From positions 434,001-498,000 of the forward strand of contig NZ_CP100404.1 of the NCBI RefSeq assembly GCF_024218775.1: a stretch of DNA of 64,000 bases, in the 5' to 3' direction. The first letter of the stretch is position 1. Every line of letters starts with the position of its first letter. Below, piece by piece: positions 1 through 64,000 of this stretch. A program made the translations under genes and the position numbers. Below the pieces are notes generated by a model. The model saw nothing but the letters and a program-made list of their open reading frames with translations. It was not told the DNA's origin and searched no databases. Source of the DNA: Haloarcula marina (lineage in GTDB: Archaea > Halobacteriota > Halobacteria > Halobacteriales > Haloarculaceae).

Positions 1-973
1 CCACCGCGAGCAGAATCCACTCGCCGAAGGCGCTCTGCAACAGGACGAAGAAGGCCACGTCGGCGTTGTAGGCGCTACTCGTAACGTCCGTGACCACGTC
101 CGCGTGACCGACGGCGACCACACCCAGCAACGCGGCGACGAAGACCAACCCCGCGTTGAGGACGCTCGCGTTGCGGAACCCGCGAGCGACCGTCTCGCTG
201 TCCCGGCCCGCGTAGATGCGCTGCCACCACGTCTGGTTGACCAGTTCCGCGCCGAGGATGGCGAAGGCGAGGCCCAGACCGAACTGCAGGCCCGGCAGGA
301 ATCCGGGGTCGACGAGGGTCGGGTTCGCCTCGACGACGCCCTGATACACCGCGGTGGGGCCGCCGAGCGTGAGGACGACGCCGCCGACGACGAGGGCCAA
401 CAGCGGCAGGACGAGCACGGCCTGCACCGTGTCCGTGACGATGGTCGCCCGGAGGCCGCCGTAGCCCGTATAGAGGAGGACGAACCCGCCGACGAGGACG
501 GCGGTCTGCCACTGCGGGACCCCGGCGACGAGCGAGAGCGCCCCCGCGATACCGGTGAGTTCGGCGGCGACGAAGACGAACATGTAGAGCGCGCTGACCA
601 GCACCACGAACCCGTACATCGCCGACCCGTAGCGGGCGTGGGCGTACTCCGTCAGCGAGTGGCCCTCGGGGAGGAGTTCGCGCACGCGCGGGCCGAGACG
701 AGAGTAGGCGAGCATCGGCACGGCCTCACCGATGGCGTAGCCGACGACGGCGGCGATACCGAACCCGGCCCCCGCCTCCGGCGCGGCGAGCAGAATCCAG
801 ACGCCCATCACCGAGGCCACCATCGTCGCCGTCGTTCGCCGCTCGCCGACGGAGTTTCGGGCGGTGAGGAAATCGTCGACGGACCCGGAGCGCCCGCGAC
901 TGTACCAGATACCGAGGGCCGCGAACGCGACGAGCGTCAGCACGGTCAGGCCCAGCGCGACGGCCGAACTCAC
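1..973 (-). CDS. Sodium:solute symporter family protein, C-terminus cut by window edge
   Basis: The visible 324 residues are almost entirely hydrophobic helices with short charged loops, in the order typical of SSS-family sodium/substrate symporters. An early segment reads SVDDFLTARNSV, the usual SSS loop after the first helix, and a later helix carries ELVNQTWWQRIYAGRD, also typical of this family. The GTG start overlaps the stop of the upstream Cys-less tenA by 4 bp (GTGA), so the two are very likely translationally coupled. The substrate cannot be read from sequence. Its place in an operon with two TenA genes next to ThiR suggests a thiamine precursor such as a pyrimidine moiety; that is inference. 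The gene continues beyond base 1. Confidence 0.85.
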   Translation of the reverse strand, partial: MSSAVALGLTVLTLVAFAALGIWYSRGRSGSVDDFLTARNSVGERRTTATMVASVMGVWILLAAPEAGAGFGIAAVVGYAIGEAVPMLAYSRLGPRVRELLPEGHSLTEYAHARYGSAMYGFVVLVSALYMFVFVAAELTGIAGALSLVAGVPQWQTAVLVGGFVLLYTGYGGLRATIVTDTVQAVLVLPLLALVVGGVVLTLGGPTAVYQGVVEANPTLVDPGFLPGLQFGLGLAFAILGAELVNQTWWQRIYAGRDSETVARGFRNASVLNAGLVFVAALLGVVAVGHADVVTDVTSSAYNADVAFFVLLQSAFGEWILLAV

Positions 974-1707
974 CACGCGGCCTCACCCCCCTGGTCCGCC
1001 CCGATTCCCTCGTAGGCGGCGTCGAAGAACGCGACTTCGAGGTCGACGGTCCGACAGAACAGGTCGGCGAGACGGGCCTGTCGGCGCTCGCTCGCGGCCG
1101 CGCCCTCGCGGTCCAGTTCGCTTCGGAGCCAGTCGACGAACGACGCGAACGCGGGGACGGCGTGGAGGTCCACCCACTCGGCGAGGTAGAACCGCTCGGG
1201 TCGCTCCCCGTCGCCCGCGCTCGCCCACGCGAGGTACACCCACTCGGCGGGGACGAGGACGGCCAGCGTCTCCGCGTAGCCGCCCTCGCGCGCCGCGCGC
1301 TCGACGAGGTCGCGGAACGCGGCGGTCGTCTCGGTCAGCGGCGGGTCGCGGTACGTCGACTCGGGCACGTCGAGCGCCGCGAAGGAGCGCTGGAAGTAGT
1401 CGTCCTCGTCGTCGGTGAGCGTTCCGAGGAAATCCGCGAGGCGAGACTTCGCGGCCATCGTCGGCGCGTCGCCGAGGGTGTGGCCGAACGCGCCGACCAG
1501 CGTCTCGACGAAGGCGTAGTCCTGTACGAGATATCGGGCGAACACCGCATCGGCGAGTTCGTCCGAACGGAGTTCGCGCGCGAATCGGTGGTCGGTGGCG
1601 TCGTCCCACGACGGCCCCGCCCGAGCACGGAGCCACTCGGTGAATCGCGGGTTCGAGCGGTCGGCCGCGTAGGCGGCGTATCTGTCCGGCACGCCGTCAC
1701 CCGTCAC
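970..1707 (-). CDS. TenA-family protein lacking the active-site Cys (TenA_E-like)
   Basis: All-helical TenA/thiaminase II family protein of 245 residues. TenA enzymes salvage aminopyrimidine fragments of thiamine. The family Asp is present (VQDY, D63) and so is the C-terminal Glu (LEVAFFDAAY), but the position of the catalytic Cys holds Ala (VPAEW, A153). This matches the known Cys-less TenA_E class, in which a Glu takes a catalytic part and which is associated with degraded or N-formylated aminopyrimidines. I chose the GTG start at 1707 because it overlaps the upstream tenA stop by 4 bp; the longer reading frame runs back into that gene. Second gene of the operon tenA - this gene - symporter. 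Confidence 0.85.
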   Translation of the reverse strand: MTGDGVPDRYAAYAADRSNPRFTEWLRARAGPSWDDATDHRFARELRSDELADAVFARYLVQDYAFVETLVGAFGHTLGDAPTMAAKSRLADFLGTLTDDEDDYFQRSFAALDVPESTYRDPPLTETTAAFRDLVERAAREGGYAETLAVLVPAEWVYLAWASAGDGERPERFYLAEWVDLHAVPAFASFVDWLRSELDREGAAASERRQARLADLFCRTVDLEVAFFDAAYEGIGADQGGEAAW

Positions 1708-2369
1708 ACCGACCACTCCTCTTCGCGCCACGCGGCGTCCCAAAAGCGGTACTCGTAGCGGGCCGAGGTCCGGAAGATATCCCGATAGCGGTCGCGTTCG
1801 GACTCGGTCGCGTCGGCGGCCACGTCGTCCAGCAGGTCTTTACACCACGCCGTGAGGTCGGTGAACTCCTCGCCGACGTACATGGCTATCCACGCGGCGT
1901 ACTGCTCGTGGTCCGGCCGACCCCGCTCTTCGAGGCGGCGGGCCGTCTCGTTGAACCCCCACATACAGGGGAGCAAGGCGGCCACGAGATCGCCGAACGT
2001 CCCGGTGGCGGCGACCCGAACGAGGAAGTCCGTGTACGCCTGCGTCGTCGGCGATGGCTCGGTCGCTTCGAGGTCGGCCTCCGAGATGCCGAACTCGGCG
2101 GCGTACTCCCGGTGGAGGTCCATCTCGGTGTTGATGGTCGAATCGAGCAGTTCCGCGAACGTGCCCATCCGGCGCAGGTCGGGCGCGTTGGCCGCGCCGA
2201 GGGCGAACACCCGCGCGTACTCGACGAGGTAGACGTAGTCCTGCCGGACCCAGTAACGGAACGGCGACTCGTCCAGCGTCCCCTCGCCCAACCCTTCGAG
2301 CATCGGGTGGGCGACGATGGCGTCCCAGACGGGGTCGCCGATGGCAGCCAGTTCGTCTGTGTAACTCAT
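1704..2369 (-). CDS. tenA: Aminopyrimidine aminohydrolase TenA (Cys type)
   Basis: Protein of 221 residues, the normal TenA length. The key residues fall where the Bacillus subtilis enzyme has them: D44 in RQDY, C135 in LLPCMWGF, and E206 in ARYEYRFWDAAW. TenA of this type hydrolyses 4-amino-5-aminomethyl-2-methylpyrimidine to hydroxymethylpyrimidine in thiamine salvage and can also cleave thiamine. The ATG at 2369 is preferred over the longer frame because a TATA box sits 24-31 bp upstream, giving a leaderless transcript, and because the protein then starts at the family's normal N-terminus. It is first in an operon with the Cys-less paralogue and the symporter, divergent from thiR. Confidence 0.93.
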   Translation of the reverse strand: MSYTDELAAIGDPVWDAIVAHPMLEGLGEGTLDESPFRYWVRQDYVYLVEYARVFALGAANAPDLRRMGTFAELLDSTINTEMDLHREYAAEFGISEADLEATEPSPTTQAYTDFLVRVAATGTFGDLVAALLPCMWGFNETARRLEERGRPDHEQYAAWIAMYVGEEFTDLTAWCKDLLDDVAADATESERDRYRDIFRTSARYEYRFWDAAWREEEWSV

Positions 2370-2392
2370 AGGTGAGTGTCGCCACCGCACCG

Positions 2393-2400
2393 TAATATAA
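2393..2400 (-). promoter_or_regulatory. TATA box of the tenA operon
   Basis: On the minus strand this reads TTATATTA and lies 24-31 bp upstream of the tenA ATG, the spacing expected for a leaderless haloarchaeal transcript. Confidence 0.6.
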
Positions 2401-2408
2401 GCTAGTGA

Positions 2409-2423
2409 TACAATCCGATTATA
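2409..2423. promoter_or_regulatory. Candidate ThiR operator palindrome
   Basis: TACAATCCGATTATA is an inverted repeat with one mismatched pair around a central C. It lies in the 103-bp gap between the divergent tenA and thiR starts, just upstream of the tenA TATA box. ThiR proteins are known to control thiamine genes in archaea; that this is the bound site is inference. Confidence 0.4.
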
Positions 2424-2472
2424 CTGCGGTCGATGTCGAACTGTTAAGCCAGCACTGTGCGAACGCTGTCGT

Positions 2473-3399
2473 ATGTCGCTCCGGTTGCCGAGCGAAATCG
2501 TCGTCGAGGACGTGTTGCCGACCCTGCGGGTCCTCTTGGCCCGTGAACTCGCCGCACGCGAACTCACCCAGCAGGAGATAGCGACGCATCTGGGCGTCAC
2601 GCAGGCCGCCGTCTCGACGTACGTCAGCGGCGACCCGGCGCTGGAGCCACGCATCGCGGACCATCCCCGGACCGCCGAAACGGTCGAGCGAATCGCGACG
2701 GGCCTCGCCGACGGCGAGATGGACGGCTACGACGCGCTGGCGGCCGTGATGGAACTCGTCCGGGCCTTCGAGGACCGCGGCCCGATCTGCGCGCTCCACG
2801 AGGAGTCGATGCCCGAACTCGCCGGACTCGGCTGTGACCTCTGCGTTCGCGGCGCGAACCCGGAACTGCGGGCCGAGCGGGCCGTCCTCGACAGCGTCCG
2901 CGAGGCGAGTCGCATCCTCGCGACGACGCCGGACCTCCCCGCGTTCGTCCCCAACGTCGGCACGAACGTCGGCACCGCCCTCTCCGACGCGACGGCCGTC
3001 GCCGACGTGGCCGCCGTCCCCGGCCGCATCTACGTGCTGGACCACAGCGTCGAAGTCCCCGCCAACCCCGAGTTCGGCGCGTCGAAGCACGTCGCGACGA
3101 CGATACTGGCGGCGATGGCCGTCGACCCCGACCGCCGGGGCGCGCTCAACCTCGCCACCGACGACGCCCTCCTCGCGGCCGCCGAAACCCGCGGCCTCGA
3201 CACGATGGCGTTCGAAGCGGGGTACGAGAACCGCGGCGACCGACTCCGCGAACAGTTCGCGGAGCGCGGGGCCGTCCCGGACCTCCTCTACCACCGCGGC
3301 GCGTTCGGCATCGAACCCATCACGTACGTCCTCGCGGACGACGGGGCCGCGGCCGCGCGACTCGCGAGTGAGTTGGTCGAAGCGGCGACCGAAAAATAG
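2473..3399 (+). CDS. thiR: ThiR-type transcriptional regulator (HTH + ThiN domain)
   Basis: Protein of 308 residues. An N-terminal helix-turn-helix is at about residues 31-53 (LTQQEIATHLGVTQAAVS). A short Cys-containing linker follows (GCDLCVRGANPE) and then a ThiN domain from about residue 135 to the end. ThiN is the thiamine-phosphate synthase domain; fused to an HTH without ThiD it forms the archaeal regulator ThiR, which senses thiamine phosphate and represses thiamine synthesis and uptake genes. Divergence from the tenA-tenA-symporter operon supports that role. A possible weak TATA element (CTGTTAAG) lies about 28 bp upstream of the ATG. The alternative, an enzymatic ThiN, is less likely because of the HTH. 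Confidence 0.88.
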   Translation: MSLRLPSEIVVEDVLPTLRVLLARELAARELTQQEIATHLGVTQAAVSTYVSGDPALEPRIADHPRTAETVERIATGLADGEMDGYDALAAVMELVRAFEDRGPICALHEESMPELAGLGCDLCVRGANPELRAERAVLDSVREASRILATTPDLPAFVPNVGTNVGTALSDATAVADVAAVPGRIYVLDHSVEVPANPEFGASKHVATTILAAMAVDPDRRGALNLATDDALLAAAETRGLDTMAFEAGYENRGDRLREQFAERGAVPDLLYHRGAFGIEPITYVLADDGAAAARLASELVEAATEK

Positions 3400-3491
3400 C
3401 GGTCAGTGGTGCGGTCGCGGTTTGCGGTGCGGTGGCCGGGAGTGCGCTCCGTGGCACGACCCGGGGACGGTAGGTATCGAGGTGAGCGCGT

Positions 3492-3590
3492 CCGGCGGCA
3501 TCGCCGCCGGTTCCCCGGTAGCGCGGCGAAGCCGCGTCTTCCGCCTTTTTCATACTAAATTTTTGCGAGCGGGGGTCGCCGTCGGCGACC
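3492..3590. repeat. Three successive perfect hairpins in a convergent intergenic gap
   Basis: The 206-bp gap between thiR and cheF, which converge, holds three inverted repeats, each with a 3-nt loop: 3492-3510 (8-bp stem, CCGGCGGC arms), 3522-3536 (6-bp stem, CGCGGC arms) and 3574-3590 (7-bp stem, GGTCGCC arms). A T-rich stretch lies between the second and third. They may terminate transcription from either side. Confidence 0.5.
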
Positions 3591-3605
3591 TCCCGAAGTG
3601 AAAAT

Positions 3606-4484
3606 TCAGGCGTTGACGTCCTCTAGATGCCGACTCGCGACGACCTTCCCTTTCGGCGTGAGCGTCGGCCCGCCCGACGAGTCCTGAATCAGGCCGTCGG
3701 CCTCCAGGTCTTGCAGGAGCATCGACACCGCCGAGGAATCCTTCCCGAGGATGCTCGCCAGCGGCATCCCCTCCATGTCGCCGGTGGAGTACATCGCGAC
3801 CAGCACCTCCTTCTTGTCGCGGGTGAGGTCGACGTCGCGCAGTTCCTCCATGAGTTCGGAGTACTCCCGGCGGAGGTAGCGGCCGAGGATGGACATCTTG
3901 CGGTTCGAGGCCAGTGCGGCCAGCGTCGTCACCGCGGTGCCGTCCTGCATGTGCCGGACCACCAAGACGGGCCGGGGGCCACCGGCGATTTCGCGGGTGG
4001 TACGGTCGAAGTCAGAGACGGTTTCGAGGTCGACGACGAAGGTGTCGTCGCCGGACCGGAACTCGACGCTGCCGGGCGTCAGATAGAGGCGGGCGGTGTG
4101 GAACTCCTCGTCGGTGACGCGGCCGCCGACGCGGGCACGCTCTTTCACGGTGGTCTCCGTGCCGTTGATGACGGCCTTGAACAGGACGGTGCCGAACTTC
4201 TCTATCTTCTCGTTGTCGGCTTCGATGGCGGCGACGAGGCGCCTGCCGTTGCGCTCGAAGGCGACGGTGACGGTCGGGGCGAAGAAGTCGCCGAGGTCCG
4301 GCGGGACCTGTCCGATGGCGATGTCGAAAATCGAGTCGAGCGGAATCGTCAGTTTGTCGTCCTCGCTGGCGGCCAGTACCAGCCGCTTCTGGGAGAGAAC
4401 GATGCGACCCTTGATGGGGTCGCTCCGACTGGCCACTTCGGAGTTGAACTGGCCGACGAAATCCGCGATGACTGATTCCGACAT
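3606..4484 (-). CDS. cheF: CheF-family taxis protein (DUF439)
   Basis: Protein of 292 residues. The N-terminus (ADFVGQFNSEVASRSDPIKG, then a beta-rich region) matches archaeal CheF, which links the Che proteins CheY, CheC and CheD to the archaellum motor. The last 85 or so residues look like a winged helix (SILGKDSSAVSMLLQDLEAD followed by TLTPKG). CheF usually sits in the che/arl gene cluster. Here the neighbours are a conserved hypothetical and ribosomal protein S6e, and no other taxis gene is in the window, so this may be a diverged paralogue with another role. Confidence 0.8.
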   Translation of the reverse strand: MSESVIADFVGQFNSEVASRSDPIKGRIVLSQKRLVLAASEDDKLTIPLDSIFDIAIGQVPPDLGDFFAPTVTVAFERNGRRLVAAIEADNEKIEKFGTVLFKAVINGTETTVKERARVGGRVTDEEFHTARLYLTPGSVEFRSGDDTFVVDLETVSDFDRTTREIAGGPRPVLVVRHMQDGTAVTTLAALASNRKMSILGRYLRREYSELMEELRDVDLTRDKKEVLVAMYSTGDMEGMPLASILGKDSSAVSMLLQDLEADGLIQDSSGGPTLTPKGKVVASRHLEDVNA

Positions 4485-4578
4485 CTCGCTCGTTACCGTC
4501 CGTACAGTCGCCCGTCTCTTGAGCGTTTCGCGCGAATATCACTTCGGAGAACCGTCGGCGGTGGCGTCATCGGCCGCG

Positions 4579-5007
4579 CTACCCGTCGAGGTCCTGCGCG
4601 ATGTCCGAGAGCGAGGAATCGGGACCGTCGGTCGCCGTGTAGACGACGCGCTTGCCGGGCGTCCGCAGGCCGTACTCCTGACCCGCGGTGACAACATCGA
4701 GGTGGGCGGAGCCACCGACGGAAACGGCGGCGTCGGCGACCCACTCGACCAGTCGGTTCTCGCCGTCGCGTTCGCGGGCGAGACGGCGGTTGTCTGCGAC
4801 GTGCGTGATGCTCAAGTCGCCGTCGAGCGTCGTCTCGACGGCCGCGTAGAAATCGTCCCCGTCGAGGGCGAATCCGACCACGTCGCCGTCCTGGAGTCCC
4901 AGCGCTGTCGGGAGGTGGACCCGCGGTCGGTCGGTGCGGCCGATGGCGGCCAGCGAGACGCGATGCGTCTCGACGGCCTCGTGGTCGCTGGGGACGCGGT
5001 CGCTCAC
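4579..5007 (-). CDS. Conserved haloarchaeal hypothetical protein coupled to S6e
   Basis: Small acidic protein of 142 residues with no signal peptide or membrane segment. It shows alternating strand-like segments ([20 protein letters not shown], then [12 protein letters not shown]). The phrase [13 protein letters not shown] resembles swapped-hairpin AbrB-like or related beta-barrel folds, but I cannot assign a family. Its ATG overlaps the stop of rps6e by 4 bp, so the two genes are co-transcribed. Function unknown. Confidence 0.75.
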
Positions 5008-5393
5008 TCGTCGTCGTCGCCCAGCAGGTCGTCGACGGACTCGCTGCCCCGGTCGACGATTTTCGCGTTGATCTGTCGCGTCTCGTCGCTGACCTCGCGG
5101 CCGCGGATGGTGATGCGCTTTCGCTCGCCGTCGGTGGTCGGTTCGAAGCCGACGCCGCCGTCGGACATGATGGACTTCGTGGCGACGCCGCGGACGTCCG
5201 GCCGCATCGGTCGGCCCGCCGTGTCGGAGCCACCGGTCAGTTCGAGCGTGTAGCCGTCGAGGCCGACGGCACCGCCGTCGACTTCGTCGCCGAGTTCGCG
5301 ACCGATGAATCGGTTCGCGTCCTGTCCGTCGATGTCAATCTGGTACGTGTGGCCGCTTTCCGGGTCGGAAACGGCAACGGTGAATTCAGCCAT
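5004..5393 (-). CDS. rps6e: 30S ribosomal protein S6e
   Basis: Protein of 129 residues starting [14 protein letters not shown]. It shows the archaeal S6e pattern, including [32 protein letters not shown] and [14 protein letters not shown]. It is a component of the small ribosomal subunit. The ATG at 5393 gives the family's normal start; a second in-frame Met upstream adds only MKPR. It heads a two-gene unit with the conserved hypothetical downstream (4-bp overlap). Confidence 0.97.
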
Positions 5394-5530
5394 ACGTGGT
5401 TTCAATCAATCGCGCTTCAAAAGCGCATCGAACCGTCGGTGTCGGCGGTGGGCCGCGCCGCCACCGGCCTGTCGACGGGGCAGACGCGGGGGCGATTGCG
5501 GCGACCCGCGTCGAGGCAAACTGGTTAGGT

Positions 5531-5854
5531 ATGGGACGCTCCTCCGATGCCGCCCTCGATACGGACACGATGAACACCACACACGAGACGGACGAGGGCG
5601 TCGACGACCTCGGGGAGGCGATGGCGTCGCTGGGCGGGTCGATGGACGGATTCGGCGAGCGACTGGCGGCGTTGCAGACGGCCGTCGAGGACTTGCAGGC
5701 CTCGACACAGCGGGTCAGCGAGAATCAGCGAGCGGTTTCGGAGTCGCTGGCCCGCGCCGCAGACTGCCTCAAAGGCGAGGTGGATGCCGAGCGAGGCGAC
5801 GATCGCATCGACAGCGCGACTGAGGCCGCGTCGGCGACTGCCGCCGACGACTGA
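5531..5854 (+). CDS. Small acidic protein with predicted coiled coil
   Basis: Hypothetical protein of 107 residues. The centre (about residues 30-85) has heptad-like spacing of hydrophobic residues (MASLGGSMDGFGERLAAL, then LQASTQRVSENQRAVSESL), suggesting a coiled coil. The tail is rich in Asp, Glu and Ala. The start is uncertain: ATG at 5531 or the in-frame ATG at 5570. It is convergent with the dCTP deaminase-like gene, whose stop lies 1 bp away. Function unknown. Confidence 0.6.
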   Translation: MGRSSDAALDTDTMNTTHETDEGVDDLGEAMASLGGSMDGFGERLAALQTAVEDLQASTQRVSENQRAVSESLARAADCLKGEVDAERGDDRIDSATEAASATAADD

Positions 5855-5855
5855 C

Positions 5856-6278
5856 TCACTCCTCGGCGGCGACGATGGTGCTCACGCGGGCGTTCTCCTT
5901 CAGTTTCAGGCCCGCGCCGCCGACCGACAGCGGAATCCGCGGCAGTTCCGAGACGTGCAGCGTCGGGTGGGTCCCGCCGCGTTCGAGCAGTTCGGTCCGC
6001 GGTTGGAGCGTTACCGTGGCCGCGCCCGTGAGCGACTCGTTGAACGAGAGGAGGTACTGCCCCGCGCCGAGGGTCCACCACTCGTAGTCGTCCTCGGGGT
6101 CGCGTTTCTCGCTGGCGTGGGGCACCGTCTCCGCCGATTCCAGTTCGCCGCCGCCGAAGTCGATGCGCCCGGGGGCGACGATTTCGTCGACGGTCGCGAC
6201 GGTCAGGTCGAACCCGCCGTCGTGTCGCTGGGTCGGTTCGTGGACGATGTCGGTCACGTACTCGCGGAGGTCCGGCAT
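5856..6278 (-). CDS. dCTP deaminase/dUTPase-family-like protein
   Basis: Protein of 140 residues starting MPDLREYVTDIVHEPTQRHD. The middle (WWTLGAGQYLLSFNESL) resembles the beta-barrel core of dCTP deaminase and dUTPase proteins, and the end is also strand-rich (LPRIPLSVGGAGLKL). The ATG at 6278 is chosen because upstream codons fall in a poorly coding stretch. Typical catalytic motifs are not obvious, so it may be a divergent homologue that no longer acts on nucleotides. It lies upstream of no obvious partner; hsp20 is 42 bp away on the same strand. Confidence 0.55.
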   Translation of the reverse strand: MPDLREYVTDIVHEPTQRHDGGFDLTVATVDEIVAPGRIDFGGGELESAETVPHASEKRDPEDDYEWWTLGAGQYLLSFNESLTGAATVTLQPRTELLERGGTHPTLHVSELPRIPLSVGGAGLKLKENARVSTIVAAEE

Positions 6279-6320
6279 GGTCGTCGGTGCGCTCGCGCGC
6301 GGCAAAACTGTACGGGGCGG

Positions 6321-6623
6321 TCAGGTAACCTCGATGGTCCGGCCGCTCCGTTCCCCTTCGGCGATTGGCAGACGGACCGTCAGCACGCCGTCGGTCAGCG
6401 TCGCCGTGATGTCGTCCTCCCGAATCGGTCTGGGGAGGCCTATCGAGCGGTGGAACACCCGCGTCCGCTGGCCGGGTTCGCGGTGGGCCGCCTCGACGTG
6501 GAGTCGCCGGTCGTGCCAGCGCACGTCGACCTCGTCTCGGCCGACCCCTTCGAGGTCGACGAGGACGACGAACGCGTCGTCTTCGTGGTACAGTTCCACG
6601 CCTTTCTCCGGATGGTGGTTCAT
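6321..6623 (-). CDS. Hsp20/alpha-crystallin-family small heat-shock protein
   Basis: Protein of 100 residues consisting of little more than an alpha-crystallin domain: YHEDDAFVVLVDLEGVGRDE, then RLHVEAAH, and the closing strand GVLTVRLPIAE. Small heat-shock proteins are ATP-independent chaperones that hold unfolded proteins in the cytoplasm. At 100 residues it lacks most of the N-terminal arm found in larger family members and ends right after the domain (GRTIEVT), so the C-terminal IxI oligomer motif is absent or reduced. Divergent from the DUF5807-like gene across 82 bp. Confidence 0.85.
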   Translation of the reverse strand: MNHHPEKGVELYHEDDAFVVLVDLEGVGRDEVDVRWHDRRLHVEAAHREPGQRTRVFHRSIGLPRPIREDDITATLTDGVLTVRLPIAEGERSGRTIEVT

Positions 6624-6705
6624 AGTTATGATTCGATGACAAGTGTGAAAAAGCTACAGGGCCGAGAGCGCGCCACTTTTGGGGGCCGACCGACTCCGAA
6701 CGTGC

Positions 6706-7137
6706 ATGAGCAAACACGCCGAGTTTCTGACGGGCGACCGGCCCGAAGACGTGCTCTTCTTCCTCCACGAGGACGCCGTCTCGAACCCCGGAGCGCTCGC
6801 GGAGTACGCCGACAGCGTCGACGACGGCCACGTCCTCGTCCTCCCCGGCGACGACGGGCGAAGCGCGTTCCAATCGGCGACGGGTATCGACCCGATGCGA
6901 CTGGCACAGGAGGCGATGGACACCGATGGCACCGTGCGGGACGACCTGACCGGCGGCGTCTGTCCGGTCGCGGACGAGGAACCCGAGGCGGACCACACGA
7001 CGCGGTTCGTCTTCGCGTTCGCGGAGGCCCAGAACGAAGACGTGGGCGGCCTCTACGCCGAGGGTGACGTAATTCACGCCTACGCGGTCTGCGCCTGCGG
7101 TGAACGGTACAGCGACAAGTGGGTCGCCGAGGAGTGA
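6706..7137 (+). CDS. DUF5807-like conserved haloarchaeal protein
   Basis: Protein of 143 residues starting MSKHAEFLTGDRPEDVLFFL, a haloarchaeal family I recognise as DUF5807. There is no signal peptide or membrane span. Late in the protein, CACGERYSDKWV follows an earlier lone Cys (GGVCPVADEE), so a metal site is possible. The ATG at 6706 is chosen over an upstream in-frame Met because it gives the family start. Function unknown. Confidence 0.75.
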   Translation: MSKHAEFLTGDRPEDVLFFLHEDAVSNPGALAEYADSVDDGHVLVLPGDDGRSAFQSATGIDPMRLAQEAMDTDGTVRDDLTGGVCPVADEEPEADHTTRFVFAFAEAQNEDVGGLYAEGDVIHAYAVCACGERYSDKWVAEE

Positions 7138-7160
7138 GTGACCGGCGGTCGGAACTTGCG

Positions 7161-7433
7161 TCAGTCGACCAACGGCGTCACCGTGACGTGCCCGCTGTCG
7201 ACGACGACGCGGCATTCCGCGTATCGAAAAGTGAGTTCGGTTACCCCGTTCTGGGTCTCCGTGGGTGCCCAGATGGTATCCAGCGCATCGACGTCTACTG
7301 AGTACTGGAGCGGGGGTAATTCGAGGGAATCGGTGTCGAGCGTGGTCGCGACGGCGTCGAGAACATCGTCCGAGACACGGTTCCCGTCGCGATGAAACTG
7401 CATAGAGTCTGACGTCCTATCAGACGAGGACAT
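7161..7433 (-). CDS. HalOD1 output-domain protein
   Basis: Protein of 90 residues. The pattern VSDDVLDAVATTLDTDSLEL, then YSVDVDALDTIWAP, then ELTFRYAECRVVV is that of halobacterial output domain 1, found alone or after response-regulator domains in haloarchaea; its molecular role is not known. The ATG at 7433 lies 25 bp from a TATA box, which fixes the start. It sits beside two Bat-type regulators, so a signalling link is plausible but unproved. Confidence 0.8.
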   Translation of the reverse strand: MSSSDRTSDSMQFHRDGNRVSDDVLDAVATTLDTDSLELPPLQYSVDVDALDTIWAPTETQNGVTELTFRYAECRVVVDSGHVTVTPLVD

Positions 7434-7457
7434 ACATCTGCCCAAGAGCGGGGGCCG

Positions 7458-7463
7458 TTTATA
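7458..7463 (-). promoter_or_regulatory. TATA box of the HalOD1 gene
   Basis: TATAAA on the minus strand, 25-30 bp upstream of the ATG at 7433, consistent with a leaderless transcript. Confidence 0.6.
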
Positions 7464-7570
7464 CCTTCATGTTTCTACTGTCCGGTTTTAAGCGAAGCGT
7501 CTAACGCGGTCGTCGAACGCCGGTTCACGGCGACACCGCGGCGCCGGTCTGTCGCGCCCCCCGGCCGCCC

Positions 7571-8209
7571 TTACGTCTCGAAGAGGACACCGCTGACGAC
7601 GGCGTTCATCGCCCGACGCAACCGCTGTGAAACCGCCTGTTCGCTCACGTCGAAGTGTTCCGCGAGGTCGGCCAAGGTGGCCTGTCGCGGGACCTCGAAG
7701 TACCCCATCTCGTAGGCGGTGACGAGCGTCTCCCACTGCGTCTGTGTCAGGCGTCCTTCGATGGCTGGCGCGTGCGGGTTGTAGACGCCGGTGACGTCGA
7801 TGTCGATGCCCTTCTTCTCGCAGATGTCGTTGAACACCTGGAGGCTGTCGCGGTCGGGAAACCGAAGTCGCAGTTCCCACTGGCCCGCGATTCCCTGTCC
7901 CTCGATAATTGCGCCGTTCGTCTCCGAGAGTGCCTCGACGAGGCCGTTTACCTCGGAGGTCCACGTCATCTGAAACAGGTGTCTGTCGTCGACGCTCGTC
8001 AGTCGCTCGACGCCCTTGACGAGTGGTTGCGCCATCAGTTCCGCTTCGACGTCGGCGGTAGAGCCGTCGGATACCCAGACGAACGGTAGCAGGCGGTCCC
8101 CGAGTGGGACCACGCGCTCTATCTCGACGCGTATCTCGGGGTTGTCGGCGAGGAAATTCCCCAGCGCGAACGAATCCCCCGTTACCGTCACGTCTGTTAT
8201 TATGGGCAT
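7571..8209 (-). CDS. Bat-type HTH_10 transcriptional regulator
   Basis: Protein of 212 residues. The C-terminal 55 or so residues form the HTH_10 domain of bacterio-opsin activator-like regulators: LTQTQWETLVTAYEMGYFEV, then TLADLAEHFDVSEQAVSQRL. The N-terminal 150 residues are the usual mixed alpha/beta sensor-like region of this group. It is divergent from a paralogue at 8492 across 282 bp, and a decayed third copy lies at 9155-9377. It likely acts as a DNA-binding regulator of nearby or unlinked genes; the signal is unknown. Confidence 0.88.
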   Translation of the reverse strand: MPIITDVTVTGDSFALGNFLADNPEIRVEIERVVPLGDRLLPFVWVSDGSTADVEAELMAQPLVKGVERLTSVDDRHLFQMTWTSEVNGLVEALSETNGAIIEGQGIAGQWELRLRFPDRDSLQVFNDICEKKGIDIDVTGVYNPHAPAIEGRLTQTQWETLVTAYEMGYFEVPRQATLADLAEHFDVSEQAVSQRLRRAMNAVVSGVLFET

Positions 8210-8491
8210 CGTGTTCCTTCGTATTCGAATCCTGAACGTATGTACTCAAATATTTCGCCTTCGCTGTCGAAGTTAACGCCGAAATGGCGGTGTTCTCACG
8301 GAGAACGAAGCGGACGCCTGGTTCACGACTGAACAGTCTGTTACGACAGTGCTATGCGTATAGTTATGCCGTCTCTATTTGGGGTCCGAAACATGATGCA
8401 TATATATTTATCCTTCAGAGTTAAACTTACAACGGAGACGTACAACCTGAAAATACAGTAGGTCCGGCACTTCTGCCCTGAGAGTCCACCG
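8210..8491. promoter_or_regulatory. Shared control region of two divergent Bat-type regulators
   Basis: This 282-bp gap has no gene and is clearly AT-richer than its surroundings. On the plus strand TATATATTTATC at about 8401-8412 is a strong TATA candidate for the gene at 8492, leaving a leader of roughly 55 nt. On the minus strand AAATATTTGA near 8246-8255 could serve the gene ending at 7571. Confidence 0.5.
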
Positions 8492-9130
8492 ATGATTTCG
8501 ATAGCTGACATCACAATCCCCGCCGACGACTTCGAGCTAAGCCACTTACACCGAGAACTGTCCGGGGGACACATCGAGTTGGAGCGACTCGTCACGCGCC
8601 GCGGGTCGATTAGCACACTGTTCTGGGTATCGCAGGGAACGACGGAACGCATCGTCGACGCACTGGAGGCGTCGCCACACGTCGAGGAGGCTCAGTGTCT
8701 CACGAGCGACGGCGACCACCGACTGTTCGAAGCCCGTTGGAACGGTGACGCCGACGGCTTCCTCCGCACGATGGTCGAATCGAACGCGCGACTCCTCGAC
8801 GGAGAGAGCATCGACGGGGGATGGGAGTTCCGACTCCAGTTCCGGAATCAGGACGCCGTCGACGGGTTCCGGACGCTGTGCGACGAGACGGGTATCGACG
8901 TCGTCGTCCGCCGCATCTACCGCCCCAGCTATCCCGAGGCGAACGAGTCGATGAGTACCGAACAACGCGAGGCGATTGTGACCGCCTTCGAGCACGGCTA
9001 CTTCGACATCCCGCGCCAGACGTCGCTCGCCGTCCTCGCCGATAGCTTCGACATAAGCGACAGCGCCTACTCCCAGCGGCTCCGTCGCGGCCTCGCCGCG
9101 CTCATCGAGGAGACCATATTCGAGTCCTGA
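8492..9130 (+). CDS. Bat-type HTH_10 transcriptional regulator
   Basis: Protein of 212 residues, the same length and layout as the divergent gene at 7571 and clearly its paralogue. The HTH_10 domain is at the C-terminus (STEQREAIVTAFEHGYFDIP, then LAVLADSFDISDSAYSQRL). The N-terminal half shares the pattern FxWVSxGxT and the ...DHxLFEARW segment. The helix that normally reads SEQAVSQRL is SDSAYSQRL here, so DNA specificity may differ from its neighbour. No ligand is predictable. Confidence 0.87.
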   Translation: MISIADITIPADDFELSHLHRELSGGHIELERLVTRRGSISTLFWVSQGTTERIVDALEASPHVEEAQCLTSDGDHRLFEARWNGDADGFLRTMVESNARLLDGESIDGGWEFRLQFRNQDAVDGFRTLCDETGIDVVVRRIYRPSYPEANESMSTEQREAIVTAFEHGYFDIPRQTSLAVLADSFDISDSAYSQRLRRGLAALIEETIFES

Positions 9131-9154
9131 CGCGACGGGGTCGCCCAGGGCGCG

Positions 9155-9377
9155 CTACCCCGACTCGAACACCAACTCGCTGACCAGCGGGCATCATCGC
9201 TCTTCGCAACCGCCGTGAGACGGCCTGCTCGCTCAGGTCGAACTGCTCTTCGAGGTCGGGCGAGGTGGGCTGTCGTGCCCCTCGAAGTAGCCGTGTTCGT
9301 CGGTCGCGGCGAGCGTCTCCCACTGCGTCTGTGTGGGTCGCTTCTCCGTGGACGGTACGGTCGGAGTCGTAGACTCC
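9155..9377 (-). pseudogene. Decayed 3' fragment of a third Bat-type regulator
   Basis: On the minus strand, pieces in different frames match the last 75 or so residues of the gene at 7571: GVYDSD, then TQTQWETL, then EHGYFEG, then EEQFDLSEQAVSRRLRRAM, ending LVFESG and a stop at 9155. At least two single-base deletions break the frame between the GYF and DLE segments. The first 135 or so residues are absent. Immediately upstream lies a duplicated tail of the DHH gene, so truncation and duplication may be one event. Confidence 0.75.
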
Positions 9378-9390
9378 CTGGCGTTTCGGG

Positions 9391-9472
9391 GGCGTCCAGC
9401 GACCTGCAACCGCGGTTACCGTTCGGTTTCGACGCCCTCGTCGTCCTCCTCGGGAAGTCGCTTGAAGCCGTC
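9391..9472. repeat. Direct repeat copy A: duplicated 3' tail of the DHH gene
   Basis: Matches 9561-9642 over 82 bp with two mismatches (9395 and 9458), at an offset of 170 bp. It would encode the tail FKRLPEEDDEGVETER and stop, as in the DHH gene, but has no gene body upstream. Confidence 0.85.
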
Positions 9473-9537
9473 CACCCACCTTTTTCCGGTTCGGGTGCGC
9501 GGAGCGCACCGCTCACCGCAAAAATCTGGACCAAAAA

Positions 9538-9566
9538 GGCGCCCTCTCACTCCGTTCGAGGGCGCC
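9538..9566 (-). terminator. Hairpin plus T-run after the DHH gene
   Basis: On the minus strand a 9-bp perfect stem (GGCGCCCTC / GAGGGCGCC, 11-nt loop) is followed directly by TTTTT. It lies 20 bp past the DHH stop codon, the form expected of an intrinsic-like archaeal terminator. Confidence 0.7.
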
Positions 9567-9642
9567 CAGCGACCTGCAACCGCGGTTACCGTTCGGTTTC
9601 GACGCCCTCGTCGTCCTCCTCGGGAAGTCGCTTGAAGGCGTC
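9561..9642. repeat. Direct repeat copy B: native 3' end of the DHH gene
   Basis: Partner of the repeat at 9391-9472. It spans the last 19 codons of the DHH gene and 25 bp of its trailer, which includes the right arm of the terminator. Confidence 0.85.
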
Positions 9643-10677
9643 GACGATGGCCTGTTTCGCCACCGCGCCCTGGGTCGTCCAATGGTGGGCGTAGTCCATC
9701 ATGTCGTCGTAGATGTCCGGTTTGCATCCGGCGGCCTTCGGGTGGCCGCCGCCGTTGACCTGCCGGGCGACTTCGTGAGCGCGCTCGAAGTTCTCGGTAC
9801 CCCGAATCGACGCCGACCCGGCGGGCTTGACGATGACGGCGGCGTCGGCCCCCTGTTCGCGCAGGGCTTCCGCGACTTCGTTTTGCGAGCAGCGTCCGTA
9901 GGTGACGCCGACGGTCCACTCGCCGACCTCGCGCATCTCCGCGCGGTCGACGGCCTTCTCGATGAGCGCCTCCTTCTCGACGCGTTTCTCCGCGAGAAAG
10001 TCGTGGACCGCTGGCGAGAGGTCGGGACCGTGGTCGGTGATGGCAGCGATGTACTCCTCCGGTTCGGACCAGTACGAGAAGTCCGCCAAATCGTCGCTGC
10101 GCTCGTCGTCGCGAATCCAGAGGTCGTGGTCCCGCGTGACGGCGGCGAGGTCGGCCCACCGCTCGTCGAACGCGTAGTCCAACTGTTCGAGGGCCACGTC
10201 GGCCGTACACACTTCCTCTGAGTCACCGACGGTTCGCTCGACGCCCGCCGCGTCGACCGTCTCGCCCAGTTCGGCGTCCCACTGGTGGTGGTCGAACCAC
10301 GCGACTCGCTCCACGCGTTCGACGAGGTCCGAGAGCGCACCGAGGTCGGACTCGCTGTCGGGACAGAGGTCACAGACGTACACGGTCGCGTCCGGTTCGG
10401 CGTACTCGGCGGTCCACGCCAGCGCCTCTTGCAGTTCGTGCGGGCCGGCGGCCAGCAGTTCGCCCTCGCCGTGGGCTTCCCGAATCAGCGCCGTACACGC
10501 CAGTCCGTCGGCGTCCGGGTCGGCGATGACGACGACGCTCGCGCCGTCCAGCGTCTCTCTGGCCTCTGCTTCGGCTTGCTCTTCCTCGTAGGAGTCGGGG
10601 ATGAAGAAGCCCTCACCGGGGAGGACGGATTTGCGGCCGAGAGAGAGGCGGTCGTCGTCGATGAGCCAATCGTCCAT
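9586..10677 (-). CDS. DHH/DHHA1-family phosphoesterase
   Basis: Protein of 363 residues. The metal-binding motifs of the DHH family appear in order: DPDADG (53-58), VCDLCPDSESD, and DHHQWD. A C-terminal DHHA1 domain ends in VNGGGHPKAAGC, the substrate-binding GGGH motif. Such proteins hydrolyse phosphodiester bonds in short oligonucleotides, cyclic dinucleotides or single-stranded DNA (RecJ-like); the substrate here is not predictable. It is a single gene with its own terminator. Its 3' tail is duplicated 170 bp away. Confidence 0.9.
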   Translation of the reverse strand: MDDWLIDDDRLSLGRKSVLPGEGFFIPDSYEEEQAEAEARETLDGASVVVIADPDADGLACTALIREAHGEGELLAAGPHELQEALAWTAEYAEPDATVYVCDLCPDSESDLGALSDLVERVERVAWFDHHQWDAELGETVDAAGVERTVGDSEEVCTADVALEQLDYAFDERWADLAAVTRDHDLWIRDDERSDDLADFSYWSEPEEYIAAITDHGPDLSPAVHDFLAEKRVEKEALIEKAVDRAEMREVGEWTVGVTYGRCSQNEVAEALREQGADAAVIVKPAGSASIRGTENFERAHEVARQVNGGGHPKAAGCKPDIYDDMMDYAHHWTTQGAVAKQAIVDAFKRLPEEDDEGVETER

Positions 10678-10718
10678 GTCCGTTCATACCGGTCGTCGGC
10701 AATGAACCCGGCGGTCTG

Positions 10719-11186
10719 TCAGACCAGTTCGCGCTCGGGATTGACCTCGCCCTCTAACTGCCGGACCGTCAGTACCGGCATCGGGGCCTGCCGGACGATT
10801 TCCTCGGCGACGCTCCCGAGTAAGAAGGCGTGTTCGCCGTGACGGCCGCGAGTCCCGGTGGCCACCACGTCGGCGTCGTTCTCCACGGCGTACTGGCAAA
10901 TTTCGTCGGCCGGGTCGCCCGCCCGAACGGCGGTGATGATGTCGTCGTCGTCGGCGTCGGCGGCGGCGGCCTCTCGGACGAACGAGAGGGCGCGGCCGCC
11001 GGTGGTCGCCAAGGCCCGCTCCAGTTCCTCGCGGACCTCCTCCGGGGTCGACTCGACCTCGCCCGAGTCGACGACGTACAGCGCGTGGACGGTCGCGTCG
11101 AAGTGGTCGGCGAGGTCCAAGGCCGCTTCGACGGCCCGCTGTGCGCTCCCCGACCCGTCGGTCGCGATGACCACCGTCTCGAACAT
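10719..11186 (-). CDS. Universal stress protein (UspA family)
   Basis: Protein of 155 residues with a complete UspA fold: the first strand MFETVVIATDGSGSAQRA carries the nucleotide-site Asp, and the ATP-binding signature is GTRGRHGEHAFLLGSVAEEI (G-2x-G-9x-G-S pattern). This gene is therefore likely of the ATP-binding type. A long upstream reading-frame extension is discarded because the ATG at 11186 is the family start. It is divergent from a second Usp gene across a hairpin-containing gap. Confidence 0.92.
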   Translation of the reverse strand: MFETVVIATDGSGSAQRAVEAALDLADHFDATVHALYVVDSGEVESTPEEVREELERALATTGGRALSFVREAAAADADDDDIITAVRAGDPADEICQYAVENDADVVATGTRGRHGEHAFLLGSVAEEIVRQAPMPVLTVRQLEGEVNPERELV

Positions 11187-11220
11187 ACTCCGGGCTACCG
11201 CGGCGACGACCAAAAAGCCG

Positions 11221-11242
11221 CCCCATCCACGCCGGGATGGGG
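11221..11242. repeat. 8-bp hairpin between divergent usp genes
   Basis: CCCCATCC and GGATGGGG form a perfect stem around a 6-nt loop, in the 91-bp gap between two divergent starts. T-rich stretches lie on both outer sides in the outgoing directions. Operator or early attenuation site are both possible. Confidence 0.5.
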
Positions 11243-11277
11243 TGGATTTTTGTCCGGGCCGGTCGCAGGGTGGAGTG

Positions 11278-11715
11278 ATGGACATCGACCTCGTGCTCGT
11301 GCCGGTCGACGGCAGCGACCGGTCCGAGCGGGCGGCCGAGTACGCTATCGCCATCGCCGAGCGATACGACGCCGACCTCCACCTGCTGTTCGTCCTCGAC
11401 GAACGGCTTCGCCGCGACATCGACGACGGCCGCGTCGACCCCGATGCGCTGGCCGAGCAACACCGGGCGTTCACCGGCGGCGTACGCGAACGGATCCGTG
11501 ACGCCGGTCACGACGGGCACCTCGACACGTCCAGCGCCGCGGCGTTCTCGGAGCATCGGCTGATGCAGACGCCGGGGAGCGTGGTCTTAGACGTGGCCGA
11601 GGACATCGAGGCGGACTTCATCGTCGTCCCGCGAGAAGGTGACGGCGAGGAGGCCGTCGGTCGCGCCGCGCTGTACGTCTTGGAGTACGCCAGCCAGCCA
11701 GTCCTCTCCGTCTAG
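11278..11715 (+). CDS. Universal stress protein-like, degenerate ATP motif
   Basis: Protein of 145 residues starting MDIDLVLVPVDGSDRSERAA, a UspA N-terminus with the usual Asp. The C-terminal segment reads VVPREGDGEEAVGRAALYVL where ATP-binding family members have G-2x-G-9x-G-S/T, so the phosphate-binding glycines are largely lost and ATP binding is doubtful. It ends four bases into the convergent GNAT gene. It is divergent from the ATP-type Usp gene at 10719, giving an unlike pair. Confidence 0.88.
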   Translation: MDIDLVLVPVDGSDRSERAAEYAIAIAERYDADLHLLFVLDERLRRDIDDGRVDPDALAEQHRAFTGGVRERIRDAGHDGHLDTSSAAAFSEHRLMQTPGSVVLDVAEDIEADFIVVPREGDGEEAVGRAALYVLEYASQPVLSV

Positions 11716-12233
11716 AGGCGAATCGACATCTCGATTTCGAAGCTCTCGGTGTTGCCCGTCTCGAAGCCGACCTTCTTGTAGAGCGCGATGGCCGAGTCGT
11801 TCCAGCGCTCGACCGTGAGCCACACCCGCTCGATGCCCGCGGCCTGTCCGGCACCGAGGAGCGTCTCGAGGAGGGCGGTGCCGTTGCCCGACCCCTGAAA
11901 CGCCTGTAAGACGAAGATGGCGAGTTCGTGCTCGCCGTGGCGGTCGGGGACGAGCGTCGCGTGACCGACCACGCGGCCGTCGTGACGGGCGACGACGTTG
12001 ACGCAGTCCTCGTCCAAGATGTTGTCGAGCCACTTCTCGATAGCCGCCTCTTTGACCGGTGGAATCCCCTGCGCGCGGTCGGCGGGGTCGAAGTCCAGAT
12101 ACATCGCCACCAGCGCCTCGCGGTCGACGGCGTCGGCGGCCGAGAGGGTCACCTCGTGGCCGTCCCGGTCGGTCACCGTCCGCGGCGGCCGCGGGAACGC
12201 GTCGGCGCCATCCGCTGGGTACTCCCGTGTCAT
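11712..12233 (-). CDS. GNAT-family N-acetyltransferase
   Basis: Protein of 173 residues with the GNAT fold. The acetyl-CoA loop is FVLQAFQGSGNGTALLETLL, a Q/R-x-x-G-x-G/A motif, followed by RVWLTVERWNDSAIALYKKV and GFE, the usual strand 5 to helix region. The substrate cannot be predicted. Its ATG overlaps the stop of the upstream usp gene by 4 bp, so the two are co-transcribed. Its 3' end overlaps the convergent usp gene by 4 bp. Confidence 0.88.
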   Translation of the reverse strand: MTREYPADGADAFPRPPRTVTDRDGHEVTLSAADAVDREALVAMYLDFDPADRAQGIPPVKEAAIEKWLDNILDEDCVNVVARHDGRVVGHATLVPDRHGEHELAIFVLQAFQGSGNGTALLETLLGAGQAAGIERVWLTVERWNDSAIALYKKVGFETGNTESFEIEMSIRL

Positions 12234-12601
12234 CGAATCAGCGTCACCGGCGTTTGGGCGTTCAACAGAACGAACTCGACGACCGAACCGAGTTGAATCT
12301 TTCCGAGCGTCGACCGCTCGCCGCCGCCGAGAACGATGCGGTCGAACCCTTCGCTCTCGGCGATGTCGACGAGTTGGCTCCCCGGCGACTCGCCGCCGAT
12401 GTAACGTACCTCCGCGTCTAGCCCGGCCGCTTCCAGTGTGGATTCGACCCGCTCGCGGACCGCCGCCTCGTCCGTGTCCATCTCCTCGTTGTCGAAGATA
12501 GCGACGGTCAGGTCGTCACCGGTGTCCGCGACCCGAGAGACGGTTTCGTCCAGCGCCTGATAGGACAGTTCGCTGCCGCCGACGCCGAGTAGAATGTGCA
12601 T
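12230..12601 (-). CDS. Universal stress protein (UspA family)
   Basis: Protein of 123 residues, at the short end for UspA. It starts MHILLGVGGSELSYQALDET, with Gly where the usual Asp of the first strand stands. The C-terminal signature is GGGERSTLGKIQLGSVVEFV, keeping the G-x-x-x-x-x-GS pattern. The first gene of a two-gene operon with the GNAT enzyme (ATGA overlap), which suggests that stress sensing and an acetyl-transfer step are expressed together. Confidence 0.88.
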   Translation of the reverse strand: MHILLGVGGSELSYQALDETVSRVADTGDDLTVAIFDNEEMDTDEAAVRERVESTLEAAGLDAEVRYIGGESPGSQLVDIAESEGFDRIVLGGGERSTLGKIQLGSVVEFVLLNAQTPVTLIR

Positions 12602-12699
12602 ACGCACTGGTGCACGGTCAACGCTCAAAAAGCCACCTGCCACCGGAAGGCGTCCGCCGGGGCGATACCCTTTTTCACCGGCGGCACACACAGACGCCC

Positions 12700-13371
12700 A
12701 TGACCGAGGGCACGCCGCCGGAGGAGCGCGACGAGGAGCCGACGCGAGTCGTCACGCCGCACGACCCGGCGGCCGACGAGACGGACGACGCCGACGCGGG
12801 CGACGGGACCGAGGCAGGCGAGGAGCAACTCGGGCCGGACGTGCCGGACGACGTTCGCAAGTACGAGCGGTTCAAGAAAATCGAGGGCGGAACCTACGAC
12901 CGGGCCAACGAGTTCCTGCGCGAGCGGACCTACGTCACGGCCCGCGAGTGGGCCATCGCGCGCCTCTGTGCGGACTTCCGGACCGAGACGGGCGTCGAGA
13001 TGACGAAAATCGGCGAGAACCTCCCCGAACTCGTCCCGTTCATGACCGACACGTACACGCCCCAAGCGGTCAATCAGGCCCGCGCCTCCTTCGAGGAGAA
13101 GGTCCGGAAATCGGGGGCGACCTTCCTCTACGGCGCGATGTCGGACTTCTTCACCGCCGAGGAACTGGACGACGTGATGTACGAGGCGACCGAGGTGGCG
13201 AAGTTCCTCTTGGAAGTCGAGGGCGTCGACCTCGCGGTCGAAGACGAGATGGAGGCCGAGGACCGCATCTCCTCGGTCATGCGCGAAGTCCGGGAACACT
13301 CGGCGGCGCTCCGGCACGACGAGGTGTGCTGTCCGGAGTGCGGCCACGAGTTCGGCGTCGACGAGAAGTGA
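12700..13371 (+). CDS. DUF5806-like protein with C-terminal zinc ribbon half
   Basis: Protein of 223 residues. The N-terminal 50 residues are very acidic and low-complexity. The core (DVRKYERFKKIEGGTYDRAN onward) is helical and matches a haloarchaeal family I recognise as DUF5806. Within it, TYVTAREWAIARLCADFRTE followed by MTKIGENLPELV resembles a helix-turn-helix. The C-terminus has CCPECGHEF, a CxxC knuckle that probably binds zinc. A nucleic-acid-linked role is possible; function is unknown. The ATG at 12700 is chosen because upstream sequence belongs to the divergent usp promoter. Confidence 0.8.
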   Translation: MTEGTPPEERDEEPTRVVTPHDPAADETDDADAGDGTEAGEEQLGPDVPDDVRKYERFKKIEGGTYDRANEFLRERTYVTAREWAIARLCADFRTETGVEMTKIGENLPELVPFMTDTYTPQAVNQARASFEEKVRKSGATFLYGAMSDFFTAEELDDVMYEATEVAKFLLEVEGVDLAVEDEMEAEDRISSVMREVREHSAALRHDEVCCPECGHEFGVDEK

Positions 13372-13422
13372 CCGACCGATAGCCTCGCCACCGTTATCCG
13401 CCGCCCACCCGAAATCCGGCCG

Positions 13423-13812
13423 ATGAACCTCCGCACGAAAGTCCTCCTCACCGACGGGTTCCTCGCCGTCCTCGCTCTCGCGCAGGTGTGGCTGAACGTC
13501 GACGAGGGGGTGCTGTGGCCCCTCGCGGCGCTGTTCGCGGTCGTGACCGTCGCCGCCACCTACGCCGGTGAACACGGGGTCACCGGCCGACTTCCGGGGT
13601 CGGGAGCCGTACAGACCGTCGCGCTCGTCGCGGTACTGGGGACCGCGATACTGGCCGGTGGCTCCCTCCTCGGCCCTGACCTCGTCACGTCGGTGCTGTT
13701 GGCGGCGCTGGCCGGACTCGGCGTCGGGATGCTCTGCTACCGGGCGTACTTCGGCGTCGTCCGACCCGTTCCGGCCGCCCGACTCGAACGGGCGCGACGG
13801 GGACAGGTCTAA
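13423..13812 (+). CDS. Small membrane protein with four predicted spans
   Basis: Protein of 129 residues with about four hydrophobic segments separated by short loops: residues 8-24, 32-48, 63-84 and 87-110. A basic tail follows (RLERARRGQV), placing the C-terminus inside by the positive-inside rule. I do not recognise the family. Its stop codon directly abuts that of the convergent zinc-ribbon gene. Confidence 0.75.
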   Translation: MNLRTKVLLTDGFLAVLALAQVWLNVDEGVLWPLAALFAVVTVAATYAGEHGVTGRLPGSGAVQTVALVAVLGTAILAGGSLLGPDLVTSVLLAALAGLGVGMLCYRAYFGVVRPVPAARLERARRGQV

Positions 13813-13992
13813 TTAGCTCACGCCGAGGACCTTCCCGCACTTCTTGCAGTGGTACACGTCGCGGATGTCGACGCCCAACTGGATGCGCGGCGGCCCCTCG
13901 TCCTGCTCGACGAGTTCGATTTCCTCGACCTCCTCGCGTTCGAGGTCGTCCGCGGTCTCCAGTTCCGCGCCGCAGTTCTCACAGGTGACCAT
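13813..13992 (-). CDS. 59-residue zinc-ribbon microprotein
   Basis: A short gene below common length cut-offs. ATG at 13992 and TAA at 13813-13815 give 59 residues. It has two CxxC knuckles, C4-x2-C7 (TCENCGAE) and C49-x2-C52 (YHCKKCGKV), at opposite ends of a very acidic middle (EREEVEEIELVEQDEG). Together these would bind one zinc ion. Small zinc-binding proteins are common in haloarchaea and several affect growth or biofilm traits, but this one has no assigned role. The stop codons of this gene and the convergent membrane gene are adjacent with no gap. Confidence 0.8.
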   Translation of the reverse strand: MVTCENCGAELETADDLEREEVEEIELVEQDEGPPRIQLGVDIRDVYHCKKCGKVLGVS

Positions 13993-14063
13993 GCGTACTA
14001 GTCAACGGGGCAACACAAATAGCGTGCGGGACAGTGTGACACCGCCGCACACCTGCTCCCGGA

Positions 14064-15368
14064 CTACTCCAGCACTTCGGCGTCGGCGTCGCGGACGTTC
14101 TCGCCCTCGTGACCGTAGAACACGTCCCCGCCCGGGTCGCGCTCGTACACCGTCGTCCCGCGGACCATCGTCCACTCGGGGAAGACGGCCTCGAAGCCCT
14201 CGAAGGGGGTCCAGCCACAGTCCGTGTGGAGGTCGTCGGCGCGAATCTCGGTCGTCTCGGTCACGTCGACCAACACGAGGTCGGCGTCCTTGCCGGGTTC
14301 GACCGCGCCCTTCTGGGGCACGTCGAACACGTCGGCGGGATTCGCGGCGGTGAGGTCCCGCACGCGCTCGTAGGTCAGCGCCGTGTCGGGGTCGCGGGCT
14401 TCCGCGAGCAACAGCGGGAGGACCGTCTCGACGCCGGGGACGCCCGACGGCGCGTCCCAGATGCTCGCGTCCTTCTCCTCGGTGGTGTGTGGCGCGTGGT
14501 CGGTCGCAATCATGTCGACCGTCCCGTCGGCGACGCGGTCGTACACCTCGCGGCGGCGCTTCTCGCGGCGCAGCGGCGGGTTCATCCGGCCGAACGTGCC
14601 CAACTCGTCCAGGTCGCGCCGCGAGAGCAGGAGGTGGTGTGGCGTCACCTCGGTGGTCATCCCCGCGTCGGCGGCGATGTCGATGCCCTCCGGCGTCGAC
14701 GTGTGCGCGATATGGATTCGCGCGTCGACCTGTTTGGCGGCCTCGCAGGCGCGTTCGACGGCCTCGGCTTCGGCCTCGGCGGTGCGGAAGGCGCTCCACG
14801 CGTCGGGGTCGTCGCGCGTCCGCGCGTCCTCGTTGAACAGGTCGGCGTCCTCGGCGTGGACCGTGACGGTGACGCCAGCGTCCGTCGCCGCGCGGAGCGC
14901 TTCTTTGAACAGGCCCGTCTCGATGCCCATGTCGCCTGTCGAGTCGGCGAGGAACACCTCGCCCAGCGCGAACAGGCGCTCCGCGAGCAGCGAGTCCGGG
15001 TCCCAGTCGGCGGTGACGCCGCCGTTGATGCCCCAGTCGATTATCGAGTCGGCGGCGAAGTCGGCCTTCTGTGCGAAGGCCGCGCCGTCGACCGTCGGCG
15101 GGTCGGTGTTCGGTTGGTCGACGACGGCGGTCACGCCGCCCGCGGCGGCCGCGCGGGACCCGGTGTCCCACGTCTCTTTGTGCGGATAGCCCGGTTCGCG
15201 GAAGTGGACGTGGACGTCCATCATCCCGGGGAACAGGCGCTTGCCGGACGCCTCGATGGTGTGTTCGTCGTCTTCGGCGAGGTCACGGCCGACTTCGGCG
15301 ATGGTCTCACCGCGCACCCGGACGTCCCGTTGGCGGCCGTCCGCGAGCGTCGCGTTGCGGATGAGCAT
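14064..15368 (-). CDS. pyrC: Dihydroorotase
   Basis: Protein of 434 residues, the size of class I dihydroorotase, the third step of pyrimidine synthesis. The metal motif is MDVHVHFREPG near residue 50. Further metal ligands are seen in TVHAEDADLF, IHIAHTSTPEG and the late IATDHAPHTTEEK. These fit the two-zinc amidohydrolase fold. The ATG at 15368 is chosen because it starts the family's first strand (MLIRNATLADG). It stands alone, with a lipoate-ligase-like gene 52 bp upstream on the same strand. Confidence 0.95.
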   Translation of the reverse strand: MLIRNATLADGRQRDVRVRGETIAEVGRDLAEDDEHTIEASGKRLFPGMMDVHVHFREPGYPHKETWDTGSRAAAAGGVTAVVDQPNTDPPTVDGAAFAQKADFAADSIIDWGINGGVTADWDPDSLLAERLFALGEVFLADSTGDMGIETGLFKEALRAATDAGVTVTVHAEDADLFNEDARTRDDPDAWSAFRTAEAEAEAVERACEAAKQVDARIHIAHTSTPEGIDIAADAGMTTEVTPHHLLLSRRDLDELGTFGRMNPPLRREKRRREVYDRVADGTVDMIATDHAPHTTEEKDASIWDAPSGVPGVETVLPLLLAEARDPDTALTYERVRDLTAANPADVFDVPQKGAVEPGKDADLVLVDVTETTEIRADDLHTDCGWTPFEGFEAVFPEWTMVRGTTVYERDPGGDVFYGHEGENVRDADAEVLE

Positions 15369-15420
15369 ACGCCTTTCTCGACCGGGGGCCACCCTAAGTG
15401 TCTCGGAAGGGCGGGACGAG

Positions 15421-16101
15421 TCACGCGAGAGTCTCGCGGGCGGTGACGGTCCGCCCCCCGACCAGCGCCGTTTCGAGTGCGTCGACGACGGTTTCGGGGT
15501 CGGCGGGGCCGCCCGCACGCGCGACGCTCCCCACCGAGTTCGGGTCGAAGGGGACGCCCAGCGCGTCGTAGACGGGGGCCAACACCGCCGCGAGTGCGTC
15601 GTGGTCGCGGACGACGACGATACCGGCGGTGAGCGCGGCCGTCCGGTGGACTCGCTGGGCGAGTCCGACGACTTTGCCGTCGGCCTGCAACGAGTGCGTC
15701 CCGGGACAGAAGGCGTCGGGCGGTTCGCCCTCGCGGGCGTCGACGCCGAGGGCGGCCAGCGCATCCCGGACCATCCCGGTCACCCGGTCGTAGCGCTCGT
15801 CGATGCTCCCGCGGCCGTCGGAGACGGGTTCGGCGAGCGCGAACGCCACCGTCGACCCGGTGTAGGCCACCGCGCGGCCGCCGACGGCGCGTTCGAGGAC
15901 TGCGTACCCCTTCTCGGCGGCAATCTCGCGGGCGCGGTCGTACCGCTCGGCCCGCCGGTCGCGACGGCCGAACGCCACCTGTCTGTGTGGGGTCCAGACG
16001 CGCAGGGCTGGGACGCCACGCTCGCCGACGCGGGCGACCATCTCGCGGGTGCGCTCGTAGTCGCGTTCGTGGTCGCGCGCCCGGCCACAGAGGAGTCGCA
16101 T
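15421..16101 (-). CDS. Lipoate-protein ligase A/octanoyltransferase-family protein
   Basis: Protein of 226 residues of the biotin/lipoyl ligase fold. Recognisable parts are RVWTPHRQVAFGRRD, the conserved ERAVGGRAVAYTGSTVAFAL (the RRxxGGGxxxH/x region of LplA, here GGRAVA) and SLQADGKVVGLAQR, which carries the lysine seen in lipoyl transfer enzymes. Family members attach lipoate or octanoate to 2-oxoacid dehydrogenases or the glycine cleavage system. The long frame that runs further upstream is an artefact of high GC; the ATG at 16101 is the sensible start. Confidence 0.8.
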   Translation of the reverse strand: MRLLCGRARDHERDYERTREMVARVGERGVPALRVWTPHRQVAFGRRDRRAERYDRAREIAAEKGYAVLERAVGGRAVAYTGSTVAFALAEPVSDGRGSIDERYDRVTGMVRDALAALGVDAREGEPPDAFCPGTHSLQADGKVVGLAQRVHRTAALTAGIVVVRDHDALAAVLAPVYDALGVPFDPNSVGSVARAGGPADPETVVDALETALVGGRTVTARETLA

Positions 16102-16179
16102 GGACGGTGTAGGGGCCGCCGCGGCAAAGACGCACCGCCGACCCGACAGCGGTTTCCCGGTCCCGGGAGAGTCGCCGGT

Positions 16180-17367
16180 GTGACCGCCGCCCAATCCGCC
16201 CGGATTCCGTGGGACTCGCCGGTACTCCGCGTCGCGCTGGCGAGCACGCTCGTCGGTGTGCTCGGGGTGACCCTCGTCAGCCCACTGCTGCCCGCTATCG
16301 CCGAGCAGTTGCGGGTGAGTGACGGGCGGGCCAGTCTGGTCGTGACCGCCTACACGCTGCCGGGCATCGCTCTCGGTCCGGTGGCGGGCGCGCTCGCGGA
16401 CCGCTACGGCCGCCGCCGGGTCCTCGCCGGGAGCCTCGTCGCCTACGCGCTGTGTGGCGTCGCCGTCACCGCGATGGCGGCGTTCGCGCCGATTCTCCTC
16501 CTGCGCGCCGGGCAGGGCGTCGCCGCCAGCGCCATCTTCAGCCTCGGCGTCACCCTCCTCAGCGACGCGTTCGAGGGGCCAGAGCGCGCCGCCGCGCTGG
16601 GCGTCAACGCCGCCGCCATCTCCGTCGGCGCGGCCGTCTACCCCCTGCTCGGCGGTGCGCTCGGGGCCGCCGGGTGGCGACGCCCCTTCTACCTCTACGC
16701 CGTCGGCCTCCCCGTGGCGCTGTGGGCGACGGTTCGACTGGCCGACCCGCCGGCGGCGACCGACCGCGAGAGCGGTTTCTCGTACATCCGCAACAGCGTC
16801 CGGGCGCTCCCCCGACGGGCCACCGGCGCAGTGTTCGGGGCGGCCTTTGCGGCGTACGTCCTGCTGTTCGGGGCGCTCTTTACCGCCGTTCCCTTCTTGC
16901 TCGGCCGGTCGTTCGACCTCCCAGCGGTGACCATCGGCCTCGTGCTCTCCGTGTCGGCGTTGTCGACGGCCGCCGTCGCGCTCTCGAACGGTCGCCTCGC
17001 CGCCCGCTTCCCGCCGAGCCGACTGGTGGCGCTGGGCTTCTGTGCGTACGGCGTGGGCCTGCTGGCGGTGTGGGCCGCGCCCGGTCCCGCCGTCGTCGCC
17101 GTCGGCGCACTCGTCGTCGGCGCGGGACAGGGGACCGTCCTCCCCTCTATCGACGGCCTCCTCAGCACGCTGGCCCCGCCGCGCTATCGCGCGGGCGTGT
17201 TCGGCCTCCGGACGAGCGTCATCGCCTCCGGCGCGACGGTCGGTCCGGTCGTCTTCGCCGTCGCGGGCAGTCGCGTCGGCTACGGCCCGGCCCTCCTGAC
17301 TGCCGGAGTTACCGCACTCCTCGCGGGCGCCGTGGGCTTCGCGCTCGTCGACGGGGGCGACGCCTGA
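16180..17367 (+). CDS. Major facilitator superfamily transporter
   Basis: Protein of 395 residues with about twelve hydrophobic segments. The MFS signature loop between helices 2 and 3 is present (GALADRYGRRRVLAG, about residues 66-80). A central charged loop (PAATDRESGF) divides two six-helix halves. The substrate is not predictable; the pattern fits the drug:H+ antiporter-1-like group. I used the GTG at 16180, because no ATG lies near the N-terminus and the upstream frame is non-coding. It is divergent from the lipoate-ligase-like gene across 78 bp. Confidence 0.85.
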   Translation: MTAAQSARIPWDSPVLRVALASTLVGVLGVTLVSPLLPAIAEQLRVSDGRASLVVTAYTLPGIALGPVAGALADRYGRRRVLAGSLVAYALCGVAVTAMAAFAPILLLRAGQGVAASAIFSLGVTLLSDAFEGPERAAALGVNAAAISVGAAVYPLLGGALGAAGWRRPFYLYAVGLPVALWATVRLADPPAATDRESGFSYIRNSVRALPRRATGAVFGAAFAAYVLLFGALFTAVPFLLGRSFDLPAVTIGLVLSVSALSTAAVALSNGRLAARFPPSRLVALGFCAYGVGLLAVWAAPGPAVVAVGALVVGAGQGTVLPSIDGLLSTLAPPRYRAGVFGLRTSVIASGATVGPVVFAVAGSRVGYGPALLTAGVTALLAGAVGFALVDGGDA

Positions 17368-17412
17368 CCCGGCGACGACAGACACATACTCGACCGCTCC
17401 CAACAATCGCCG

Positions 17413-18231
17413 ATGTCCGTCACCGTCCCCGCGGACGTACTCGCTCGGTACTACCGGTTCTCGCTGTACAACTCGCCGTTCGACGCCCACGACGAGGGGT
17501 GTGCGATAGACCTCTACCCCGAGAGCGAGCGCGCCCCCTCGCCCGTCGCGGGCGAGGTGCTGGACACCCGGCGGGTCCGCGCCCCCTCCAAACCGTACGC
17601 CGCCGAGCACGACTACCTGATTCTCGTCGACACCGGCGAGCACGTCGCCCGGATGCTCCACGTGAACCCGAGCGTCGAGGCGGGCGAGACGGTGGCCGTC
17701 GGCGACGACATCGGCGAACTGGTGCGTGCGGGCTTCTTCGCCCCGTGGGTCCCGAACCACGTCCATCTGGGGTTTCGTGACCACGACGCGAACCCCTACC
17801 GGGCGGCGGGTTCGCTGCCGGTCGCGGTCGGGGTCGACGTGGAACCGCTTCCGTGGGACGGTACGGGCACCGTCGTCGAGACGGGCGAGACGTGGGCGCG
17901 CCTCGACAGTCCGACCCATCCCGCGCCGGGCGAGCGGTTCGTCGGCGTCGAGAGCGCGGGCGGCGTCTTGGACGGCGGGTTCCCCCACTACGAGTGGGGC
18001 GGTCTGTTGGGCGGCGCGGAGACGACGCGAGCGACCCTCGCCGGGGACCCGGTCGGCACCGTCGACGGCCGTACCGTCGCGTGGGACAGCGTGACGGTAC
18101 GGGCGAACGGCGACCCGGTGACGGGACTGGCGCTGTTCTGTTCGCGCGACGACGCGGGCGCGAAACTCGTCGGTGAGGGGGTCGATGTGGCGGTGGGCGA
18201 CGCCGTCGAGGTGACCGTCGACCGGGACTAG
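17413..18231 (+). CDS. M23-peptidase-fold protein, probably non-catalytic
   Basis: Protein of 272 residues without a signal peptide. The first 130 residues follow the lysostaphin/LytM layout: EGCAIDLYP, SPVAGEVLD, ARMLHVNPSVEAGETV, then NHVHLGFRDHD, where the HxH pair and the upstream Asp would bind zinc. The first zinc His of HxxxD is missing (GCAID), so activity is doubtful. The remaining 140 residues are beta-rich and unassigned. Haloarchaea lack murein, so a polysaccharide- or protein-binding role is more likely than cell-wall hydrolysis. The 3' end overlaps the convergent isochorismatase gene by 4 bp. Confidence 0.7.
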   Translation: MSVTVPADVLARYYRFSLYNSPFDAHDEGCAIDLYPESERAPSPVAGEVLDTRRVRAPSKPYAAEHDYLILVDTGEHVARMLHVNPSVEAGETVAVGDDIGELVRAGFFAPWVPNHVHLGFRDHDANPYRAAGSLPVAVGVDVEPLPWDGTGTVVETGETWARLDSPTHPAPGERFVGVESAGGVLDGGFPHYEWGGLLGGAETTRATLAGDPVGTVDGRTVAWDSVTVRANGDPVTGLALFCSRDDAGAKLVGEGVDVAVGDAVEVTVDRD

Positions 18232-18797
18232 AAGGAGATGGCCTCGCGCTCGGCGAGTTCGCCGAACAGCCACTCGGCGTGGTCGAGGGCGTACTCCCGG
18301 TGCTGTTCCTCGATGAAGCCGACGGCGTCCTCGGCGAGAATCGGGCGGTAGTCTCGCAGGCCCGCACTCGATGCGGTGTGCAGGACACAGACGTTCGCCA
18401 GCGTCCCGCAGACGACGAGGTCACGGATGCCGTGGGCGTCCAGCCACCCGCCCAGTTGCGTCTCGTAGAAGGCGTCGTAGGTGTGTTTTTCCACGACGAG
18501 GTCGGCGTCGTCGGCGTCGAGTTCGTCGACGAGTTCGGCCTCCCACGACCCTTCGAGGACGTGTTCGCCCCAGCGGTCGAACTCGTCGTAGTAGTACGTG
18601 TCCTCGAACTGGTCGGGCGGGTGAACGTCCCGGGTGAACACGACGCTCGCGCCCGCCGCGTTCGCTCGCTCCACGAGTTCGGTGACCGGGTCGATGGCCG
18701 CCGCGCTGTCCGGCGCGTAGAGGCTCCCGTCGGGGTGACAGAAGCCGTTCTGCATGTCCACGACGACGAGCGCCGTCTGCGATGGGTCCAGTTGCAT
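18228..18797 (-). CDS. Isochorismatase-family hydrolase (nicotinamidase-like)
   Basis: Protein of 189 residues. The catalytic triad of cysteine hydrolases is complete: D14 in VVVDMQNGFC, K104 in VEKHTYDAF and C137 in ANVCVLHTA. The motif HPDG and the metal-site HPPDQF fit the nicotinamidase branch, which converts nicotinamide to nicotinate. About 3.3 kb away is nicotinate phosphoribosyltransferase, the next step in NAD salvage, which supports that reading. Alternative substrates in this family cannot be excluded. The ATG at 18797 is preferred; an in-frame ATG at 18818 is possible. Confidence 0.85.
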   Translation of the reverse strand: MQLDPSQTALVVVDMQNGFCHPDGSLYAPDSAAAIDPVTELVERANAAGASVVFTRDVHPPDQFEDTYYYDEFDRWGEHVLEGSWEAELVDELDADDADLVVEKHTYDAFYETQLGGWLDAHGIRDLVVCGTLANVCVLHTASSAGLRDYRPILAEDAVGFIEEQHREYALDHAEWLFGELAEREAISF

Positions 18798-18873
18798 AGT
18801 CGGCGTTTCGACCGCCAACCCTACGAACGTTCGGGCGTGCCACTTTTCACCGCGCTCCCCCTCCAGACGGTAG

Positions 18874-20397
18874 ATGCGACGCCAGTTCGCCGCCCTGTGC
18901 TGTGCCGTGGTCCTCCTCGTCCTCCTCGCCGGGTGTCAGGGGTTCGGTGTCGGGAGCGACGGCGACGGGACGGCGACGGCGTCGCCGACGCCCGAAGCGG
19001 ACTACGTCTTCACGCTCGACGGCGAAGGAAGCGACGACACGGCCGCCCCGACGGCGACGCCGCCCGCGGACGGCGCGCGGCCGGACCCCGAGAACGACAC
19101 CATCGGCTGGGAGAACGGGTACTGGCACGACGAGACGCTGTCGGTGACCACCGACGACGGCCTCAACGAGAGCGAACGGGCCGCCGTCGTCGCTCGGTCG
19201 ATGGCCCGCGTCGAGTTCGTCCGGCAACTGGAGTTCGAGCGGTCCGTGCCCGTCGACACCGTCTCGCGGGCGGCATACCGCGCGAACAACACGTACGAGA
19301 CGGGCGAGACGCTCCGGCGGTTCGACAACGCGAAGTTCGAGGCGCTGTTCCTCGTCGGCGAAGACCGGGACTCAGTGGCCACCCAGCAGGGGACCCTCGG
19401 GTCCAGCGTGCTGGGGTACTACAGTTCCCGGCGGGACGCCATCGTCCTCGTCACCGACTCGGAGACGCCGACCATCGACGAGGCGACCCTGGGACACGAA
19501 CTCGTCCACGCCTTACAGGACCAGCACTTCGGCTTCGACGGGAGCGCCCGGACCCGCGACGCCGTCCAAGGCCGCAACGGTCTCGTCGAGGGCGACGCCG
19601 CCGCGACGGAGGACCGCTACGTGGCCCGCTGTGGCGAGCAGTGGGACTGCCTCTCTGGCGGGGCCGGGGGCGGCGGTGGCGGCGGTGACCGGCACTTCGG
19701 CATCTCCTTTCTGGTGTACTTCCCGTACAGCGACGGTCCCGGACTGGTCGAGAACTTACACGACCGCGGCGGGTGGGCGAGAGTGAACGAGGCCTACGAC
19801 GAGACGCCGGAGGGCGCGCGCGAGGTGATGCGGCCCGAAGACTACCCCGCGTGGGAACCGCGGAACGTGACGCTCTCGGACCGCTCGACGGACGAGTGGG
19901 AGCGCGTGCGGCCCTCCACCGACCGCGACCGGCCGGACTACGCGGTGGTCGGCCCGTCGGCCATCGCGGCGTCGATGGCGTACACGCTGGCCGACGGCTA
20001 CAACGAGTCGGCTGTCGTCAGTCGGCGGGCGGTGTTCAACTACGCCGCTTCGGGCGGCCTCGACAGCACCGACCCGTACAACTACGCGCTCCCGGCGACG
20101 ACGGAGTGGGAGGGCGGGCGGATGTACGCCTACACGCGGGCGAACGCGACGAACACGACCGAGACGGCCTACGTCTGGAGGACCGTCTGGAGCGACGAGG
20201 CCGCCGCGGCGACGTTCGCGACGACGTGGGAGGCCGTCATCGCCCACTGGGGCGGGACCGAGACGGCCGACGGCAACTGGGTCATCGAGTCGGCGAGCCC
20301 CTTCGCCGACGCCGTCTCGGTCCGTGTCGACGGCGACACGGTCACCGTGGTGAACGCGCCGACGGAAGCCGACCTGCACGAGGTACACGATGCGTAA
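18874..20397 (+). CDS. Secreted HExxH lipoprotein (Hvo_1808-type surface protein), copy 1
   Basis: Protein of 507 residues. A Sec-type lipoprotein signal ends in LLAGC, so it is probably lipid-anchored outside the cell. A Thr/Asp-rich linker follows. The core has GHELVHALQDQHFG with H208, E209 and H212, a zincin HExxH motif, and E239 in GLVEGDAAATE as probable third zinc ligand. A Gly-rich run (about residues 265-275) follows CGEQWDCLSG. It is the first of two tandem paralogues that overlap by 8 bp, and the C-terminal module of the 29099-32704 protein is a third copy. I infer a zinc-dependent surface protease; activity is untested. Confidence 0.82.
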   Translation: MRRQFAALCCAVVLLVLLAGCQGFGVGSDGDGTATASPTPEADYVFTLDGEGSDDTAAPTATPPADGARPDPENDTIGWENGYWHDETLSVTTDDGLNESERAAVVARSMARVEFVRQLEFERSVPVDTVSRAAYRANNTYETGETLRRFDNAKFEALFLVGEDRDSVATQQGTLGSSVLGYYSSRRDAIVLVTDSETPTIDEATLGHELVHALQDQHFGFDGSARTRDAVQGRNGLVEGDAAATEDRYVARCGEQWDCLSGGAGGGGGGGDRHFGISFLVYFPYSDGPGLVENLHDRGGWARVNEAYDETPEGAREVMRPEDYPAWEPRNVTLSDRSTDEWERVRPSTDRDRPDYAVVGPSAIAASMAYTLADGYNESAVVSRRAVFNYAASGGLDSTDPYNYALPATTEWEGGRMYAYTRANATNTTETAYVWRTVWSDEAAAATFATTWEAVIAHWGGTETADGNWVIESASPFADAVSVRVDGDTVTVVNAPTEADLHEVHDA

Positions 20398-21718
20398 GGA
20401 ACTACTACTCGCACTGACTGTCCTGCTGGCCGGGTGTTCCGTCCCCGTCTTCGGCGGCCCGGACCATCCGGCGGAACCGAGCGGCGAAGACACCATCGGC
20501 TGGGAGAACGGCTACTGGTACGACGACCCCGTCTCCGTGACCACCGACGACGGCCTCAACGAGAGCGAGCGCGAGGCCGTCACCGCTCGGACGATGGCCC
20601 GCGTCGAGCAGATACGCGACCGGGAGTTCACCGAGACGGTTCCCGTCGAAGTCATCTCCCGGGCGGAGTACCGGAACCGCTCGCGGGGCAACGGCGGTTC
20701 CGGCGGGCCGCCCGCTGACCCGTGGAACGACCAGGTGTGGGAGTCGCTGCTGCTCATCGGCGAGGACGAGGGCAGTAGCGAGGCCATTCAGGGCACGCTC
20801 TCGACCTCCGTACAAGGCTTCTACTCGCCGAGTCGGGACCGCATCGTCGTCGTCAGCCCCACCGAGACGCCGCAGGTCGACCGGACGACGCTGGCCCACG
20901 AACTCGTCCACGCCCTGCAGGACCAGCAGTTCGGGCTGACCGGGTCCCCGGAGACCCAGGACCGGCAACTCAGCCGTGACGGTGTCGTCGAGGGCGAGGC
21001 CAACTACGTCCAGGCGCTGTATCAGCGCCGCTGTGACGGCCAGTGGGACTGCATCGAGCGCCCCGACCGGAGCGGTGGCGGCGGTGGCGGCGGCAGCAGC
21101 CTCAACCCCGGTCTGTTCACCGTCATCATCCAGCCCTACGCCACCGGCCCCGCGTTCGTCGACAGCGTCTACGGCGAGGGCGGGTGGGACGCCGTCGACG
21201 CCCTCCACGAGAACGTGCCCGACAGCACCGAACAGGTCATCCACCCCGACCGGTACCCCGACGAGAAGCCCGAAAACGTCAGCGTACCCGACCGGTCGAA
21301 CGAGGAGTGGAACCGCTTCGACCACGACCCGGTGGCGGACACCGTCGGCGAAGCGTCCATCTTCGCCACGATGTACCACAACAACCAGACCGACGCCGGG
21401 CGGTACTCCTACCAGAGCGAACCCTCGGAAGGGTGGGCCGGTGACAGCGTCGTCCCCTACCAGAACGAGTCCGGTGGCGGCGGCTACGTCTGGGTGAGCA
21501 CGTGGGACAGCGAGGAAGACGCTCGGGAGTTCGCCCGCGCGTATCGCGCGGCACTCGTCGAGGAACACGGCGCGACCCAACCGCGGGCGAACGTCTACGT
21601 GGTCCCCGAGGAGAGTCCGTTCGCCGACGCCTTCCGAATCACGCGGTCCGGTGACACCGTCCGCATCGTCAACGGGCCGACCGTCGACGACCTCTCGGCC
21701 ATCCACCGGCCCCGCTGA
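20390..21718 (+). CDS. Secreted HExxH lipoprotein (Hvo_1808-type surface protein), copy 2
   Basis: Protein of 442 residues with a short lipoprotein signal ending LLAGCSVPVFGG. It lacks the long Thr-rich linker of copy 1. The shared features follow: DTIGWENGYWYDD, DGLNESEREAV, AHELVHALQDQQFGL (zinc HExxH), GVVEGEANYVQAL (third ligand Glu), a CDGQWDC pair of cysteines, then a Gly-rich run. The conserved ENGYW and WGHxGG-type segments recur in all three copies. Its start lies inside the last codons of copy 1 (8-bp overlap), so they form one transcript from a tandem duplication. Confidence 0.82.
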   Translation: MRKELLLALTVLLAGCSVPVFGGPDHPAEPSGEDTIGWENGYWYDDPVSVTTDDGLNESEREAVTARTMARVEQIRDREFTETVPVEVISRAEYRNRSRGNGGSGGPPADPWNDQVWESLLLIGEDEGSSEAIQGTLSTSVQGFYSPSRDRIVVVSPTETPQVDRTTLAHELVHALQDQQFGLTGSPETQDRQLSRDGVVEGEANYVQALYQRRCDGQWDCIERPDRSGGGGGGGSSLNPGLFTVIIQPYATGPAFVDSVYGEGGWDAVDALHENVPDSTEQVIHPDRYPDEKPENVSVPDRSNEEWNRFDHDPVADTVGEASIFATMYHNNQTDAGRYSYQSEPSEGWAGDSVVPYQNESGGGGYVWVSTWDSEEDAREFARAYRAALVEEHGATQPRANVYVVPEESPFADAFRITRSGDTVRIVNGPTVDDLSAIHRPR

Positions 21719-21851
21719 GGGCGACGGCGGACGGGCCGGACCGGCACACCCGGACCAATCATGTGGCGTACATAGTGTTATTCGTAGGAAAAGTACACCT
21801 CATAGACAGATTCATGTAGGTAGGGAAACACTCCTCTCGTAGATGCCCGCA

Positions 21852-22007
21852 ATGTCTAACCAACTGTCTGTCAAGTCTGCGGAGGGACACCACACCTGCC
21901 CGCTCTGTGGGGAAACGGGCGAGAGCGCGAACGACGTGTACGTTCACCTCCAACTCAATCACCGCAAGAGCGAACTGAGCGAAGCGCTCGTCGACGCCGC
22001 CGAGTGA
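21852..22007 (+). CDS. 51-residue C2H2-type zinc-finger microprotein
   Basis: A short gene of 51 codons. One zinc finger is formed by C16-x2-C19 (TCPLCGE) and H32-x4-H37 (VHLQLNH). The tail is helical and charged. An in-frame ATG at 21843 would add three residues. Small single-finger proteins are a recognised group in haloarchaea. It lies in a gap before nicotinate phosphoribosyltransferase, in the same direction and 78 bp upstream, but no functional link is evident. Confidence 0.75.
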   Translation: MSNQLSVKSAEGHHTCPLCGETGESANDVYVHLQLNHRKSELSEALVDAAE

Positions 22008-22085
22008 CCGACCCGGCCACCGGGACTGACACAGTGCGGCGCACGTGACCGGGTGCCTTTTTGAACCGCCGACCGAAGGCCGTCT

Positions 22086-23237
22086 ATGACCGACGAGTTC
22101 GACGTTGTACCGCCCGAAGCCATTCGTTCGGGGCGGGCGACCGACGCCTACTTCGACCGGACGGTGGAGGCACTGGACCACGCCGGGAAGAACCCCGACG
22201 TGGTCGCCGAGGTGACGGCCGACCAGTTCCCGACGGGCGAGTGGCACCTGCTGGCCGGACTGAAAGACGCCGCGACGCTGTTGGACGGCCGCGACATCGC
22301 TGTCGACGCCCTGCCGGAGGGACAACTGTTCGACGGCGGTCCAGTGATGCGTATCGAGGGACCGTACCGGGAGTTCTGCCGCCTCGAAACCGCGCTGCTG
22401 GGCTTTCTCTCACATCCCACCGGCGTCGCCACCCGAGCGCTCGAAGTCCGCACCGCCGCGCCCGAGTCGACGGTGCTCTCCTTTGGCTCGCGGCACGTCC
22501 ACCCGTCGCTGGGCGCGATGATAGAGCGCTCGGCCCTGCTGGGCGGCCTCGACGGCTTCTCGAACGTCGCCGCCGGTGACGTTCTCGGGCGGGAGGCGGG
22601 GGGAACGATGCCCCACGCGCTGGTCATCTGTTTCGGTCGCGGCGAACAGGAGGCCGCGTGGCGGGCCTTCGACGAGGCGGTCCCCGATTCGACGCCGCGC
22701 ATCGCGCTGACCGACACCTACTCCGACGAGGTAGACGAGGCGCTCCGGGCCGTCGACGCTATCGAGGACTTGGACGGCGTTCGCCTCGACACCACTGGCT
22801 CTCGTCGCGGGGACTTCCGGTATATCGCCCGCGAGGTGCGCTGGACGCTGGACGCCCACGGCCACGAGGACGTGGACATCTTCCTCTCGGGGGGCCTCGG
22901 CCCCGACCAACTGCGGGAACTCCGTGACGTGGCCGAGGGCTTCGGCGTCGGCAGTTACGTCTCGAACGCCGACCCGCTGGACTTCTCGCTGGACCTCGTC
23001 GAAGTCGACGGCGAACCCGCCGCCAAGCGCGGGAAACTCACCGGGAAGAAGTCCGTCTATCGGACCGCCGACGGCGGCCATCACGTCGGACTGGCGAGCC
23101 ACGACGGCCCCGCCGACGCCGACTCGCTGATGGAACCGCTGGTGCGCGACGGCGAGGTGGTCCGGGAGTTCGACCTCGATGCGGCCATCGAGCGCGCGGC
23201 CGACGACGCCGAGTTGGTCGGGTTCGACGGGGACTAG
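22086..23237 (+). CDS. pncB: Nicotinate phosphoribosyltransferase
   Basis: Protein of 383 residues. The order of motifs is that of archaeal type II PRTases: an N-terminal MRIEGPYREFCRLETALLGF, the barrel residues ESTVLSFGSRHVHPSLGAMI, RIALTDTYSDEVDEAL, and VDIFLSGGLGPDQL with phosphate-binding glycines, followed by GVGSYVSNADPLDFSLDLVE. It forms nicotinate mononucleotide in NAD salvage. The nicotinamidase-like gene at 18228 may supply its substrate. No operon partner; the zinc-finger gene precedes it. Confidence 0.92.
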   Translation: MTDEFDVVPPEAIRSGRATDAYFDRTVEALDHAGKNPDVVAEVTADQFPTGEWHLLAGLKDAATLLDGRDIAVDALPEGQLFDGGPVMRIEGPYREFCRLETALLGFLSHPTGVATRALEVRTAAPESTVLSFGSRHVHPSLGAMIERSALLGGLDGFSNVAAGDVLGREAGGTMPHALVICFGRGEQEAAWRAFDEAVPDSTPRIALTDTYSDEVDEALRAVDAIEDLDGVRLDTTGSRRGDFRYIAREVRWTLDAHGHEDVDIFLSGGLGPDQLRELRDVAEGFGVGSYVSNADPLDFSLDLVEVDGEPAAKRGKLTGKKSVYRTADGGHHVGLASHDGPADADSLMEPLVRDGEVVREFDLDAAIERAADDAELVGFDGD

Positions 23238-23280
23238 CGGCGGCCGTCGCCCGGCGACAGCGGACGAGGCGCTCCGACCG

Positions 23281-24387
23281 TCACGCCGTCGGGACCGTCG
23301 TGTCGTCGACGAACATCACGTTGCCACCGTTGCCGCCGATAAACACCGTCGCGCGGTCGATACCGTCGGCCTCGTCGAAGAACGGAACGTTCTCGGCCCG
23401 TACCGCCCCGTTGACTCGGACACTCCCGACGACGGACTCGGCCCAGTCGATGTCGTCGAGGACCACGTGGAAGAACCGGTCGCTGGCGGGCCACGGCAGG
23501 TCCGCGACGACGGCGCCCTCCTCGATGTCGTTCGGTCTCGCGCCCCGGCCGTTGACCGCACAGAAGTTGTTCGACCAGTTGTAGTTGACCCGGAGGACGG
23601 TCGTCTCGCCGAGTCGCCACTCGGTAAACGAGTCCGCGTATATCTCGCCGTTCGCCAGCGCGTGGGCCGTCTGGACTGTCGTCGGCCTGCGCTCCTCGCC
23701 GACGCGTTCCCAGACGGGGTTGTCCGACGCGCTTCCTTGGCTCAGTTTCGCCGACCACGACCCGGCGAACGCGCGTTCCCGCGACGCCTCGAAAGTCGAG
23801 GTGTGTTCGGCCGCGGGCGTCCATCCGGCGGTCGTCCCGTCTTCGAAGCCGTCGTAGGCTCCGTCCACCGAGGGCACGGTTCGATCGGTCTCCGCGGGAG
23901 AATCCGTCGGTTCGGCGGTCCGCGTATCCGTCTCCGCAGCCGCCGGAGAGAACCGCGCGAGGGTAGTCGGCGACCCGTCGTCGTAGACGACGCGAATCGT
24001 CTCGGTGGCCTCGACGGCGCTGTCCCAGTTCAGGACGGTCGGCCCGACCGTCGCCTCGCTCCCCGGGGTGAGAACCTCGTCGTCGTTCGCCGTTGTCGTC
24101 CCCAGTTGCGGCCACAGCACGGACTCGCCCGCAGTGCTCTGAATATGAACGTTCCCGGCGGGAATCCGGCCCCCGCCTGTGTACCGAACCGTCGCGCGTT
24201 GTCGCCCGGCGTCGTACTCGAACTCGAACGCCGCGTCCGTCGTCGACCCGCTGTTGCTCCCCGTCGCAGTGGCGTTCGACCCCGACCCACCGGTCCCGAA
24301 CCGGAGGCACCCGGTCAGTCCGGCCACGGACGAACCGAGGCCCGCTTTGAGCAAGCGGCGGCGTTTGATTCGCTGCTCGTCTGCCAT
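23281..24387 (-). CDS. Tat-exported lipoprotein of unknown function
   Basis: Protein of 368 residues. The N-terminus KRRRLLKAGLGSSVAGLTGC has a twin-arginine motif and a lipobox Cys, so it is a Tat lipoprotein, the common export route in haloarchaea. A Ser/Gly/Thr-rich linker follows, then a beta-rich domain (FEFEYDAGRQRATVRYTGGG), a second Thr/Pro linker at about 150-175, and a C-terminal beta-sandwich-like part (GFEDGTTAGWTPAAEHTSTF) resembling carbohydrate-binding jelly-roll modules. No catalytic motif is recognisable. Neighbours give no functional hint. Confidence 0.75.
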   Translation of the reverse strand: MADEQRIKRRRLLKAGLGSSVAGLTGCLRFGTGGSGSNATATGSNSGSTTDAAFEFEYDAGRQRATVRYTGGGRIPAGNVHIQSTAGESVLWPQLGTTTANDDEVLTPGSEATVGPTVLNWDSAVEATETIRVVYDDGSPTTLARFSPAAAETDTRTAEPTDSPAETDRTVPSVDGAYDGFEDGTTAGWTPAAEHTSTFEASRERAFAGSWSAKLSQGSASDNPVWERVGEERRPTTVQTAHALANGEIYADSFTEWRLGETTVLRVNYNWSNNFCAVNGRGARPNDIEEGAVVADLPWPASDRFFHVVLDDIDWAESVVGSVRVNGAVRAENVPFFDEADGIDRATVFIGGNGGNVMFVDDTTVPTA

Positions 24388-24548
24388 ACGCCATTATCTG
24401 ACGGTCAAGAAATAAATTATTATACTTCGACGTCCTGTCGGTTCGGTGGGTCGGGAGGCGTTGCGGGGACGGCCAGTACCCCGACAGGGCCGTCCGACGC
24501 CGTCGCGTTAGCGCAGGCGTTTAGACGCCGACACGCGAAGGGTCGCGT

Positions 24549-24833
24549 ATGGTAGACCGCATCATGAAGGTCAACGCGTACACGACGTTCGACCTGCTCG
24601 ACGGCGAGGTGGAGGGCCACGGCTTCGAGGAGGAGGCGCTCGCGGTGTTGAACGTCACCGCGCCCCGCAAGAACCCCGACCACATCACGCTCCAGTTGGA
24701 GATGGACAACACGCAACTGGAGTCGGTAACGCCCCACGCCGACACGGTGACGCTCTCGGCGGAACAGGCCCGCGAACTCGCCGCCGAACTCGAAACGTAC
24801 GCCGAGAAGGTCGAGAGCGCCCAGTCCGAGTAG
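24549..24833 (+). CDS. Small conserved haloarchaeal protein (DUF6360-like)
   Basis: Protein of 94 residues with strand-like and then helical segments: MVDRIMKVNAYTTFDLLDGE, EALAVLNVTAPRKNPDHITL, then LSAEQARELAAELETYAEKV at the C-terminus. The pattern resembles a family I recall as DUF6360. The ATG is preceded by a compact promoter region shared with the divergent Tat lipoprotein. Function unknown. Confidence 0.7.
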   Translation: MVDRIMKVNAYTTFDLLDGEVEGHGFEEEALAVLNVTAPRKNPDHITLQLEMDNTQLESVTPHADTVTLSAEQARELAAELETYAEKVESAQSE

Positions 24834-24883
24834 GCGTTTCTCGCCCCGATAGTTCTTTGCCGTGTCGTCACATACCACGGCCT

Positions 24884-25183
24884 ATGTCGACCGACACGCC
24901 CGGCAACCCCGCTGCACGGGAACTGGGGTACTGCCCGTGCTGTGGCTACCGGACACTCCCGGAGGGGCAACCGGGTTCCTACGAGGTCTGTCCGGTGTGT
25001 CACTGGCTCGACGACCCGCACCAGTTCGGCGACGAGGAGTACGTCAGCGACACGAACCACGTCTCGCTGTCGGCCGCGCGCGAGAACTTCCGCGAACACG
25101 GGGCCTGCGCGGAGAAAGAGGCGGCGGCGTGCATCTCGCCAGACGGGTTCGACCGGGACCCGAACTGGCCCTACGACCGCTAA
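24884..25183 (+). CDS. CPCC-family cysteine-rich protein
   Basis: Protein of 99 residues. Its family motif CPCCGYRTLPEGQPGSYEVC is followed by PVCHWLDD; the two CxxC pairs likely bind one zinc. The next segment (NHVSLSAARENFREHGACAE) is the usual conserved end of CPCC proteins. Function unknown. Its stop overlaps the convergent ZIP gene's stop by 4 bp. ATG at 24884 is chosen because longer in-frame starts lie in the promoter. Confidence 0.88.
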   Translation: MSTDTPGNPAARELGYCPCCGYRTLPEGQPGSYEVCPVCHWLDDPHQFGDEEYVSDTNHVSLSAARENFREHGACAEKEAAACISPDGFDRDPNWPYDR

Positions 25184-26034
25184 CCGGCCAGCGAGATGTC
25201 GAGATACAGCATGACGATGGCTCCGGCCATCAGCCCCAGCGTCGCTACGCGCTCGTAGCCGCTCCGGTGGGTCTCCGGGATTATCTCGTCGGAGATGACG
25301 AACAGCATCGCGCCCGCGGCAAAGCCCATCGCGTAGGGGAGGAGCGGTTCGACGAGGGTGACGGCGACGGCGCCGAGAATCGCCAGCGGAATCTCGACGA
25401 CGCCCGCGCGAACCCCCGCGACGACGGCGTAGAATCGCTTGTCCAGCCCCGCGTTGATGGCCGCCACCGACACAGCCAGTCCTTCGGGGACGTTCTGGAT
25501 GCCGATGGCGAGCATGAGCGAGAGCGCCCCGCCGAGTTGTGCGGGGTCGGTGGCGGCCGCGCCGAACCCGACGCCGACGGCCAGTCCCTCGGGCATGTTG
25601 TGGAGCGTGATAGCGAGGATGAACAGGACGACGCCCGCGAGTCGCTGGTCGTCGACGGGCAGGGACTCGCTGGGGTGCGCGGCGTCGGTCCGCCTGCGCC
25701 CGGTCAGCAGGTAGTGGGCGTGCGGGAGAAAGCGGTCGGCTTGGTCGAGAAACAGCGCGCCGAGGGCGACGCCGACCAGCGTCGGCACCGGGTTCCCACC
25801 TGAGTACTCCTCGATACCGGGGATGATGAGGCTCGTGAAGGCCGCCGCCAGCATCACTCCGGCGGCGAATCCCAGCGCGGTGTCTAGCGCCTTCTCCGAG
25901 GGGTCCCGCCACACCAGCACGAGCGACGCCCCCAGGAGGTTCAGTGTGGCGATGACGAGGCCGCCGACGAGGCCCAAGACGAGCGGGTCAGTGCCGACCA
26001 ACGACGCGAACGCGTCGACGAATCCCGACTGCAT
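25180..26034 (-). CDS. ZIP-family divalent metal transporter (GufA-like)
   Basis: Protein of 284 residues with about eight membrane spans. The metal-site helices carry TLHNMPEGLAVG and IQNVPEGLAVS, the HNxPEG and QNxPEG signatures of ZIP carriers. A His-containing loop lies between spans 3 and 4 (HAHYLLTGRRR). Such proteins import zinc or other divalent metals. The upstream ATG has an ordinary short gap to the arylsulfotransferase-like gene, which is divergent. Confidence 0.92.
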   Translation of the reverse strand: MQSGFVDAFASLVGTDPLVLGLVGGLVIATLNLLGASLVLVWRDPSEKALDTALGFAAGVMLAAAFTSLIIPGIEEYSGGNPVPTLVGVALGALFLDQADRFLPHAHYLLTGRRRTDAAHPSESLPVDDQRLAGVVLFILAITLHNMPEGLAVGVGFGAAATDPAQLGGALSLMLAIGIQNVPEGLAVSVAAINAGLDKRFYAVVAGVRAGVVEIPLAILGAVAVTLVEPLLPYAMGFAAGAMLFVISDEIIPETHRSGYERVATLGLMAGAIVMLYLDISLAG

Positions 26035-26118
26035 CGTGGTTGCGTGCGTCCTCCCGTCGCTTGTAACTACCGCCGGGCGTCGGAAGCCTTTTTTCTGCCG
26101 TCACCCCAAGCGAGAGTG

Positions 26119-27474
26119 ATGGAACGCGCCACGCGCGGTGTCGCCCTCGTCGCCGCAAGCCTCCTCCTCCTCGCCGCGACGCTGACCGTCGGGGCCGCGA
26201 TGGCCCCGGACCGCGGCGTCAGCAGTACCGGTGACGCCGACGGCGGCACCCTCGTCGGGTCACAGGGCGGCGGCCCCGGGTGGCACGAGAAGGGGAGCGT
26301 CTACCTCGTCGAGAACGACTCTATCGCGTGGCGCGAGGACAGCGCCGACAGCTACTTCGACGTGACGCGACTCCCGAACGGGACGGTCATGGCCGGGTTC
26401 ATGCACTCGGGCTACGATTCGAGGTGCGCCCCCTACGACCCCCCGTGTACGAAGACCGGATTCCGCATCATCGACCCCGAGGCCGACGGCGGCCCGACGG
26501 TCGTCAGCGAGTACGCCTTCCCGGTCCGGACGGCCAAGAACAGCGAGACGCACGACGTAGAGCGCCTGCCGAGCGGCGAGTACCTGCTCTCGGACATGGA
26601 ACACGAGCGCATCTTCACCGTGCAGGACGGCGCGGTGACGTGGCAGTGGAACGCCTCGTCGTTCTACGATGCGCCGCCGGACCCCACCCGGCGCGATTGG
26701 CTCCACATCAACGACGTGGACGCCGTCAACGAGACCCACTACCTCGTCTCCGTGCGTAACGCGAACCAGATTCTGCTCGTCTCCCGCGGCGAGGGCGTCG
26801 TCGAGGTCATCAACGAGGACCGGCGCGACGACGACGACGGTTCCTGTCGGGTCCGCGGCGAGCAGTTGGCGGACTTCGACGGCGACGGCGACGTGACCTG
26901 CGGGAACCCCGAGATTCTGGACCACCAGCACAACCCCCAATGGCTGGGTGACGGGGCGGTACTCGTCGCGGACTCGGACAACAACCGCGTGGTCGAACTC
27001 CACCGCGTCGACGGCCGCTGGGAACCGGCGTGGACGCTGACCCGCGCGGGCGGCATCGACATCCGCTGGCCGCGGGACGCCGACCGACTCGACAACGGCA
27101 ACACGCTGGTCACGGACACGCTGAACAAGCGCGTCTTCGAGGTGACGCCCAACGGCACCGTCGTCTGGAGCACCGGCACGCCCGACGACTCGCCGATTCC
27201 CTACGAGGCCGAGCGACTCCCCGAGGGCGAACGCGTCGGCGCGACGCAGTACGACTCGACGGGGACGGACGGGACGCCGACCGAGACGGCGACCGGCGCG
27301 GGCACCGAGACGGGGAGTTCGGTTCCAGGCCTCTCGCTGTTGCTCGTCGGCATCCGTGCCGTCGCGCCGTGGACGCCCTTCTGGTTCGGCGAATCCCATC
27401 TGGCGCTGTCGCTCGTTGCCGTCGTCGGTGTCGTCGCGGGAAGCGTCGAATGGGCGCGGTTCCGAGAGCGATAA
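26119..27474 (+). CDS. Arylsulfotransferase-like beta-propeller membrane protein
   Basis: Protein of 451 residues. A hydrophobic N-terminal segment (residues 9-28) acts as signal or anchor. The body repeats short blocks such as SYFDVTRLPNGTVMAGF, HDVERLPSGEYLLSD and DADRLDNGNTLVTDTLNKRV, the pattern of arylsulfotransferase-type propellers. HQHNPQW resembles the family's conserved His region. A C-terminal span precedes the basic tail (WARFRER). A sulfotransferase role is tentative, because the bacterial catalytic His is not clear; a sensor or binding propeller is the alternative. Confidence 0.75.
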   Translation: MERATRGVALVAASLLLLAATLTVGAAMAPDRGVSSTGDADGGTLVGSQGGGPGWHEKGSVYLVENDSIAWREDSADSYFDVTRLPNGTVMAGFMHSGYDSRCAPYDPPCTKTGFRIIDPEADGGPTVVSEYAFPVRTAKNSETHDVERLPSGEYLLSDMEHERIFTVQDGAVTWQWNASSFYDAPPDPTRRDWLHINDVDAVNETHYLVSVRNANQILLVSRGEGVVEVINEDRRDDDDGSCRVRGEQLADFDGDGDVTCGNPEILDHQHNPQWLGDGAVLVADSDNNRVVELHRVDGRWEPAWTLTRAGGIDIRWPRDADRLDNGNTLVTDTLNKRVFEVTPNGTVVWSTGTPDDSPIPYEAERLPEGERVGATQYDSTGTDGTPTETATGAGTETGSSVPGLSLLLVGIRAVAPWTPFWFGESHLALSLVAVVGVVAGSVEWARFRER

Positions 27475-27498
27475 GCAGTTTTCTCCCGCCTCGGTGCG

Positions 27499-28635
27499 TC
27501 AGAACGGCCCCGACGTACCCACTAGCCGCCGCATCTCCATCGCCGAGGCGAAGTCCTCGCGGGAGACGACGTGGACGCCGTCGGGACTCTCGACGAGGGC
27601 GGCGCTCGCCTTGGAGGTGTCAAGTTCGACCAGCGCGTCGAACGCCGACTGGTCGGCCTGCAGACGGGGCAGGTCCGTCTCCATCAGGTCGGCGACGGTG
27701 TCGGCCTCGCGCTCGGCCTTCGACAGCGCCTTGAAGTCCGAGACGGTGACGACGCCGATTGTCTCGCCACCCCGGGTGACGGTGAACTCCGGCGAGCGGT
27801 CGGCGAACATCCGGTCGACCAGTTCCTCGACGGACGCGTCGGCCTCGATGGAGAGTCGCGTCGGCCGAGCGATGTCGCCGACGGTCAGGCCCTCTAGGAG
27901 GTCGGCGAGCGCCACCGTCCGGGACTCTCCGCTGGCCGCGGCGTAGATGAACAGCGCCAGCAACAGTAGAATCGGGCTGAACGAGAGCACGCCGAAGACC
28001 GCAAAGAGGACGGCGAAGGCCGTCCCGATGCGGGCCGCGATTCGGGTCGCTGACGCGTACGGGCGAGAGCGGGCGAGGAGCGCCCGCAACACGCGCCCGC
28101 CGTCCATCGGGAACGCCGGGAGCATGTTGAACACCGCCAGCACGATGTTCGTCACCGCCAGCCACCCGACGACGAACAGCGTCACGTCCGCGGTCGCGGG
28201 GAGTGCCAGCACGCCAGCGTAACAGACCGCGCCGACGGCGATGCTCGTCAGCGGTCCCGCCACGGCGATCCAGAACTCGCGGTTCCACTCGCGGGGCATC
28301 TGCTTGAAACTCGCCAGCCCACCGAGAATCCACAGCGTGATGGACTCGACTTCGAGGTCGTAGCGCATCGCCGCCCACGCGTGGCCGAGTTCGTGGAGCG
28401 TGACGCTGACGAACAGGCCGACGGCCGCCGTCCCGCCGATGAGCCACGGCGTCACCCCCACGGTCAGACGGTCCACGTCGAGGGGCGTTCCGGCGAGTCT
28501 GCCGACGATACCCGCGTACAGTTCTATCTGTGACCCGCTCCCGATGAGCCACGCCAGCACTGGGAGAAAGACGACCAGCGAGATGTTCACCCGGATGGGG
28601 ATGCCCCAAACCGTCGTGATGTGGTAATTCCGCAC
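27499..28635 (-). CDS. Site-2 protease (M50) with two CBS domains
   Basis: Protein of 378 residues. Zinc motif HELGH is at residues 81-85 in a membrane helix, and the second motif is NMLPAFPMDGGR with the Asp ligand. About five spans occupy the first 220 residues. Two CBS domains fill about residues 240-370, which usually sense adenine nucleotides. Family members cleave membrane-embedded regulators. The same-strand small membrane gene lies 39 bp upstream. Confidence 0.92.
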   Translation of the reverse strand: MRNYHITTVWGIPIRVNISLVVFLPVLAWLIGSGSQIELYAGIVGRLAGTPLDVDRLTVGVTPWLIGGTAAVGLFVSVTLHELGHAWAAMRYDLEVESITLWILGGLASFKQMPREWNREFWIAVAGPLTSIAVGAVCYAGVLALPATADVTLFVVGWLAVTNIVLAVFNMLPAFPMDGGRVLRALLARSRPYASATRIAARIGTAFAVLFAVFGVLSFSPILLLLALFIYAAASGESRTVALADLLEGLTVGDIARPTRLSIEADASVEELVDRMFADRSPEFTVTRGGETIGVVTVSDFKALSKAEREADTVADLMETDLPRLQADQSAFDALVELDTSKASAALVESPDGVHVVSREDFASAMEMRRLVGTSGPF

Positions 28636-28674
28636 GAGGGGAGCGACGACTGGCAGTCAGTAATAGGTTCGGAC

Positions 28675-29028
28675 TCAGACCCCCGGGACGCCGACTACCT
28701 CGACGCCTAACCCGACGAAACTGAGTACCGCGAGGACGAGCAGCGAGGCGAGCCACGCGACGAGGCCGATACCGGCGGCCTTCAGCCACCCGCCGGGGTA
28801 CTGGAGGTTGATGACGCCGACGTAGACGACCAGTACGATGAGCGGACCGACGAGCGGAAGCCACCCCAGAAACAGCGAGGTGAGCGCCCACGCGACCGAC
28901 GCGATGGCCGCCGTGACGAGCGCCTTTTGGTAGGTGCTTTTGCCGACGACGACCGTCGCGGCGAGGTGTATCGCCAGCGCGCCGACGAGCAGTCCGACCA
29001 CGAACGAGAGTATCGTGTCCAGAACCAT
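28675..29028 (-). CDS. Small membrane protein with three to four spans
   Basis: Protein of 117 residues, nearly all hydrophobic, with segments at about 5-25, 36-53, 57-75 and 84-106. The charged loop VVGKSTYQKAL follows the first span. I do not recognise the family. It is upstream of the site-2 protease gene on the same strand and could be co-transcribed or a partner in the membrane; that is only a guess from position. Confidence 0.7.
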   Translation of the reverse strand: MVLDTILSFVVGLLVGALAIHLAATVVVGKSTYQKALVTAAIASVAWALTSLFLGWLPLVGPLIVLVVYVGVINLQYPGGWLKAAGIGLVAWLASLLVLAVLSFVGLGVEVVGVPGV

Positions 29029-29098
29029 GTCTATCTGTTCGTGCGCTGACTATAGATGTGTTTGGACGGATCGGTCAGGGTCGTCGCCCGGTCACGCC

Positions 29099-32000
29099 TC
29101 ACGAGTCGCCCTCGCTCTCGTTGCCGAGCGACGGGCGGAGGGTCGAAAGCGAATCGACGCTCGGACCGTTGACGACGGTGACCGTCTGCCCGTCGCGGAC
29201 GACGCGGAACGCGTCGGCGTACGCTTCGCCCTCCGGAATCCGCCACGTCGACTCGCCGACGGACTCGCCGCCGTGGCCGCGAAGCACCTGCACGTAGGCG
29301 TCACGGAACTGCTGTGCGTCCGCTTCGCTGTCCCACTGTGTGGTCCAGACGTAGCCGTTCGCGCTCCCGTTCGTGTACAGCGAGAGGCGGTCGTTGCCCC
29401 AGCCCTCGGTGGGGACGCTGGTGTAGTTGTAGGTGTCGTACGGCCCGCCGTCCGTCGCGAGGACCTGGTCGCTGTCGACGACGGGGATGTCGTACTCGCG
29501 GTCCTGGTACCAGAACATCGCGTACAGCCACGCCTCGCCGATGGTCTCGGTGTCGAACTGTCGCCACTCCCCGTCGGGGGCGGTCTCCGCGTCGAGTTCC
29601 TGCGGGCGCTCGTCTGGGTAGCGCTCGGGGTGAATGGTCTGTTCGGTGGCGACCGGCGGAGCGTCGTAGGCGGCGTCGACGGCGTCCCACCCGCCGCGCT
29701 CTCGGAGTCGGTCGACGAACACCGGCCCGTCGGAGTACGGTTGGATGCTCCTGAGGTAGACGCCGAGGTTGACATCAGCACCGCTCGCGCTCGTATTCGA
29801 CGGCCGGGTCGCCACGCACCGCCACGTCCCGTTCTGACAGCGGGCCTCGTAGCGGTCCATCACGTAGTTGGCGTCCCCCTCGATGAGGCCGAGGGCGGCG
29901 GTGCGTTCGTCGGCGGTCGGCAGGCCGCCACTGGCGGTGAACACCCCGTCCAACAGCCCAACTTGGTCCTGAAGGGCGTGGGTCAGTTCGTGGACGAGGA
30001 CCCCCTCGTCGATTCGGGGCCGGTCGGGGTCCTCGACGACGAGGACGAACCGGTCCTGTCCGATGGCGTAGAACCCGCCGACGGTAGCGCCGTCCTCGCC
30101 GACCACCACGTCGTAGGCGTCGGTTTCCTCGTCGACCATGAACGTGGCCTCGTACACCTGATTGTAGTACCGTGAGCCGACGAGGCGGTCGAACCTGCTC
30201 TGATTGCTGGCGTACTCCTCGCGGGCGACGACGTCGAATTCCACGTCCCGCTGGAACTCCCGGTCGCGGATGGCCTCGACGCGGGCCATCCCGCGGGCGA
30301 CGAGCGCCGCTCGCTCGCTCTCGTTGAGGCCGTCACTGACGGTCAGGTCGACGGACTCGTTGGCCCAGTAGCCGTTCTCCCAACCCAGTCGGTCGGTTTC
30401 TGGGTCTGCCAGTTGCGGCCCGACTGCCGATTGGGTGCCGTTTCCGGCCCCGCTCGTCTCGATGGTCAACTCGTAGGGGCCTGTCGCCCCCCGGTAGCCG
30501 GTGACCACGAGCGAGTACGTCCCCGCCGCGGGAGCGACGTACGTGACGCTCTCACCGTCGGTCACCGACGTGCTCGACCGTACCACCGACCCGTCCGGGT
30601 CGACGAGAAAAAAATCGAGGTCTCCCTGTGCATGCGAAAAACCGATGCTGGCCGACAGCGACTCGCCCGCCGCCAGTTCGACGGTGTAGACGTCGAGGTC
30701 GTTCTCGCTTATCTCCAGTCCCTCGTAGGTTCCCGGGTCAAGCGCTGTCGCGTTCGAAAAATCGTTGTTGGGTTCGAACCGGTCGGTGGCCGGTGACTGT
30801 GCCGAACCGCTCGTTTCGATGGTCATCTCGTACGGTCCCGTCGCGCCCTGGAAGCCGACGACGACGAGATAGTAGGTGCCGCTCTCCGTGGCGACGTAGG
30901 AGACGCTCTCCCCGTCCGTCACCGACGTACTCGACTGTCGCTCGGCCCCGTCCGGACCGAGCAAGAACAGGTCGAGGTCGCCGACCGAGTGTGAGAAGTC
31001 GATTTCGGCCGCGAGCGACTCGCCGGACTCCAATTCGACCGCGTACACGTCGAGGTCGTTCTTGGTGATGTTCAACCCAGTGTACGTCCCCGTCTCGACG
31101 GGCGTGGCGCTCCCGAAGTCGTTGTTCGGTTCGAGTTCGCCGACGGTCACCGGAGGCTCGGTCCCTGCGGTGCTGATGGTGAGGTCGTACGGCCCCGTGC
31201 CGTTCAGGAACCCGGTGACGACGACGTAGTAGGTCCCCGTCTCACCGGCGACGTAGGAGACGGACTCGTTGTCCGTCTCGGACGTGCTGGACCCGACTAC
31301 TGACCCGTTCGCCCCGAGCAAGAAGAGGTCCAAGTCGCCCTCCTCGTGCGAGAAGTTGATGCTCGCCGAGACGGACTCGCCCGCAGTGAGACCGACCGCG
31401 TAGGCGTCGAGGTCGTCTTCGGTGATGCTTAGGTCTTCGTAGGTCCCCGGTTGGAGTCGCGTGGCGTTGCGCACGTCGTCGTTCGGTTCGAACCGGTCGG
31501 GGGTGGTGGCCGGTTCCTCGCCGCCCGAAACGGCGACAGAGAGGTTGTACGGACCAGTCGCGCCTTGGTAGCCGGCGACCGCTAGGTAGTACGTCCCGGA
31601 CTCGGTCGCGACCGTCGAGACGGATTCGTTGTCCGTCGAGGAGACGCTGGCCTGTCGGACCGACTGCTCGGGACCGAGCAGGAACAGTTCGAGGTCGCCG
31701 ACCGAGTGCGAGAACTCGATTTCGGCCGAGAGGGACTCGCCCGCTTCGAGTTCGACGGCGTAGATGTCCACGTCGTCCTCGGTAATCTCCAGTCCGTCGT
31801 ACGTGCCGGGGTCTATCGCCGTCGCGTTGGCGAAGTCGTCGTTCGGTTCGAACTCGCCCTCGGCGGTCGGCGGTCCCGTGCCGGTGGTGTCGAGCGTCAG
31901 CGAGTAGTCGTTGGTCGCGTTCTGGAACCCGGTGACGACGACGTAGTAGGTTCCCGTCTCACCGGCGACGTAGGAGACGTTCTCACCGTCCGTCTCCGAC

Positions 32001-32704
32001 GTACTGGACTGCCGGACCGTCCCGTTCGCCCCGAGCAAGAAGAGGTCCAAGTCGCCCTCCTCGTGCGAGAAATTGATGCTCGCGGAGAGGGATTCGCCCG
32101 CGGTGAGGCCGACGGCGTACACGTCGATGTCGCCCGCCGTGACGTTCAGGTCGTCGTAGGTCCCCGGTTGGAGTCGCGTGGCGTTGCGCACGTCGTCGTT
32201 CGGTTCGAAGCGGTCCGGTCCGGCGGCCCCGTCGGGTGCGGTCCCGCCCGTCGTGACGACGTTCAGGTCGTAGGGGCCGGTCGCCCCTTGGAAGCCGAAG
32301 ACCACCAGATAGTACGTCCCCGACTCGCCCGCGACGGTCGAGACGGACTCGTTGTCCGTCGCGGAGACGCTGGCCTGCTGGACTGTCTGGTCCGGCCCGT
32401 AGAGGTGGAGTTCGAGGTCGCCGACCGAGTGCGAGAAGCCGATTTCGGCCGACAGTGACTCGCCCTGTTCGAGTTCGACGGCGTAGATGTCCACGTCGTC
32501 GTCACTGATGTTCAGCCCCGAGTAGGTTCCGGGCGCTATCGCCGTCGCGTTGGCGAAGTCGTCGTTCGGTTCGAAGTCGGCCTCCGCCGACCCGGTCTGT
32601 GCGGCGCTGGTGCCCACCATCGCCGTCGTCGCGGCGAGGCAGACCACGGCGGTCAGCAGTACCGCCGAAAGCGCTCGTGTCCGTATCGTTGGTCGTGATG
32701 ACAT
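29099..32704 (-). CDS. Exported multidomain protein: six PPC domains plus an HExxH protease-like module
   Basis: Protein of 1201 residues. A Sec signal peptide ends near TSAAQ (about residue 38). Six PPC domains follow, each opening FEPNDDF or a close variant and ending in a GxYxLxV strand, at about residues 40-755. They alternate in type, A-B-A-B-A-B, pointing to duplication of a two-domain unit. From about 765 to the end is the same module as the lipoproteins at 18874 and 20390, with VHELTHALQDQV (HExxH near residue 904) and GLIEGDANYV. PPC domains bind secreted proteases or surface glycans. No S-layer anchor or C-terminal span is visible. I infer a released or cell-associated zinc protease. 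The start was set at 32704, since signal-peptide features begin there. Confidence 0.85.
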   Translation of the reverse strand: MSSRPTIRTRALSAVLLTAVVCLAATTAMVGTSAAQTGSAEADFEPNDDFANATAIAPGTYSGLNISDDDVDIYAVELEQGESLSAEIGFSHSVGDLELHLYGPDQTVQQASVSATDNESVSTVAGESGTYYLVVFGFQGATGPYDLNVVTTGGTAPDGAAGPDRFEPNDDVRNATRLQPGTYDDLNVTAGDIDVYAVGLTAGESLSASINFSHEEGDLDLFLLGANGTVRQSSTSETDGENVSYVAGETGTYYVVVTGFQNATNDYSLTLDTTGTGPPTAEGEFEPNDDFANATAIDPGTYDGLEITEDDVDIYAVELEAGESLSAEIEFSHSVGDLELFLLGPEQSVRQASVSSTDNESVSTVATESGTYYLAVAGYQGATGPYNLSVAVSGGEEPATTPDRFEPNDDVRNATRLQPGTYEDLSITEDDLDAYAVGLTAGESVSASINFSHEEGDLDLFLLGANGSVVGSSTSETDNESVSYVAGETGTYYVVVTGFLNGTGPYDLTISTAGTEPPVTVGELEPNNDFGSATPVETGTYTGLNITKNDLDVYAVELESGESLAAEIDFSHSVGDLDLFLLGPDGAERQSSTSVTDGESVSYVATESGTYYLVVVGFQGATGPYEMTIETSGSAQSPATDRFEPNNDFSNATALDPGTYEGLEISENDLDVYTVELAAGESLSASIGFSHAQGDLDFFLVDPDGSVVRSSTSVTDGESVTYVAPAAGTYSLVVTGYRGATGPYELTIETSGAGNGTQSAVGPQLADPETDRLGWENGYWANESVDLTVSDGLNESERAALVARGMARVEAIRDREFQRDVEFDVVAREEYASNQSRFDRLVGSRYYNQVYEATFMVDEETDAYDVVVGEDGATVGGFYAIGQDRFVLVVEDPDRPRIDEGVLVHELTHALQDQVGLLDGVFTASGGLPTADERTAALGLIEGDANYVMDRYEARCQNGTWRCVATRPSNTSASGADVNLGVYLRSIQPYSDGPVFVDRLRERGGWDAVDAAYDAPPVATEQTIHPERYPDERPQELDAETAPDGEWRQFDTETIGEAWLYAMFWYQDREYDIPVVDSDQVLATDGGPYDTYNYTSVPTEGWGNDRLSLYTNGSANGYVWTTQWDSEADAQQFRDAYVQVLRGHGGESVGESTWRIPEGEAYADAFRVVRDGQTVTVVNGPSVDSLSTLRPSLGNESEGDS

Positions 32705-32784
32705 CTCTTTTTGCCCGCCAGCAGGTCGCACTGGCAGCCGTCCTATCCGAATGTAGACAATTAGTTATGGGCAAATAGCGAGGC

Positions 32785-32801
32785 GCTAAGACGGACTTAG
32801 C
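32785..32801. promoter_or_regulatory. Perfect 17-bp inverted repeat upstream of the PPC gene
   Basis: GCTAAGACGGACTTAGC has 6-bp arms and a 5-nt spacer. It lies 81-97 bp upstream of the PPC protein start and 169 bp from thiE, within a 265-bp divergent gap. It could be an operator for either gene. Confidence 0.4.
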
Positions 32802-32969
32802 CGGAGTAAGCGGAACCTCAGCCGGTGGGTCGGCGGCGAAAGCACCGACAACGCGCGGGTTGGATGGGAATACCGTTCGGTAAGCAACCGACGGGCAACA
32901 CGACTATCGGTGCCACCGCGTCCCGACCCGGACCACAAGAGTCAGAACGCCCTCGGTCCGACTCCGCGT

Positions 32970-33611
32970 ATGGTCGATTGGGACGTGTATCTGGTCACGG
33001 GGGAGTCGCTGTCGGCGGGTCGAACCACCCGCGAAGTCGTCGAGGCGGCCATCGCGGGCGGCGTCGGCGTCGTCCAGTTGCGCGAGAAGGACCGCTCGGC
33101 CCGCGAGCGCTACGAGATGGGGCGTCAAATCCGTGAGCTGACCCGCGAGGCGGGCGTCACGTTCGTCGTCAACGACCGGGTGGACATCGCCCAAGCGCTC
33201 GATGCCGACGGCGTCCATCTCGGCGACGACGACCTGCCCGTCCCGGTCGCCCGCGAACTGCTGGGTCCCGAGGCCGTCGTCGGGCGGTCGGTGTCGACGG
33301 TCGCGGAGGCCGAGGCGGCGGTGACCGCCGGTGCGGACTACCTCGGCGTCGGAACGGTCTATCGGACCGACTCGAAAGCCGACATCCCCGAAGACGACCA
33401 CGGCGTCGGTCCGGAACGAGTGGCCGCAATCACCGACGCCGTCGACGTGCCCGTCGTCGGTATCGGGGGTATCACCGCCGAGAACACCGCCGAGGTGGTC
33501 CGAGCGGGGGCCGACGGCGTGGCCGTCATCACTGCGATTACGCGGGCCGACGACCCCGAGGCGGCGACGGCGGCGCTTCGCGAGGCGGTCCGACGGGGCC
33601 GAGAGGCGTAG
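32970..33611 (+). CDS. thiE: Thiamine-phosphate synthase
   Basis: Protein of 213 residues, the size of bacterial ThiE. Motifs follow the TIM-barrel order: VQLREKDRSARER, VVNDRVDIAQALDADGVHLG, GADYLGVGTVYRTDSKADIP, and VPVVGIGGITAEN with the phosphate-binding glycines. It joins hydroxymethylpyrimidine diphosphate and thiazole phosphate. Haloarchaea often use a ThiDN fusion instead; here a separate ThiE sits about 30 kb from the ThiR/TenA locus. Convergent with the glutaredoxin-like gene, directly abutting it. Confidence 0.93.
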   Translation: MVDWDVYLVTGESLSAGRTTREVVEAAIAGGVGVVQLREKDRSARERYEMGRQIRELTREAGVTFVVNDRVDIAQALDADGVHLGDDDLPVPVARELLGPEAVVGRSVSTVAEAEAAVTAGADYLGVGTVYRTDSKADIPEDDHGVGPERVAAITDAVDVPVVGIGGITAENTAEVVRAGADGVAVITAITRADDPEAATAALREAVRRGREA

Positions 33612-33860
33612 CTACCGCGATAATTTCTGTCGGAGACGGAACTCGTCGACGCGGTACTTGAACGCCGGCGACCCGTCCAGCAGGACGTAGGGCACGCGCT
33701 CGCCGTACTCCTCGCGGAGTTCGGAGTCGGTGTCCACGTCGACGAGTTCGAGGTCGACTGCCACCCCTTCCTCCTCGGCGACACGCTCGATGGTGTCGAT
33801 AGCCTCCTCGCAGAGGTGACAGTTCTCGCGCGTGTACACCGTGACCGAGGCGTCGCTCAT
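33612..33860 (-). CDS. Glutaredoxin-like protein
   Basis: Protein of 82 residues with the thioredoxin fold. The redox motif is CHLC (TRENCHLCEEAI), and the cis-proline is in RVPYVLLDGS. Members reduce disulfides or act as small electron carriers. Haloarchaea use gamma-glutamylcysteine rather than glutathione, so glutaredoxin naming describes only the fold. The start may be one codon longer (two consecutive Met codons). Confidence 0.88.
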   Translation of the reverse strand: MSDASVTVYTRENCHLCEEAIDTIERVAEEEGVAVDLELVDVDTDSELREEYGERVPYVLLDGSPAFKYRVDEFRLRQKLSR

Positions 33861-33940
33861 CATCGGTCGTTGGGACTCGACGGGCAATGGCCTGTCGGTC
33901 GCGGCGACGGCTTTTGTACGTCCGACCCTAAGCCGCGGGC

Positions 33941-34876
33941 ATGTCTGGCTGGACCGTCGAAGACATGCCGCCGATGGACGAGCGAACCGTGGTCGTGACC
34001 GGGGCCAACAGCGGCCTCGGCTACGAGGGAACCGAAGCGTTCGCCCGGAAGGGCGCGACGGTGGTGATGGCGTGCCGGAGCGTCGACCGGGGGGAACGCG
34101 CCGCCGCCGAAATCCGCCACGCCGCCACGGGTGAGTTGGACGTGCGGGAGTGTGACCTCGCGGACCTCGACTCGGTCGCCGCCTTCGCAGAGGGCCTGCG
34201 CGAGGACTACGACGCCGTCGACGTCCTCTGTAACAACGCTGGCGTGATGGCGATTCCCCGCCAGGAGACCGCCGACGGATTCGAGATGCAGATGGGCGTG
34301 AACCACTTCGGCCACTTCGCGCTGACCGGTCGCCTCCTACCGATGCTGTCCGCGAGCGATGGCGAGGCCCGCGTCGTCACCCAGTCTTCCGGCGCACACG
34401 AGATGGGCGAGATGGACTTCTCGGACCTCCACTCCGAGCGCGACTACGGCAAGTGGGCGGCCTACGGACGGAGCAAACTGTCGAACCTCCTCTTCGCGTA
34501 CGAACTCGACCGCCGACTCGACGACCACGGCGTCGACGACGTGCTGAGCGTCGCCTGTCACCCCGGGTACGCCGACACGGACCTGCAGTTCCGCGGCCCC
34601 CGCGAGATGGGGTCGTCGCTCCGAATGGCGGGGATGAAGGTCGCCAACGCGCTGTTGGGCCAGTCGGCCGAGAAGGGCGCGCTCCCGATGCTGTACGCCG
34701 CGACGGCCGACGACGTGCTCGGCGGGGAGTTCGTCGGTCCCGACGGCCTCATGGACATGCGCGGGTACCCCGAGTTCCAGCGGTCTAACGCGGCGTCCTA
34801 CGACGAGGACGACGCCGACCGCCTCTGGACCGTCTCCGAGGCGGCGACCGGCGTCACCTACGACTTCGGTGAGTGA
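33941..34876 (+). CDS. Short-chain dehydrogenase/reductase
   Basis: Protein of 311 residues, the extended length of retinol-dehydrogenase-like SDRs. NAD(P) motif is VVVTGANSGLGYEG, then NNAGVM, and catalytic YGRSK with the upstream Ser in VTQSSGAHE. The Rossmann strand 2 ends in MACRSVDRGERAA, whose Arg favours NADP. The C-terminal tail is longer than usual and acidic. The substrate is not predictable. Confidence 0.92.
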   Translation: MSGWTVEDMPPMDERTVVVTGANSGLGYEGTEAFARKGATVVMACRSVDRGERAAAEIRHAATGELDVRECDLADLDSVAAFAEGLREDYDAVDVLCNNAGVMAIPRQETADGFEMQMGVNHFGHFALTGRLLPMLSASDGEARVVTQSSGAHEMGEMDFSDLHSERDYGKWAAYGRSKLSNLLFAYELDRRLDDHGVDDVLSVACHPGYADTDLQFRGPREMGSSLRMAGMKVANALLGQSAEKGALPMLYAATADDVLGGEFVGPDGLMDMRGYPEFQRSNAASYDEDDADRLWTVSEAATGVTYDFGE

Positions 34877-34944
34877 GACGGCGCGGCGGCGTGACCGACC
34901 GCGGCGTCCGGCCGCTTTTGTTCGTTGGACTATTGTGGAGCGGT

Positions 34945-35733
34945 ATGGACGGCACACTCGACCACACGATGATTCGCGTCGCGGACCTCGACGAATCGCT
35001 GGCGTGGTACCAGACCCACCTCGACTACGAGGAGAAAGACCGCTACGAGGGCGATGGGTTCACCATCGTCTACCTCGGTCCCGAGGAGATGCACGAGGAC
35101 GGTGCGATGCTGGAGATTACCCACAACGAGGGCGAGACGCCCGAAATCGGGGACGCGTGGGGCCACATCGCCGTGCGAGTCCCCGAGGGGGAACTCGAAT
35201 CGGCCTACGAGCAACTGATGGACGAAGGCGTCGCGGACTACCGCGACCCCGAGTCCTGCGGCGGCCGCTACGCCTTCGTGAAAGACCCCGACGGCCACGA
35301 AATCGAACTCGTCCAGCGCGACCACGGCGCGAAGTGGTCGCTCGACCACACGATGATTCGCGTCACGGACGCCGACGAAGCGCTCGGGTTCTGGACCCGG
35401 AAGTTCGGCTACGACGAGGTGGGCCGCTGGGAGGCCGACACCTTCGCGAACTACTTCGTCGAACCAACCGACGCCGCCCCCGAGGCGATGTCCGTCGAAC
35501 TCACGTACAACTACGACGGCCGCTCCTACGAGATGGGCGACGGGTGGGGCCACCTCTGTGTCAGGCTCGACGACCTACAGGACGACTGGGACCAGCTGAT
35601 GACCCGGGAGGCCGAGGACTACCGCGACCCCGAGAGCTGTGACGACCTGTACGCGTTCACCAAGGACCCCGACGGCCACGAGATAGAACTGCTCGAGCGG
35701 GACCCCGAGGCGGACTCGCTGTTCCCGTTCTGA
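34945..35733 (+). CDS. Two-domain glyoxalase (VOC family)
   Basis: Protein of 262 residues built from two VOC modules. Each begins LDHTMIRVxDxDE and ends in DPDGHEIELxxRD, so it is a tandem duplicate of a lactoylglutathione-lyase-like unit. Metal ligands His, Glu, His and Glu recur (for example DHTMIR, MLEITHN, GHIAVR, IELVQR). Methylglyoxal detoxification is the likely role, using the haloarchaeal thiol in place of glutathione. The start at 34945 is the family's normal beginning. Confidence 0.88.
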   Translation: MDGTLDHTMIRVADLDESLAWYQTHLDYEEKDRYEGDGFTIVYLGPEEMHEDGAMLEITHNEGETPEIGDAWGHIAVRVPEGELESAYEQLMDEGVADYRDPESCGGRYAFVKDPDGHEIELVQRDHGAKWSLDHTMIRVTDADEALGFWTRKFGYDEVGRWEADTFANYFVEPTDAAPEAMSVELTYNYDGRSYEMGDGWGHLCVRLDDLQDDWDQLMTREAEDYRDPESCDDLYAFTKDPDGHEIELLERDPEADSLFPF

Positions 35734-35789
35734 CCCGCCCGACCGGAAGACGCCCACTTTTTCCACGGATGCGGGTGTAGCCCCGGCCG

Positions 35790-36863
35790 ATGCAACCCGT
35801 CGAAATCGCCCTCAGACTGCTGGCCGGTATCGGCCTCATCCTCGCGAACGGCTTCTTCGTCGCCATCGAGTTCGCGCTCACGCGGGCCCGGCAGTTCACC
35901 GAAGACGAGTTCGTCCGCGACGGCCACCCCGCCCTAGAGCGGGCGTGGGCGATGACCGACGACCTCGAAATCTACCTCACCACCTGTCAGGTCGGCATCA
36001 CCGCCTCCTCCATCGCGGTCGGTATCGTCGCCGAACCCGCGCTGGCGGCGCTGTTCGAACCGGCCTTCGCCGGGTCGCGGCTGGCGGGTATCGGCCTCGG
36101 CGCGGGACTGGCCTTCCTCGTCATCAACCTCGTCCACCTGACCCACGGCGAGCAGACGCCGACCTACCTCGGGGTCGAGCGAGCGCGGTTCGTCTGTCGG
36201 TACGGGTCCGGGCCGCTGTACTGGTTCAACTGGCTCATCTCGCCGCTCATCACGCTCGGCGACGCCGTCGCGAAGTGGACGCTGAAACTGTTCGGCGTCG
36301 AGATGACGGGTGCGTGGCTCGAAACCGAGGAGGACGTTATCGAGTCCCGTGCGGACCTCCGGAACAAACTCGGGAACGTCCTCGAAGAAGGCGACCTCCC
36401 GGAGGAACGGCGCGAGGAAGTGCTGGCGGCGCTTCACGTCGGCGACCAGCAAGTTCGGGACGTGATGGTCCCCATCGAGGACGTGGTGGCGCTGTCGACG
36501 ACCGACGACGAGGAGACGAACGCCCGGCGGGTCGCCGAGACGCCCCACACCCGTTATCCGCTGGTCGGCGAGGACTTCGAGACGTTCCTCGGTATCGTCT
36601 ACGTCCCCGAACTGGTCCGGGAACGCGGCGAGGGGGCGTTACTGGACGGCGTGGACCTCGAAGCGGTCGCCGCGCCGCCGATGACCGTGACGGCCGACAC
36701 GAGCGTCAGCGACGCTATCGACCGCTTCCAGGCCGAACGACAGGAACTCGCGCTGGTCGTCGCAGACGGCGAGGTGGTCGGCCTCGTCACCGTCACCGAC
36801 GCCTTCGAGGCCGTCGTCGGCGACATCCAAGACCCGATGGACGCCGAGGCGGGCGTGCCTTAG
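35790..36863 (+). CDS. CNNM/CorC-family membrane protein (DUF21 + CBS)
   Basis: Protein of 357 residues. The N-terminal DUF21 region has three to four spans (residues 8-28, 68-90, 100-120, 135-155), including the small-residue motif ANGFFVAIEFAL. A Bateman module of two CBS domains spans about 205-350 (HVGDQQVRDVMVPIEDVVAL; then VADGEVVGLVTVTDAFEAVV). Homologues transport or regulate Mg2+. The usual CorC_HlyC domain at the end is absent, which is common in archaeal members. Its stop overlaps the convergent cupin gene by 4 bp. Confidence 0.9.
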   Translation: MQPVEIALRLLAGIGLILANGFFVAIEFALTRARQFTEDEFVRDGHPALERAWAMTDDLEIYLTTCQVGITASSIAVGIVAEPALAALFEPAFAGSRLAGIGLGAGLAFLVINLVHLTHGEQTPTYLGVERARFVCRYGSGPLYWFNWLISPLITLGDAVAKWTLKLFGVEMTGAWLETEEDVIESRADLRNKLGNVLEEGDLPEERREEVLAALHVGDQQVRDVMVPIEDVVALSTTDDEETNARRVAETPHTRYPLVGEDFETFLGIVYVPELVRERGEGALLDGVDLEAVAAPPMTVTADTSVSDAIDRFQAERQELALVVADGEVVGLVTVTDAFEAVVGDIQDPMDAEAGVP

Positions 36864-37162
36864 CGGGGCGGCGTGTAGAAGTTGACCGTCTCCAGGGGCG
36901 CGTCGCCGTCGTTCTCGATGCCGTGTCGCTCGCCCGCTTCGATGCGGAGCAAGTCGCCCGCGTCGATACGTTGGGTGTCGCCGTCGACGGTGACGAGGCC
37001 GGTCCCCGAGACGACGAACAGCCACTGGTCGCTGTCGGCGTGGTAGTTGTCGGGACCGCCGACCGCTCGTCCGGGGTCGACGGTCATCTCGGCGGCCTGT
37101 GCCTCGTCGGTGTCCATGACGACCTCGAAGTAGCGGTCGAAGTCGAGGTGTGTCCGCTCCAT
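36860..37162 (-). CDS. Small cupin-domain protein
   Basis: Protein of 100 residues forming one cupin barrel. The metal motif is in DNYHADSDQWLFVVSGTGLV (residues about 38-57), with a single His plus a later GERHGIEND motif supplying His, so a metal site is likely. No enzyme type can be named. The ATG at 37162 starts at MERTHLDFD; upstream in-frame codons lie in the shared promoter gap. Confidence 0.85.
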   Translation of the reverse strand: MERTHLDFDRYFEVVMDTDEAQAAEMTVDPGRAVGGPDNYHADSDQWLFVVSGTGLVTVDGDTQRIDAGDLLRIEAGERHGIENDGDAPLETVNFYTPPR

Positions 37163-37281
37163 GTCGGCGGTTCGACCGGGGACGGGGAGTGCGTTTCGGC
37201 CCCCGGCGGCGGGTCCCGCGGGTCGCCGCCGACCGCTCGCGGTCGGACAGGGCGGGCAGAATCGGCACAAACGATAGGTCG

Positions 37282-37992
37282 ATGGCGTCCCGAGCGGCAC
37301 CCGTGACTAGGCGAGCGGTGGAAGACGGGTTCGAGACGTACCTCTCGGACCTCGTCGACGAGACGTACGCGGCGTTCGACGTGGCCGCCGTCCTCCGTGG
37401 GTCACGGAGCGGCGGCAGTCGCGCGGTGAGCAAACTCCTGAAGAACAGTCGGCCGCTGGAACGCCGGGTCGTCCGGCCGAAACTCCGCGAGTACCAGCGG
37501 ACGATTCTCAGGCAGTTCGACTCGGTACTCGACTACGCGGCCGACGACGCCCCTTTCGAGGACTACGCCGACGAGGTGTTACGCCGCGACCTCTACTGGG
37601 ACGCGCTTCGTCCCCGCGTCCGCGGCGAGCGACGGGAGGCCGTCCGGGAGCGACTACTGGCCCGTCAGCGCGCGTTCGGCGACGACCTCGCACCGCTGGT
37701 CGCGGCCGACAGCGACGACTTCTGGGACGCGGTCGTCGAGGCGTACGACCGCGAGGCGGCAATCGACCTCGTCGAGACCCACTTCGTGTTCAGCACGCCC
37801 CTGCGCGAGGAGCGGAACGCCTTCGCCTTCGAGCTAGAAATCGACCCCGGCGAGGTGTTGGGCGGTCTCGCGCGGGCGCTGCCGTCGCTCGACGTTGAGT
37901 TCACAGACGAAGCGATTCGGTCGATGCGGCGGGCCGAACGGACGGTCATTCCGCGGGCGAAGCGCGACGTAAACGACGCCTTCGATGAGTGA
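37282..37992 (+). CDS. Hypothetical haloarchaeal protein
   Basis: Protein of 236 residues, mostly helical and highly charged, without signal or spans. The N-terminal half is basic for a haloarchaeon (KLLKNSRPLERRVVRPKLRE), which may indicate contact with nucleic acid or membrane lipids. The C-terminal part has strand-rich FAFELEIDPGEVLGGLARAL. I do not recognise a family. A strong 11-bp hairpin lies just past its stop codon. Confidence 0.7.
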   Translation: MASRAAPVTRRAVEDGFETYLSDLVDETYAAFDVAAVLRGSRSGGSRAVSKLLKNSRPLERRVVRPKLREYQRTILRQFDSVLDYAADDAPFEDYADEVLRRDLYWDALRPRVRGERREAVRERLLARQRAFGDDLAPLVAADSDDFWDAVVEAYDREAAIDLVETHFVFSTPLREERNAFAFELEIDPGEVLGGLARALPSLDVEFTDEAIRSMRRAERTVIPRAKRDVNDAFDE

Positions 37993-38398
37993 GGGCGTCG
38001 TCACTCGTCAGGTGTCGGACGATGGCACCGCGCCGGGGGAAGGCGCGGTGCCGATGGCATGGATTGGTGCACGTGACGGCCCCTGACACGAAGGCGGTCA
38101 CGTTCTGACTGACGACGGCAGGCATCGGTCGACCACGGAAACGGTTGTAGACTCCATCGGTGTGGGTCACCGCGACCGGCCTGTGGTGGGGGAAAGTGGC
38201 CGGGTGCGGTGTCGGCGACGACCTGCCAGTGATGTCCACTCGCCACTCCGATAAATAATCTACGGAAAATGTTACTTTCAATCCGAGTAAGTTCTTTCAC
38301 GTCACGAACCGCCGATAGCTCACTCTAGACGAGCGTGAAACCGTTCACGAAACAAGTCAGAAATAGTATGTTTGTGTCTCTCCGATGACCCTTCCGGC
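37993..38398. other. 406-bp convergent gap without a confident gene
   Basis: Lies between 3' ends of two convergent genes. It begins with a strong hairpin (38024-38052) and becomes AT-rich from about 38250. Open frames here start with rare codons or have biased, shadow-like composition; I call none of them. Confidence 0.6.
38024..38052 (+). terminator. Perfect 11-bp hairpin after the 37282 gene
   Basis: GGCACCGCGCC and GGCGCGGTGCC pair fully around a 7-nt loop (GGGGGAA), starting 31 bp past the stop codon. No T-run follows, so it may be a factor-dependent terminator, an RNA-stability element or a protein site. Confidence 0.45.
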
Positions 38399-39106
38399 TC
38401 ACTCGATGGCCGCAAAGGCGACTTCGACGAGTTCGGGGTCGTAGGTCCAGACCCCGCGATATCGGTCCGCTGACTGCTGTTCGGCCACCAGTGCGCAGTT
38501 CTGCGCGCCGGTTCCCTCGTCGTCGAACAGGATGAACCAGTAGCGTTCGAGTTCCCCGTCGATGGCGTGGACGGTCAGCGGTGCGTCGTCGAGGTGGGTC
38601 GTATCGCCCTCGGGCGGGACGTAGACGTGGATGTCGATGCGGGTGGCGTTCGCCATCTCGCGGTAGAGGTCGGCCTGCGCTTCGAACGCGGCGCTGGACT
38701 GGAAGCCGACGTGCAGGCGGCCGCGCCCCAGTCGCCACGCGCGCTCTTCGAGTTCGCGCGATGTCGCCAGCAACTGTCGCCGGTCGAGCGAGACGAACAC
38801 GGTGTTGTCGAGCAACTCGTAGATGGCGCGGTACGCGGGGTCGAGGTCGTCTAACTCGGTCGGTCGGCGAATCGGCGGCGCGAGAAAGGCGAGGAGGTCG
38901 GTGAGCGAGACGGCCCCTCGGAACCCCGAACCGTCCCGGATGACGACGAACGCGTCCGCGCTGAGAGCGGGAATCTCCCGGCGGTAGACGTCCAGATTTC
39001 GGGTCGCCAGCGCGTCCGCGAGGTCCGTCCCCTCGTCACCGGGTGCGTAGACGACGACGCGCTTGCGGTCGTCGGCGGCCGCGGTGAGAATCGTGCCGAG
39101 GGACAT
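38399..39106 (-). CDS. DICT sensory-domain protein
   Basis: Protein of 235 residues. The pattern RRPTELDDLDPAYRAIYELL, then FVSLDRRQLLATSRELEERA and LHVGFQSSAAFEAQADLYRE is that of DICT sensory domains found across haloarchaea, often near wHTH proteins and gas-vesicle or bacteriorhodopsin regulators. The ligand is unknown. It is followed 10 bp upstream by a DUF7344-type wHTH gene on the same strand, so the two probably act as sensor and DNA-binding partner. Confidence 0.85.
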   Translation of the reverse strand: MSLGTILTAAADDRKRVVVYAPGDEGTDLADALATRNLDVYRREIPALSADAFVVIRDGSGFRGAVSLTDLLAFLAPPIRRPTELDDLDPAYRAIYELLDNTVFVSLDRRQLLATSRELEERAWRLGRGRLHVGFQSSAAFEAQADLYREMANATRIDIHVYVPPEGDTTHLDDAPLTVHAIDGELERYWFILFDDEGTGAQNCALVAEQQSADRYRGVWTYDPELVEVAFAAIE

Positions 39107-39116
39107 GGGTTCGGGG

Positions 39117-39533
39117 TCAGTCCTCGGCCCACCCGTACAACTCCGCGAGTCGTTCGTACTCGCTGGCGAATTCGAACAGGTCGTCGAGGGGGTCCGGAAT
39201 CGACGCGAGGCGCACCTCGTCGGTGTCCTCGTCGTAGTGGACCAGTCCCATCTCGGAGAGAAGCGGCAGATGCGCGTGGACGAGTTCTATCTTCACCTGC
39301 GCCCACTCGTCTGGACCGGTCGGTCCATCGGCGGTGGCCCGCCACCCGACGAGCATATCGGTCACCTCCTCGAGGTCCATCGGCCCCTGCACGCTCAGGA
39401 GGGAGAGCACCCGACGGCGCTTCTCGTTCGCTAACGCCTTGAACAGTTCGTCGGGCGGCGGTCCCGAGGTATCGTCGCCCATCGCCGTCTCGTCGAGCGA
39501 AAGTCGCCCTCGGGAGTCGTCTTCCTCCGTCAT
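39117..39533 (-). CDS. DUF7344-type winged-helix regulator
   Basis: Protein of 138 residues. The core PPPDELFKALANEKRRRVLS, then DLEEVTDML and ELVHAHLPLLSEMGLVHYDE is an ArsR-like winged helix of the haloarchaeal DUF7344 group. It lacks obvious metal-binding Cys. A DICT protein follows 10 bp downstream in the same operon, suggesting a paired signalling unit. The ATG at 39533 avoids an upstream start whose codons fall in the promoter. Confidence 0.85.
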   Translation of the reverse strand: MTEEDDSRGRLSLDETAMGDDTSGPPPDELFKALANEKRRRVLSLLSVQGPMDLEEVTDMLVGWRATADGPTGPDEWAQVKIELVHAHLPLLSEMGLVHYDEDTDEVRLASIPDPLDDLFEFASEYERLAELYGWAED

Positions 39534-39617
39534 ACGTATCACATGCCACAACTACGATAGATTGCGTAATAGGTGTTGTTCTAGTTTAAAGCTCAGCACG
39601 CGTATCTGTCGCCGCGT

Positions 39618-40940
39618 TCACTCCTGATAGGGCCAATCGCCGGTGATTCGCATCCCCTCGGCAAGCCTCTCCGCTTCGAGTGCGGCGGCGATGTCGTCGG
39701 GCGAGCGGTGGTCGACCGTCGTTTCGGTCAGGGTCAGCGCGAGTTCGGTCACCAGGACGGCTTGCTCGCGCAGGGTACGGACTTCGAGTTTCTCCAGCGT
39801 GTCGGCGTGCGTGTGGCCCCATCCGCGCCCGAGTTTGCCCGTCTCGCTCATCACGTGGATGCCGGGGACGCCCCACCGGACGAACGGCCAGTGGTCGCTG
39901 TGCGGACTCTGTTCGGGGCTCGCGGTGAGCGGGTGGTCGAACGCGTCGGCGACCGACTCGACGGCGGCGTCGAGGGCGTCGAACCCGTGGGTGAAACACT
40001 CCACCGTCCGCCCGCGGACGACGCCGTCGAGGTTGAGAACCGCCCGAACCGAATCGAGGGCACGCTCGTCGGCCAGTCGGTGGGACCCGACCAGTCCCAC
40101 CTCCTCGGCCCCGAAGGCGACGAACTCGACGCGGGTCGACAACTCGTCCTCGCGGGCGGCGAGCGTCCGGGCGAGTTCGACGACCAGCGCCGTCCCCGCG
40201 CCGTTGTCGCTGGCGCCCTCGGCGATATCGTGGGCGTCGACGTGGCTGGTCACCAGCACTCGCTCGTCGGTGTCGGGGCCGAGTTCCGCGTGGACGTTCT
40301 GACTCGTCGCGTCGGGCGTCTCGCAGTCGACGGCGACGGTCACGGGGTCGCCCGCGTAGCGGCGGGCCAGTCGCGCCCCCGTCTCGTTGGCGACGCCGAC
40401 GGCGGGTACCTCGCCGATGGGGGCGTCCTCGGTTCCGACGCTCCCCGTCGGCGGGAGCATCCCGTCGACGTGATTCCGGTAGACGAACGCCGCCGCGCCC
40501 GCCTCGACGGCGTGGTAGAACTTCTCTCGGCGGTGGATGTAGCGGTCGTACCACTCGGGTACGTCCGACCGGACCATTACCACCTTTCCCTCGCAGTCGG
40601 TTTCCGCGAAGTCCTCGGGGAGGCCGTAGCCCGCGTCGACGAACTCGCCGGTCGCCGCCCCGGCGGGCGAGCGCGGGAGCGCGATGACCTCGTGGGCGGC
40701 GCTCGCCACCGTCTCCTCACCGACCGCGAGACGACTGTCACCGCGGACCCAGCCCTGTATCTCGAACGGTTCGAGGCGGGCGTCCTCGGCGTATTCTGCT
40801 AACGCGTCGCGGGTCGCTTCGGCCGCGGCGCGTTCGCCCTCGCTCCCGGCCATCCGGTCGCCGATGTCGACGAGCGTCTCCAAGTGCGACCAGCCTACGT
40901 CGCTGGTGAACGTCTCGCCTATCCACGCTGTGTCGGTCAT
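39618..40940 (-). CDS. M28-family metallopeptidase with PA insert
   Basis: Protein of 440 residues without a signal peptide. The two-zinc peptidase motifs are in order: VTSHVDAHD, EGASDNGAGTA, FVAFGAEEVGLVGSH, NLDGVV and the late GWGHTHADTLEKL. Between about residues 120 and 235 a protease-associated domain is inserted (KVVMVRSDVPEWYDRYIHRR). M28 members are aminopeptidases or carboxypeptidases. The start at 40940 is the usual family N-terminus; a longer open frame upstream is a shadow of the alcohol dehydrogenase gene. Confidence 0.9.
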   Translation of the reverse strand: MTDTAWIGETFTSDVGWSHLETLVDIGDRMAGSEGERAAAEATRDALAEYAEDARLEPFEIQGWVRGDSRLAVGEETVASAAHEVIALPRSPAGAATGEFVDAGYGLPEDFAETDCEGKVVMVRSDVPEWYDRYIHRREKFYHAVEAGAAAFVYRNHVDGMLPPTGSVGTEDAPIGEVPAVGVANETGARLARRYAGDPVTVAVDCETPDATSQNVHAELGPDTDERVLVTSHVDAHDIAEGASDNGAGTALVVELARTLAAREDELSTRVEFVAFGAEEVGLVGSHRLADERALDSVRAVLNLDGVVRGRTVECFTHGFDALDAAVESVADAFDHPLTASPEQSPHSDHWPFVRWGVPGIHVMSETGKLGRGWGHTHADTLEKLEVRTLREQAVLVTELALTLTETTVDHRSPDDIAAALEAERLAEGMRITGDWPYQE

Positions 40941-41012
40941 GCCCGCACGTGGGTGGCCGACGGCTTTGAAACTGCCCCCGCTGTTTTCAGGCCCGCCCGC
41001 GAACGACGACCT

Positions 41013-42074
41013 ATGCGCGCCGCAGTCCTCGAATCGTACGGCGACCCGCTCGCAATCCGCGACATCGACCCGCCGACGCCCGACCCCGACGGGGCCGTCG
41101 TCGCCGTCGAGGCCTGCGGCATCTGCCGGAGCGACTGGCACGCGTGGCGGGGCCACGGCGAGTGGGCCGACGACGACGTGCCGCTGGGACAGGTGCTCGG
41201 CCACGAACCGGCCGGGCGGGTCGTCGAGACGGGCGAGCGGGTCCGCTCGATAGCGGTCGGCGACCGCGTCGTCGTGCCGTTCAACCTCGGCGACGGCACG
41301 TGTCGCCACTGCCGGAACGGCCACGGGAACGTCTGTGCCGACGGGTGGGCGCTCGGATTCGAGCGCGACGCCCCCGGTGCGTTCGCCGAGCGAGTGGCGG
41401 TTCCGCGGGCCGAGTACAACCTCACCGAACTCCCCGACGCCGTCGACTTCGACGCGGCGGCGGCGCTGGGCTGTCGGTACGTCACCGCTTACCACGCCCT
41501 CGCACACCGGGCCGACGTTGCCACCGGGGAACGCGTCGCCGTCCACGGATGTGGCGGCCTCGGACTCGCGGCCGTCCAGTTGGCCGCGGCGATGGGCGCG
41601 CGCGTCGTCGCCGTTGACCTGCGGGACGGACCGCTCCAACTGGCGCGTGACCTCGGGGCCGCGGCCACCGTCGACGCGTCGGCCACCGAAGACGTGCCGG
41701 CGGCGATTCACGACGCGACCGACGGCGGGGCACACGTCTCCATGGACGCGCTCGGGCGCGCGGAGACGTGCCGGAACAGCGTCCGCTCGCTCCGCCCGCG
41801 CGGGCGACACGTCCAGGTGGGCCTGACCACCGAGGCCGAACGGGGCGAGGTGGCTCTCCCGACCGACTGGATGACCCGCTGGGACGTGGACTTCCTCGGG
41901 TCCCGCGGGATGCCGCCGTCGCGGTACGACGAACTGCTGGCGCTCGTGGCCGACGGGACGGTCGACCCCGGCGAACTGGTCACCCGCCGCGTCGGACTGG
42001 CGGACGTGTCGGACCGCCTCGCCGCGATGACGGACTACGGAACCGTCGGCGTGGAGGTCGTCACGGCGCTCTGA
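41013..42074 (+). CDS. Zinc-dependent alcohol dehydrogenase
   Basis: Protein of 353 residues of the medium-chain dehydrogenase family. Catalytic zinc ligands are in CGICRSDWH and GHEPAG; the structural-zinc lobe (GTCRHCRNGHGNVC) retains three of the four Cys in a modified spacing. NAD-binding motif is VHGCGGLGLAA with Asp at the end of strand 2 (VVAVDL), favouring NAD. The substrate is unknown. Its 3' end overlaps the convergent Gfo/Idh/MocA gene by 14 bp. Its position beside the sugar locus may be coincidental. Confidence 0.9.
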   Translation: MRAAVLESYGDPLAIRDIDPPTPDPDGAVVAVEACGICRSDWHAWRGHGEWADDDVPLGQVLGHEPAGRVVETGERVRSIAVGDRVVVPFNLGDGTCRHCRNGHGNVCADGWALGFERDAPGAFAERVAVPRAEYNLTELPDAVDFDAAAALGCRYVTAYHALAHRADVATGERVAVHGCGGLGLAAVQLAAAMGARVVAVDLRDGPLQLARDLGAAATVDASATEDVPAAIHDATDGGAHVSMDALGRAETCRNSVRSLRPRGRHVQVGLTTEAERGEVALPTDWMTRWDVDFLGSRGMPPSRYDELLALVADGTVDPGELVTRRVGLADVSDRLAAMTDYGTVGVEVVTAL

Positions 42075-43074
42075 GGTCGTCGACTTCGAGCGTCACGCCG
42101 CGCTCGGTGGCCTCGTAGGCGCTTTCGAGGAAGGCCGTCACCGCGAGACCGTACTCGCCGGTGACGACTGACTCCGCCGTGCCTTCGACGGCATCGACGA
42201 AGTTGCGGAGTTTTTCGCGGGTCAGCGTCTCGAAGTCCCGGGCTTCGGTGATTTCGACTCGACGCGTCGACTCCGGCGTCGTGACGGTCAACGTCCCGTC
42301 CCGAAGCGAGATGTGCCCCTCACTCCCCCAGATGGTCAGGCCGTCGTCGGGCACGATGTCGGTGCCGTCGCCGCAGACACAGACCGAGGCGGTGATGCGC
42401 TGGCCGTTCCGGTCAAGCGTCGCCGCCAGCGCGCTGTTTACGTCCACGTCGTGGCCCTGCTTGTCGGCGATGCCGGTGACGGCGGCCGGTTCCGCGTCGA
42501 GCGTCCACAGCATCGCATCGACGAGGTGGGTCCCCGAGTCGAACAGTTCGCCGCCGCCGGACAGGCCGGGGTTGGTGCGCCAGGTTCCCGCCTGCAGGTC
42601 TATCCAGTCCTGTCCGAGGTAGGCGTTGACGGCCGTGGGAGTACCGATTGTGCCGGTGTCGACGAGGCGGCGCAGTTCCCGGAACAACGGGTCGAAGTGC
42701 CGCTGGAAGCCGACCTGCAACACCAGGCCTCGCTCGTCGGCCGTCGCGACCAGTTCCCGCGCCGTCGCCAGTTCCGTCGTCAGCGGCTTCTCGACGAAGA
42801 CGTGACAGTCGGCGTCCATCGCGGCCATCGCTTGCTCGTGGTGGAGCGTGTGGGGCGTACAGACGCTGACGGCTTCGAGTTCGTCCTCGTGGGCGGCGAG
42901 CAAGTCGGCGGTCGATTCGTAGGCGGGCCGGTCGAACTCGGCTTCGAACGTCTCGCGAGCGTCGGGCGAAACGTCGACGCCGCCGACGAGAGTCACGTCG
43001 TCGAACGACGCGTAGTGGGCACATTCTCGGCGGCCGAGTCCACCGAGTCCGAGGGCGGCGATAGTGACGGTCAT
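42061..43074 (-). CDS. Gfo/Idh/MocA-family oxidoreductase
   Basis: Protein of 337 residues. The N-terminal Rossmann motif is IAALGLGGLGRRE, and the family's catalytic lysine is in the FVEKPLTT motif. The later FDSGTHLVDAMLW contributes the second conserved element. Members oxidise or reduce sugars and inositols with NAD(P). It lies 75 bp from the TrmB-type regulator, on the same strand and just outside the fructan cluster, and could use a product of that pathway; this is positional inference. Confidence 0.9.
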   Translation of the reverse strand: MTVTIAALGLGGLGRRECAHYASFDDVTLVGGVDVSPDARETFEAEFDRPAYESTADLLAAHEDELEAVSVCTPHTLHHEQAMAAMDADCHVFVEKPLTTELATARELVATADERGLVLQVGFQRHFDPLFRELRRLVDTGTIGTPTAVNAYLGQDWIDLQAGTWRTNPGLSGGGELFDSGTHLVDAMLWTLDAEPAAVTGIADKQGHDVDVNSALAATLDRNGQRITASVCVCGDGTDIVPDDGLTIWGSEGHISLRDGTLTVTTPESTRRVEITEARDFETLTREKLRNFVDAVEGTAESVVTGEYGLAVTAFLESAYEATERGVTLEVDDLRAP

Positions 43075-43148
43075 ACCGAAGTCGACGGCTATCGGGGGGA
43101 TAAAACTCACCGCCGGGTGGGGATGGGTTCCCGCCGACCCCGACTCGC

Positions 43149-45365
43149 CTACGACTCGGCGAAGAAAGCGTCGTACTCGGAGATGAACGCCCGAATCTCG
43201 CGGGACTCCGGAGCCTTGTTGTGGCGCATGAAGTAACTGGCGACGGTGTTCGCGAGGACCAGGGCCGCGCCGTCCGAGAGGTCCTCGGCGAGTGCGAGGG
43301 TCATCCCGCTGAGGAAGTGCTCGTCGACGTTGCGCAGTTGGTGGGGATTGACGACCTGCGGGGCCTTCGCCGAGAGCACGCCCTCGTGCGAGGCCAGCGT
43401 CGCGCCGCGTTGGGAGTGCATCACGTACCGCGTCACGTCGAGGCGGTCCCGCACTCGCTCGACGGTCGGGGCCGTCTCGTCGCCGTTGTCCAGCAGGGTA
43501 TCGCGGAACCGCCGCGTCTGGTTCCGATTCGCGGTCACCGTCACCGGAACGGTGTCGTCGAGCGTCGCCAGCGCCGCACACCCGCGTTCCAGTTCGGCGG
43601 CCGATAGCTGGTCGACTTCGCCGGGGACGAAGTGGACGTGGCGCGGCGGCGAACTGAGCATCGGCCACACCTCCTCGCCGAGGTGCTCGATGACGTCGGC
43701 CAGTTCCGGTGTCGAGTACCACGACCCCATGCTGAGGACGGACTTCCCGTCGATATACTCGGCGAACGCCGACGCGCCGATGCGGTCCACGATGCGGTCC
43801 CAATCGAGCGGTTCGGGGTTCGGTTCGGTGAGCAGGAACTTCCGGTCCTCGAACCAGACGTAGTCCGTGCTGGTGGTCTGTCCGAGGCTGACGAGCGTCT
43901 GGTTGCGGAAGCGGCGGGCGAATTCCGAGCGAATCGGGTCGCCCATACGGCCGATGAGGGTCACGTCGTAGCCGAGTTCGTCGAAGACGCTGCCGACGTG
44001 AGCGACGAGGCCGCCTGGTTCGGTGCGCGTCTGTCGCCACTCGACGCGCGGCGGGGACTCGCTGGCCTCGTAGCGGACGAGCGCCTCCCGGAACGAGTCG
44101 AACTGCCGAATCTGCTCGTACTCGCCGCCGGGTTGGCGCTGGATGAACTCCCGCATCCGGTCGATGAACGCGTCGAAGCAGAGGGCAACCGACCCGTTCC
44201 CGAACTCGGTCGGGAGTTCGGCCTTACACGCCTCCAGATGGCGTCGCGTCTCGTCGTCGATAGCGGCGGTGTGGCTCGTTCCGTTCTGCCGGAGTTCGAT
44301 GGTGTCGGCGGTGTAGTCGACGTTCCGCGTCCCGACGCCGCCGACGGTAATCATCGGGGAACTCACTTCGTCCGTCGCCGTGTCGACGTTGAGCGTCAGC
44401 GAGGCGCGGATGTCGTACTCCGTGTAGTAGTAACTGGTCAGCGTCCCCTGTTTGGTCACTTCCTCGCCCGTCTCGGTGTCGTACCCGTGGAAGGTGATTT
44501 CGAAGGCGTCGACCGGTTGGCTCTCGGTGAGGACCGACACGTCGGCCAGACAGTCGCGGATGCGCATGTACTGTTTCGGGAGCGTCGGCCGTCCGGTCGA
44601 CCGTTCCAGCGGTTTCGCCAGCGGCCAGATGGACTCGGAGACGAACCGGTCGAGGACCATCGCGAGACTCGGATTCGTGATGTAGTAGCCGTGGCGTTCG
44701 TCGTCGACGTAGTCGTGGCCCTCCTGCACCCAGTAGAGGCCCCGCTGTCGGTCGGCGGTGAGCGCGAAGTCCTCGCGCGTCGAGACGAGTCGCACTTCGT
44801 CGACGGTGTCGGGAATCGACACGTCCGGCGTCCCGCGCTCCTTTTCCTCCGGCGAGACGTTCGAGACGATGAGGCGTATCTGCTGGTCGACGCACTGTTC
44901 TAAGTCGTCGACGACCGACGGCAGTCGGCCGACTGGGACCAACAGGAGGATGTCCTGTTCGGCGGTCTGCAACAGGTCGCTGACGTACCGCTTGATGGTG
45001 CTTTCGCTCTTGAACAGGGCGACGCCGCTCTCGACGGTTTCGACCGTCTCGTGAAGCTCTTCGAGGTATCCCTCCGCGCGCGAGAGTTGGTCGCGTATCG
45101 AGGAGAACGCCTCACCGGGGTCGACGGCGTAGGCCTTCTGCGGGTAGTCGTCGATGACTTCCACGAACCCGCGTTCGCGGAGTCTGTCGACGATGTCGTA
45201 GACGCGCTGTTTCGGGACGTCGCTCGTCTCGGCGATGTCGGTCATCGTCTGTGTTCCACCCCGAACCAGCGCGAGGTACACCTCCGTCTCGTAAGTCGTC
45301 AGGTCGACGTTGTCTTGCAACGTCTCGCGAAGGAGGGCGAGCTTCGCGTCGTCCTCGGCGGTCAT
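43149..45365 (-). CDS. TrmB-family regulator fused to a degenerate PfkB/ribokinase-like domain
   Basis: Protein of 738 residues. Residues 10-90 form a TrmB winged helix (YLALVRGGTQTMTDIAETSD, KQRVYDIVDRLRERGFVEVI), then a coiled stretch and a TrmB effector region to about 350. From about 391 it resembles a sugar kinase: CFDAFIDRM, then PGGLVAHVGSVFDELGYDVT (about 450-470) and LIGRMGDP, the first PfkB signature. The second signature reads NVDEHFLSG (about 679-687) in place of GAGDxFxxG, so the catalytic Asp appears to be Glu (E682) and the anion-hole glycines are lost. Ordinary TrmB proteins are about half this length. Divergent from GH32, 123 bp away, it is the likely local regulator and may sense a sugar through the kinase fold. 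Confidence 0.8.
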   Translation of the reverse strand: MTAEDDAKLALLRETLQDNVDLTTYETEVYLALVRGGTQTMTDIAETSDVPKQRVYDIVDRLRERGFVEVIDDYPQKAYAVDPGEAFSSIRDQLSRAEGYLEELHETVETVESGVALFKSESTIKRYVSDLLQTAEQDILLLVPVGRLPSVVDDLEQCVDQQIRLIVSNVSPEEKERGTPDVSIPDTVDEVRLVSTREDFALTADRQRGLYWVQEGHDYVDDERHGYYITNPSLAMVLDRFVSESIWPLAKPLERSTGRPTLPKQYMRIRDCLADVSVLTESQPVDAFEITFHGYDTETGEEVTKQGTLTSYYYTEYDIRASLTLNVDTATDEVSSPMITVGGVGTRNVDYTADTIELRQNGTSHTAAIDDETRRHLEACKAELPTEFGNGSVALCFDAFIDRMREFIQRQPGGEYEQIRQFDSFREALVRYEASESPPRVEWRQTRTEPGGLVAHVGSVFDELGYDVTLIGRMGDPIRSEFARRFRNQTLVSLGQTTSTDYVWFEDRKFLLTEPNPEPLDWDRIVDRIGASAFAEYIDGKSVLSMGSWYSTPELADVIEHLGEEVWPMLSSPPRHVHFVPGEVDQLSAAELERGCAALATLDDTVPVTVTANRNQTRRFRDTLLDNGDETAPTVERVRDRLDVTRYVMHSQRGATLASHEGVLSAKAPQVVNPHQLRNVDEHFLSGMTLALAEDLSDGAALVLANTVASYFMRHNKAPESREIRAFISEYDAFFAES

Positions 45366-45385
45366 TGGTCGATGCTAGGGCTTCC

Positions 45386-45395
45386 GAAATAAGCC
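45386..45395 (-). promoter_or_regulatory. TATA box of the TrmB-type regulator
   Basis: GGCTTATTTC on the minus strand, 21-30 bp upstream of the ATG at 45365, consistent with a leaderless transcript. Confidence 0.5.
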
Positions 45396-45433
45396 GTTTG
45401 CTGAACGAGCCTGCGGGTCGTGCTCATGAAACA

Positions 45434-45464
45434 CTATACCACACCGATACACATAATAGTATAG
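45434..45464. promoter_or_regulatory. Candidate operator/promoter of the GH32 operon
   Basis: CTATAC and GTATAG form an inverted repeat separated by 19 bp. The right arm overlaps an AT-rich TATA-like stretch (CATAATAGTATAG) 25-37 bp upstream of the ATG at 45489. A regulator bound here would cover the TATA box. Confidence 0.45.
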
Positions 45465-45488
45465 ACTTTCCTCACGATAGTTGTGAAA

Positions 45489-47600
45489 ATGAATGCTCGT
45501 GACGGCCCACTACTGAACGACACGCCCTCACAGACGGCCCGCCTCACCGTCGGTGCCGTCGATTCAACCGACGACACCGACACGCTGGCGCTCTCCGCGC
45601 TCGATGTCGACAGTCTCGAAGACTACGACGCGCTGTGGTGGCACCGCGAGTCGGCGCTGGACGCCGACGCGCGGGCGGCACTCGACGCCGCGGGGGACGC
45701 CATCCGGTCGTTCGTCGCCGACGGTGGCGGCCTCCTCCTCACGCACGGGGCCGTCGAAGCGGCGTCGCACGTCGGAATCGAGACGCACGCGCCCGACGCC
45801 ATCGGTTCCGTCGATGGAGACGAGAGCGGTTTTCTCGTCCGTCGCGCGTACGAGGACCATCCGATATTCGACGGTATCGGCACGCTCCGTCCCGATTCCG
45901 CCGCCACCGGTGACGCCGTCTCCGTCCACTACGAGACGCTGTACCCGAAGGACGCCGACGTACTGGCGGCCCGAACCACCGACGGGGAAGACGACCCCGC
46001 GAAGAAGTCGGTACTCCGGTGGAGCCACGGCGACGGCCGCGTCGTCGGCGTCGGCCACGGCCTCGACGACCGGGAGACGGACCTCCAAGAACGGCTTCTC
46101 GACAACTGTCTGGCCTACGTCGCGGGCGCGGGCGAGGACCCCGCGACGGTCGGCCGACCGAAGGAACGCGCGGCGTTCGAAGCGCTCCGCGAGGCCGTGC
46201 CCGACGCGACGAACCGTCCGGCGTACCACTTCACGCCGCCCGCGAACTGGCTCAACGACCCCAACGGCCTCGTCCAGTGGAACGGCACGTACCACCTGTT
46301 CTACCAGTACAATCCGGCGGGACCCTTCCACGACACTATCCACTGGGGCCACGCCACCTCCGAGGACCTCGTCCACTGGGAGGACGAACCGATAGCGCTC
46401 GCACCGGACCCGGGCGGTCCCGACGAGACGGGCGTCTGGTCGGGGTGTTTTGTCGACGACGACGGGACCCCGAGCGTGCTGTACACGGGCGGGGCCGGGC
46501 GGGACCAACTGCCGTGTCTCGCCCGCGCGACGGACGATTCACTCGTCGAGTGGGAGAAGTCACCGGCGAACCCGCTGGTCGAGGAGACGCCCGCGGGCGT
46601 CGACGTCCTCGACAGCATCGACTGGCGCGGGGAGTTCCGCGACCACTGCGTCTGGAAGGAGGGAGAGACGTGGTACCAGCTAATCGGGTCGGGTATCGAC
46701 GGCGAGGGCGGGGCCGCCCTCTTGTTCGAGTCGACGGACCTCGTCGAGTGGGAGTACTGCCGCCCGCTGTTGACCGGAGACTGGCGCAAGACCGGGCCGA
46801 TGTGGGAGTGCCCCGAACTGCTCCGCTTCGACGACGGCGCGCTCTTGCACGTCTCTGATTACGCGAAGGTGGCGTACTTCGTCGGCGAGTACGACGAGGC
46901 GACCCACGCGTTCGACCCCAGCGACGACGGACTGCTGGACCACGGCGTCTTCTACGCCCCGCAGTCCTTCGAGGACGACGACGGCCGGACCATCATGTTC
47001 GGCTGGCTCAAGGAGGAGCGAGACGCAGAGGCCCAGTGGGACGCCGGGTGGTCCGGCGCGATGTCGCTCCCACGCGTCGTCTCGCTCACCGACGAGGGAA
47101 CGCCCGAATACTCGCTGCCCGAGGAACTCGAAGCCCTCCGCGAGACCCATCACTCGTTCAGCGACCTCACCGTCTCGCCCGACGGACCGAATCCGCTCGC
47201 CGACATCGAGAGCGACACCGTCGAGGTGAAACTGACCGTCGACGCCGACAACGTCGGCGAGTTCGGCCTCGTCCTGCGGGAGACGCCCGACGGCGAGGAG
47301 CGGACGGTCGTCCGCTGTCTGGCGCAGTATCGCTCTCTCGTCGTGGACCGGTCGGAATCGTCGGTCAGCGACGCCGTCGACGACTCCCCGGCGCGGATGC
47401 CCATCAACCTCGACGACGACGGCACCTTCTCGTTGCACCTGTTTCTGGACCGCTCGGTGGTCGAACTGTTCGCCAACGACGCGCAGGCCTTGGCGACCCG
47501 AATCTACCCCACGCGGGCCGACAGCACCGGTCTCGGCCTGTACGCCGCGGAGGCCGACGTGACCGTCGAGCGCCTCGACGTGTGGGAGTTATCGAGATGA
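45489..47600 (+). CDS. GH32 beta-fructosidase with N-terminal GATase-like domain
   Basis: Protein of 703 residues without a signal peptide, so it acts in the cytoplasm. Residues about 250-700 are a GH32 enzyme: nucleophile Asp257 in WLNDPNG, transition-state Asp385 in FRDH, and acid/base Glu440 in WECPEL, followed by the beta-sandwich. It should release fructose from sucrose or fructo-oligosaccharides. The first 215 or so residues resemble a class-I amidotransferase/ThuA-like flavodoxin fold (YDALWWHRES, FVADGGGLLLTHG, HPIFDGI), an unusual N-terminal addition; its role is unknown. ATG at 45489 is preferred over the GTG six bases upstream. First gene of the sugar operon. Confidence 0.88.
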   Translation: MNARDGPLLNDTPSQTARLTVGAVDSTDDTDTLALSALDVDSLEDYDALWWHRESALDADARAALDAAGDAIRSFVADGGGLLLTHGAVEAASHVGIETHAPDAIGSVDGDESGFLVRRAYEDHPIFDGIGTLRPDSAATGDAVSVHYETLYPKDADVLAARTTDGEDDPAKKSVLRWSHGDGRVVGVGHGLDDRETDLQERLLDNCLAYVAGAGEDPATVGRPKERAAFEALREAVPDATNRPAYHFTPPANWLNDPNGLVQWNGTYHLFYQYNPAGPFHDTIHWGHATSEDLVHWEDEPIALAPDPGGPDETGVWSGCFVDDDGTPSVLYTGGAGRDQLPCLARATDDSLVEWEKSPANPLVEETPAGVDVLDSIDWRGEFRDHCVWKEGETWYQLIGSGIDGEGGAALLFESTDLVEWEYCRPLLTGDWRKTGPMWECPELLRFDDGALLHVSDYAKVAYFVGEYDEATHAFDPSDDGLLDHGVFYAPQSFEDDDGRTIMFGWLKEERDAEAQWDAGWSGAMSLPRVVSLTDEGTPEYSLPEELEALRETHHSFSDLTVSPDGPNPLADIESDTVEVKLTVDADNVGEFGLVLRETPDGEERTVVRCLAQYRSLVVDRSESSVSDAVDDSPARMPINLDDDGTFSLHLFLDRSVVELFANDAQALATRIYPTRADSTGLGLYAAEADVTVERLDVWELSR

Positions 47601-47661
47601 AGAAGGATTATTCACTGGAGTTGGGAAAACTTGATATGGATGGGGCCGAGTTGTTGTGGCG

Positions 47662-48801
47662 ATGAGTCGTATCATAATCAACAATGTACGAAAGGAGTAC
47701 GACTCCGACGCTGGCACGATACGTGCCGTCGACGACGTGAGCCTCGACGTCGAAGACGGGGAGTTCCTCACCATCGTCGGTCCGTCAGGTTCGGGGAAGT
47801 CGACGCTCCTGCGGATGATTGCCGGGTTGGAAGACATCACCGGCGGCGAAATCAAAATCGGCGATACGGTGGTCAACAACATCGCTCCGCAGAACCGCGG
47901 CGTCGCGATGGTGTTCCAGAACTACGCGCTGTATCCGCACATGAGCGTCCGGCAGAACATGTCCTACGGACTGAAACTGACCACGGACCTCGACAGCGAG
48001 GAGATTCAGCGCCGCGTCGAGGACACCGCCGAGATGATGGGTATCGGCGAGTTGCTGGACAAGAAGCCGAACAACCTCTCGGGCGGCCAACAACAGCGGG
48101 TCGCCACCGGCCGCGCCATCGTCCGGCAACCCGACGTGTTCCTGTTCGACGAACCGCTCAGCAACTTGGACGCCAAACTCCGCCTCCACATGCGCACGGA
48201 ACTCCAGCGCATCCAGGAGGAACTGGAGACTACCTCCGTCTACGTCACGCACGACCAGACGGAGGCGATGACGATGTCCGACCGCATCGTCATCCTCAAG
48301 GACGGCACGATTCAGCAGGTCGGCACGCCCGCCGAGGTGTACGCCGACCCGGTCAATCGGTTCGTCGCCGATTTCATCGGGTCTCCCTCGATGAACTTCT
48401 TCGACGTGTCGCTGGACGACGGGGTCCTTTACGGGGACGACTTCGAGTACGCAATCCCGAGCGACCTCTCGACAGTCGTCCGCGAGAACGCCCGGAGCGA
48501 CGACCTCGTCCTCGGTATCCGGCCGGAACACGTCACCGTCGACACGGACGGTGCTGACACGGTCACGGCGACGCTCGACGTTCTCGAACACGAGGGGAGC
48601 GACAACTACCTCTACCTCTCGAAGGGCGACACGGAGTGGACGGTCCGCGTCGACGGCAACACCCGCTTCGAGTGGGGCGAGACGGTCGAGTTCACGCTCC
48701 CGCAGGAGCACCTGCACGTCTTCGACGCGAAGACTGGCGAGAACCTCGTCGTCGACGAGGGCATGACCGCCGAGGCCGACGGTTCCTCGGTCACCGCATA
48801 G
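47662..48801 (+). CDS. Sugar ABC transporter ATP-binding protein (MalK/UgpC type)
   Basis: Protein of 379 residues. Walker A is GPSGSGKST (40-48), the signature LSGGQQQR, Walker B VFLFDEPLSNLD, and a switch His in VTHDQTEAMT. The C-terminal 130 residues form the TOBE/regulatory domain of the MalK group (VLGIRPEHV). It energises CUT1-type sugar uptake with the three genes downstream. The ATG at 47662 follows GH32 by 61 bp. Confidence 0.95.
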   Translation: MSRIIINNVRKEYDSDAGTIRAVDDVSLDVEDGEFLTIVGPSGSGKSTLLRMIAGLEDITGGEIKIGDTVVNNIAPQNRGVAMVFQNYALYPHMSVRQNMSYGLKLTTDLDSEEIQRRVEDTAEMMGIGELLDKKPNNLSGGQQQRVATGRAIVRQPDVFLFDEPLSNLDAKLRLHMRTELQRIQEELETTSVYVTHDQTEAMTMSDRIVILKDGTIQQVGTPAEVYADPVNRFVADFIGSPSMNFFDVSLDDGVLYGDDFEYAIPSDLSTVVRENARSDDLVLGIRPEHVTVDTDGADTVTATLDVLEHEGSDNYLYLSKGDTEWTVRVDGNTRFEWGETVEFTLPQEHLHVFDAKTGENLVVDEGMTAEADGSSVTA

Positions 48802-48834
48802 CACGACAACCAACGGCAAGCGACACCAGATACC

Positions 48835-50229
48835 ATGACGAAACACACCAACGAAACCGACGCCTCGAACAGCACCACAATCACTCGCCGCCGCGCGCTG
48901 AGCGCGGGCGGGGCCGCACTCGCGACGGGCATCGCCGGATGTGCCGGACTGACCGGTGGCGGTGGCGGCGGTGGCGGCGGCAGTAGCGACGGGAGCAGCG
49001 GCGGCGACGGCGCGTCCAGCGGCGACGTGGAAATCGACTACTGGATGTACTTCGGCGCGCAGGAGCGCGAGGAGATGACGGCGCTCATCGAGGAGTTCAA
49101 CGCCCAAGACAACGGCATCCACGTCAACGCACAGGGCATCCCGTTTGCCGAGTTCCTCAACAAACTGTTCACCGCGGTCAACTCCGGCAACGCGCCCCAC
49201 GTCGCGAGTTACTACGGTTCGTTCGGCCGCCACCTCGAACCCGTCACGCACTCCATCGACGACTACCTCTCGGACGGCGCGAAGAACGAGTACTTCGACA
49301 TCGCGTGGAACAACCTCCAGGTCGACGGGTCGACGTACGCCCTGCCAATCGACATCCACGGCAAGGCGCTGTACACGAACGACAGCGTGCTGGAGTCGGC
49401 CGGTGTCGACCCGGACTTCACCGACTGGCAGGCGTTCTCCGACGCCTGTGACACCATCGTCAGCGACACTGACTCGCGGGCCTTCTCGTTCCTCAACTGG
49501 AACATCGGGCAGGCCGCCTTCCGCGCGTACATCATCGCCCTCACGCAGGCGGGCGGCGATGTCGTCACCGGCGAACCCGGCAACTACGAGGTGGTCTACG
49601 ACAACGAGGTCGGAATGGAGACGGCCGAACTGATGGCCAGCATCACCGGCGAGCGCGGCTGGGACATCCCGCAGTTCCAGAGCGACGCCGCACGCGTGCA
49701 GGACTTCCTCTCGGGTGACCTCGGGATGTTCATCGCCGGGACGTGGTCGGTCAACAACTTCGAGAACGAGAACGGCGAACTCCCCGAAGACCTCGACTTC
49801 AGTTTCCAGAAGCCGTTCATGTTCCCCGGCGACGGCGACGAGGTGGCGTGGTGTGAGTCCAACTCGCTGTACTTCCCGACGAACCCGAACCACTCCGAGG
49901 CCGAGAAGCAGGCCGCCGTCGAGTTCGCCGAGTACGTCACGCAGAACAACACGCTGTGGGCGTCGGCCGGTGGGCACCTGCCCGCGGCGGAGTCCGTCGC
50001 CACCTCCAGCGAGGTGAAGAACACCGCGCTCTGGCAGGACTACGGCACCATCTCGACGATGTACGACATGGTCACCAACGGGCAGGTCCGCTACCAGCCC
50101 AAGACTTCGGTCAACATCAACAGCGACCGGTACTGGGGCTCGTTCATGGACATGTACCTCCAGAACACCGACGTGCAGTCCGGTGTGAAAAGCAGCGCCG
50201 ACGCGCTCCGGCAGGCCCTCGACCAGTGA
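48835..50229 (+). CDS. Sugar ABC transporter substrate-binding lipoprotein
   Basis: Protein of 464 residues. The Tat signal (TRRRALSAGG, Arg at 18-20) leads to a lipobox Cys at 36 (GIAGC). A Gly/Ser-rich linker of about 35 residues tethers the domain to the membrane. The remainder is a family-1 extracellular sugar-binding fold: EIDYWMYFGAQEREEMTALI, then NAPHVASYYGSF and YALPIDIHGKALY. It should capture a sugar such as sucrose or a fructan oligomer, by analogy with GH32. It lies between the ATPase and permease genes. Confidence 0.93.
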   Translation: MTKHTNETDASNSTTITRRRALSAGGAALATGIAGCAGLTGGGGGGGGGSSDGSSGGDGASSGDVEIDYWMYFGAQEREEMTALIEEFNAQDNGIHVNAQGIPFAEFLNKLFTAVNSGNAPHVASYYGSFGRHLEPVTHSIDDYLSDGAKNEYFDIAWNNLQVDGSTYALPIDIHGKALYTNDSVLESAGVDPDFTDWQAFSDACDTIVSDTDSRAFSFLNWNIGQAAFRAYIIALTQAGGDVVTGEPGNYEVVYDNEVGMETAELMASITGERGWDIPQFQSDAARVQDFLSGDLGMFIAGTWSVNNFENENGELPEDLDFSFQKPFMFPGDGDEVAWCESNSLYFPTNPNHSEAEKQAAVEFAEYVTQNNTLWASAGGHLPAAESVATSSEVKNTALWQDYGTISTMYDMVTNGQVRYQPKTSVNINSDRYWGSFMDMYLQNTDVQSGVKSSADALRQALDQ

Positions 50230-50238
50230 GGATAGACC

Positions 50239-51162
50239 ATGAGTAACGTCGAAGCGACCACCGAGACCCGGACCGCAAGCCGCTGGGAGCGGCTGTTCGA
50301 CCGGTCCACCCGGGAGCTACTCGTGGGGCTGCTGTTCGCCGCCCCGTACCTCGTGCTGTTCGCGGTGTTCCTCCTGTACCCCCTCCTGAAGGGGCTGTAC
50401 ATGAGCCTCCACGAGTGGAACTTCCTCGAACCGTCGAAGTCGACGTACGTCGGCTTGGAGAACTACGCCAGACTGCTGGAGGACCCGGCGTTCTGGAACG
50501 CGCTGTGGAACACACTTGAGTTCGTGGGGATGACGGTGCCGCTCATCGTCGGCCTCAGCCTCGTCCTCGCGCTCGGCCTGAACAAGGAACTGAAGGGGTC
50601 TCGCCTCCTCCAGTTCGTCTACTTCAGCCCGTACGTGCTGACCGTCTCCGTCGTGGGCATCATCTGGGCGCAGATGTTCGCACAGGGCGGCGTCGGCACG
50701 CAGTACTTCGGGTGGCTGTTCAGCGGGTCGCCGCTGAACTCGAAGTTCTGGGCCATGCCCGTCATCGTCATCACGACGGTGTGGTGGCAGGCGGGATTCT
50801 ACTTCGCCGTCTTGCTCGCGGCCCGACAGAACGTCCCCGAGCGACTGTACGAGGCGGCGCGCCTCGACGGGGCCGGGCCGTGGCGCATGTTCCGGGACAT
50901 CACGCTCCCGCACATGAAGAACGCGCTCCTGTTCGTCGTCATCGCCTCGACTATCTTCCAGTTCCAGGTGTTCGGTCAGCCGTACCTGATGACGAAGGGT
51001 GGCCCGGTCGGCAACACGGAGACGCTCGTGTACTACCTCTACGAACTCGGGTTCCAGACGCGCGAACTCGGGTTCGGGGCCGCCGTCGGCTACACGCTCC
51101 TGCTGATACTGGTCGGCGTGTCGGTGCTCAACTACGTCCTCGTGGGAGGCAACGATGAGTAA
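50239..51162 (+). CDS. Sugar ABC transporter permease (MalF-like)
   Basis: Protein of 307 residues with six predicted spans, the shorter CUT1 permease form. The EAA loop is present as YEAARLDGAGPWRMFRDITL (about residues 205-224), which contacts the ATPase. The N-terminus carries a first span near residue 25 (LLFAAPYLVLFAVFLLYPLL). Its end overlaps the start of the second permease by 8 bp. Confidence 0.94.
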   Translation: MSNVEATTETRTASRWERLFDRSTRELLVGLLFAAPYLVLFAVFLLYPLLKGLYMSLHEWNFLEPSKSTYVGLENYARLLEDPAFWNALWNTLEFVGMTVPLIVGLSLVLALGLNKELKGSRLLQFVYFSPYVLTVSVVGIIWAQMFAQGGVGTQYFGWLFSGSPLNSKFWAMPVIVITTVWWQAGFYFAVLLAARQNVPERLYEAARLDGAGPWRMFRDITLPHMKNALLFVVIASTIFQFQVFGQPYLMTKGGPVGNTETLVYYLYELGFQTRELGFGAAVGYTLLLILVGVSVLNYVLVGGNDE

Positions 51163-52024
51163 CGCCGACGCGACGCAGTCGCTGACCGAACGGGTGACCG
51201 ACCGGGACACGCTCTACCGCATCGGCCTGTACGTCGTGATGTACGGGCTGGCGATAGCGTTCTTCGTCCCCTACTGGCGGATGTTCCAGCTATCGGTGAC
51301 GCCGATGAGCGTCCTCTCTCAGGGCGGATTCCACTGGATACCGCCGGAGGTTACGCTGGCGGTGTGGCAGCGGTATCTGGTCGACGAACCCATCATCTAC
51401 CAGTGGGCGTTCAACACGCTCACCATCGCCAGCATCACGACGGCCATCGTGTTGCTCGTCGACTCGATGATCGCCTTCTCCATCACCCGACTCGACTGGC
51501 CGGGGCAGGGCCTGATTCTGGGCGTCATCATGGCGAGCTTCATGATTCCGGGCTACGTGAACATCATCCCGCTGTACACGCTCATCAACGACCTCGGCCT
51601 GATGAACTCCTACTGGGCCATCATCCTCCCCTTCGCGGCCGGACCGCTCGGGGTGTTCCTGCTCGTCCAGTTCTTCCGGGACATCCCCGAGGAGTTGGAG
51701 GAGGCGGCCCGCCTCGACGGCTTCTCGTCGCTGCGCATCTACGCGCGCATCATCCTGCCGCTGTCGACGCCCATCCTCACCGCGCTGGGACTGTTCGTGT
51801 TCATCTGGAGTTGGAACCAGTTCCTCTGGCCGCTCATCGTCCTGAACGACGACGCGCTGTACACGCTGCCGGTCGGTGTGGTGACGCTGCGGGACGTGAA
51901 CGCCCTCGCGCCGAACGTCATCATGACCTCGCTCGCGCTGGCGTCGCTCCCGCTGTTCATCATCTTCCTGCTGTTCCAGGACAAACTCATCTCCAGCGTC
52001 CAGATGCAGGCGGGGACGGGGTGA
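51155..52024 (+). CDS. Sugar ABC transporter permease (MalG-like)
   Basis: Protein of 289 residues with six spans. The EAA loop is EEAARLDGFSSLRIYARIIL, in the position expected of the second CUT1 permease. Together with the first permease and two ATPase subunits it forms the transport channel. It starts inside the end of the preceding gene (8-bp overlap) and its stop overlaps a GTG of the next gene by 4 bp. Confidence 0.94.
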   Translation: MSNADATQSLTERVTDRDTLYRIGLYVVMYGLAIAFFVPYWRMFQLSVTPMSVLSQGGFHWIPPEVTLAVWQRYLVDEPIIYQWAFNTLTIASITTAIVLLVDSMIAFSITRLDWPGQGLILGVIMASFMIPGYVNIIPLYTLINDLGLMNSYWAIILPFAAGPLGVFLLVQFFRDIPEELEEAARLDGFSSLRIYARIILPLSTPILTALGLFVFIWSWNQFLWPLIVLNDDALYTLPVGVVTLRDVNALAPNVIMTSLALASLPLFIIFLLFQDKLISSVQMQAGTG

Positions 52025-52026
52025 CG

Positions 52027-52674
52027 ATGACCGGGACCGACCAAGCGGCGTTCCGTCGCGCCGTCGCCGACGTGCCGGGATTCGTCTACCACAACGGCCT
52101 CCGTCTGGCCCTGTTGAGCCTGCTGTGGACCCTCGCGTCTCTCCCGCTGGTGACCATCGGCCCGGCCACGCTGGCGGTGTACGTCGCCATCCGTGACCTT
52201 CGGAGCGACCGGAACCGCATCGACCGTGGCCACATCTGGTCGGTCTTGCGGCAGAACGGCGCGGCGAGCGCGCTGTTCAGCGGCGTCCCCGTCGCCTTCG
52301 GTGCCGTCGCCGTCACGTACGGCGTGACCGCGCTCCGGACGGGGTCGCTGGCTGGCGAAGTCGTCGCGCTCGTCGCGGCCTACGTCGCGCTGTACGTCGC
52401 CCTCGCGCTGGTTCCCACGTACGTCGAGTTGGCGCGCGGTTCCGACCCGGTGGCGGCGTTCCGCTACGGCGTCGGCTGGCTCGCGCGCCACCCGACGCCC
52501 GCGCTGGCGACGGGCCTGCTGTCGCTCGTCGTCCTCGCCGTGACCGCCGTCCTCACCGTCGCGTTCGTCCTCCTGTTCGCGGGCGTCGCGTTCTCCCTCC
52601 AGGTGGCCGTCGTCGAGACTGTCGACGACCGGCCGCCCGAATCCGCGACGACGGCCGACGCCGCGGCCTGCTGA
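52027..52674 (+). CDS. DUF624-like membrane protein in a sugar-transport operon
   Basis: Protein of 215 residues with about five spans. The early segment NGLRLALLSLLWTLASLPLV followed by TIGPATLAVYVAIRDL is the mark of DUF624/YesL-like proteins, which accompany CUT1 transporters in bacterial operons; their function is unresolved. An alternative GTG start at 52021 would give a 4-bp overlap with the permease stop, so tight coupling is clear either way. It is less often seen in archaea. Confidence 0.8.
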   Translation: MTGTDQAAFRRAVADVPGFVYHNGLRLALLSLLWTLASLPLVTIGPATLAVYVAIRDLRSDRNRIDRGHIWSVLRQNGAASALFSGVPVAFGAVAVTYGVTALRTGSLAGEVVALVAAYVALYVALALVPTYVELARGSDPVAAFRYGVGWLARHPTPALATGLLSLVVLAVTAVLTVAFVLLFAGVAFSLQVAVVETVDDRPPESATTADAAAC

Positions 52675-52811
52675 CCGCCGCGCGACTCCTTCTCTCGCCG
52701 CTGAAGCCTGTCTCGCACTCACCGTCGGCGAAGGCTCCGGATTTATGCCGCGACTCCCCGTTGGTCGGCTATCGCGCCCGTCCCCGACGGTATCGGAGCG
52801 GGCAACGCACC

Positions 52812-54038
52812 ATGCCCGAGGACACTCCCACACCCATCGACGACGACTCCGTGTACCGTGAACTGGGCGTCCCGCCCGTCGTCAACGCGGCCGGGACGAA
52901 GACCCGAATCGGCGGCAGTCGCATCCGCCCCGAAGCGCTCGCTGACATGCGCCGGGCCGCCGACGAGTTCGTGGAACTCGGAGACCTGCAGGCGCGGGCC
53001 GCCGACCTCGTCGCCGACGTGACCGGCGCGGAGGCCGGGTACGTCACCAGCGGGGCCGCCGCCGGTCTGACGCTGTCTGCGGCGGCGGCAATCGCCGGAC
53101 GAGACGTGTCGGTGATGGACCGCCTGCCCGACACGAGTGGCGTCGCCGACGAAATCGTGATGCCACGGACCCATCGGACGGGGTACGACCACGCGCTCCG
53201 TGCGGCGGGCGCGACTATCGTCGACGTGGGGACCAACGACCCCCATCTCGGAACCGGCGCGACCAGCGTCGAACCGTGGGAACTCGACCGGGCGATAACC
53301 GACGAGACGGCCGCCGTCGGCTACGTCCAGAAGGACTACACTCGGCCGCCGCTCGCCGTGGTCGCGGACATCGCCCACGACAACGGCGTCCCGGTCATCG
53401 TCGACGCCGCCGCCGAAGTGCCGCCCGTCGAGAACCTCTCGGCGTTCGTCGACGACGGCGCCGACATGGTCGTCTTCAGCGGCGGGAAGGGCATCCGCGG
53501 TCCGCAGACGACGGGCATCGTCGCCGGGAAACGCCGCTACGTCGAGTCGATAGCCGTCCAACACCTCGATATGCACGTCGCCGCGGACGTGTGGACTCCG
53601 CCCGAGGGACTCGTCGACCGCGCCAACTTCGACGGCGTCCCGCGACAGGGTATCGGCCGCTCGATGAAGGTCGGCAAGGAGGAACTCGTCGGCCTCGTCA
53701 GCGCGCTCGAGGCGTTTCTCGACGAGGACCGAGACGCCGTCCGGCGGTCGTGGGTCGACCGGACCGAGCGCATCGCGGCGCGACTCCGCGAGGCGGGGCT
53801 GGCCGTGACGACGACGGAACCCGGCGGTTCGAGCGTCGCCCCCGAGGCCGTCGTCTCGTTGGCGGCCGTCGACACCGCCGCCCGCGAACTCGTCGCCACA
53901 CTCCGCGCGGAAGACCCCCGGGTCTACGTCGGCGCGGACGGCCTCCACGAGGACGAAATCGTTCTCAACCCGATGTGTCTGACCGACGCGGAGGCCGACT
54001 ACGCCGTCGACCGGGTTCTCGCGGCGCTCGACGGCTGA
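52812..54038 (+). CDS. SelA/DgaE-like PLP-dependent enzyme
   Basis: Protein of 408 residues, of the fold-type-I PLP group close to L-seryl-tRNA(Sec) selenium transferase and D-glucosaminate-6-phosphate ammonia-lyase. The PLP lysine is K226 in FSGGKGIRGPQ; the conserved Asp is in VIVDAAAEV. No other selenocysteine gene is visible, so a carbon-nitrogen lyase or related role on an amino sugar or sugar acid is more likely. It lies 137 bp downstream of the sugar transport operon in the same direction, which suggests but does not prove a linked pathway. Confidence 0.82.
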   Translation: MPEDTPTPIDDDSVYRELGVPPVVNAAGTKTRIGGSRIRPEALADMRRAADEFVELGDLQARAADLVADVTGAEAGYVTSGAAAGLTLSAAAAIAGRDVSVMDRLPDTSGVADEIVMPRTHRTGYDHALRAAGATIVDVGTNDPHLGTGATSVEPWELDRAITDETAAVGYVQKDYTRPPLAVVADIAHDNGVPVIVDAAAEVPPVENLSAFVDDGADMVVFSGGKGIRGPQTTGIVAGKRRYVESIAVQHLDMHVAADVWTPPEGLVDRANFDGVPRQGIGRSMKVGKEELVGLVSALEAFLDEDRDAVRRSWVDRTERIAARLREAGLAVTTTEPGGSSVAPEAVVSLAAVDTAARELVATLRAEDPRVYVGADGLHEDEIVLNPMCLTDAEADYAVDRVLAALDG

Positions 54039-54051
54039 GGACGACGGCGGT

Positions 54052-54771
54052 TCACAGAGTCAGAAACGCGATTGTCAGGAGGACGGCGTTGTAGCTCCCG
54101 TGGACGACGATGGGGACCAGCAGGTTCCGGGTCCACTCGTACAGCGTCCCGAAGACGAGGCCGCCGACGGTGACGACGGCGACTCCCGCGAACGCGCCGA
54201 CGAGCGACCCCGTGAAGTTCAGCAGGTGAATCGACCCGAAGACGAGGCTCGACAGCGCCACCGACGCGACGGGGCCGAACGACCGCCGAAGCCGACCCTG
54301 AATCGCGCCGCGAAACAGCAACTCCTCGGCCGGTGCGACGAGAACGAGAGAGAGCGCCGCCAATCCCAGCGCGACCCGCGGGTCTTGCGTGATGGGGTCC
54401 TCGAAGACGCTCCCCTCCGGCGCGACGCCCAGCGCGGCGAACAGCGCGCTGAGGCCGACGGCGGCCGCGAGCGTCACGACCAGTCCGACGCCCATGTACC
54501 GGACCTCCCCCCGCGTCGGCCACCGTATCGGCACGCCGCCGTGTCGCCGGAGGTACGCGTAGCCGACGACGAGGAAGGCGAGTTGACCGACGGCCGCGAA
54601 GGCGAGGAACGTCAGCGGACTGTCGAGGGTCGCGCCGGACAGCACCAGCGGCACGGTGAACACCGCACCGAAGCCGATGCTGACTGCCAGTCCGGCGACC
54701 AGTAATCCGAGCACCGTGCCGAGCGCACGAACCGCGTCTGCGGGAGGGCCGCCCGTCGATGGCGCCGTCAT
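54052..54771 (-). CDS. CPBP-family intramembrane metalloprotease
   Basis: Protein of 239 residues with about seven or eight spans. Motif 1 is APAEELLFRGAIQGRL, carrying the EExxxR pair. A His follows in FGSIHLLNF, and the last conserved block is VPIVVHGSYNAV. Members cleave prenylated or other membrane proteins; some are tied to bacteriocin immunity or phage defence, but no such context is visible. The ATG at 54771 is chosen because a longer frame extends into the tRNA-like region. Confidence 0.88.
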   Translation of the reverse strand: MTAPSTGGPPADAVRALGTVLGLLVAGLAVSIGFGAVFTVPLVLSGATLDSPLTFLAFAAVGQLAFLVVGYAYLRRHGGVPIRWPTRGEVRYMGVGLVVTLAAAVGLSALFAALGVAPEGSVFEDPITQDPRVALGLAALSLVLVAPAEELLFRGAIQGRLRRSFGPVASVALSSLVFGSIHLLNFTGSLVGAFAGVAVVTVGGLVFGTLYEWTRNLLVPIVVHGSYNAVLLTIAFLTL

Positions 54772-54805
54772 ACCTCTCGTTCGACTGTCGGCGAGAAAAG
54801 TGTTA

Positions 54806-54887
54806 GCGGCGAGGGTTTTGAACCGGAGCCAGACGTGCTCGCTTCGCTGCGCGCGACTGCCTGGGTTCAAATCCCTCTTCGGTTCGC
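54806..54887. other. tRNA-like remnant beside tRNA-Arg
   Basis: 54806-54824 repeats the 3' end of tRNA-Arg (54925-54943) with one mismatch in 19 bp, 119 bp away. At 54864-54877, GGTTCAAATCCCTC is an exact inverted copy of the tRNA T-arm stretch. GAACCGGAG (54820-54828) can pair with CTTCGGTTC (54877-54885), like an acceptor stem, but no clear anticodon arm lies between. It looks like tRNA-derived debris or an old attachment site. Confidence 0.55.
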
Positions 54888-54921
54888 TATTTGCTCGTCA
54901 CGCCCGCTCCTCGCAGAATAG

Positions 54922-54994
54922 CGGGCGGCGAGGGATTTGAACCCCCGACCATCTGGTCCGGAACCAGGCGTTCTGTCCGCTGAACTAGCCGCCC
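54922..54994 (-). tRNA. tRNA-Arg (anticodon CCG)
   Basis: 73 nt with a full cloverleaf: 7-bp acceptor stem GGGCGGC/GCCGCCC plus discriminator G, a D arm with GTTCAGCGG, an anticodon arm with loop TTCCGGA (anticodon CCG), and T-arm GGGGGTTCAAATCCCTC. The base pair at the top of the anticodon stem is a C-A mismatch. CCA is not encoded. No intron is visible. Confidence 0.92.
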
Positions 54995-55043
54995 ACAGAG
55001 AATCGTTCTCGGGAAACGCGCTTAACAGTTGTGAACCGGCGAA

Positions 55044-55625
55044 TCAGGGGGACTCGCTGGTCTCGATAGTGAAGTCGTCGACGGGGTAGGCGACGCAGGT
55101 GAGACAGTAGCCGTCGTCCATGTCGTCCTCGAACAGCGACTCGTTCTGACTGTGGCGGATGTAGTCCTCGGCCGGGCCGTCCTGAATGTGGCCCGCACAG
55201 GAGATACACTGGCCCTGTCGGCAGGCGTAGGGCAGGTCCCAGCCCTCGTCTTCGCCAGCGTCGAGGATGGTTTCGTTGTTGGCGACTTCGATGGTTGCGC
55301 CCTCCTTCGCGAACTCGATGTCGTAGTACTCGACTTCGTCGTCGGCGATGGAGTCCGGGTCGAAGCCTTCGTCGGCCGCTTCTTCTTCGCCCTCGGCGAG
55401 TTCGCCCTCGGCCTCGCCAGCGGGGATGGCGGCCGCGCCGCCACCGCCGATAGAGCGGTTGTACGGTTCGGGGAACTCCGTCTCCGAAACCGACGCGGCG
55501 CGCTGTTCGAGGACCTCTTGGGAGATGTCCTCGGGTGCCTCCCAGCCGGTCCCCTTCGCGTAGTGGAACGCCACTACGACGAGGGTAAGCGTGACCCCAC
55601 CGGCGATGCCTGCGAGTTCTACCAT
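55044..55625 (-). CDS. Membrane-anchored 2Fe-2S ferredoxin
   Basis: Protein of 193 residues. A single N-terminal span (about residues 6-20) anchors it. An acidic Glu/Ala linker at 60-95 leads to a plant-type 2Fe-2S domain with CRQGQCISCAGH and the fourth ligand at YCLTCV. Halophilic ferredoxins usually are soluble and about 129 residues long; the span and the linker are additions that suggest electron delivery to a membrane complex. Neither neighbour shows what that is. The start at 55625 gives the membrane segment directly. Confidence 0.88.
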   Translation of the reverse strand: MVELAGIAGGVTLTLVVVAFHYAKGTGWEAPEDISQEVLEQRAASVSETEFPEPYNRSIGGGGAAAIPAGEAEGELAEGEEEAADEGFDPDSIADDEVEYYDIEFAKEGATIEVANNETILDAGEDEGWDLPYACRQGQCISCAGHIQDGPAEDYIRHSQNESLFEDDMDDGYCLTCVAYPVDDFTIETSESP

Positions 55626-55737
55626 GTGCGCGGCTATGGAGTACTGGTTTAACTAAGCTTTGGATTCGCCCGTTTCGACGCGCGCTCGCGGGATTCGAGT
55701 CGCCGCGGTCGACGGGGTGGCGGTCGCCGTCGGCGAC

Positions 55738-56640
55738 TCACTCCCCGCGGCGGGGGACCTCGTGGCGGCCGAAGCCGTAGCGGAGGCGATTCGCCAGTCG
55801 GCGGGCGAAGCGGCCGTCGTCGGCGCGCGACCCGAACCGCTCGGCCAGCGACTGGTAGATGAGCGGCACGGGAACCTCCTGTTCGAGCGCCTCTTGAACG
55901 GTCCACGTGCCCGTCGAGCCGCCTTCGACCCGGTCGGCCACGTCGCCGAGGTCGTTGCCCTCCTCGTGGAACGCCTCCTCGCAGAGTTCGAGCAGCCACG
56001 AGCGGATGACCGCGCCGTTGTTCCACGTTCGGGCGACGGCTTCGAGGTCGAGGTCGTAGCGGCCGTTCGCCAGCAGTTCGAAGCCCTCGCCATAGGCCTG
56101 CATCAGCGCGTACTCGACGCCGTTGTGGACCATCTTCACGTAGTGGCCCGACCCGGCCGGACCCATGCGGTCGTGGCCCGCGGGGCCAGTGGCGACGGCG
56201 TCGAAGACAGGTGCGAGTTCGTCGTAGGCCCACTGCGGGCCGCCGACCATCAGCGAGAAGCCGTTCTCGGCGCTGGCGGGGCCGCCGGAGGTCCCGCAGT
56301 CCAGATACGCGGCGTCCGTCGCCTTCGCGCGGCGGACCGAGTCCTCGAAGTAGGAGTTGCCGCCGTCGACCACCACGTCGTCGCCGTCGACTAGCCCTTC
56401 CAATTCGTCCAGCGCGGCGTCGACGGGGTCGCCCGCGGGGACCATCAGCCAGATGCGCTTGTCCTCGCCCAGCGAGTCGGCGAGGTCCGCGATGGAGTCG
56501 GCGGGCCGCGCGCCGGCGTCGGCGGCGTCCGCGACCGCGTCCGCGTCGATATCGAAGACGACCACGTCGTGGTCCGCGTCCAGCGCGCGGTCGACGACGA
56601 TTCGTCCCATGCGTCCGAGTCCGATGACTCCCAGTTCCAT
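55738..56640 (-). CDS. gnd: 6-phosphogluconate dehydrogenase (NAD-type, decarboxylating)
   Basis: Protein of 300 residues, the short archaeal and Gram-positive form. Rossmann motif is GVIGLGRMG; the substrate motif is DCGTSGGPASAENGFSLMVG, and the catalytic Lys/Asn pair is in GSGHYVKMVHNGVEYALM. Asp after strand 2 (VVFDIDADAV) favours NAD. It supplies pentose by the oxidative branch, known in haloarchaea. It is divergent from the SHOCT gene across a palindrome-bearing promoter. Confidence 0.93.
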   Translation of the reverse strand: MELGVIGLGRMGRIVVDRALDADHDVVVFDIDADAVADAADAGARPADSIADLADSLGEDKRIWLMVPAGDPVDAALDELEGLVDGDDVVVDGGNSYFEDSVRRAKATDAAYLDCGTSGGPASAENGFSLMVGGPQWAYDELAPVFDAVATGPAGHDRMGPAGSGHYVKMVHNGVEYALMQAYGEGFELLANGRYDLDLEAVARTWNNGAVIRSWLLELCEEAFHEEGNDLGDVADRVEGGSTGTWTVQEALEQEVPVPLIYQSLAERFGSRADDGRFARRLANRLRYGFGRHEVPRRGE

Positions 56641-56697
56641 ACGCACAGGCTCTCCGACCGGACGTGTAGGGGTTGCGATTCGCGCGGCGAAGTACTT

Positions 56698-56722
56698 AGT
56701 GAGTATTCACTCAGTTTTATAC
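56698..56722 (+). promoter_or_regulatory. Palindrome and TATA box upstream of the SHOCT gene
   Basis: AGTGAGTATTCACT (56698-56711) is a perfect inverted repeat with 5-bp arms and a 4-nt centre. TTTTATAC (56715-56722) follows immediately, 24-31 bp from the ATG at 56746. A bound protein would block TBP. Confidence 0.55.
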
Positions 56723-56745
56723 TGGCCGAGCACGTAGCCACTCGC

Positions 56746-57075
56746 ATGCACACGCACAGGAACGCGACGGAGGCGACACACGCGGCGCTCGCCGGTGGTA
56801 TCTCGATGGCCGTCCTCGTCGTCGGCCTCGGCGGCCTCGCCCTCGGTATCCCGTGGGCGTGGGTCGCCTTCCCCGTGGGGTACGGCGGCGTCCTTCCGCT
56901 GGCGCTCGGACTGGCGAAACGGCGGGAGACGGAACGGGAGGCGGCGGCAGAACGGCGAACGGAACGAACGGACGACGGCCCGCTGGCGACGCTGCGCGAC
57001 CGGTACGCCCGCGGCGAGATAGACGAGCGGGAGTTCGAGACCCGGGTCGAAGGACTGTTGGAGACAGAGGGCTGA
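56746..57075 (+). CDS. SHOCT-domain membrane protein
   Basis: Protein of 109 residues. Two spans (about 15-35 and 38-56) are followed by a charged helix and a C-terminal SHOCT motif (LATLRDRYARGEIDEREFET), usually an oligomerisation module. No enzyme activity is expected. Its leaderless promoter with an overlapping palindrome suggests controlled expression. Confidence 0.85.
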   Translation: MHTHRNATEATHAALAGGISMAVLVVGLGGLALGIPWAWVAFPVGYGGVLPLALGLAKRRETEREAAAERRTERTDDGPLATLRDRYARGEIDEREFETRVEGLLETEG

Positions 57076-57133
57076 ACGGAGTCGGACCGCACGACAGCGG
57101 TACGCTTTCCCGCTCGCCCGTCGTGGACGGGAT

Positions 57134-58216
57134 ATGGACGAACGCGTACGCGACCACGCACGGACGCTGGTGGACTGGAGCGCCCGCATCGAGGCGGGCG
57201 ACGACGTGGTCCTCAGCGTCGACGAGGGGGCACACGAACTCGGCGTCGCCGTCGCCGAGCGACTCGGCGACTGCGGCGCGAACCTGCTCGCGACGTACAG
57301 TTCCGACGAACTCACGCGAGCGTACCTCCGCGCGCACGACGGCGCGTTCGAGAGTGACCCCGACTACGAACTCGCGCTGTACGACCGGGCCGACAGCGTC
57401 CTGATTCTGAAGGGGACGCGAAATACCGCCGGGAGCGCCGACGTTCCCGGCGAGCGCCGTCAGGCCTACTCGAAGGCCCGCCGCGGGATTCGGGAGGCCC
57501 GCCTCGACACCGACTGGGTGTCGACCCAGCACCCGACGCGGGCGATGGCCCAGCAGGCCGGGATGGCCTACGAGGCCTACCGTGATTTCGTCTACGACGC
57601 GACGCTCCGGGACTGGGAGGCGCTGGCCGAGGAACAGGCCCGGTTGAAGGACATCCTCGACGCGGGCGAGGAGGTCCGACTCGTCGCCGACGGGACGGAC
57701 CTCACGATGCGCATCGACGGCCGCACCGCGGTCAACTCCGCCGCGAGCGTCGCCTACGACTCGCACAACCTCCCGTCGGGCGAGGTGTTCACCGCACCGT
57801 ACGACACCGCGGGCGTGGTCACGTTCGACGTACCGATGACGATTCAGGGCCGACGGGTTCGGGACGTTGAACTCACGTTCAAAGACGGCGTCGTCGTCGA
57901 CTTCGCGGCCGAACAGGGCGAAGCGGTCGTCGAGGAAGTACTGGAGACCGACGCCGGGGCGCGAAAACTCGGCGAACTCGGCATCGGGATGAACCGCGGC
58001 GTCGACCGCATCACCGACAACATCCTCTTCGACGAGAAGATGGGCGGCACCGTCCACTTGGCGCTCGGCCGGGCCTACGACGCCTGTCTTCCCGAAGGTG
58101 AATCGGGGAACGACAGCGCGGTCCACGAGGACCTCATCACGACGATGGGGGAGGGGTCGCGGCTGGAGGTCGACGGCGAACTCGTGCAGGAAGATGGGCA
58201 GTTTCGGTGGGAGTAG
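57134..58216 (+). CDS. M29-family aminopeptidase
   Basis: Protein of 360 residues, near the usual length for M29 enzymes (AmpS/PepS/AmpT). Metal-binding residues are in LPSGEVFTAPYDTAGVVTFD and the later ELGIGMNRGVDRITDNILFD, and FDEKMGGTVHLALGRAYDAC, which carry the Glu, His and Asp ligands of the two-metal site. It removes N-terminal residues in the cytoplasm. It stands alone between the SHOCT gene and a G-rich gap. Confidence 0.9.
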   Translation: MDERVRDHARTLVDWSARIEAGDDVVLSVDEGAHELGVAVAERLGDCGANLLATYSSDELTRAYLRAHDGAFESDPDYELALYDRADSVLILKGTRNTAGSADVPGERRQAYSKARRGIREARLDTDWVSTQHPTRAMAQQAGMAYEAYRDFVYDATLRDWEALAEEQARLKDILDAGEEVRLVADGTDLTMRIDGRTAVNSAASVAYDSHNLPSGEVFTAPYDTAGVVTFDVPMTIQGRRVRDVELTFKDGVVVDFAAEQGEAVVEEVLETDAGARKLGELGIGMNRGVDRITDNILFDEKMGGTVHLALGRAYDACLPEGESGNDSAVHEDLITTMGEGSRLEVDGELVQEDGQFRWE

Positions 58217-58535
58217 CGAGGCACGCGAACGGAGTGAGCGGGCCTCGACATGACCGAACGGTGAGCGAGGCGAACCGTGAGTAGCGAGGCGCGTGACAGA
58301 TACCAGCCGACGGCAGTCGCTCGCGAATGTCGAAGTACGAAAGAGGGGTGGGGGGTGGGGGGTGGTGGCACCCAAAGTGGGTGCACCCGTAGCTTCGGCA
58401 TTCGGAGGTAAGAACCTTCCGGCCGAGGCGATGCTGTGCGGCGGTGCGACACACGATTCACAACTTCGAGGGGTGGGCCACGCGGCCGCGGGGACGGCGA
58501 CAACACCTATGTGTCGCTACCGCATACCTTGGACC
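58217..58535. other. 319-bp gap with hairpins and a G-rich run
   Basis: No gene is supported. It holds short inverted repeats with GCGAACGGAGTGAGCG-like words common in haloarchaeal spacers, an ACGGT/ACCGT pair near 58258-58278, and the G-rich element described separately. Confidence 0.6.
58345..58384 (+). repeat. G-run cluster plus 7-bp hairpin
   Basis: G-runs of 4, 6 and 6 bases, spaced by single T, run from 58345 to 58362 and are followed by two GG pairs. Right after, GCACCCA (58368-58374) pairs with TGGGTGC (58378-58384) over a 3-nt loop. Only three long G-runs exist, so any three-layer quadruplex needs a bulge; a two-layer form is possible. Confidence 0.6.
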
Positions 58536-59030
58536 GTGACCACCGTCGCACCGAACGGACCAGACGGGGCCGACGGGCTGCCGATTCGGCAGGCCGAGCG
58601 GGCCGACCTGCTGGAGATTCACCGCATCGAGCAGGCGTCGTTCCCACAGCCGTGGCCGTTCTCGGCGCTGGAGAGCTACCTCGGTGAACCCGGTTTTCTG
58701 GTGGCGGAGACGGACCACGAGGACGGCGTGCCGACGGTCGCGGGCTACGTCGTCGCCGACGCCATCCCGAACCACGGGACGCCGCTTGGCCACGTCAAGG
58801 ACCTCGCCGTCCGGGAGGAGTACCGGCGGACGGGCGTCGCGACGGCGCTGTTAGAGCGGGCGCTGGGCGTCCTCGCGGCGACGGGGGCGGGGTCGGTCAA
58901 ACTGGAGGTGCGAGCGGATAACCACGGCGCGCGACGGCTCTACCGCCAGTTCGGTTTCGAGCACCGCAAGACGATTCCGAACTACTACAGCAACGGCGCG
59001 GACGCCCTCGTGATGGTTCGGTTGTTCTGA
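58536..59030 (+). CDS. rimI: Ribosomal-protein/N-terminal alanine acetyltransferase RimI-like
   Basis: Protein of 164 residues. RimI-type GNAT features: DLLEIHRIEQASFPQPWPFS near the start, acetyl-CoA loop VREEYRRTGVATALLERALG (RxxGxA), then KLEVRADNHGARRLYRQFGF and the closing IPNYYSNGADALVM. Archaeal RimI/Ard1 acetylates protein N-termini. The GTG at 58536 is preferred; an in-frame ATG at 58509 is possible. It heads a series of same-strand genes to 61286. Confidence 0.88.
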   Translation: MTTVAPNGPDGADGLPIRQAERADLLEIHRIEQASFPQPWPFSALESYLGEPGFLVAETDHEDGVPTVAGYVVADAIPNHGTPLGHVKDLAVREEYRRTGVATALLERALGVLAATGAGSVKLEVRADNHGARRLYRQFGFEHRKTIPNYYSNGADALVMVRLF

Positions 59031-59070
59031 AACCCGACGGAATATACGGCTGGGTCGCCTCCGTCGAACT

Positions 59071-59508
59071 ATGGGATACACTTGTCCGGTCTGTGGGGAC
59101 CCGCAGTCCGACGCGGGCCACCTCGCGAACCACCTCGCGTTCACGGCGATGACCGGCGGGGACGACCACGCGGCGTGGCTGGACGACCACGTCGACGACT
59201 GGGGACAGATGGGCGAGTCGGAACTCGCCGAGGTGGTCGTCGACCACGCCGAGGAGACGGAGTTCCCGCAGGTGTTCGAGGAGAGCGGATTGGACGACCA
59301 CGACGAGGGACACGACCACAGCGACGGCCACAGCCACGGCCGAACGCCCGCGAGCGACCTCCCGTCGGGGGCCGACAGCCACCAGGGACAGGCCGCGATG
59401 AGCGACGAAGATCGGTCGGTGCTGGCCGAAGCGCGGGACCTCACGCGGGAGATGCTGGAAGAGAACGACGAGGAGACCGACTCGTCGGCCGAAGACGAAA
59501 CCCAGTAA
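59071..59508 (+). CDS. DUF5810-like zinc-binding protein
   Basis: Protein of 145 residues. Motif YTCPVCGDPQSDAGHLANHL at residues 3-22 is a C2H2-like zinc site. A His/Asp-rich stretch in the middle (DDHDEGHDHSDGHSHG) could bind further metal. The C-terminal part is helical and acidic. I recognise the family as DUF5810, which typically adjoins DUF5809, as here. Function unknown. Confidence 0.8.
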   Translation: MGYTCPVCGDPQSDAGHLANHLAFTAMTGGDDHAAWLDDHVDDWGQMGESELAEVVVDHAEETEFPQVFEESGLDDHDEGHDHSDGHSHGRTPASDLPSGADSHQGQAAMSDEDRSVLAEARDLTREMLEENDEETDSSAEDETQ

Positions 59509-59532
59509 GCCGCCGACTCCATAGGTGTGGAC

Positions 59533-59946
59533 ATGGAGACAGAGGGGCAGTTCTCGCCGTCGACAGTCGCCGAGGCGCGCGACCGCTACGAGTCGTTCGG
59601 CCCGACCGCACAGGTCGTGGTCAAAGAGGTCGCCAAAGCGATGGGCCTCGACGCCGACGAGTATCGCGAGCGAGTCACCGGCGAGGTTGTCGAGACGGCC
59701 CGCGACGTGCTCTTCGCCGAATCGCTCGCGGTGACCGTCGGCACGCGCGAGGAGTTCGAGGCGTGGCGAGACGACGCCGACCACGAGGTCACCGTCGTCG
59801 GTTCCGACAACGTCGACAACGTCGTCTGGCACGCGCCCGACTTCAGCGACGAAGCGGTGGCGGCGACGTTCCACGAGCAGCGAGGCGCGGCCGTCAGCAC
59901 CCTCCGCCGACAGGCCTTCGGCGGCATCTATCGCGAGGTCGTCTGA
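59533..59946 (+). CDS. DUF5809-like conserved protein
   Basis: Protein of 137 residues without spans or signal. It is helical at first (TVAEARDRYESFGPTAQVVV) and then strand-rich (LAVTVGTREEFEAW, EVTVVGSDNVDNVVWHAPDF). I recall the family as DUF5809. It overlaps the next gene by one base and follows the DUF5810-like gene by 24 bp, so these form one unit. A GTG six bases upstream is a less likely start. Function unknown. Confidence 0.8.
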   Translation: METEGQFSPSTVAEARDRYESFGPTAQVVVKEVAKAMGLDADEYRERVTGEVVETARDVLFAESLAVTVGTREEFEAWRDDADHEVTVVGSDNVDNVVWHAPDFSDEAVAATFHEQRGAAVSTLRRQAFGGIYREVV

Positions 59947-60350
59947 TGCGGACGGTCACCCGCAACTTCCTGTTGGGGATGGCCGTCGTCGTGGTCCTGT
60001 TGCTGGCGCTGGGGGCGCTGCCGAGTTACCTCAAGAGCGGCGACCCGTACTACCTGACGGCGACGCCCGCCGCCGACGACGCGAACGCGACCGCAATTAA
60101 CGCGAGTGCACTGTCCGAGCGGCGGTATCCCTACACCTACGGCGCGCTGGGGAACGCCTCGAACGACACCGCCGGTAGTTCCGACCCCTACTGGCGCGGC
60201 CCCATCGGGGTGAAGGGGGCGTTCACCCACTCGCCATTCGACGAACTCGACGCGCTCACGCAGGGGTATCCCGAGGCGACCGACGGCGACGCGGTACGCG
60301 TCCGGCACGACGGTACGCTTTACCGCCTCGCGGTGACACAACGACCATGA
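59946..60350 (+). CDS. Single-span membrane protein of unknown function
   Basis: Protein of 134 residues. One N-terminal span (about residues 8-26, FLLGMAVVVVLLLALGALPS) anchors an exterior domain with several N-x-S/T sites (ANATAINASAL, GNASNDTAG). The domain has Tyr-rich pieces (DPYYLT, RRYPYTYG, DPYWRG). The ATG shares its first base with the preceding stop. Its own end overlaps the Nudix start by 4 bp. No family is recognised. Confidence 0.75.
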   Translation: MRTVTRNFLLGMAVVVVLLLALGALPSYLKSGDPYYLTATPAADDANATAINASALSERRYPYTYGALGNASNDTAGSSDPYWRGPIGVKGAFTHSPFDELDALTQGYPEATDGDAVRVRHDGTLYRLAVTQRP

Positions 60351-60889
60351 GTCGCGACCCGACCCACGAGTGGCCCGTCGTCGAGTCTGAGCGGGAGTAC
60401 GAAACCGGGTGGTACACCGGCGGCTACGACCGCGTCCGGCAACCCGACGGCTCCGAGAAGGACTACTACTGGGCGGAACTGCCCGACGCCGTCGTCGTCG
60501 TCGCGCGCACGGGCGACGAACTCGTGTTCGTCGACCAGTACCGGCCGGTCATCCGCGAGCAGTGTCTGGAACTGCCCGCCGGAATCGTCGAGGACGGCGA
60601 GTCCTACACCACCGCTGGCGCGCGCGAACTCCGGGAGGAGACCGGGTTCGACCCCGCTGGCGTCTCGCTGCTAGAGGAGTTCTGGTGTTCGACCGGCGTG
60701 CTCCGCCACCGGCGCGGAATCGTCTTCGCGGAGGGGCTGGAACCGGTCGACCGGAATCTCGACGACAACGAGTTCCTCTCCGTGACGACTGTCCCAGTCG
60801 AAGACGCGCTGGCGGTCGCCCGGCGAGAACCGGCCAACGACGCCACAATCGAGGGGATTCTGCTGGCCCGAGCAGAGGGCCTGCTGTGA
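60347..60889 (+). CDS. Nudix hydrolase (ADP-ribose pyrophosphatase-like)
   Basis: Protein of 180 residues. The Nudix box runs from about G79 to residue 101 (GIVEDGESYTTAGARELREE, then TGF). The first region (WYTGGYDRVRQPDGSEKDYY) and the late EFWCSTGVLRHRRGIVFAEG resemble ADP-sugar pyrophosphatases. It probably hydrolyses a nucleoside diphosphate sugar. It is co-transcribed with the membrane gene upstream (4-bp overlap). Confidence 0.88.
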   Translation: MSRDPTHEWPVVESEREYETGWYTGGYDRVRQPDGSEKDYYWAELPDAVVVVARTGDELVFVDQYRPVIREQCLELPAGIVEDGESYTTAGARELREETGFDPAGVSLLEEFWCSTGVLRHRRGIVFAEGLEPVDRNLDDNEFLSVTTVPVEDALAVARREPANDATIEGILLARAEGLL

Positions 60890-60929
60890 GTCCGGTGGAC
60901 GTTTAGGCGTCGACCGCCACCGGGTGGAT

Positions 60930-61286
60930 ATGGACGGCGAAATCGAGAGCGAGGAACTCCGGTCGCTACTGGAAGCGGACGAGGCGCGCGTGGTCGACAT
61001 CCGGTCGCCAGCGGCGTTCCGGCGGGGCCACATCCCCGGCAGCGAGAACGTCCCGTTCCCCTCGATAGTCGAGAACGTCGAGCGGTTCGCGGACGCCGAC
61101 CGAATCGTGACGGTGTGCCCGCACGGCAAATCCAGCGTACAGGCCGCCCGTCTCATCGCTTCCTACGAGGGATTCGACGGACAGGTGGAGAGCTTCGAAC
61201 CCGGCCTTTCCGGGTGGGACGGCGAGCTAGCGGACGGAGAGCCGGAGACGATGGCCGCAGACGAAGGCCCGGACGCCCCGTTCTGA
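60930..61286 (+). CDS. Rhodanese-domain protein
   Basis: Protein of 118 residues, one rhodanese domain. The catalytic Cys is C63 in TVCPHGKSSVQAA; the family's VDIRSPAAFRRGHIPGSENV precedes it. Such proteins carry persulfide sulfur for thiolation or detoxification. The ATG at 60930 is preferred to the in-frame GTG at 60924. Its stop is 1 bp from the convergent next gene's end. Confidence 0.9.
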   Translation: MDGEIESEELRSLLEADEARVVDIRSPAAFRRGHIPGSENVPFPSIVENVERFADADRIVTVCPHGKSSVQAARLIASYEGFDGQVESFEPGLSGWDGELADGEPETMAADEGPDAPF

Positions 61287-61287
61287 G

Positions 61288-61620
61288 TCAGGCGAGTTCG
61301 GTTTCCAGGCAGCAGTCGTGACACTCCCGCAGGAAGCGGGTGAGCGAGACGATCTCCTCCAGGGTGTTCACGTCGGGGTAGCGCTCGACGAGGCTGGCGG
61401 ACCACTCGCCGTCGCGCTTTCGCTCGGCGATGAACGCTTCGAGTCGGTTCCTGATGCGGTAATACTCTGACGCGCCGAGATTCTCGGTCAGTTCGATGCC
61501 GGTCACTTCGGCGGTGAACCGCCGATACCGACTCGGGTCGAGTCGCCACTCGCCGTCGTCCGCGGAGAGCCCCGAACACGAAGGGGCGGAGCGTGAGGTC
61601 GTCGGTCGGATACGAATCAT
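61288..61620 (-). CDS. Hypothetical protein with C-terminal Cys cluster
   Basis: Protein of 110 residues, helical in its second half (ENLGASEYYRIRNRLEAFIA, then NTLEEIVSLTRFLRECHDCC). The last residues have three Cys (ECHDCCLE). The first 20 residues look less conserved, and translation may start later. No family recognised. It faces the rhodanese gene. Confidence 0.6.
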   Translation of the reverse strand: MIRIRPTTSRSAPSCSGLSADDGEWRLDPSRYRRFTAEVTGIELTENLGASEYYRIRNRLEAFIAERKRDGEWSASLVERYPDVNTLEEIVSLTRFLRECHDCCLETELA

Positions 61621-61634
61621 GTGAGAATATACTA

Positions 61635-61907
61635 CTACAGTGTACTCCGTTGCGAGTGTAAAATGCTTGCTGACATCGAGATTATATGCAGTAATACTCT
61701 CGATATGTTGAATATCTCTTCCCCGATGTCTCGATAATACCGAAAGACATTCACAAACCGTTCATTCGCTATGTCCGCCTCGTACCCGCTCGGGTCCCGA
61801 TGCCTCGATAGGCTATTGGGGGTCGTTTCATCAGCCGAATCTCCGGGTTCGAACGGGCCGCTGTCGGGGGGTTCTCTAGCGGAAACGAACGGGTTCAGCG
61901 CCGCCAC
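61635..61907 (-). CDS. Possible short gene in a low-GC patch
   Basis: An open frame of 90 codons with protein-like content in its middle (YEADIANERFVNVFRYYRDI). Its last third lies in an AT-rich patch with an inverted repeat (ATCGAGA at 61675-61681, TCTCGAT at 61698-61704). It may be a relic of an inserted element or a real small gene. Low confidence. Confidence 0.3.
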   Translation of the reverse strand: MAALNPFVSAREPPDSGPFEPGDSADETTPNSLSRHRDPSGYEADIANERFVNVFRYYRDIGEEIFNISRVLLHIISMSASILHSQRSTL

Positions 61908-61931
61908 ACCGTCGTGTGGGTCGCGGCGGTC

Positions 61932-62594
61932 TCACGTCTCGTCGGGGACCGCCCCTACCAAGAGCGTGTCTTCGACGAGGGCCGCCGTCCCACGTCGAAG
62001 CCGTTCTGAGAGGGCCTGATGCGTGACGCCCACCTCCTCTGCGAGTTCTTCGAGGGTGTGCCGCTGTGGGACCTCGTAGTACCCGCGTTGCGTCGCCAGC
62101 ACGAGCGCCCGGTACTGCCCCTCGGTGAGGCCGAACCGACCGGCGGGTTCGCCGTCCATCTCGCGAATCGACTCCACGTCGTAGGTGAGGCCGTGTTCGT
62201 TACAGAACTCGTGCGTCGCCGAGAAGGCGTCCCGCGTCGGGAACAACACTCGAAGCCGCCAGTGGTCGTCTCGCCCGTAGGCGTCTAGAACGGTCGCCTC
62301 GGAGTTCGTGAGCATCCCCAGCAACAGTTGGATGTGATGGACCCACTCCATCCGATAGAGGTACTCGTCGCCGAAGTCCGCGAGTAGCGTGACGTTCTCG
62401 ACGCTCGCATCCGCCTCGAACGCCTCGTCGAGACGCTCTTTGGGTGCGTTACGCGCCCAGAGCAACGGCATGACGGTGTCGTCGCCGCTCTCGATGATGC
62501 GCTCGCACTCGAACTCCACGTCGGGGACCGCCGCCAGCGTGTGTTCCAGCGCGAACTCCGTCGCCGGAACGGTCCCGATGACGATTGTAGACAT
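61932..62594 (-). CDS. Bat-type HTH_10 transcriptional regulator
   Basis: Protein of 220 residues and the same class as the genes at 7571 and 8492. The C-terminal domain reads LTEGQYRALVLATQRGYYEV, then TLEELAEEVGVTHQALSERL. The N-terminal 150 residues are the matching sensor-like part (MPLLWARN in place of FVWVSDG). The ATG at 62594 is chosen, because upstream in-frame sequence is in the promoter. It stands apart from the cluster near 8 kb, so it may control different genes. Confidence 0.87.
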   Translation of the reverse strand: MSTIVIGTVPATEFALEHTLAAVPDVEFECERIIESGDDTVMPLLWARNAPKERLDEAFEADASVENVTLLADFGDEYLYRMEWVHHIQLLLGMLTNSEATVLDAYGRDDHWRLRVLFPTRDAFSATHEFCNEHGLTYDVESIREMDGEPAGRFGLTEGQYRALVLATQRGYYEVPQRHTLEELAEEVGVTHQALSERLRRGTAALVEDTLLVGAVPDET

Positions 62595-62848
62595 TGTGTT
62601 GACATTTGTGGGCAGGACAATAACAACTCGTCTTCCCGCTGTCGAACCGCCCTGAACTATCCGGGCCATGCTGGTCCGGTGCGACTGACCGACGCGGCCG
62701 CCGCCGGTTCGACTGGGACTTGCATGCACAGGCGCGGCTAGGTCGCTCGCAGGCGGCCCACACCGAGGCCGCGGTTCGTCGTCGGCGTCGGCCCGGCGCT
62801 TGCAGGGACACCGCTCATCGTCGACGTGGCCGTACGTCGCTGTGCACG

Positions 62849-63187
62849 ATGTCACAACTCGATTCGAGCCACGAGATGACGCGGAGCGAAGTCGCCGAGT
62901 ACCTCCGCGAGTTCGCAGCGCAACTGGACACCGCCGAGGGCGAGGCGGCCCCGACGCCGGGGCAGCCCAACCGGCGAGACGCGCGGCCGAACGACGGCCG
63001 CGTGACGTTCATGGTCGGCAGCGACAGCACGACCATCAACCCGCCCGACCACCTGACGTTCGAGGTCGAAGTCGACTCCGACACGTCGTTCGTCGGCGGC
63101 GAGCGTCGGCAGGCCGTCGACTTCGAACTGACGTGGGACGTCGAGGAGGACGAGGACGACGGCGAGGACGAACTGGAGATACGATGA
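62849..63187 (+). CDS. Amphi-Trp domain protein
   Basis: Protein of 112 residues. It follows the amphi-Trp layout: an N-terminal helix (EMTRSEVAEYLREFAAQLDT), a variable loop, and a beta part ending in VDFELTWDVEEDEDDG. The family is small, widespread in haloarchaea and of unknown function. Its end overlaps the DUF1328-like gene by 4 bp, so the two are coupled. Confidence 0.85.
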   Translation: MSQLDSSHEMTRSEVAEYLREFAAQLDTAEGEAAPTPGQPNRRDARPNDGRVTFMVGSDSTTINPPDHLTFEVEVDSDTSFVGGERRQAVDFELTWDVEEDEDDGEDELEIR

Positions 63188-63378
63188 CGCCCGCACCGAC
63201 TGTCGCACCGCTCCAGCTATTCTCGGGCGAGTTCCTCCAGTACGCGGTCCTCTTTTTCGTGCTGGCGCTCGGAGCGGCACTCGTCGGTGCGCGCGACGTC
63301 GCCGGGATAAGCATGCAAATCGCGAAGTGGTTCATCATCCTCTTCGTCGCGCTGGCAATCGTCTCGCTCCTCCTCTGA
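63184..63378 (+). CDS. DUF1328-like small membrane protein
   Basis: Protein of 64 residues with two spans (about 17-36 and 46-63). The order FFVLALGAALVGARDVAGIS, then MQIAKWFIILFVALAIVSLL is the DUF1328/UPF0391 pattern. Bacterial members are stress-linked membrane proteins of unknown function. Starts inside the amphi-Trp gene's stop (ATGA). Confidence 0.85.
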   Translation: MTPAPTVAPLQLFSGEFLQYAVLFFVLALGAALVGARDVAGISMQIAKWFIILFVALAIVSLLL

Positions 63379-63673
63379 CCTCGGTCGCAGGGGACGCACC
63401 GATTCCACGCTGTGGGTGCCCCGCCGCGCAGAGCCGACGCTGGCCGTCTGTGAGTGTGGTGGCTCGGGTGAAGCTATCGTCACAAGGGGCTCAGCGGGGG
63501 TAACAGTTCGTCATCGCCACCAGCAGATGATACCCCGCCGTCGGTGAAAAACTCGTTCATCGAACGGCGGCGCACATCGAATCACCGTGTCGCACCGTGT
63601 TCCGTGCGCGGGTACGGCGAATCGGACGCTGTCGGTACGGCCCCACGGGTCGTGCTGGCCGAACCGACCGGCC

Positions 63674-64000
63674 TCACTCGACCAGTTCGAACGTCTCGAC
63701 GGCGACGATGTCGTCGGCGGCGCGGCCGACCTGTACCTCGAACTCGCCGGGTTCGGCGGCGTACTCGTCGTCGGCCGTCCAGAACTCGAGGTCGGCCGCC
63801 GTCAGTTCGAACGAGACGGTCGCGGCCTCGCCCGCGTCGAGGTCGACGTTCTCGAACCGGACGAGTTCCCTGACCGGCCGCGCGCGACTGGCGACGAGGT
63901 CGTTGAGGTACACCTGTACGACTTCGGTTCCGGACCGTTCGCCGGTGTTCTCGACCGTCACGGTGACCGAAAGCGTGTCTGCCGAGGTGATAGTCGCCGT
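63674..64000 (-). CDS. GH3-type glycosidase, C-terminal Fn3-like end (partial)
   Basis: About 108 residues of the 3' end of a gene entering from the right. The beta-sandwich (VTVENTGERSGTEVVQVYLN, then PVRELVRFENVDLDAGEAAT, EPGEFEVQVGRAADDIV) is the fibronectin-III-like domain that closes GH3 beta-glucosidases. The catalytic domain lies beyond base 64000. A 295-bp gap precedes it with no gene seen. Confidence 0.8.
   Translation of the reverse strand, partial: TATITSADTLSVTVTVENTGERSGTEVVQVYLNDLVASRARPVRELVRFENVDLDAGEAATVSFELTAADLEFWTADDEYAAEPGEFEVQVGRAADDIVAVETFELVE

Follow-up and report, generated by a model that had tools for sequence, protein, structure and literature searches.

The window, i.e. 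the whole stretch of 64,000 nucleotides of Haloarcula marina DNA that was analyzed, contains on its minus strand a gene at 29099..32704 (ATG at 32704, stop at 29099) encoding a protein of 1201 residues. Combining the open reading frame with the Pfam and NCBIfam matches, the protein is composed of (i) a predicted Sec-type signal peptide of approximately residues 1-36 (32597..32704, minus strand; cleavage site judged by eye), (ii) an array of six PPC domains at residues 39-757 (30434..32590, minus strand), and (iii) a module of the Hvo_1808 family at residues 771-1189 (29138..30394, minus strand). The predicted signal peptide contains neither a lipobox nor a twin arginine, and the lipobox pattern is missing from all three PPC-bearing orthologues. 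The PPC array is defined by six stretches matching Pfam PF04151 (E=4.3e-40, 136.9 bits versus a cut-off of 25.9), by EPN[DN]D repeat motifs beginning at residues 45, 167, 286, 406, 525 and 644, and by the repeat identities. The module matches NCBIfam NF038145, named 'Hvo_1808 family surface protein', over profile positions 1-431 of 432 (E=7.9e-139, 463.6 bits versus a cut-off of 200) and belongs to this family over the full profile length. The sequence-only reading had described a protein of this length with six PPC domains followed by a C-terminal HExxH module, as is found here, and its proposal of an exported haloarchaeal surface family agrees with the NF038145 match and the predicted signal peptide.

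The single HExxH in the protein is HELTH at residues 905-909 (29978..29992, minus strand; alignment and pattern search), in which H905 and H909 are putative metal ligands and E906 a putative general base. Glu942 of an IEGDA motif (29879..29881, minus strand) is a putative third metal ligand, and Cys956 and Cys963 (29816..29839, minus strand) may form a disulfide. Within the array, repeat 1 is 77% identical to repeat 3 and repeat 2 is 80% identical to repeat 4 (80.3 and 81.8% at the DNA level), versus 56-64% for the other pairs, and we conclude that a two-repeat block was duplicated.

Genomic context and distribution of the PPC fusion

By synteny, the neighbors of the PPC gene are a downstream gene for a Peptidase_M50 protein with CBS domain (27499..28635, minus strand) and a divergently oriented thiE-like gene (TMP-TENI; 32910..33611, plus strand). 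The three PPC-bearing species share the order thiE, PPC gene and M50 gene, with a tandem pair of Hvo_1808 family genes at some distance beyond. The empty site is seen in three genomes (G298, G369, G393), in which thiE comes after M50, the matched stretches of the two genes lie 0-213 bases apart and the PPC gene is missing. In the window, a hydrophobic 117-aa open reading frame (28675-29028, minus strand) lies between the PPC gene and the M50 gene; it was not found at this place in the two species with PPC-gene orthologues, and relatives of it adjoin M50 in two further genomes (G368, G394).

The fusion is present in three of the 32 Haloarcula genomes (G000, G337 and G392), with six, two and two PPC domains, respectively; the six-repeat form was seen in the window only, and a scan of genome contigs showed that Haloarcula amylovorans LR21 carries the same two-PPC gene. 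Outside the genus, a non-exhaustive look at 20 stretches from the best PPC matches among 392 genomes of the order showed no PPC array in one frame with the module. When the longest open frames of further family members were examined, they gave no PPC match. The PPC plus HExxH architecture to which the sequence-only reading had drawn attention thus exists, but its spread is narrow. The novelty lies in the PPC-Hvo_1808 architecture; the module itself is already known.

In the family tree, the module of the PPC copy forms a long branch within clade A. The long branch and the restriction to three of 32 genomes could indicate a dispensable, decaying copy that arose by a chance fusion and has no function. 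We consider this very improbable, given that the frame is intact in three species, that the putative catalytic and cysteine residues are retained and that dN/dS of the module among these species is 0.22-0.43, i.e. well under 1. Judged by these ratios, the module is evolving under purifying selection in the three species. Two other species carry the intact architecture at this locus, which together with the dN/dS values excludes a chance open reading frame or an assembly accident. Elsewhere in the genus, a 3623-residue open frame (L080 1185-12053, G396) matches PPC 26 times and lacks the Hvo_1808 module.

The Hvo_1808 family and the tandem lipoprotein pair

A genome search identified three Hvo_1808 family members in total in the genome from which the window comes, and these span approximately 14 kb. 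Based on family search and tree, the two genes in addition to the PPC gene encode a 507-aa clade B protein (18874..20397, plus strand) and a 442-aa clade A protein (20390..21718, plus strand), both with a LAGC lipobox and a HELVH motif, and the two genes overlap by 8 bases. The clade B/clade A pair is found in nearly all genomes of the genus (n=32) and is an ancient duplication. The earlier count of three members in 14 kb was correct; as a sign of a family, it has to be read differently, because the three copies are a genus-wide tandem lipoprotein pair plus one accessory copy. Comparable pairs are present in other families of the order.

In a profile search, 391 of 392 haloarchaeal genomes score above the NF038145 cut-off, and plasmid-borne copies bear the same family annotation. 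No Pfam family covers the module, and it is not annotated as a peptidase. In the literature, we found no characterized family member and one experimental paper on HVO_1808. HVO_1808 of Haloferax volcanii is exported, processed and mostly cell-associated; the study concerned export, and protease activity goes unmentioned (PMC2945643). The description of the family as under-described is therefore apt with respect to annotation and experiments, and less so in that the family is already named and near-universal in the class. HVO_1808 and both tandem copies in the window have a LAGC lipobox and no PPC domain, whereas the PPC protein has six PPC domains and lacks the lipobox; its export is predicted from the signal peptide in its sequence. 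The PPC-fused form is a rare, apparently secreted version of a near-universal haloarchaeal surface protein.

The family has relatives beyond the haloarchaea. WP_341472089.1, a hypothetical protein of Candidatus Chlorohelix allophototropha (Chloroflexota), is homologous over residues 875-1194 of the window protein (28% identity, 2e-25) and retains HELTHALQDQ and IEGDA; unlike the window protein, it is bacterial, has a lipobox-like N-terminus and no PPC domain, and its NF038145 score of 131.9 is below the cut-off of 200. Remote haloarchaeal relatives under the same cut-off (L177, L180, L181-L184) retain HExxH and a downstream EG motif, and from these the Hvo_1808 family appears to belong to a wider superfamily that has no name yet. 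Viral contigs searched with two patterns yielded no family members.

Active-site residues and the QExxH branch

In an alignment of 140 modules, E906, H909, E942, C956 and C963 are invariant, while position 905 is His in 104, giving the HExxH plus downstream Glu seen in the window protein, and Gln in 36. The sequence-only reading had named lack of conservation of the HExxH segment across homologues as a refuting result, and this occurs in part: the first His is replaced in 36 of 140 modules, although E906, H909 and E942 are constant. All four residues, i.e. H905, E906, H909 and E942, are retained in the three PPC copies. Because the alignment is weighted towards the genus and the top-scoring family members, we added counts of DNA patterns: QELxH(A/G)LQ was found in 55 of the 392 genomes and 18 of 86 genera, and HELxH(A/G)LQ in 85 of 116 genomes. 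Among 20 further genomes (15 genera), chosen mostly because they lack the exact H pattern, QExxH was found in two genera (G050 and G079; G001) and the rest have HExxH with altered surroundings.

Gluzincin peptidases typically combine HExxH with a Glu further downstream, and the residues seen here suggest a metallopeptidase of this type. In sequence, the shared module looks like a zinc protease; the label 'protease' is one that we infer from these residues. The Pfam metallopeptidase families DUF6782, M78, M90 and BSP match the motif region weakly and mostly below threshold, and for the module of the window protein all four score under their own cut-offs. A sequence search of the PDB with the module profile gave matches at chance level only. 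Structure models of the 433-residue module and of its 262-residue core (10 sequences each) had a mean pLDDT of 43-44, which is too low to judge the fold, and the best PDB match of the low-confidence core model in Foldseek (E=1.0) is meaningless. Given that a metal site, but no substrate, can be predicted from the residue pattern, and that the literature found offers no characterized member, the module could alternatively be a metal-dependent hydrolase that uses the same site on a non-peptide substrate, e.g. an envelope glycan, lipid or ester. We regard this as distinctly unlikely, because the weak Pfam matches on the motif are all to peptidases or putative peptidases where a function is stated and because of the gluzincin signature itself.

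In the tree, the QExxH proteins are placed inside clade B, and a few HExxH proteins branch from among them. In three genomes (G001, G002, G018), the sole family member is a QExxH protein, and classical zinc catalysis can therefore not be required for every function of the family. The idea that the QExxH protein is the inactive partner of an active protease was dropped as a general rule, since some genomes carry a QExxH copy only. The main rival to a metallopeptidase is a zincin-like scaffold for binding or structure, in which case the PPC protein would be a secreted adhesin-like or envelope protein without proteolysis. An entire QExxH subclade that provides the only copy in some genomes, PPC-array proteins without the Hvo_1808 module in related genomes and the lack of a reported activity for HVO_1808 (PMC2945643) are all compatible with such a scaffold. 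Against it, the four putative catalytic residues are retained in the PPC copies despite the long branch, and even the QExxH proteins keep E906 and E942 without exception, which exceeds what a dead site would need. On balance, we deem the scaffold unlikely, while taking it seriously.

Function of the PPC-tailed protein

PPC-bearing bacterial metalloproteases such as E495 provide a parallel for the array. The PPC domains of E495 bind protein and raise the efficiency on protein substrates, and D26, D28, Y30 and Y/W65 are the binding residues (PMC3327674). E495, which belongs to the thermolysin family, and the window protein are alike in that PPC domains are joined to an HExxH module and in that D-x-D-x-Y is retained, in the window protein in all six repeats; in the latter, secretion is predicted. 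They differ in that E495 has one or two C-terminal PPC domains and a thermolysin-family catalytic domain, whereas in the window protein six PPC domains precede a module that is unrelated by sequence.

Because the PPC domains of E495 bind protein and all six repeats have D-x-D-x-Y, we lean, by a modest degree of belief, towards the window protein being an accessory, secreted, substrate-tethered metallopeptidase paralogue of the Hvo_1808 surface lipoproteins. In this model, (i) a clade A copy without lipid anchor would have been joined to an N-terminal PPC array, (ii) the joined gene would have settled between M50 and thiE in a few Haloarcula species, (iii) the protein would exit the cell by Sec, (iv) the array would bind protein or envelope substrates, and (v) the module would act as a gluzincin-type zinc metallopeptidase in which His905, His909 and Glu942 hold the metal and Glu906 is the general base. 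Secretion is suggested by a signal peptide without lipobox, unlike in the LAGC pair. The NF038145 score supports the family assignment, and the invariant E906, H909 and E942, the weak Pfam matches and the motifs of the Chloroflexota homologue point to a metallopeptidase; Gln905 in 36 of 140 modules, the genomes with QExxH only, the lack of a Pfam peptidase family above cut-off and the silence of the HVO_1808 study on protease activity count against one. More tentatively, and with somewhat less than even confidence, we suggest that Hvo_1808 proteins could be an unrecognized family of metallopeptidases, near-universal in haloarchaea and with relatives in bacteria, in which the lipid-anchored tandem pairs would act at the cell surface, the QExxH branch would have become non-classical or inactive, and the window gene would encode a released, substrate-tethered derivative.

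For a family that is present in practically all haloarchaea and known merely as 'surface protein', the HExxH...E signature provides a testable enzyme hypothesis. Purification and assays may be easiest with the PPC copy, which seems to lack a membrane anchor, and the naturally occurring QExxH proteins are ready-made material for comparison. Proteins of this branch (L016 1249-2817, L085 11474-13036, L157 and others) mostly have QELFHALQDQ...EGDGN, and an HExxH gene often lies in tandem with theirs.
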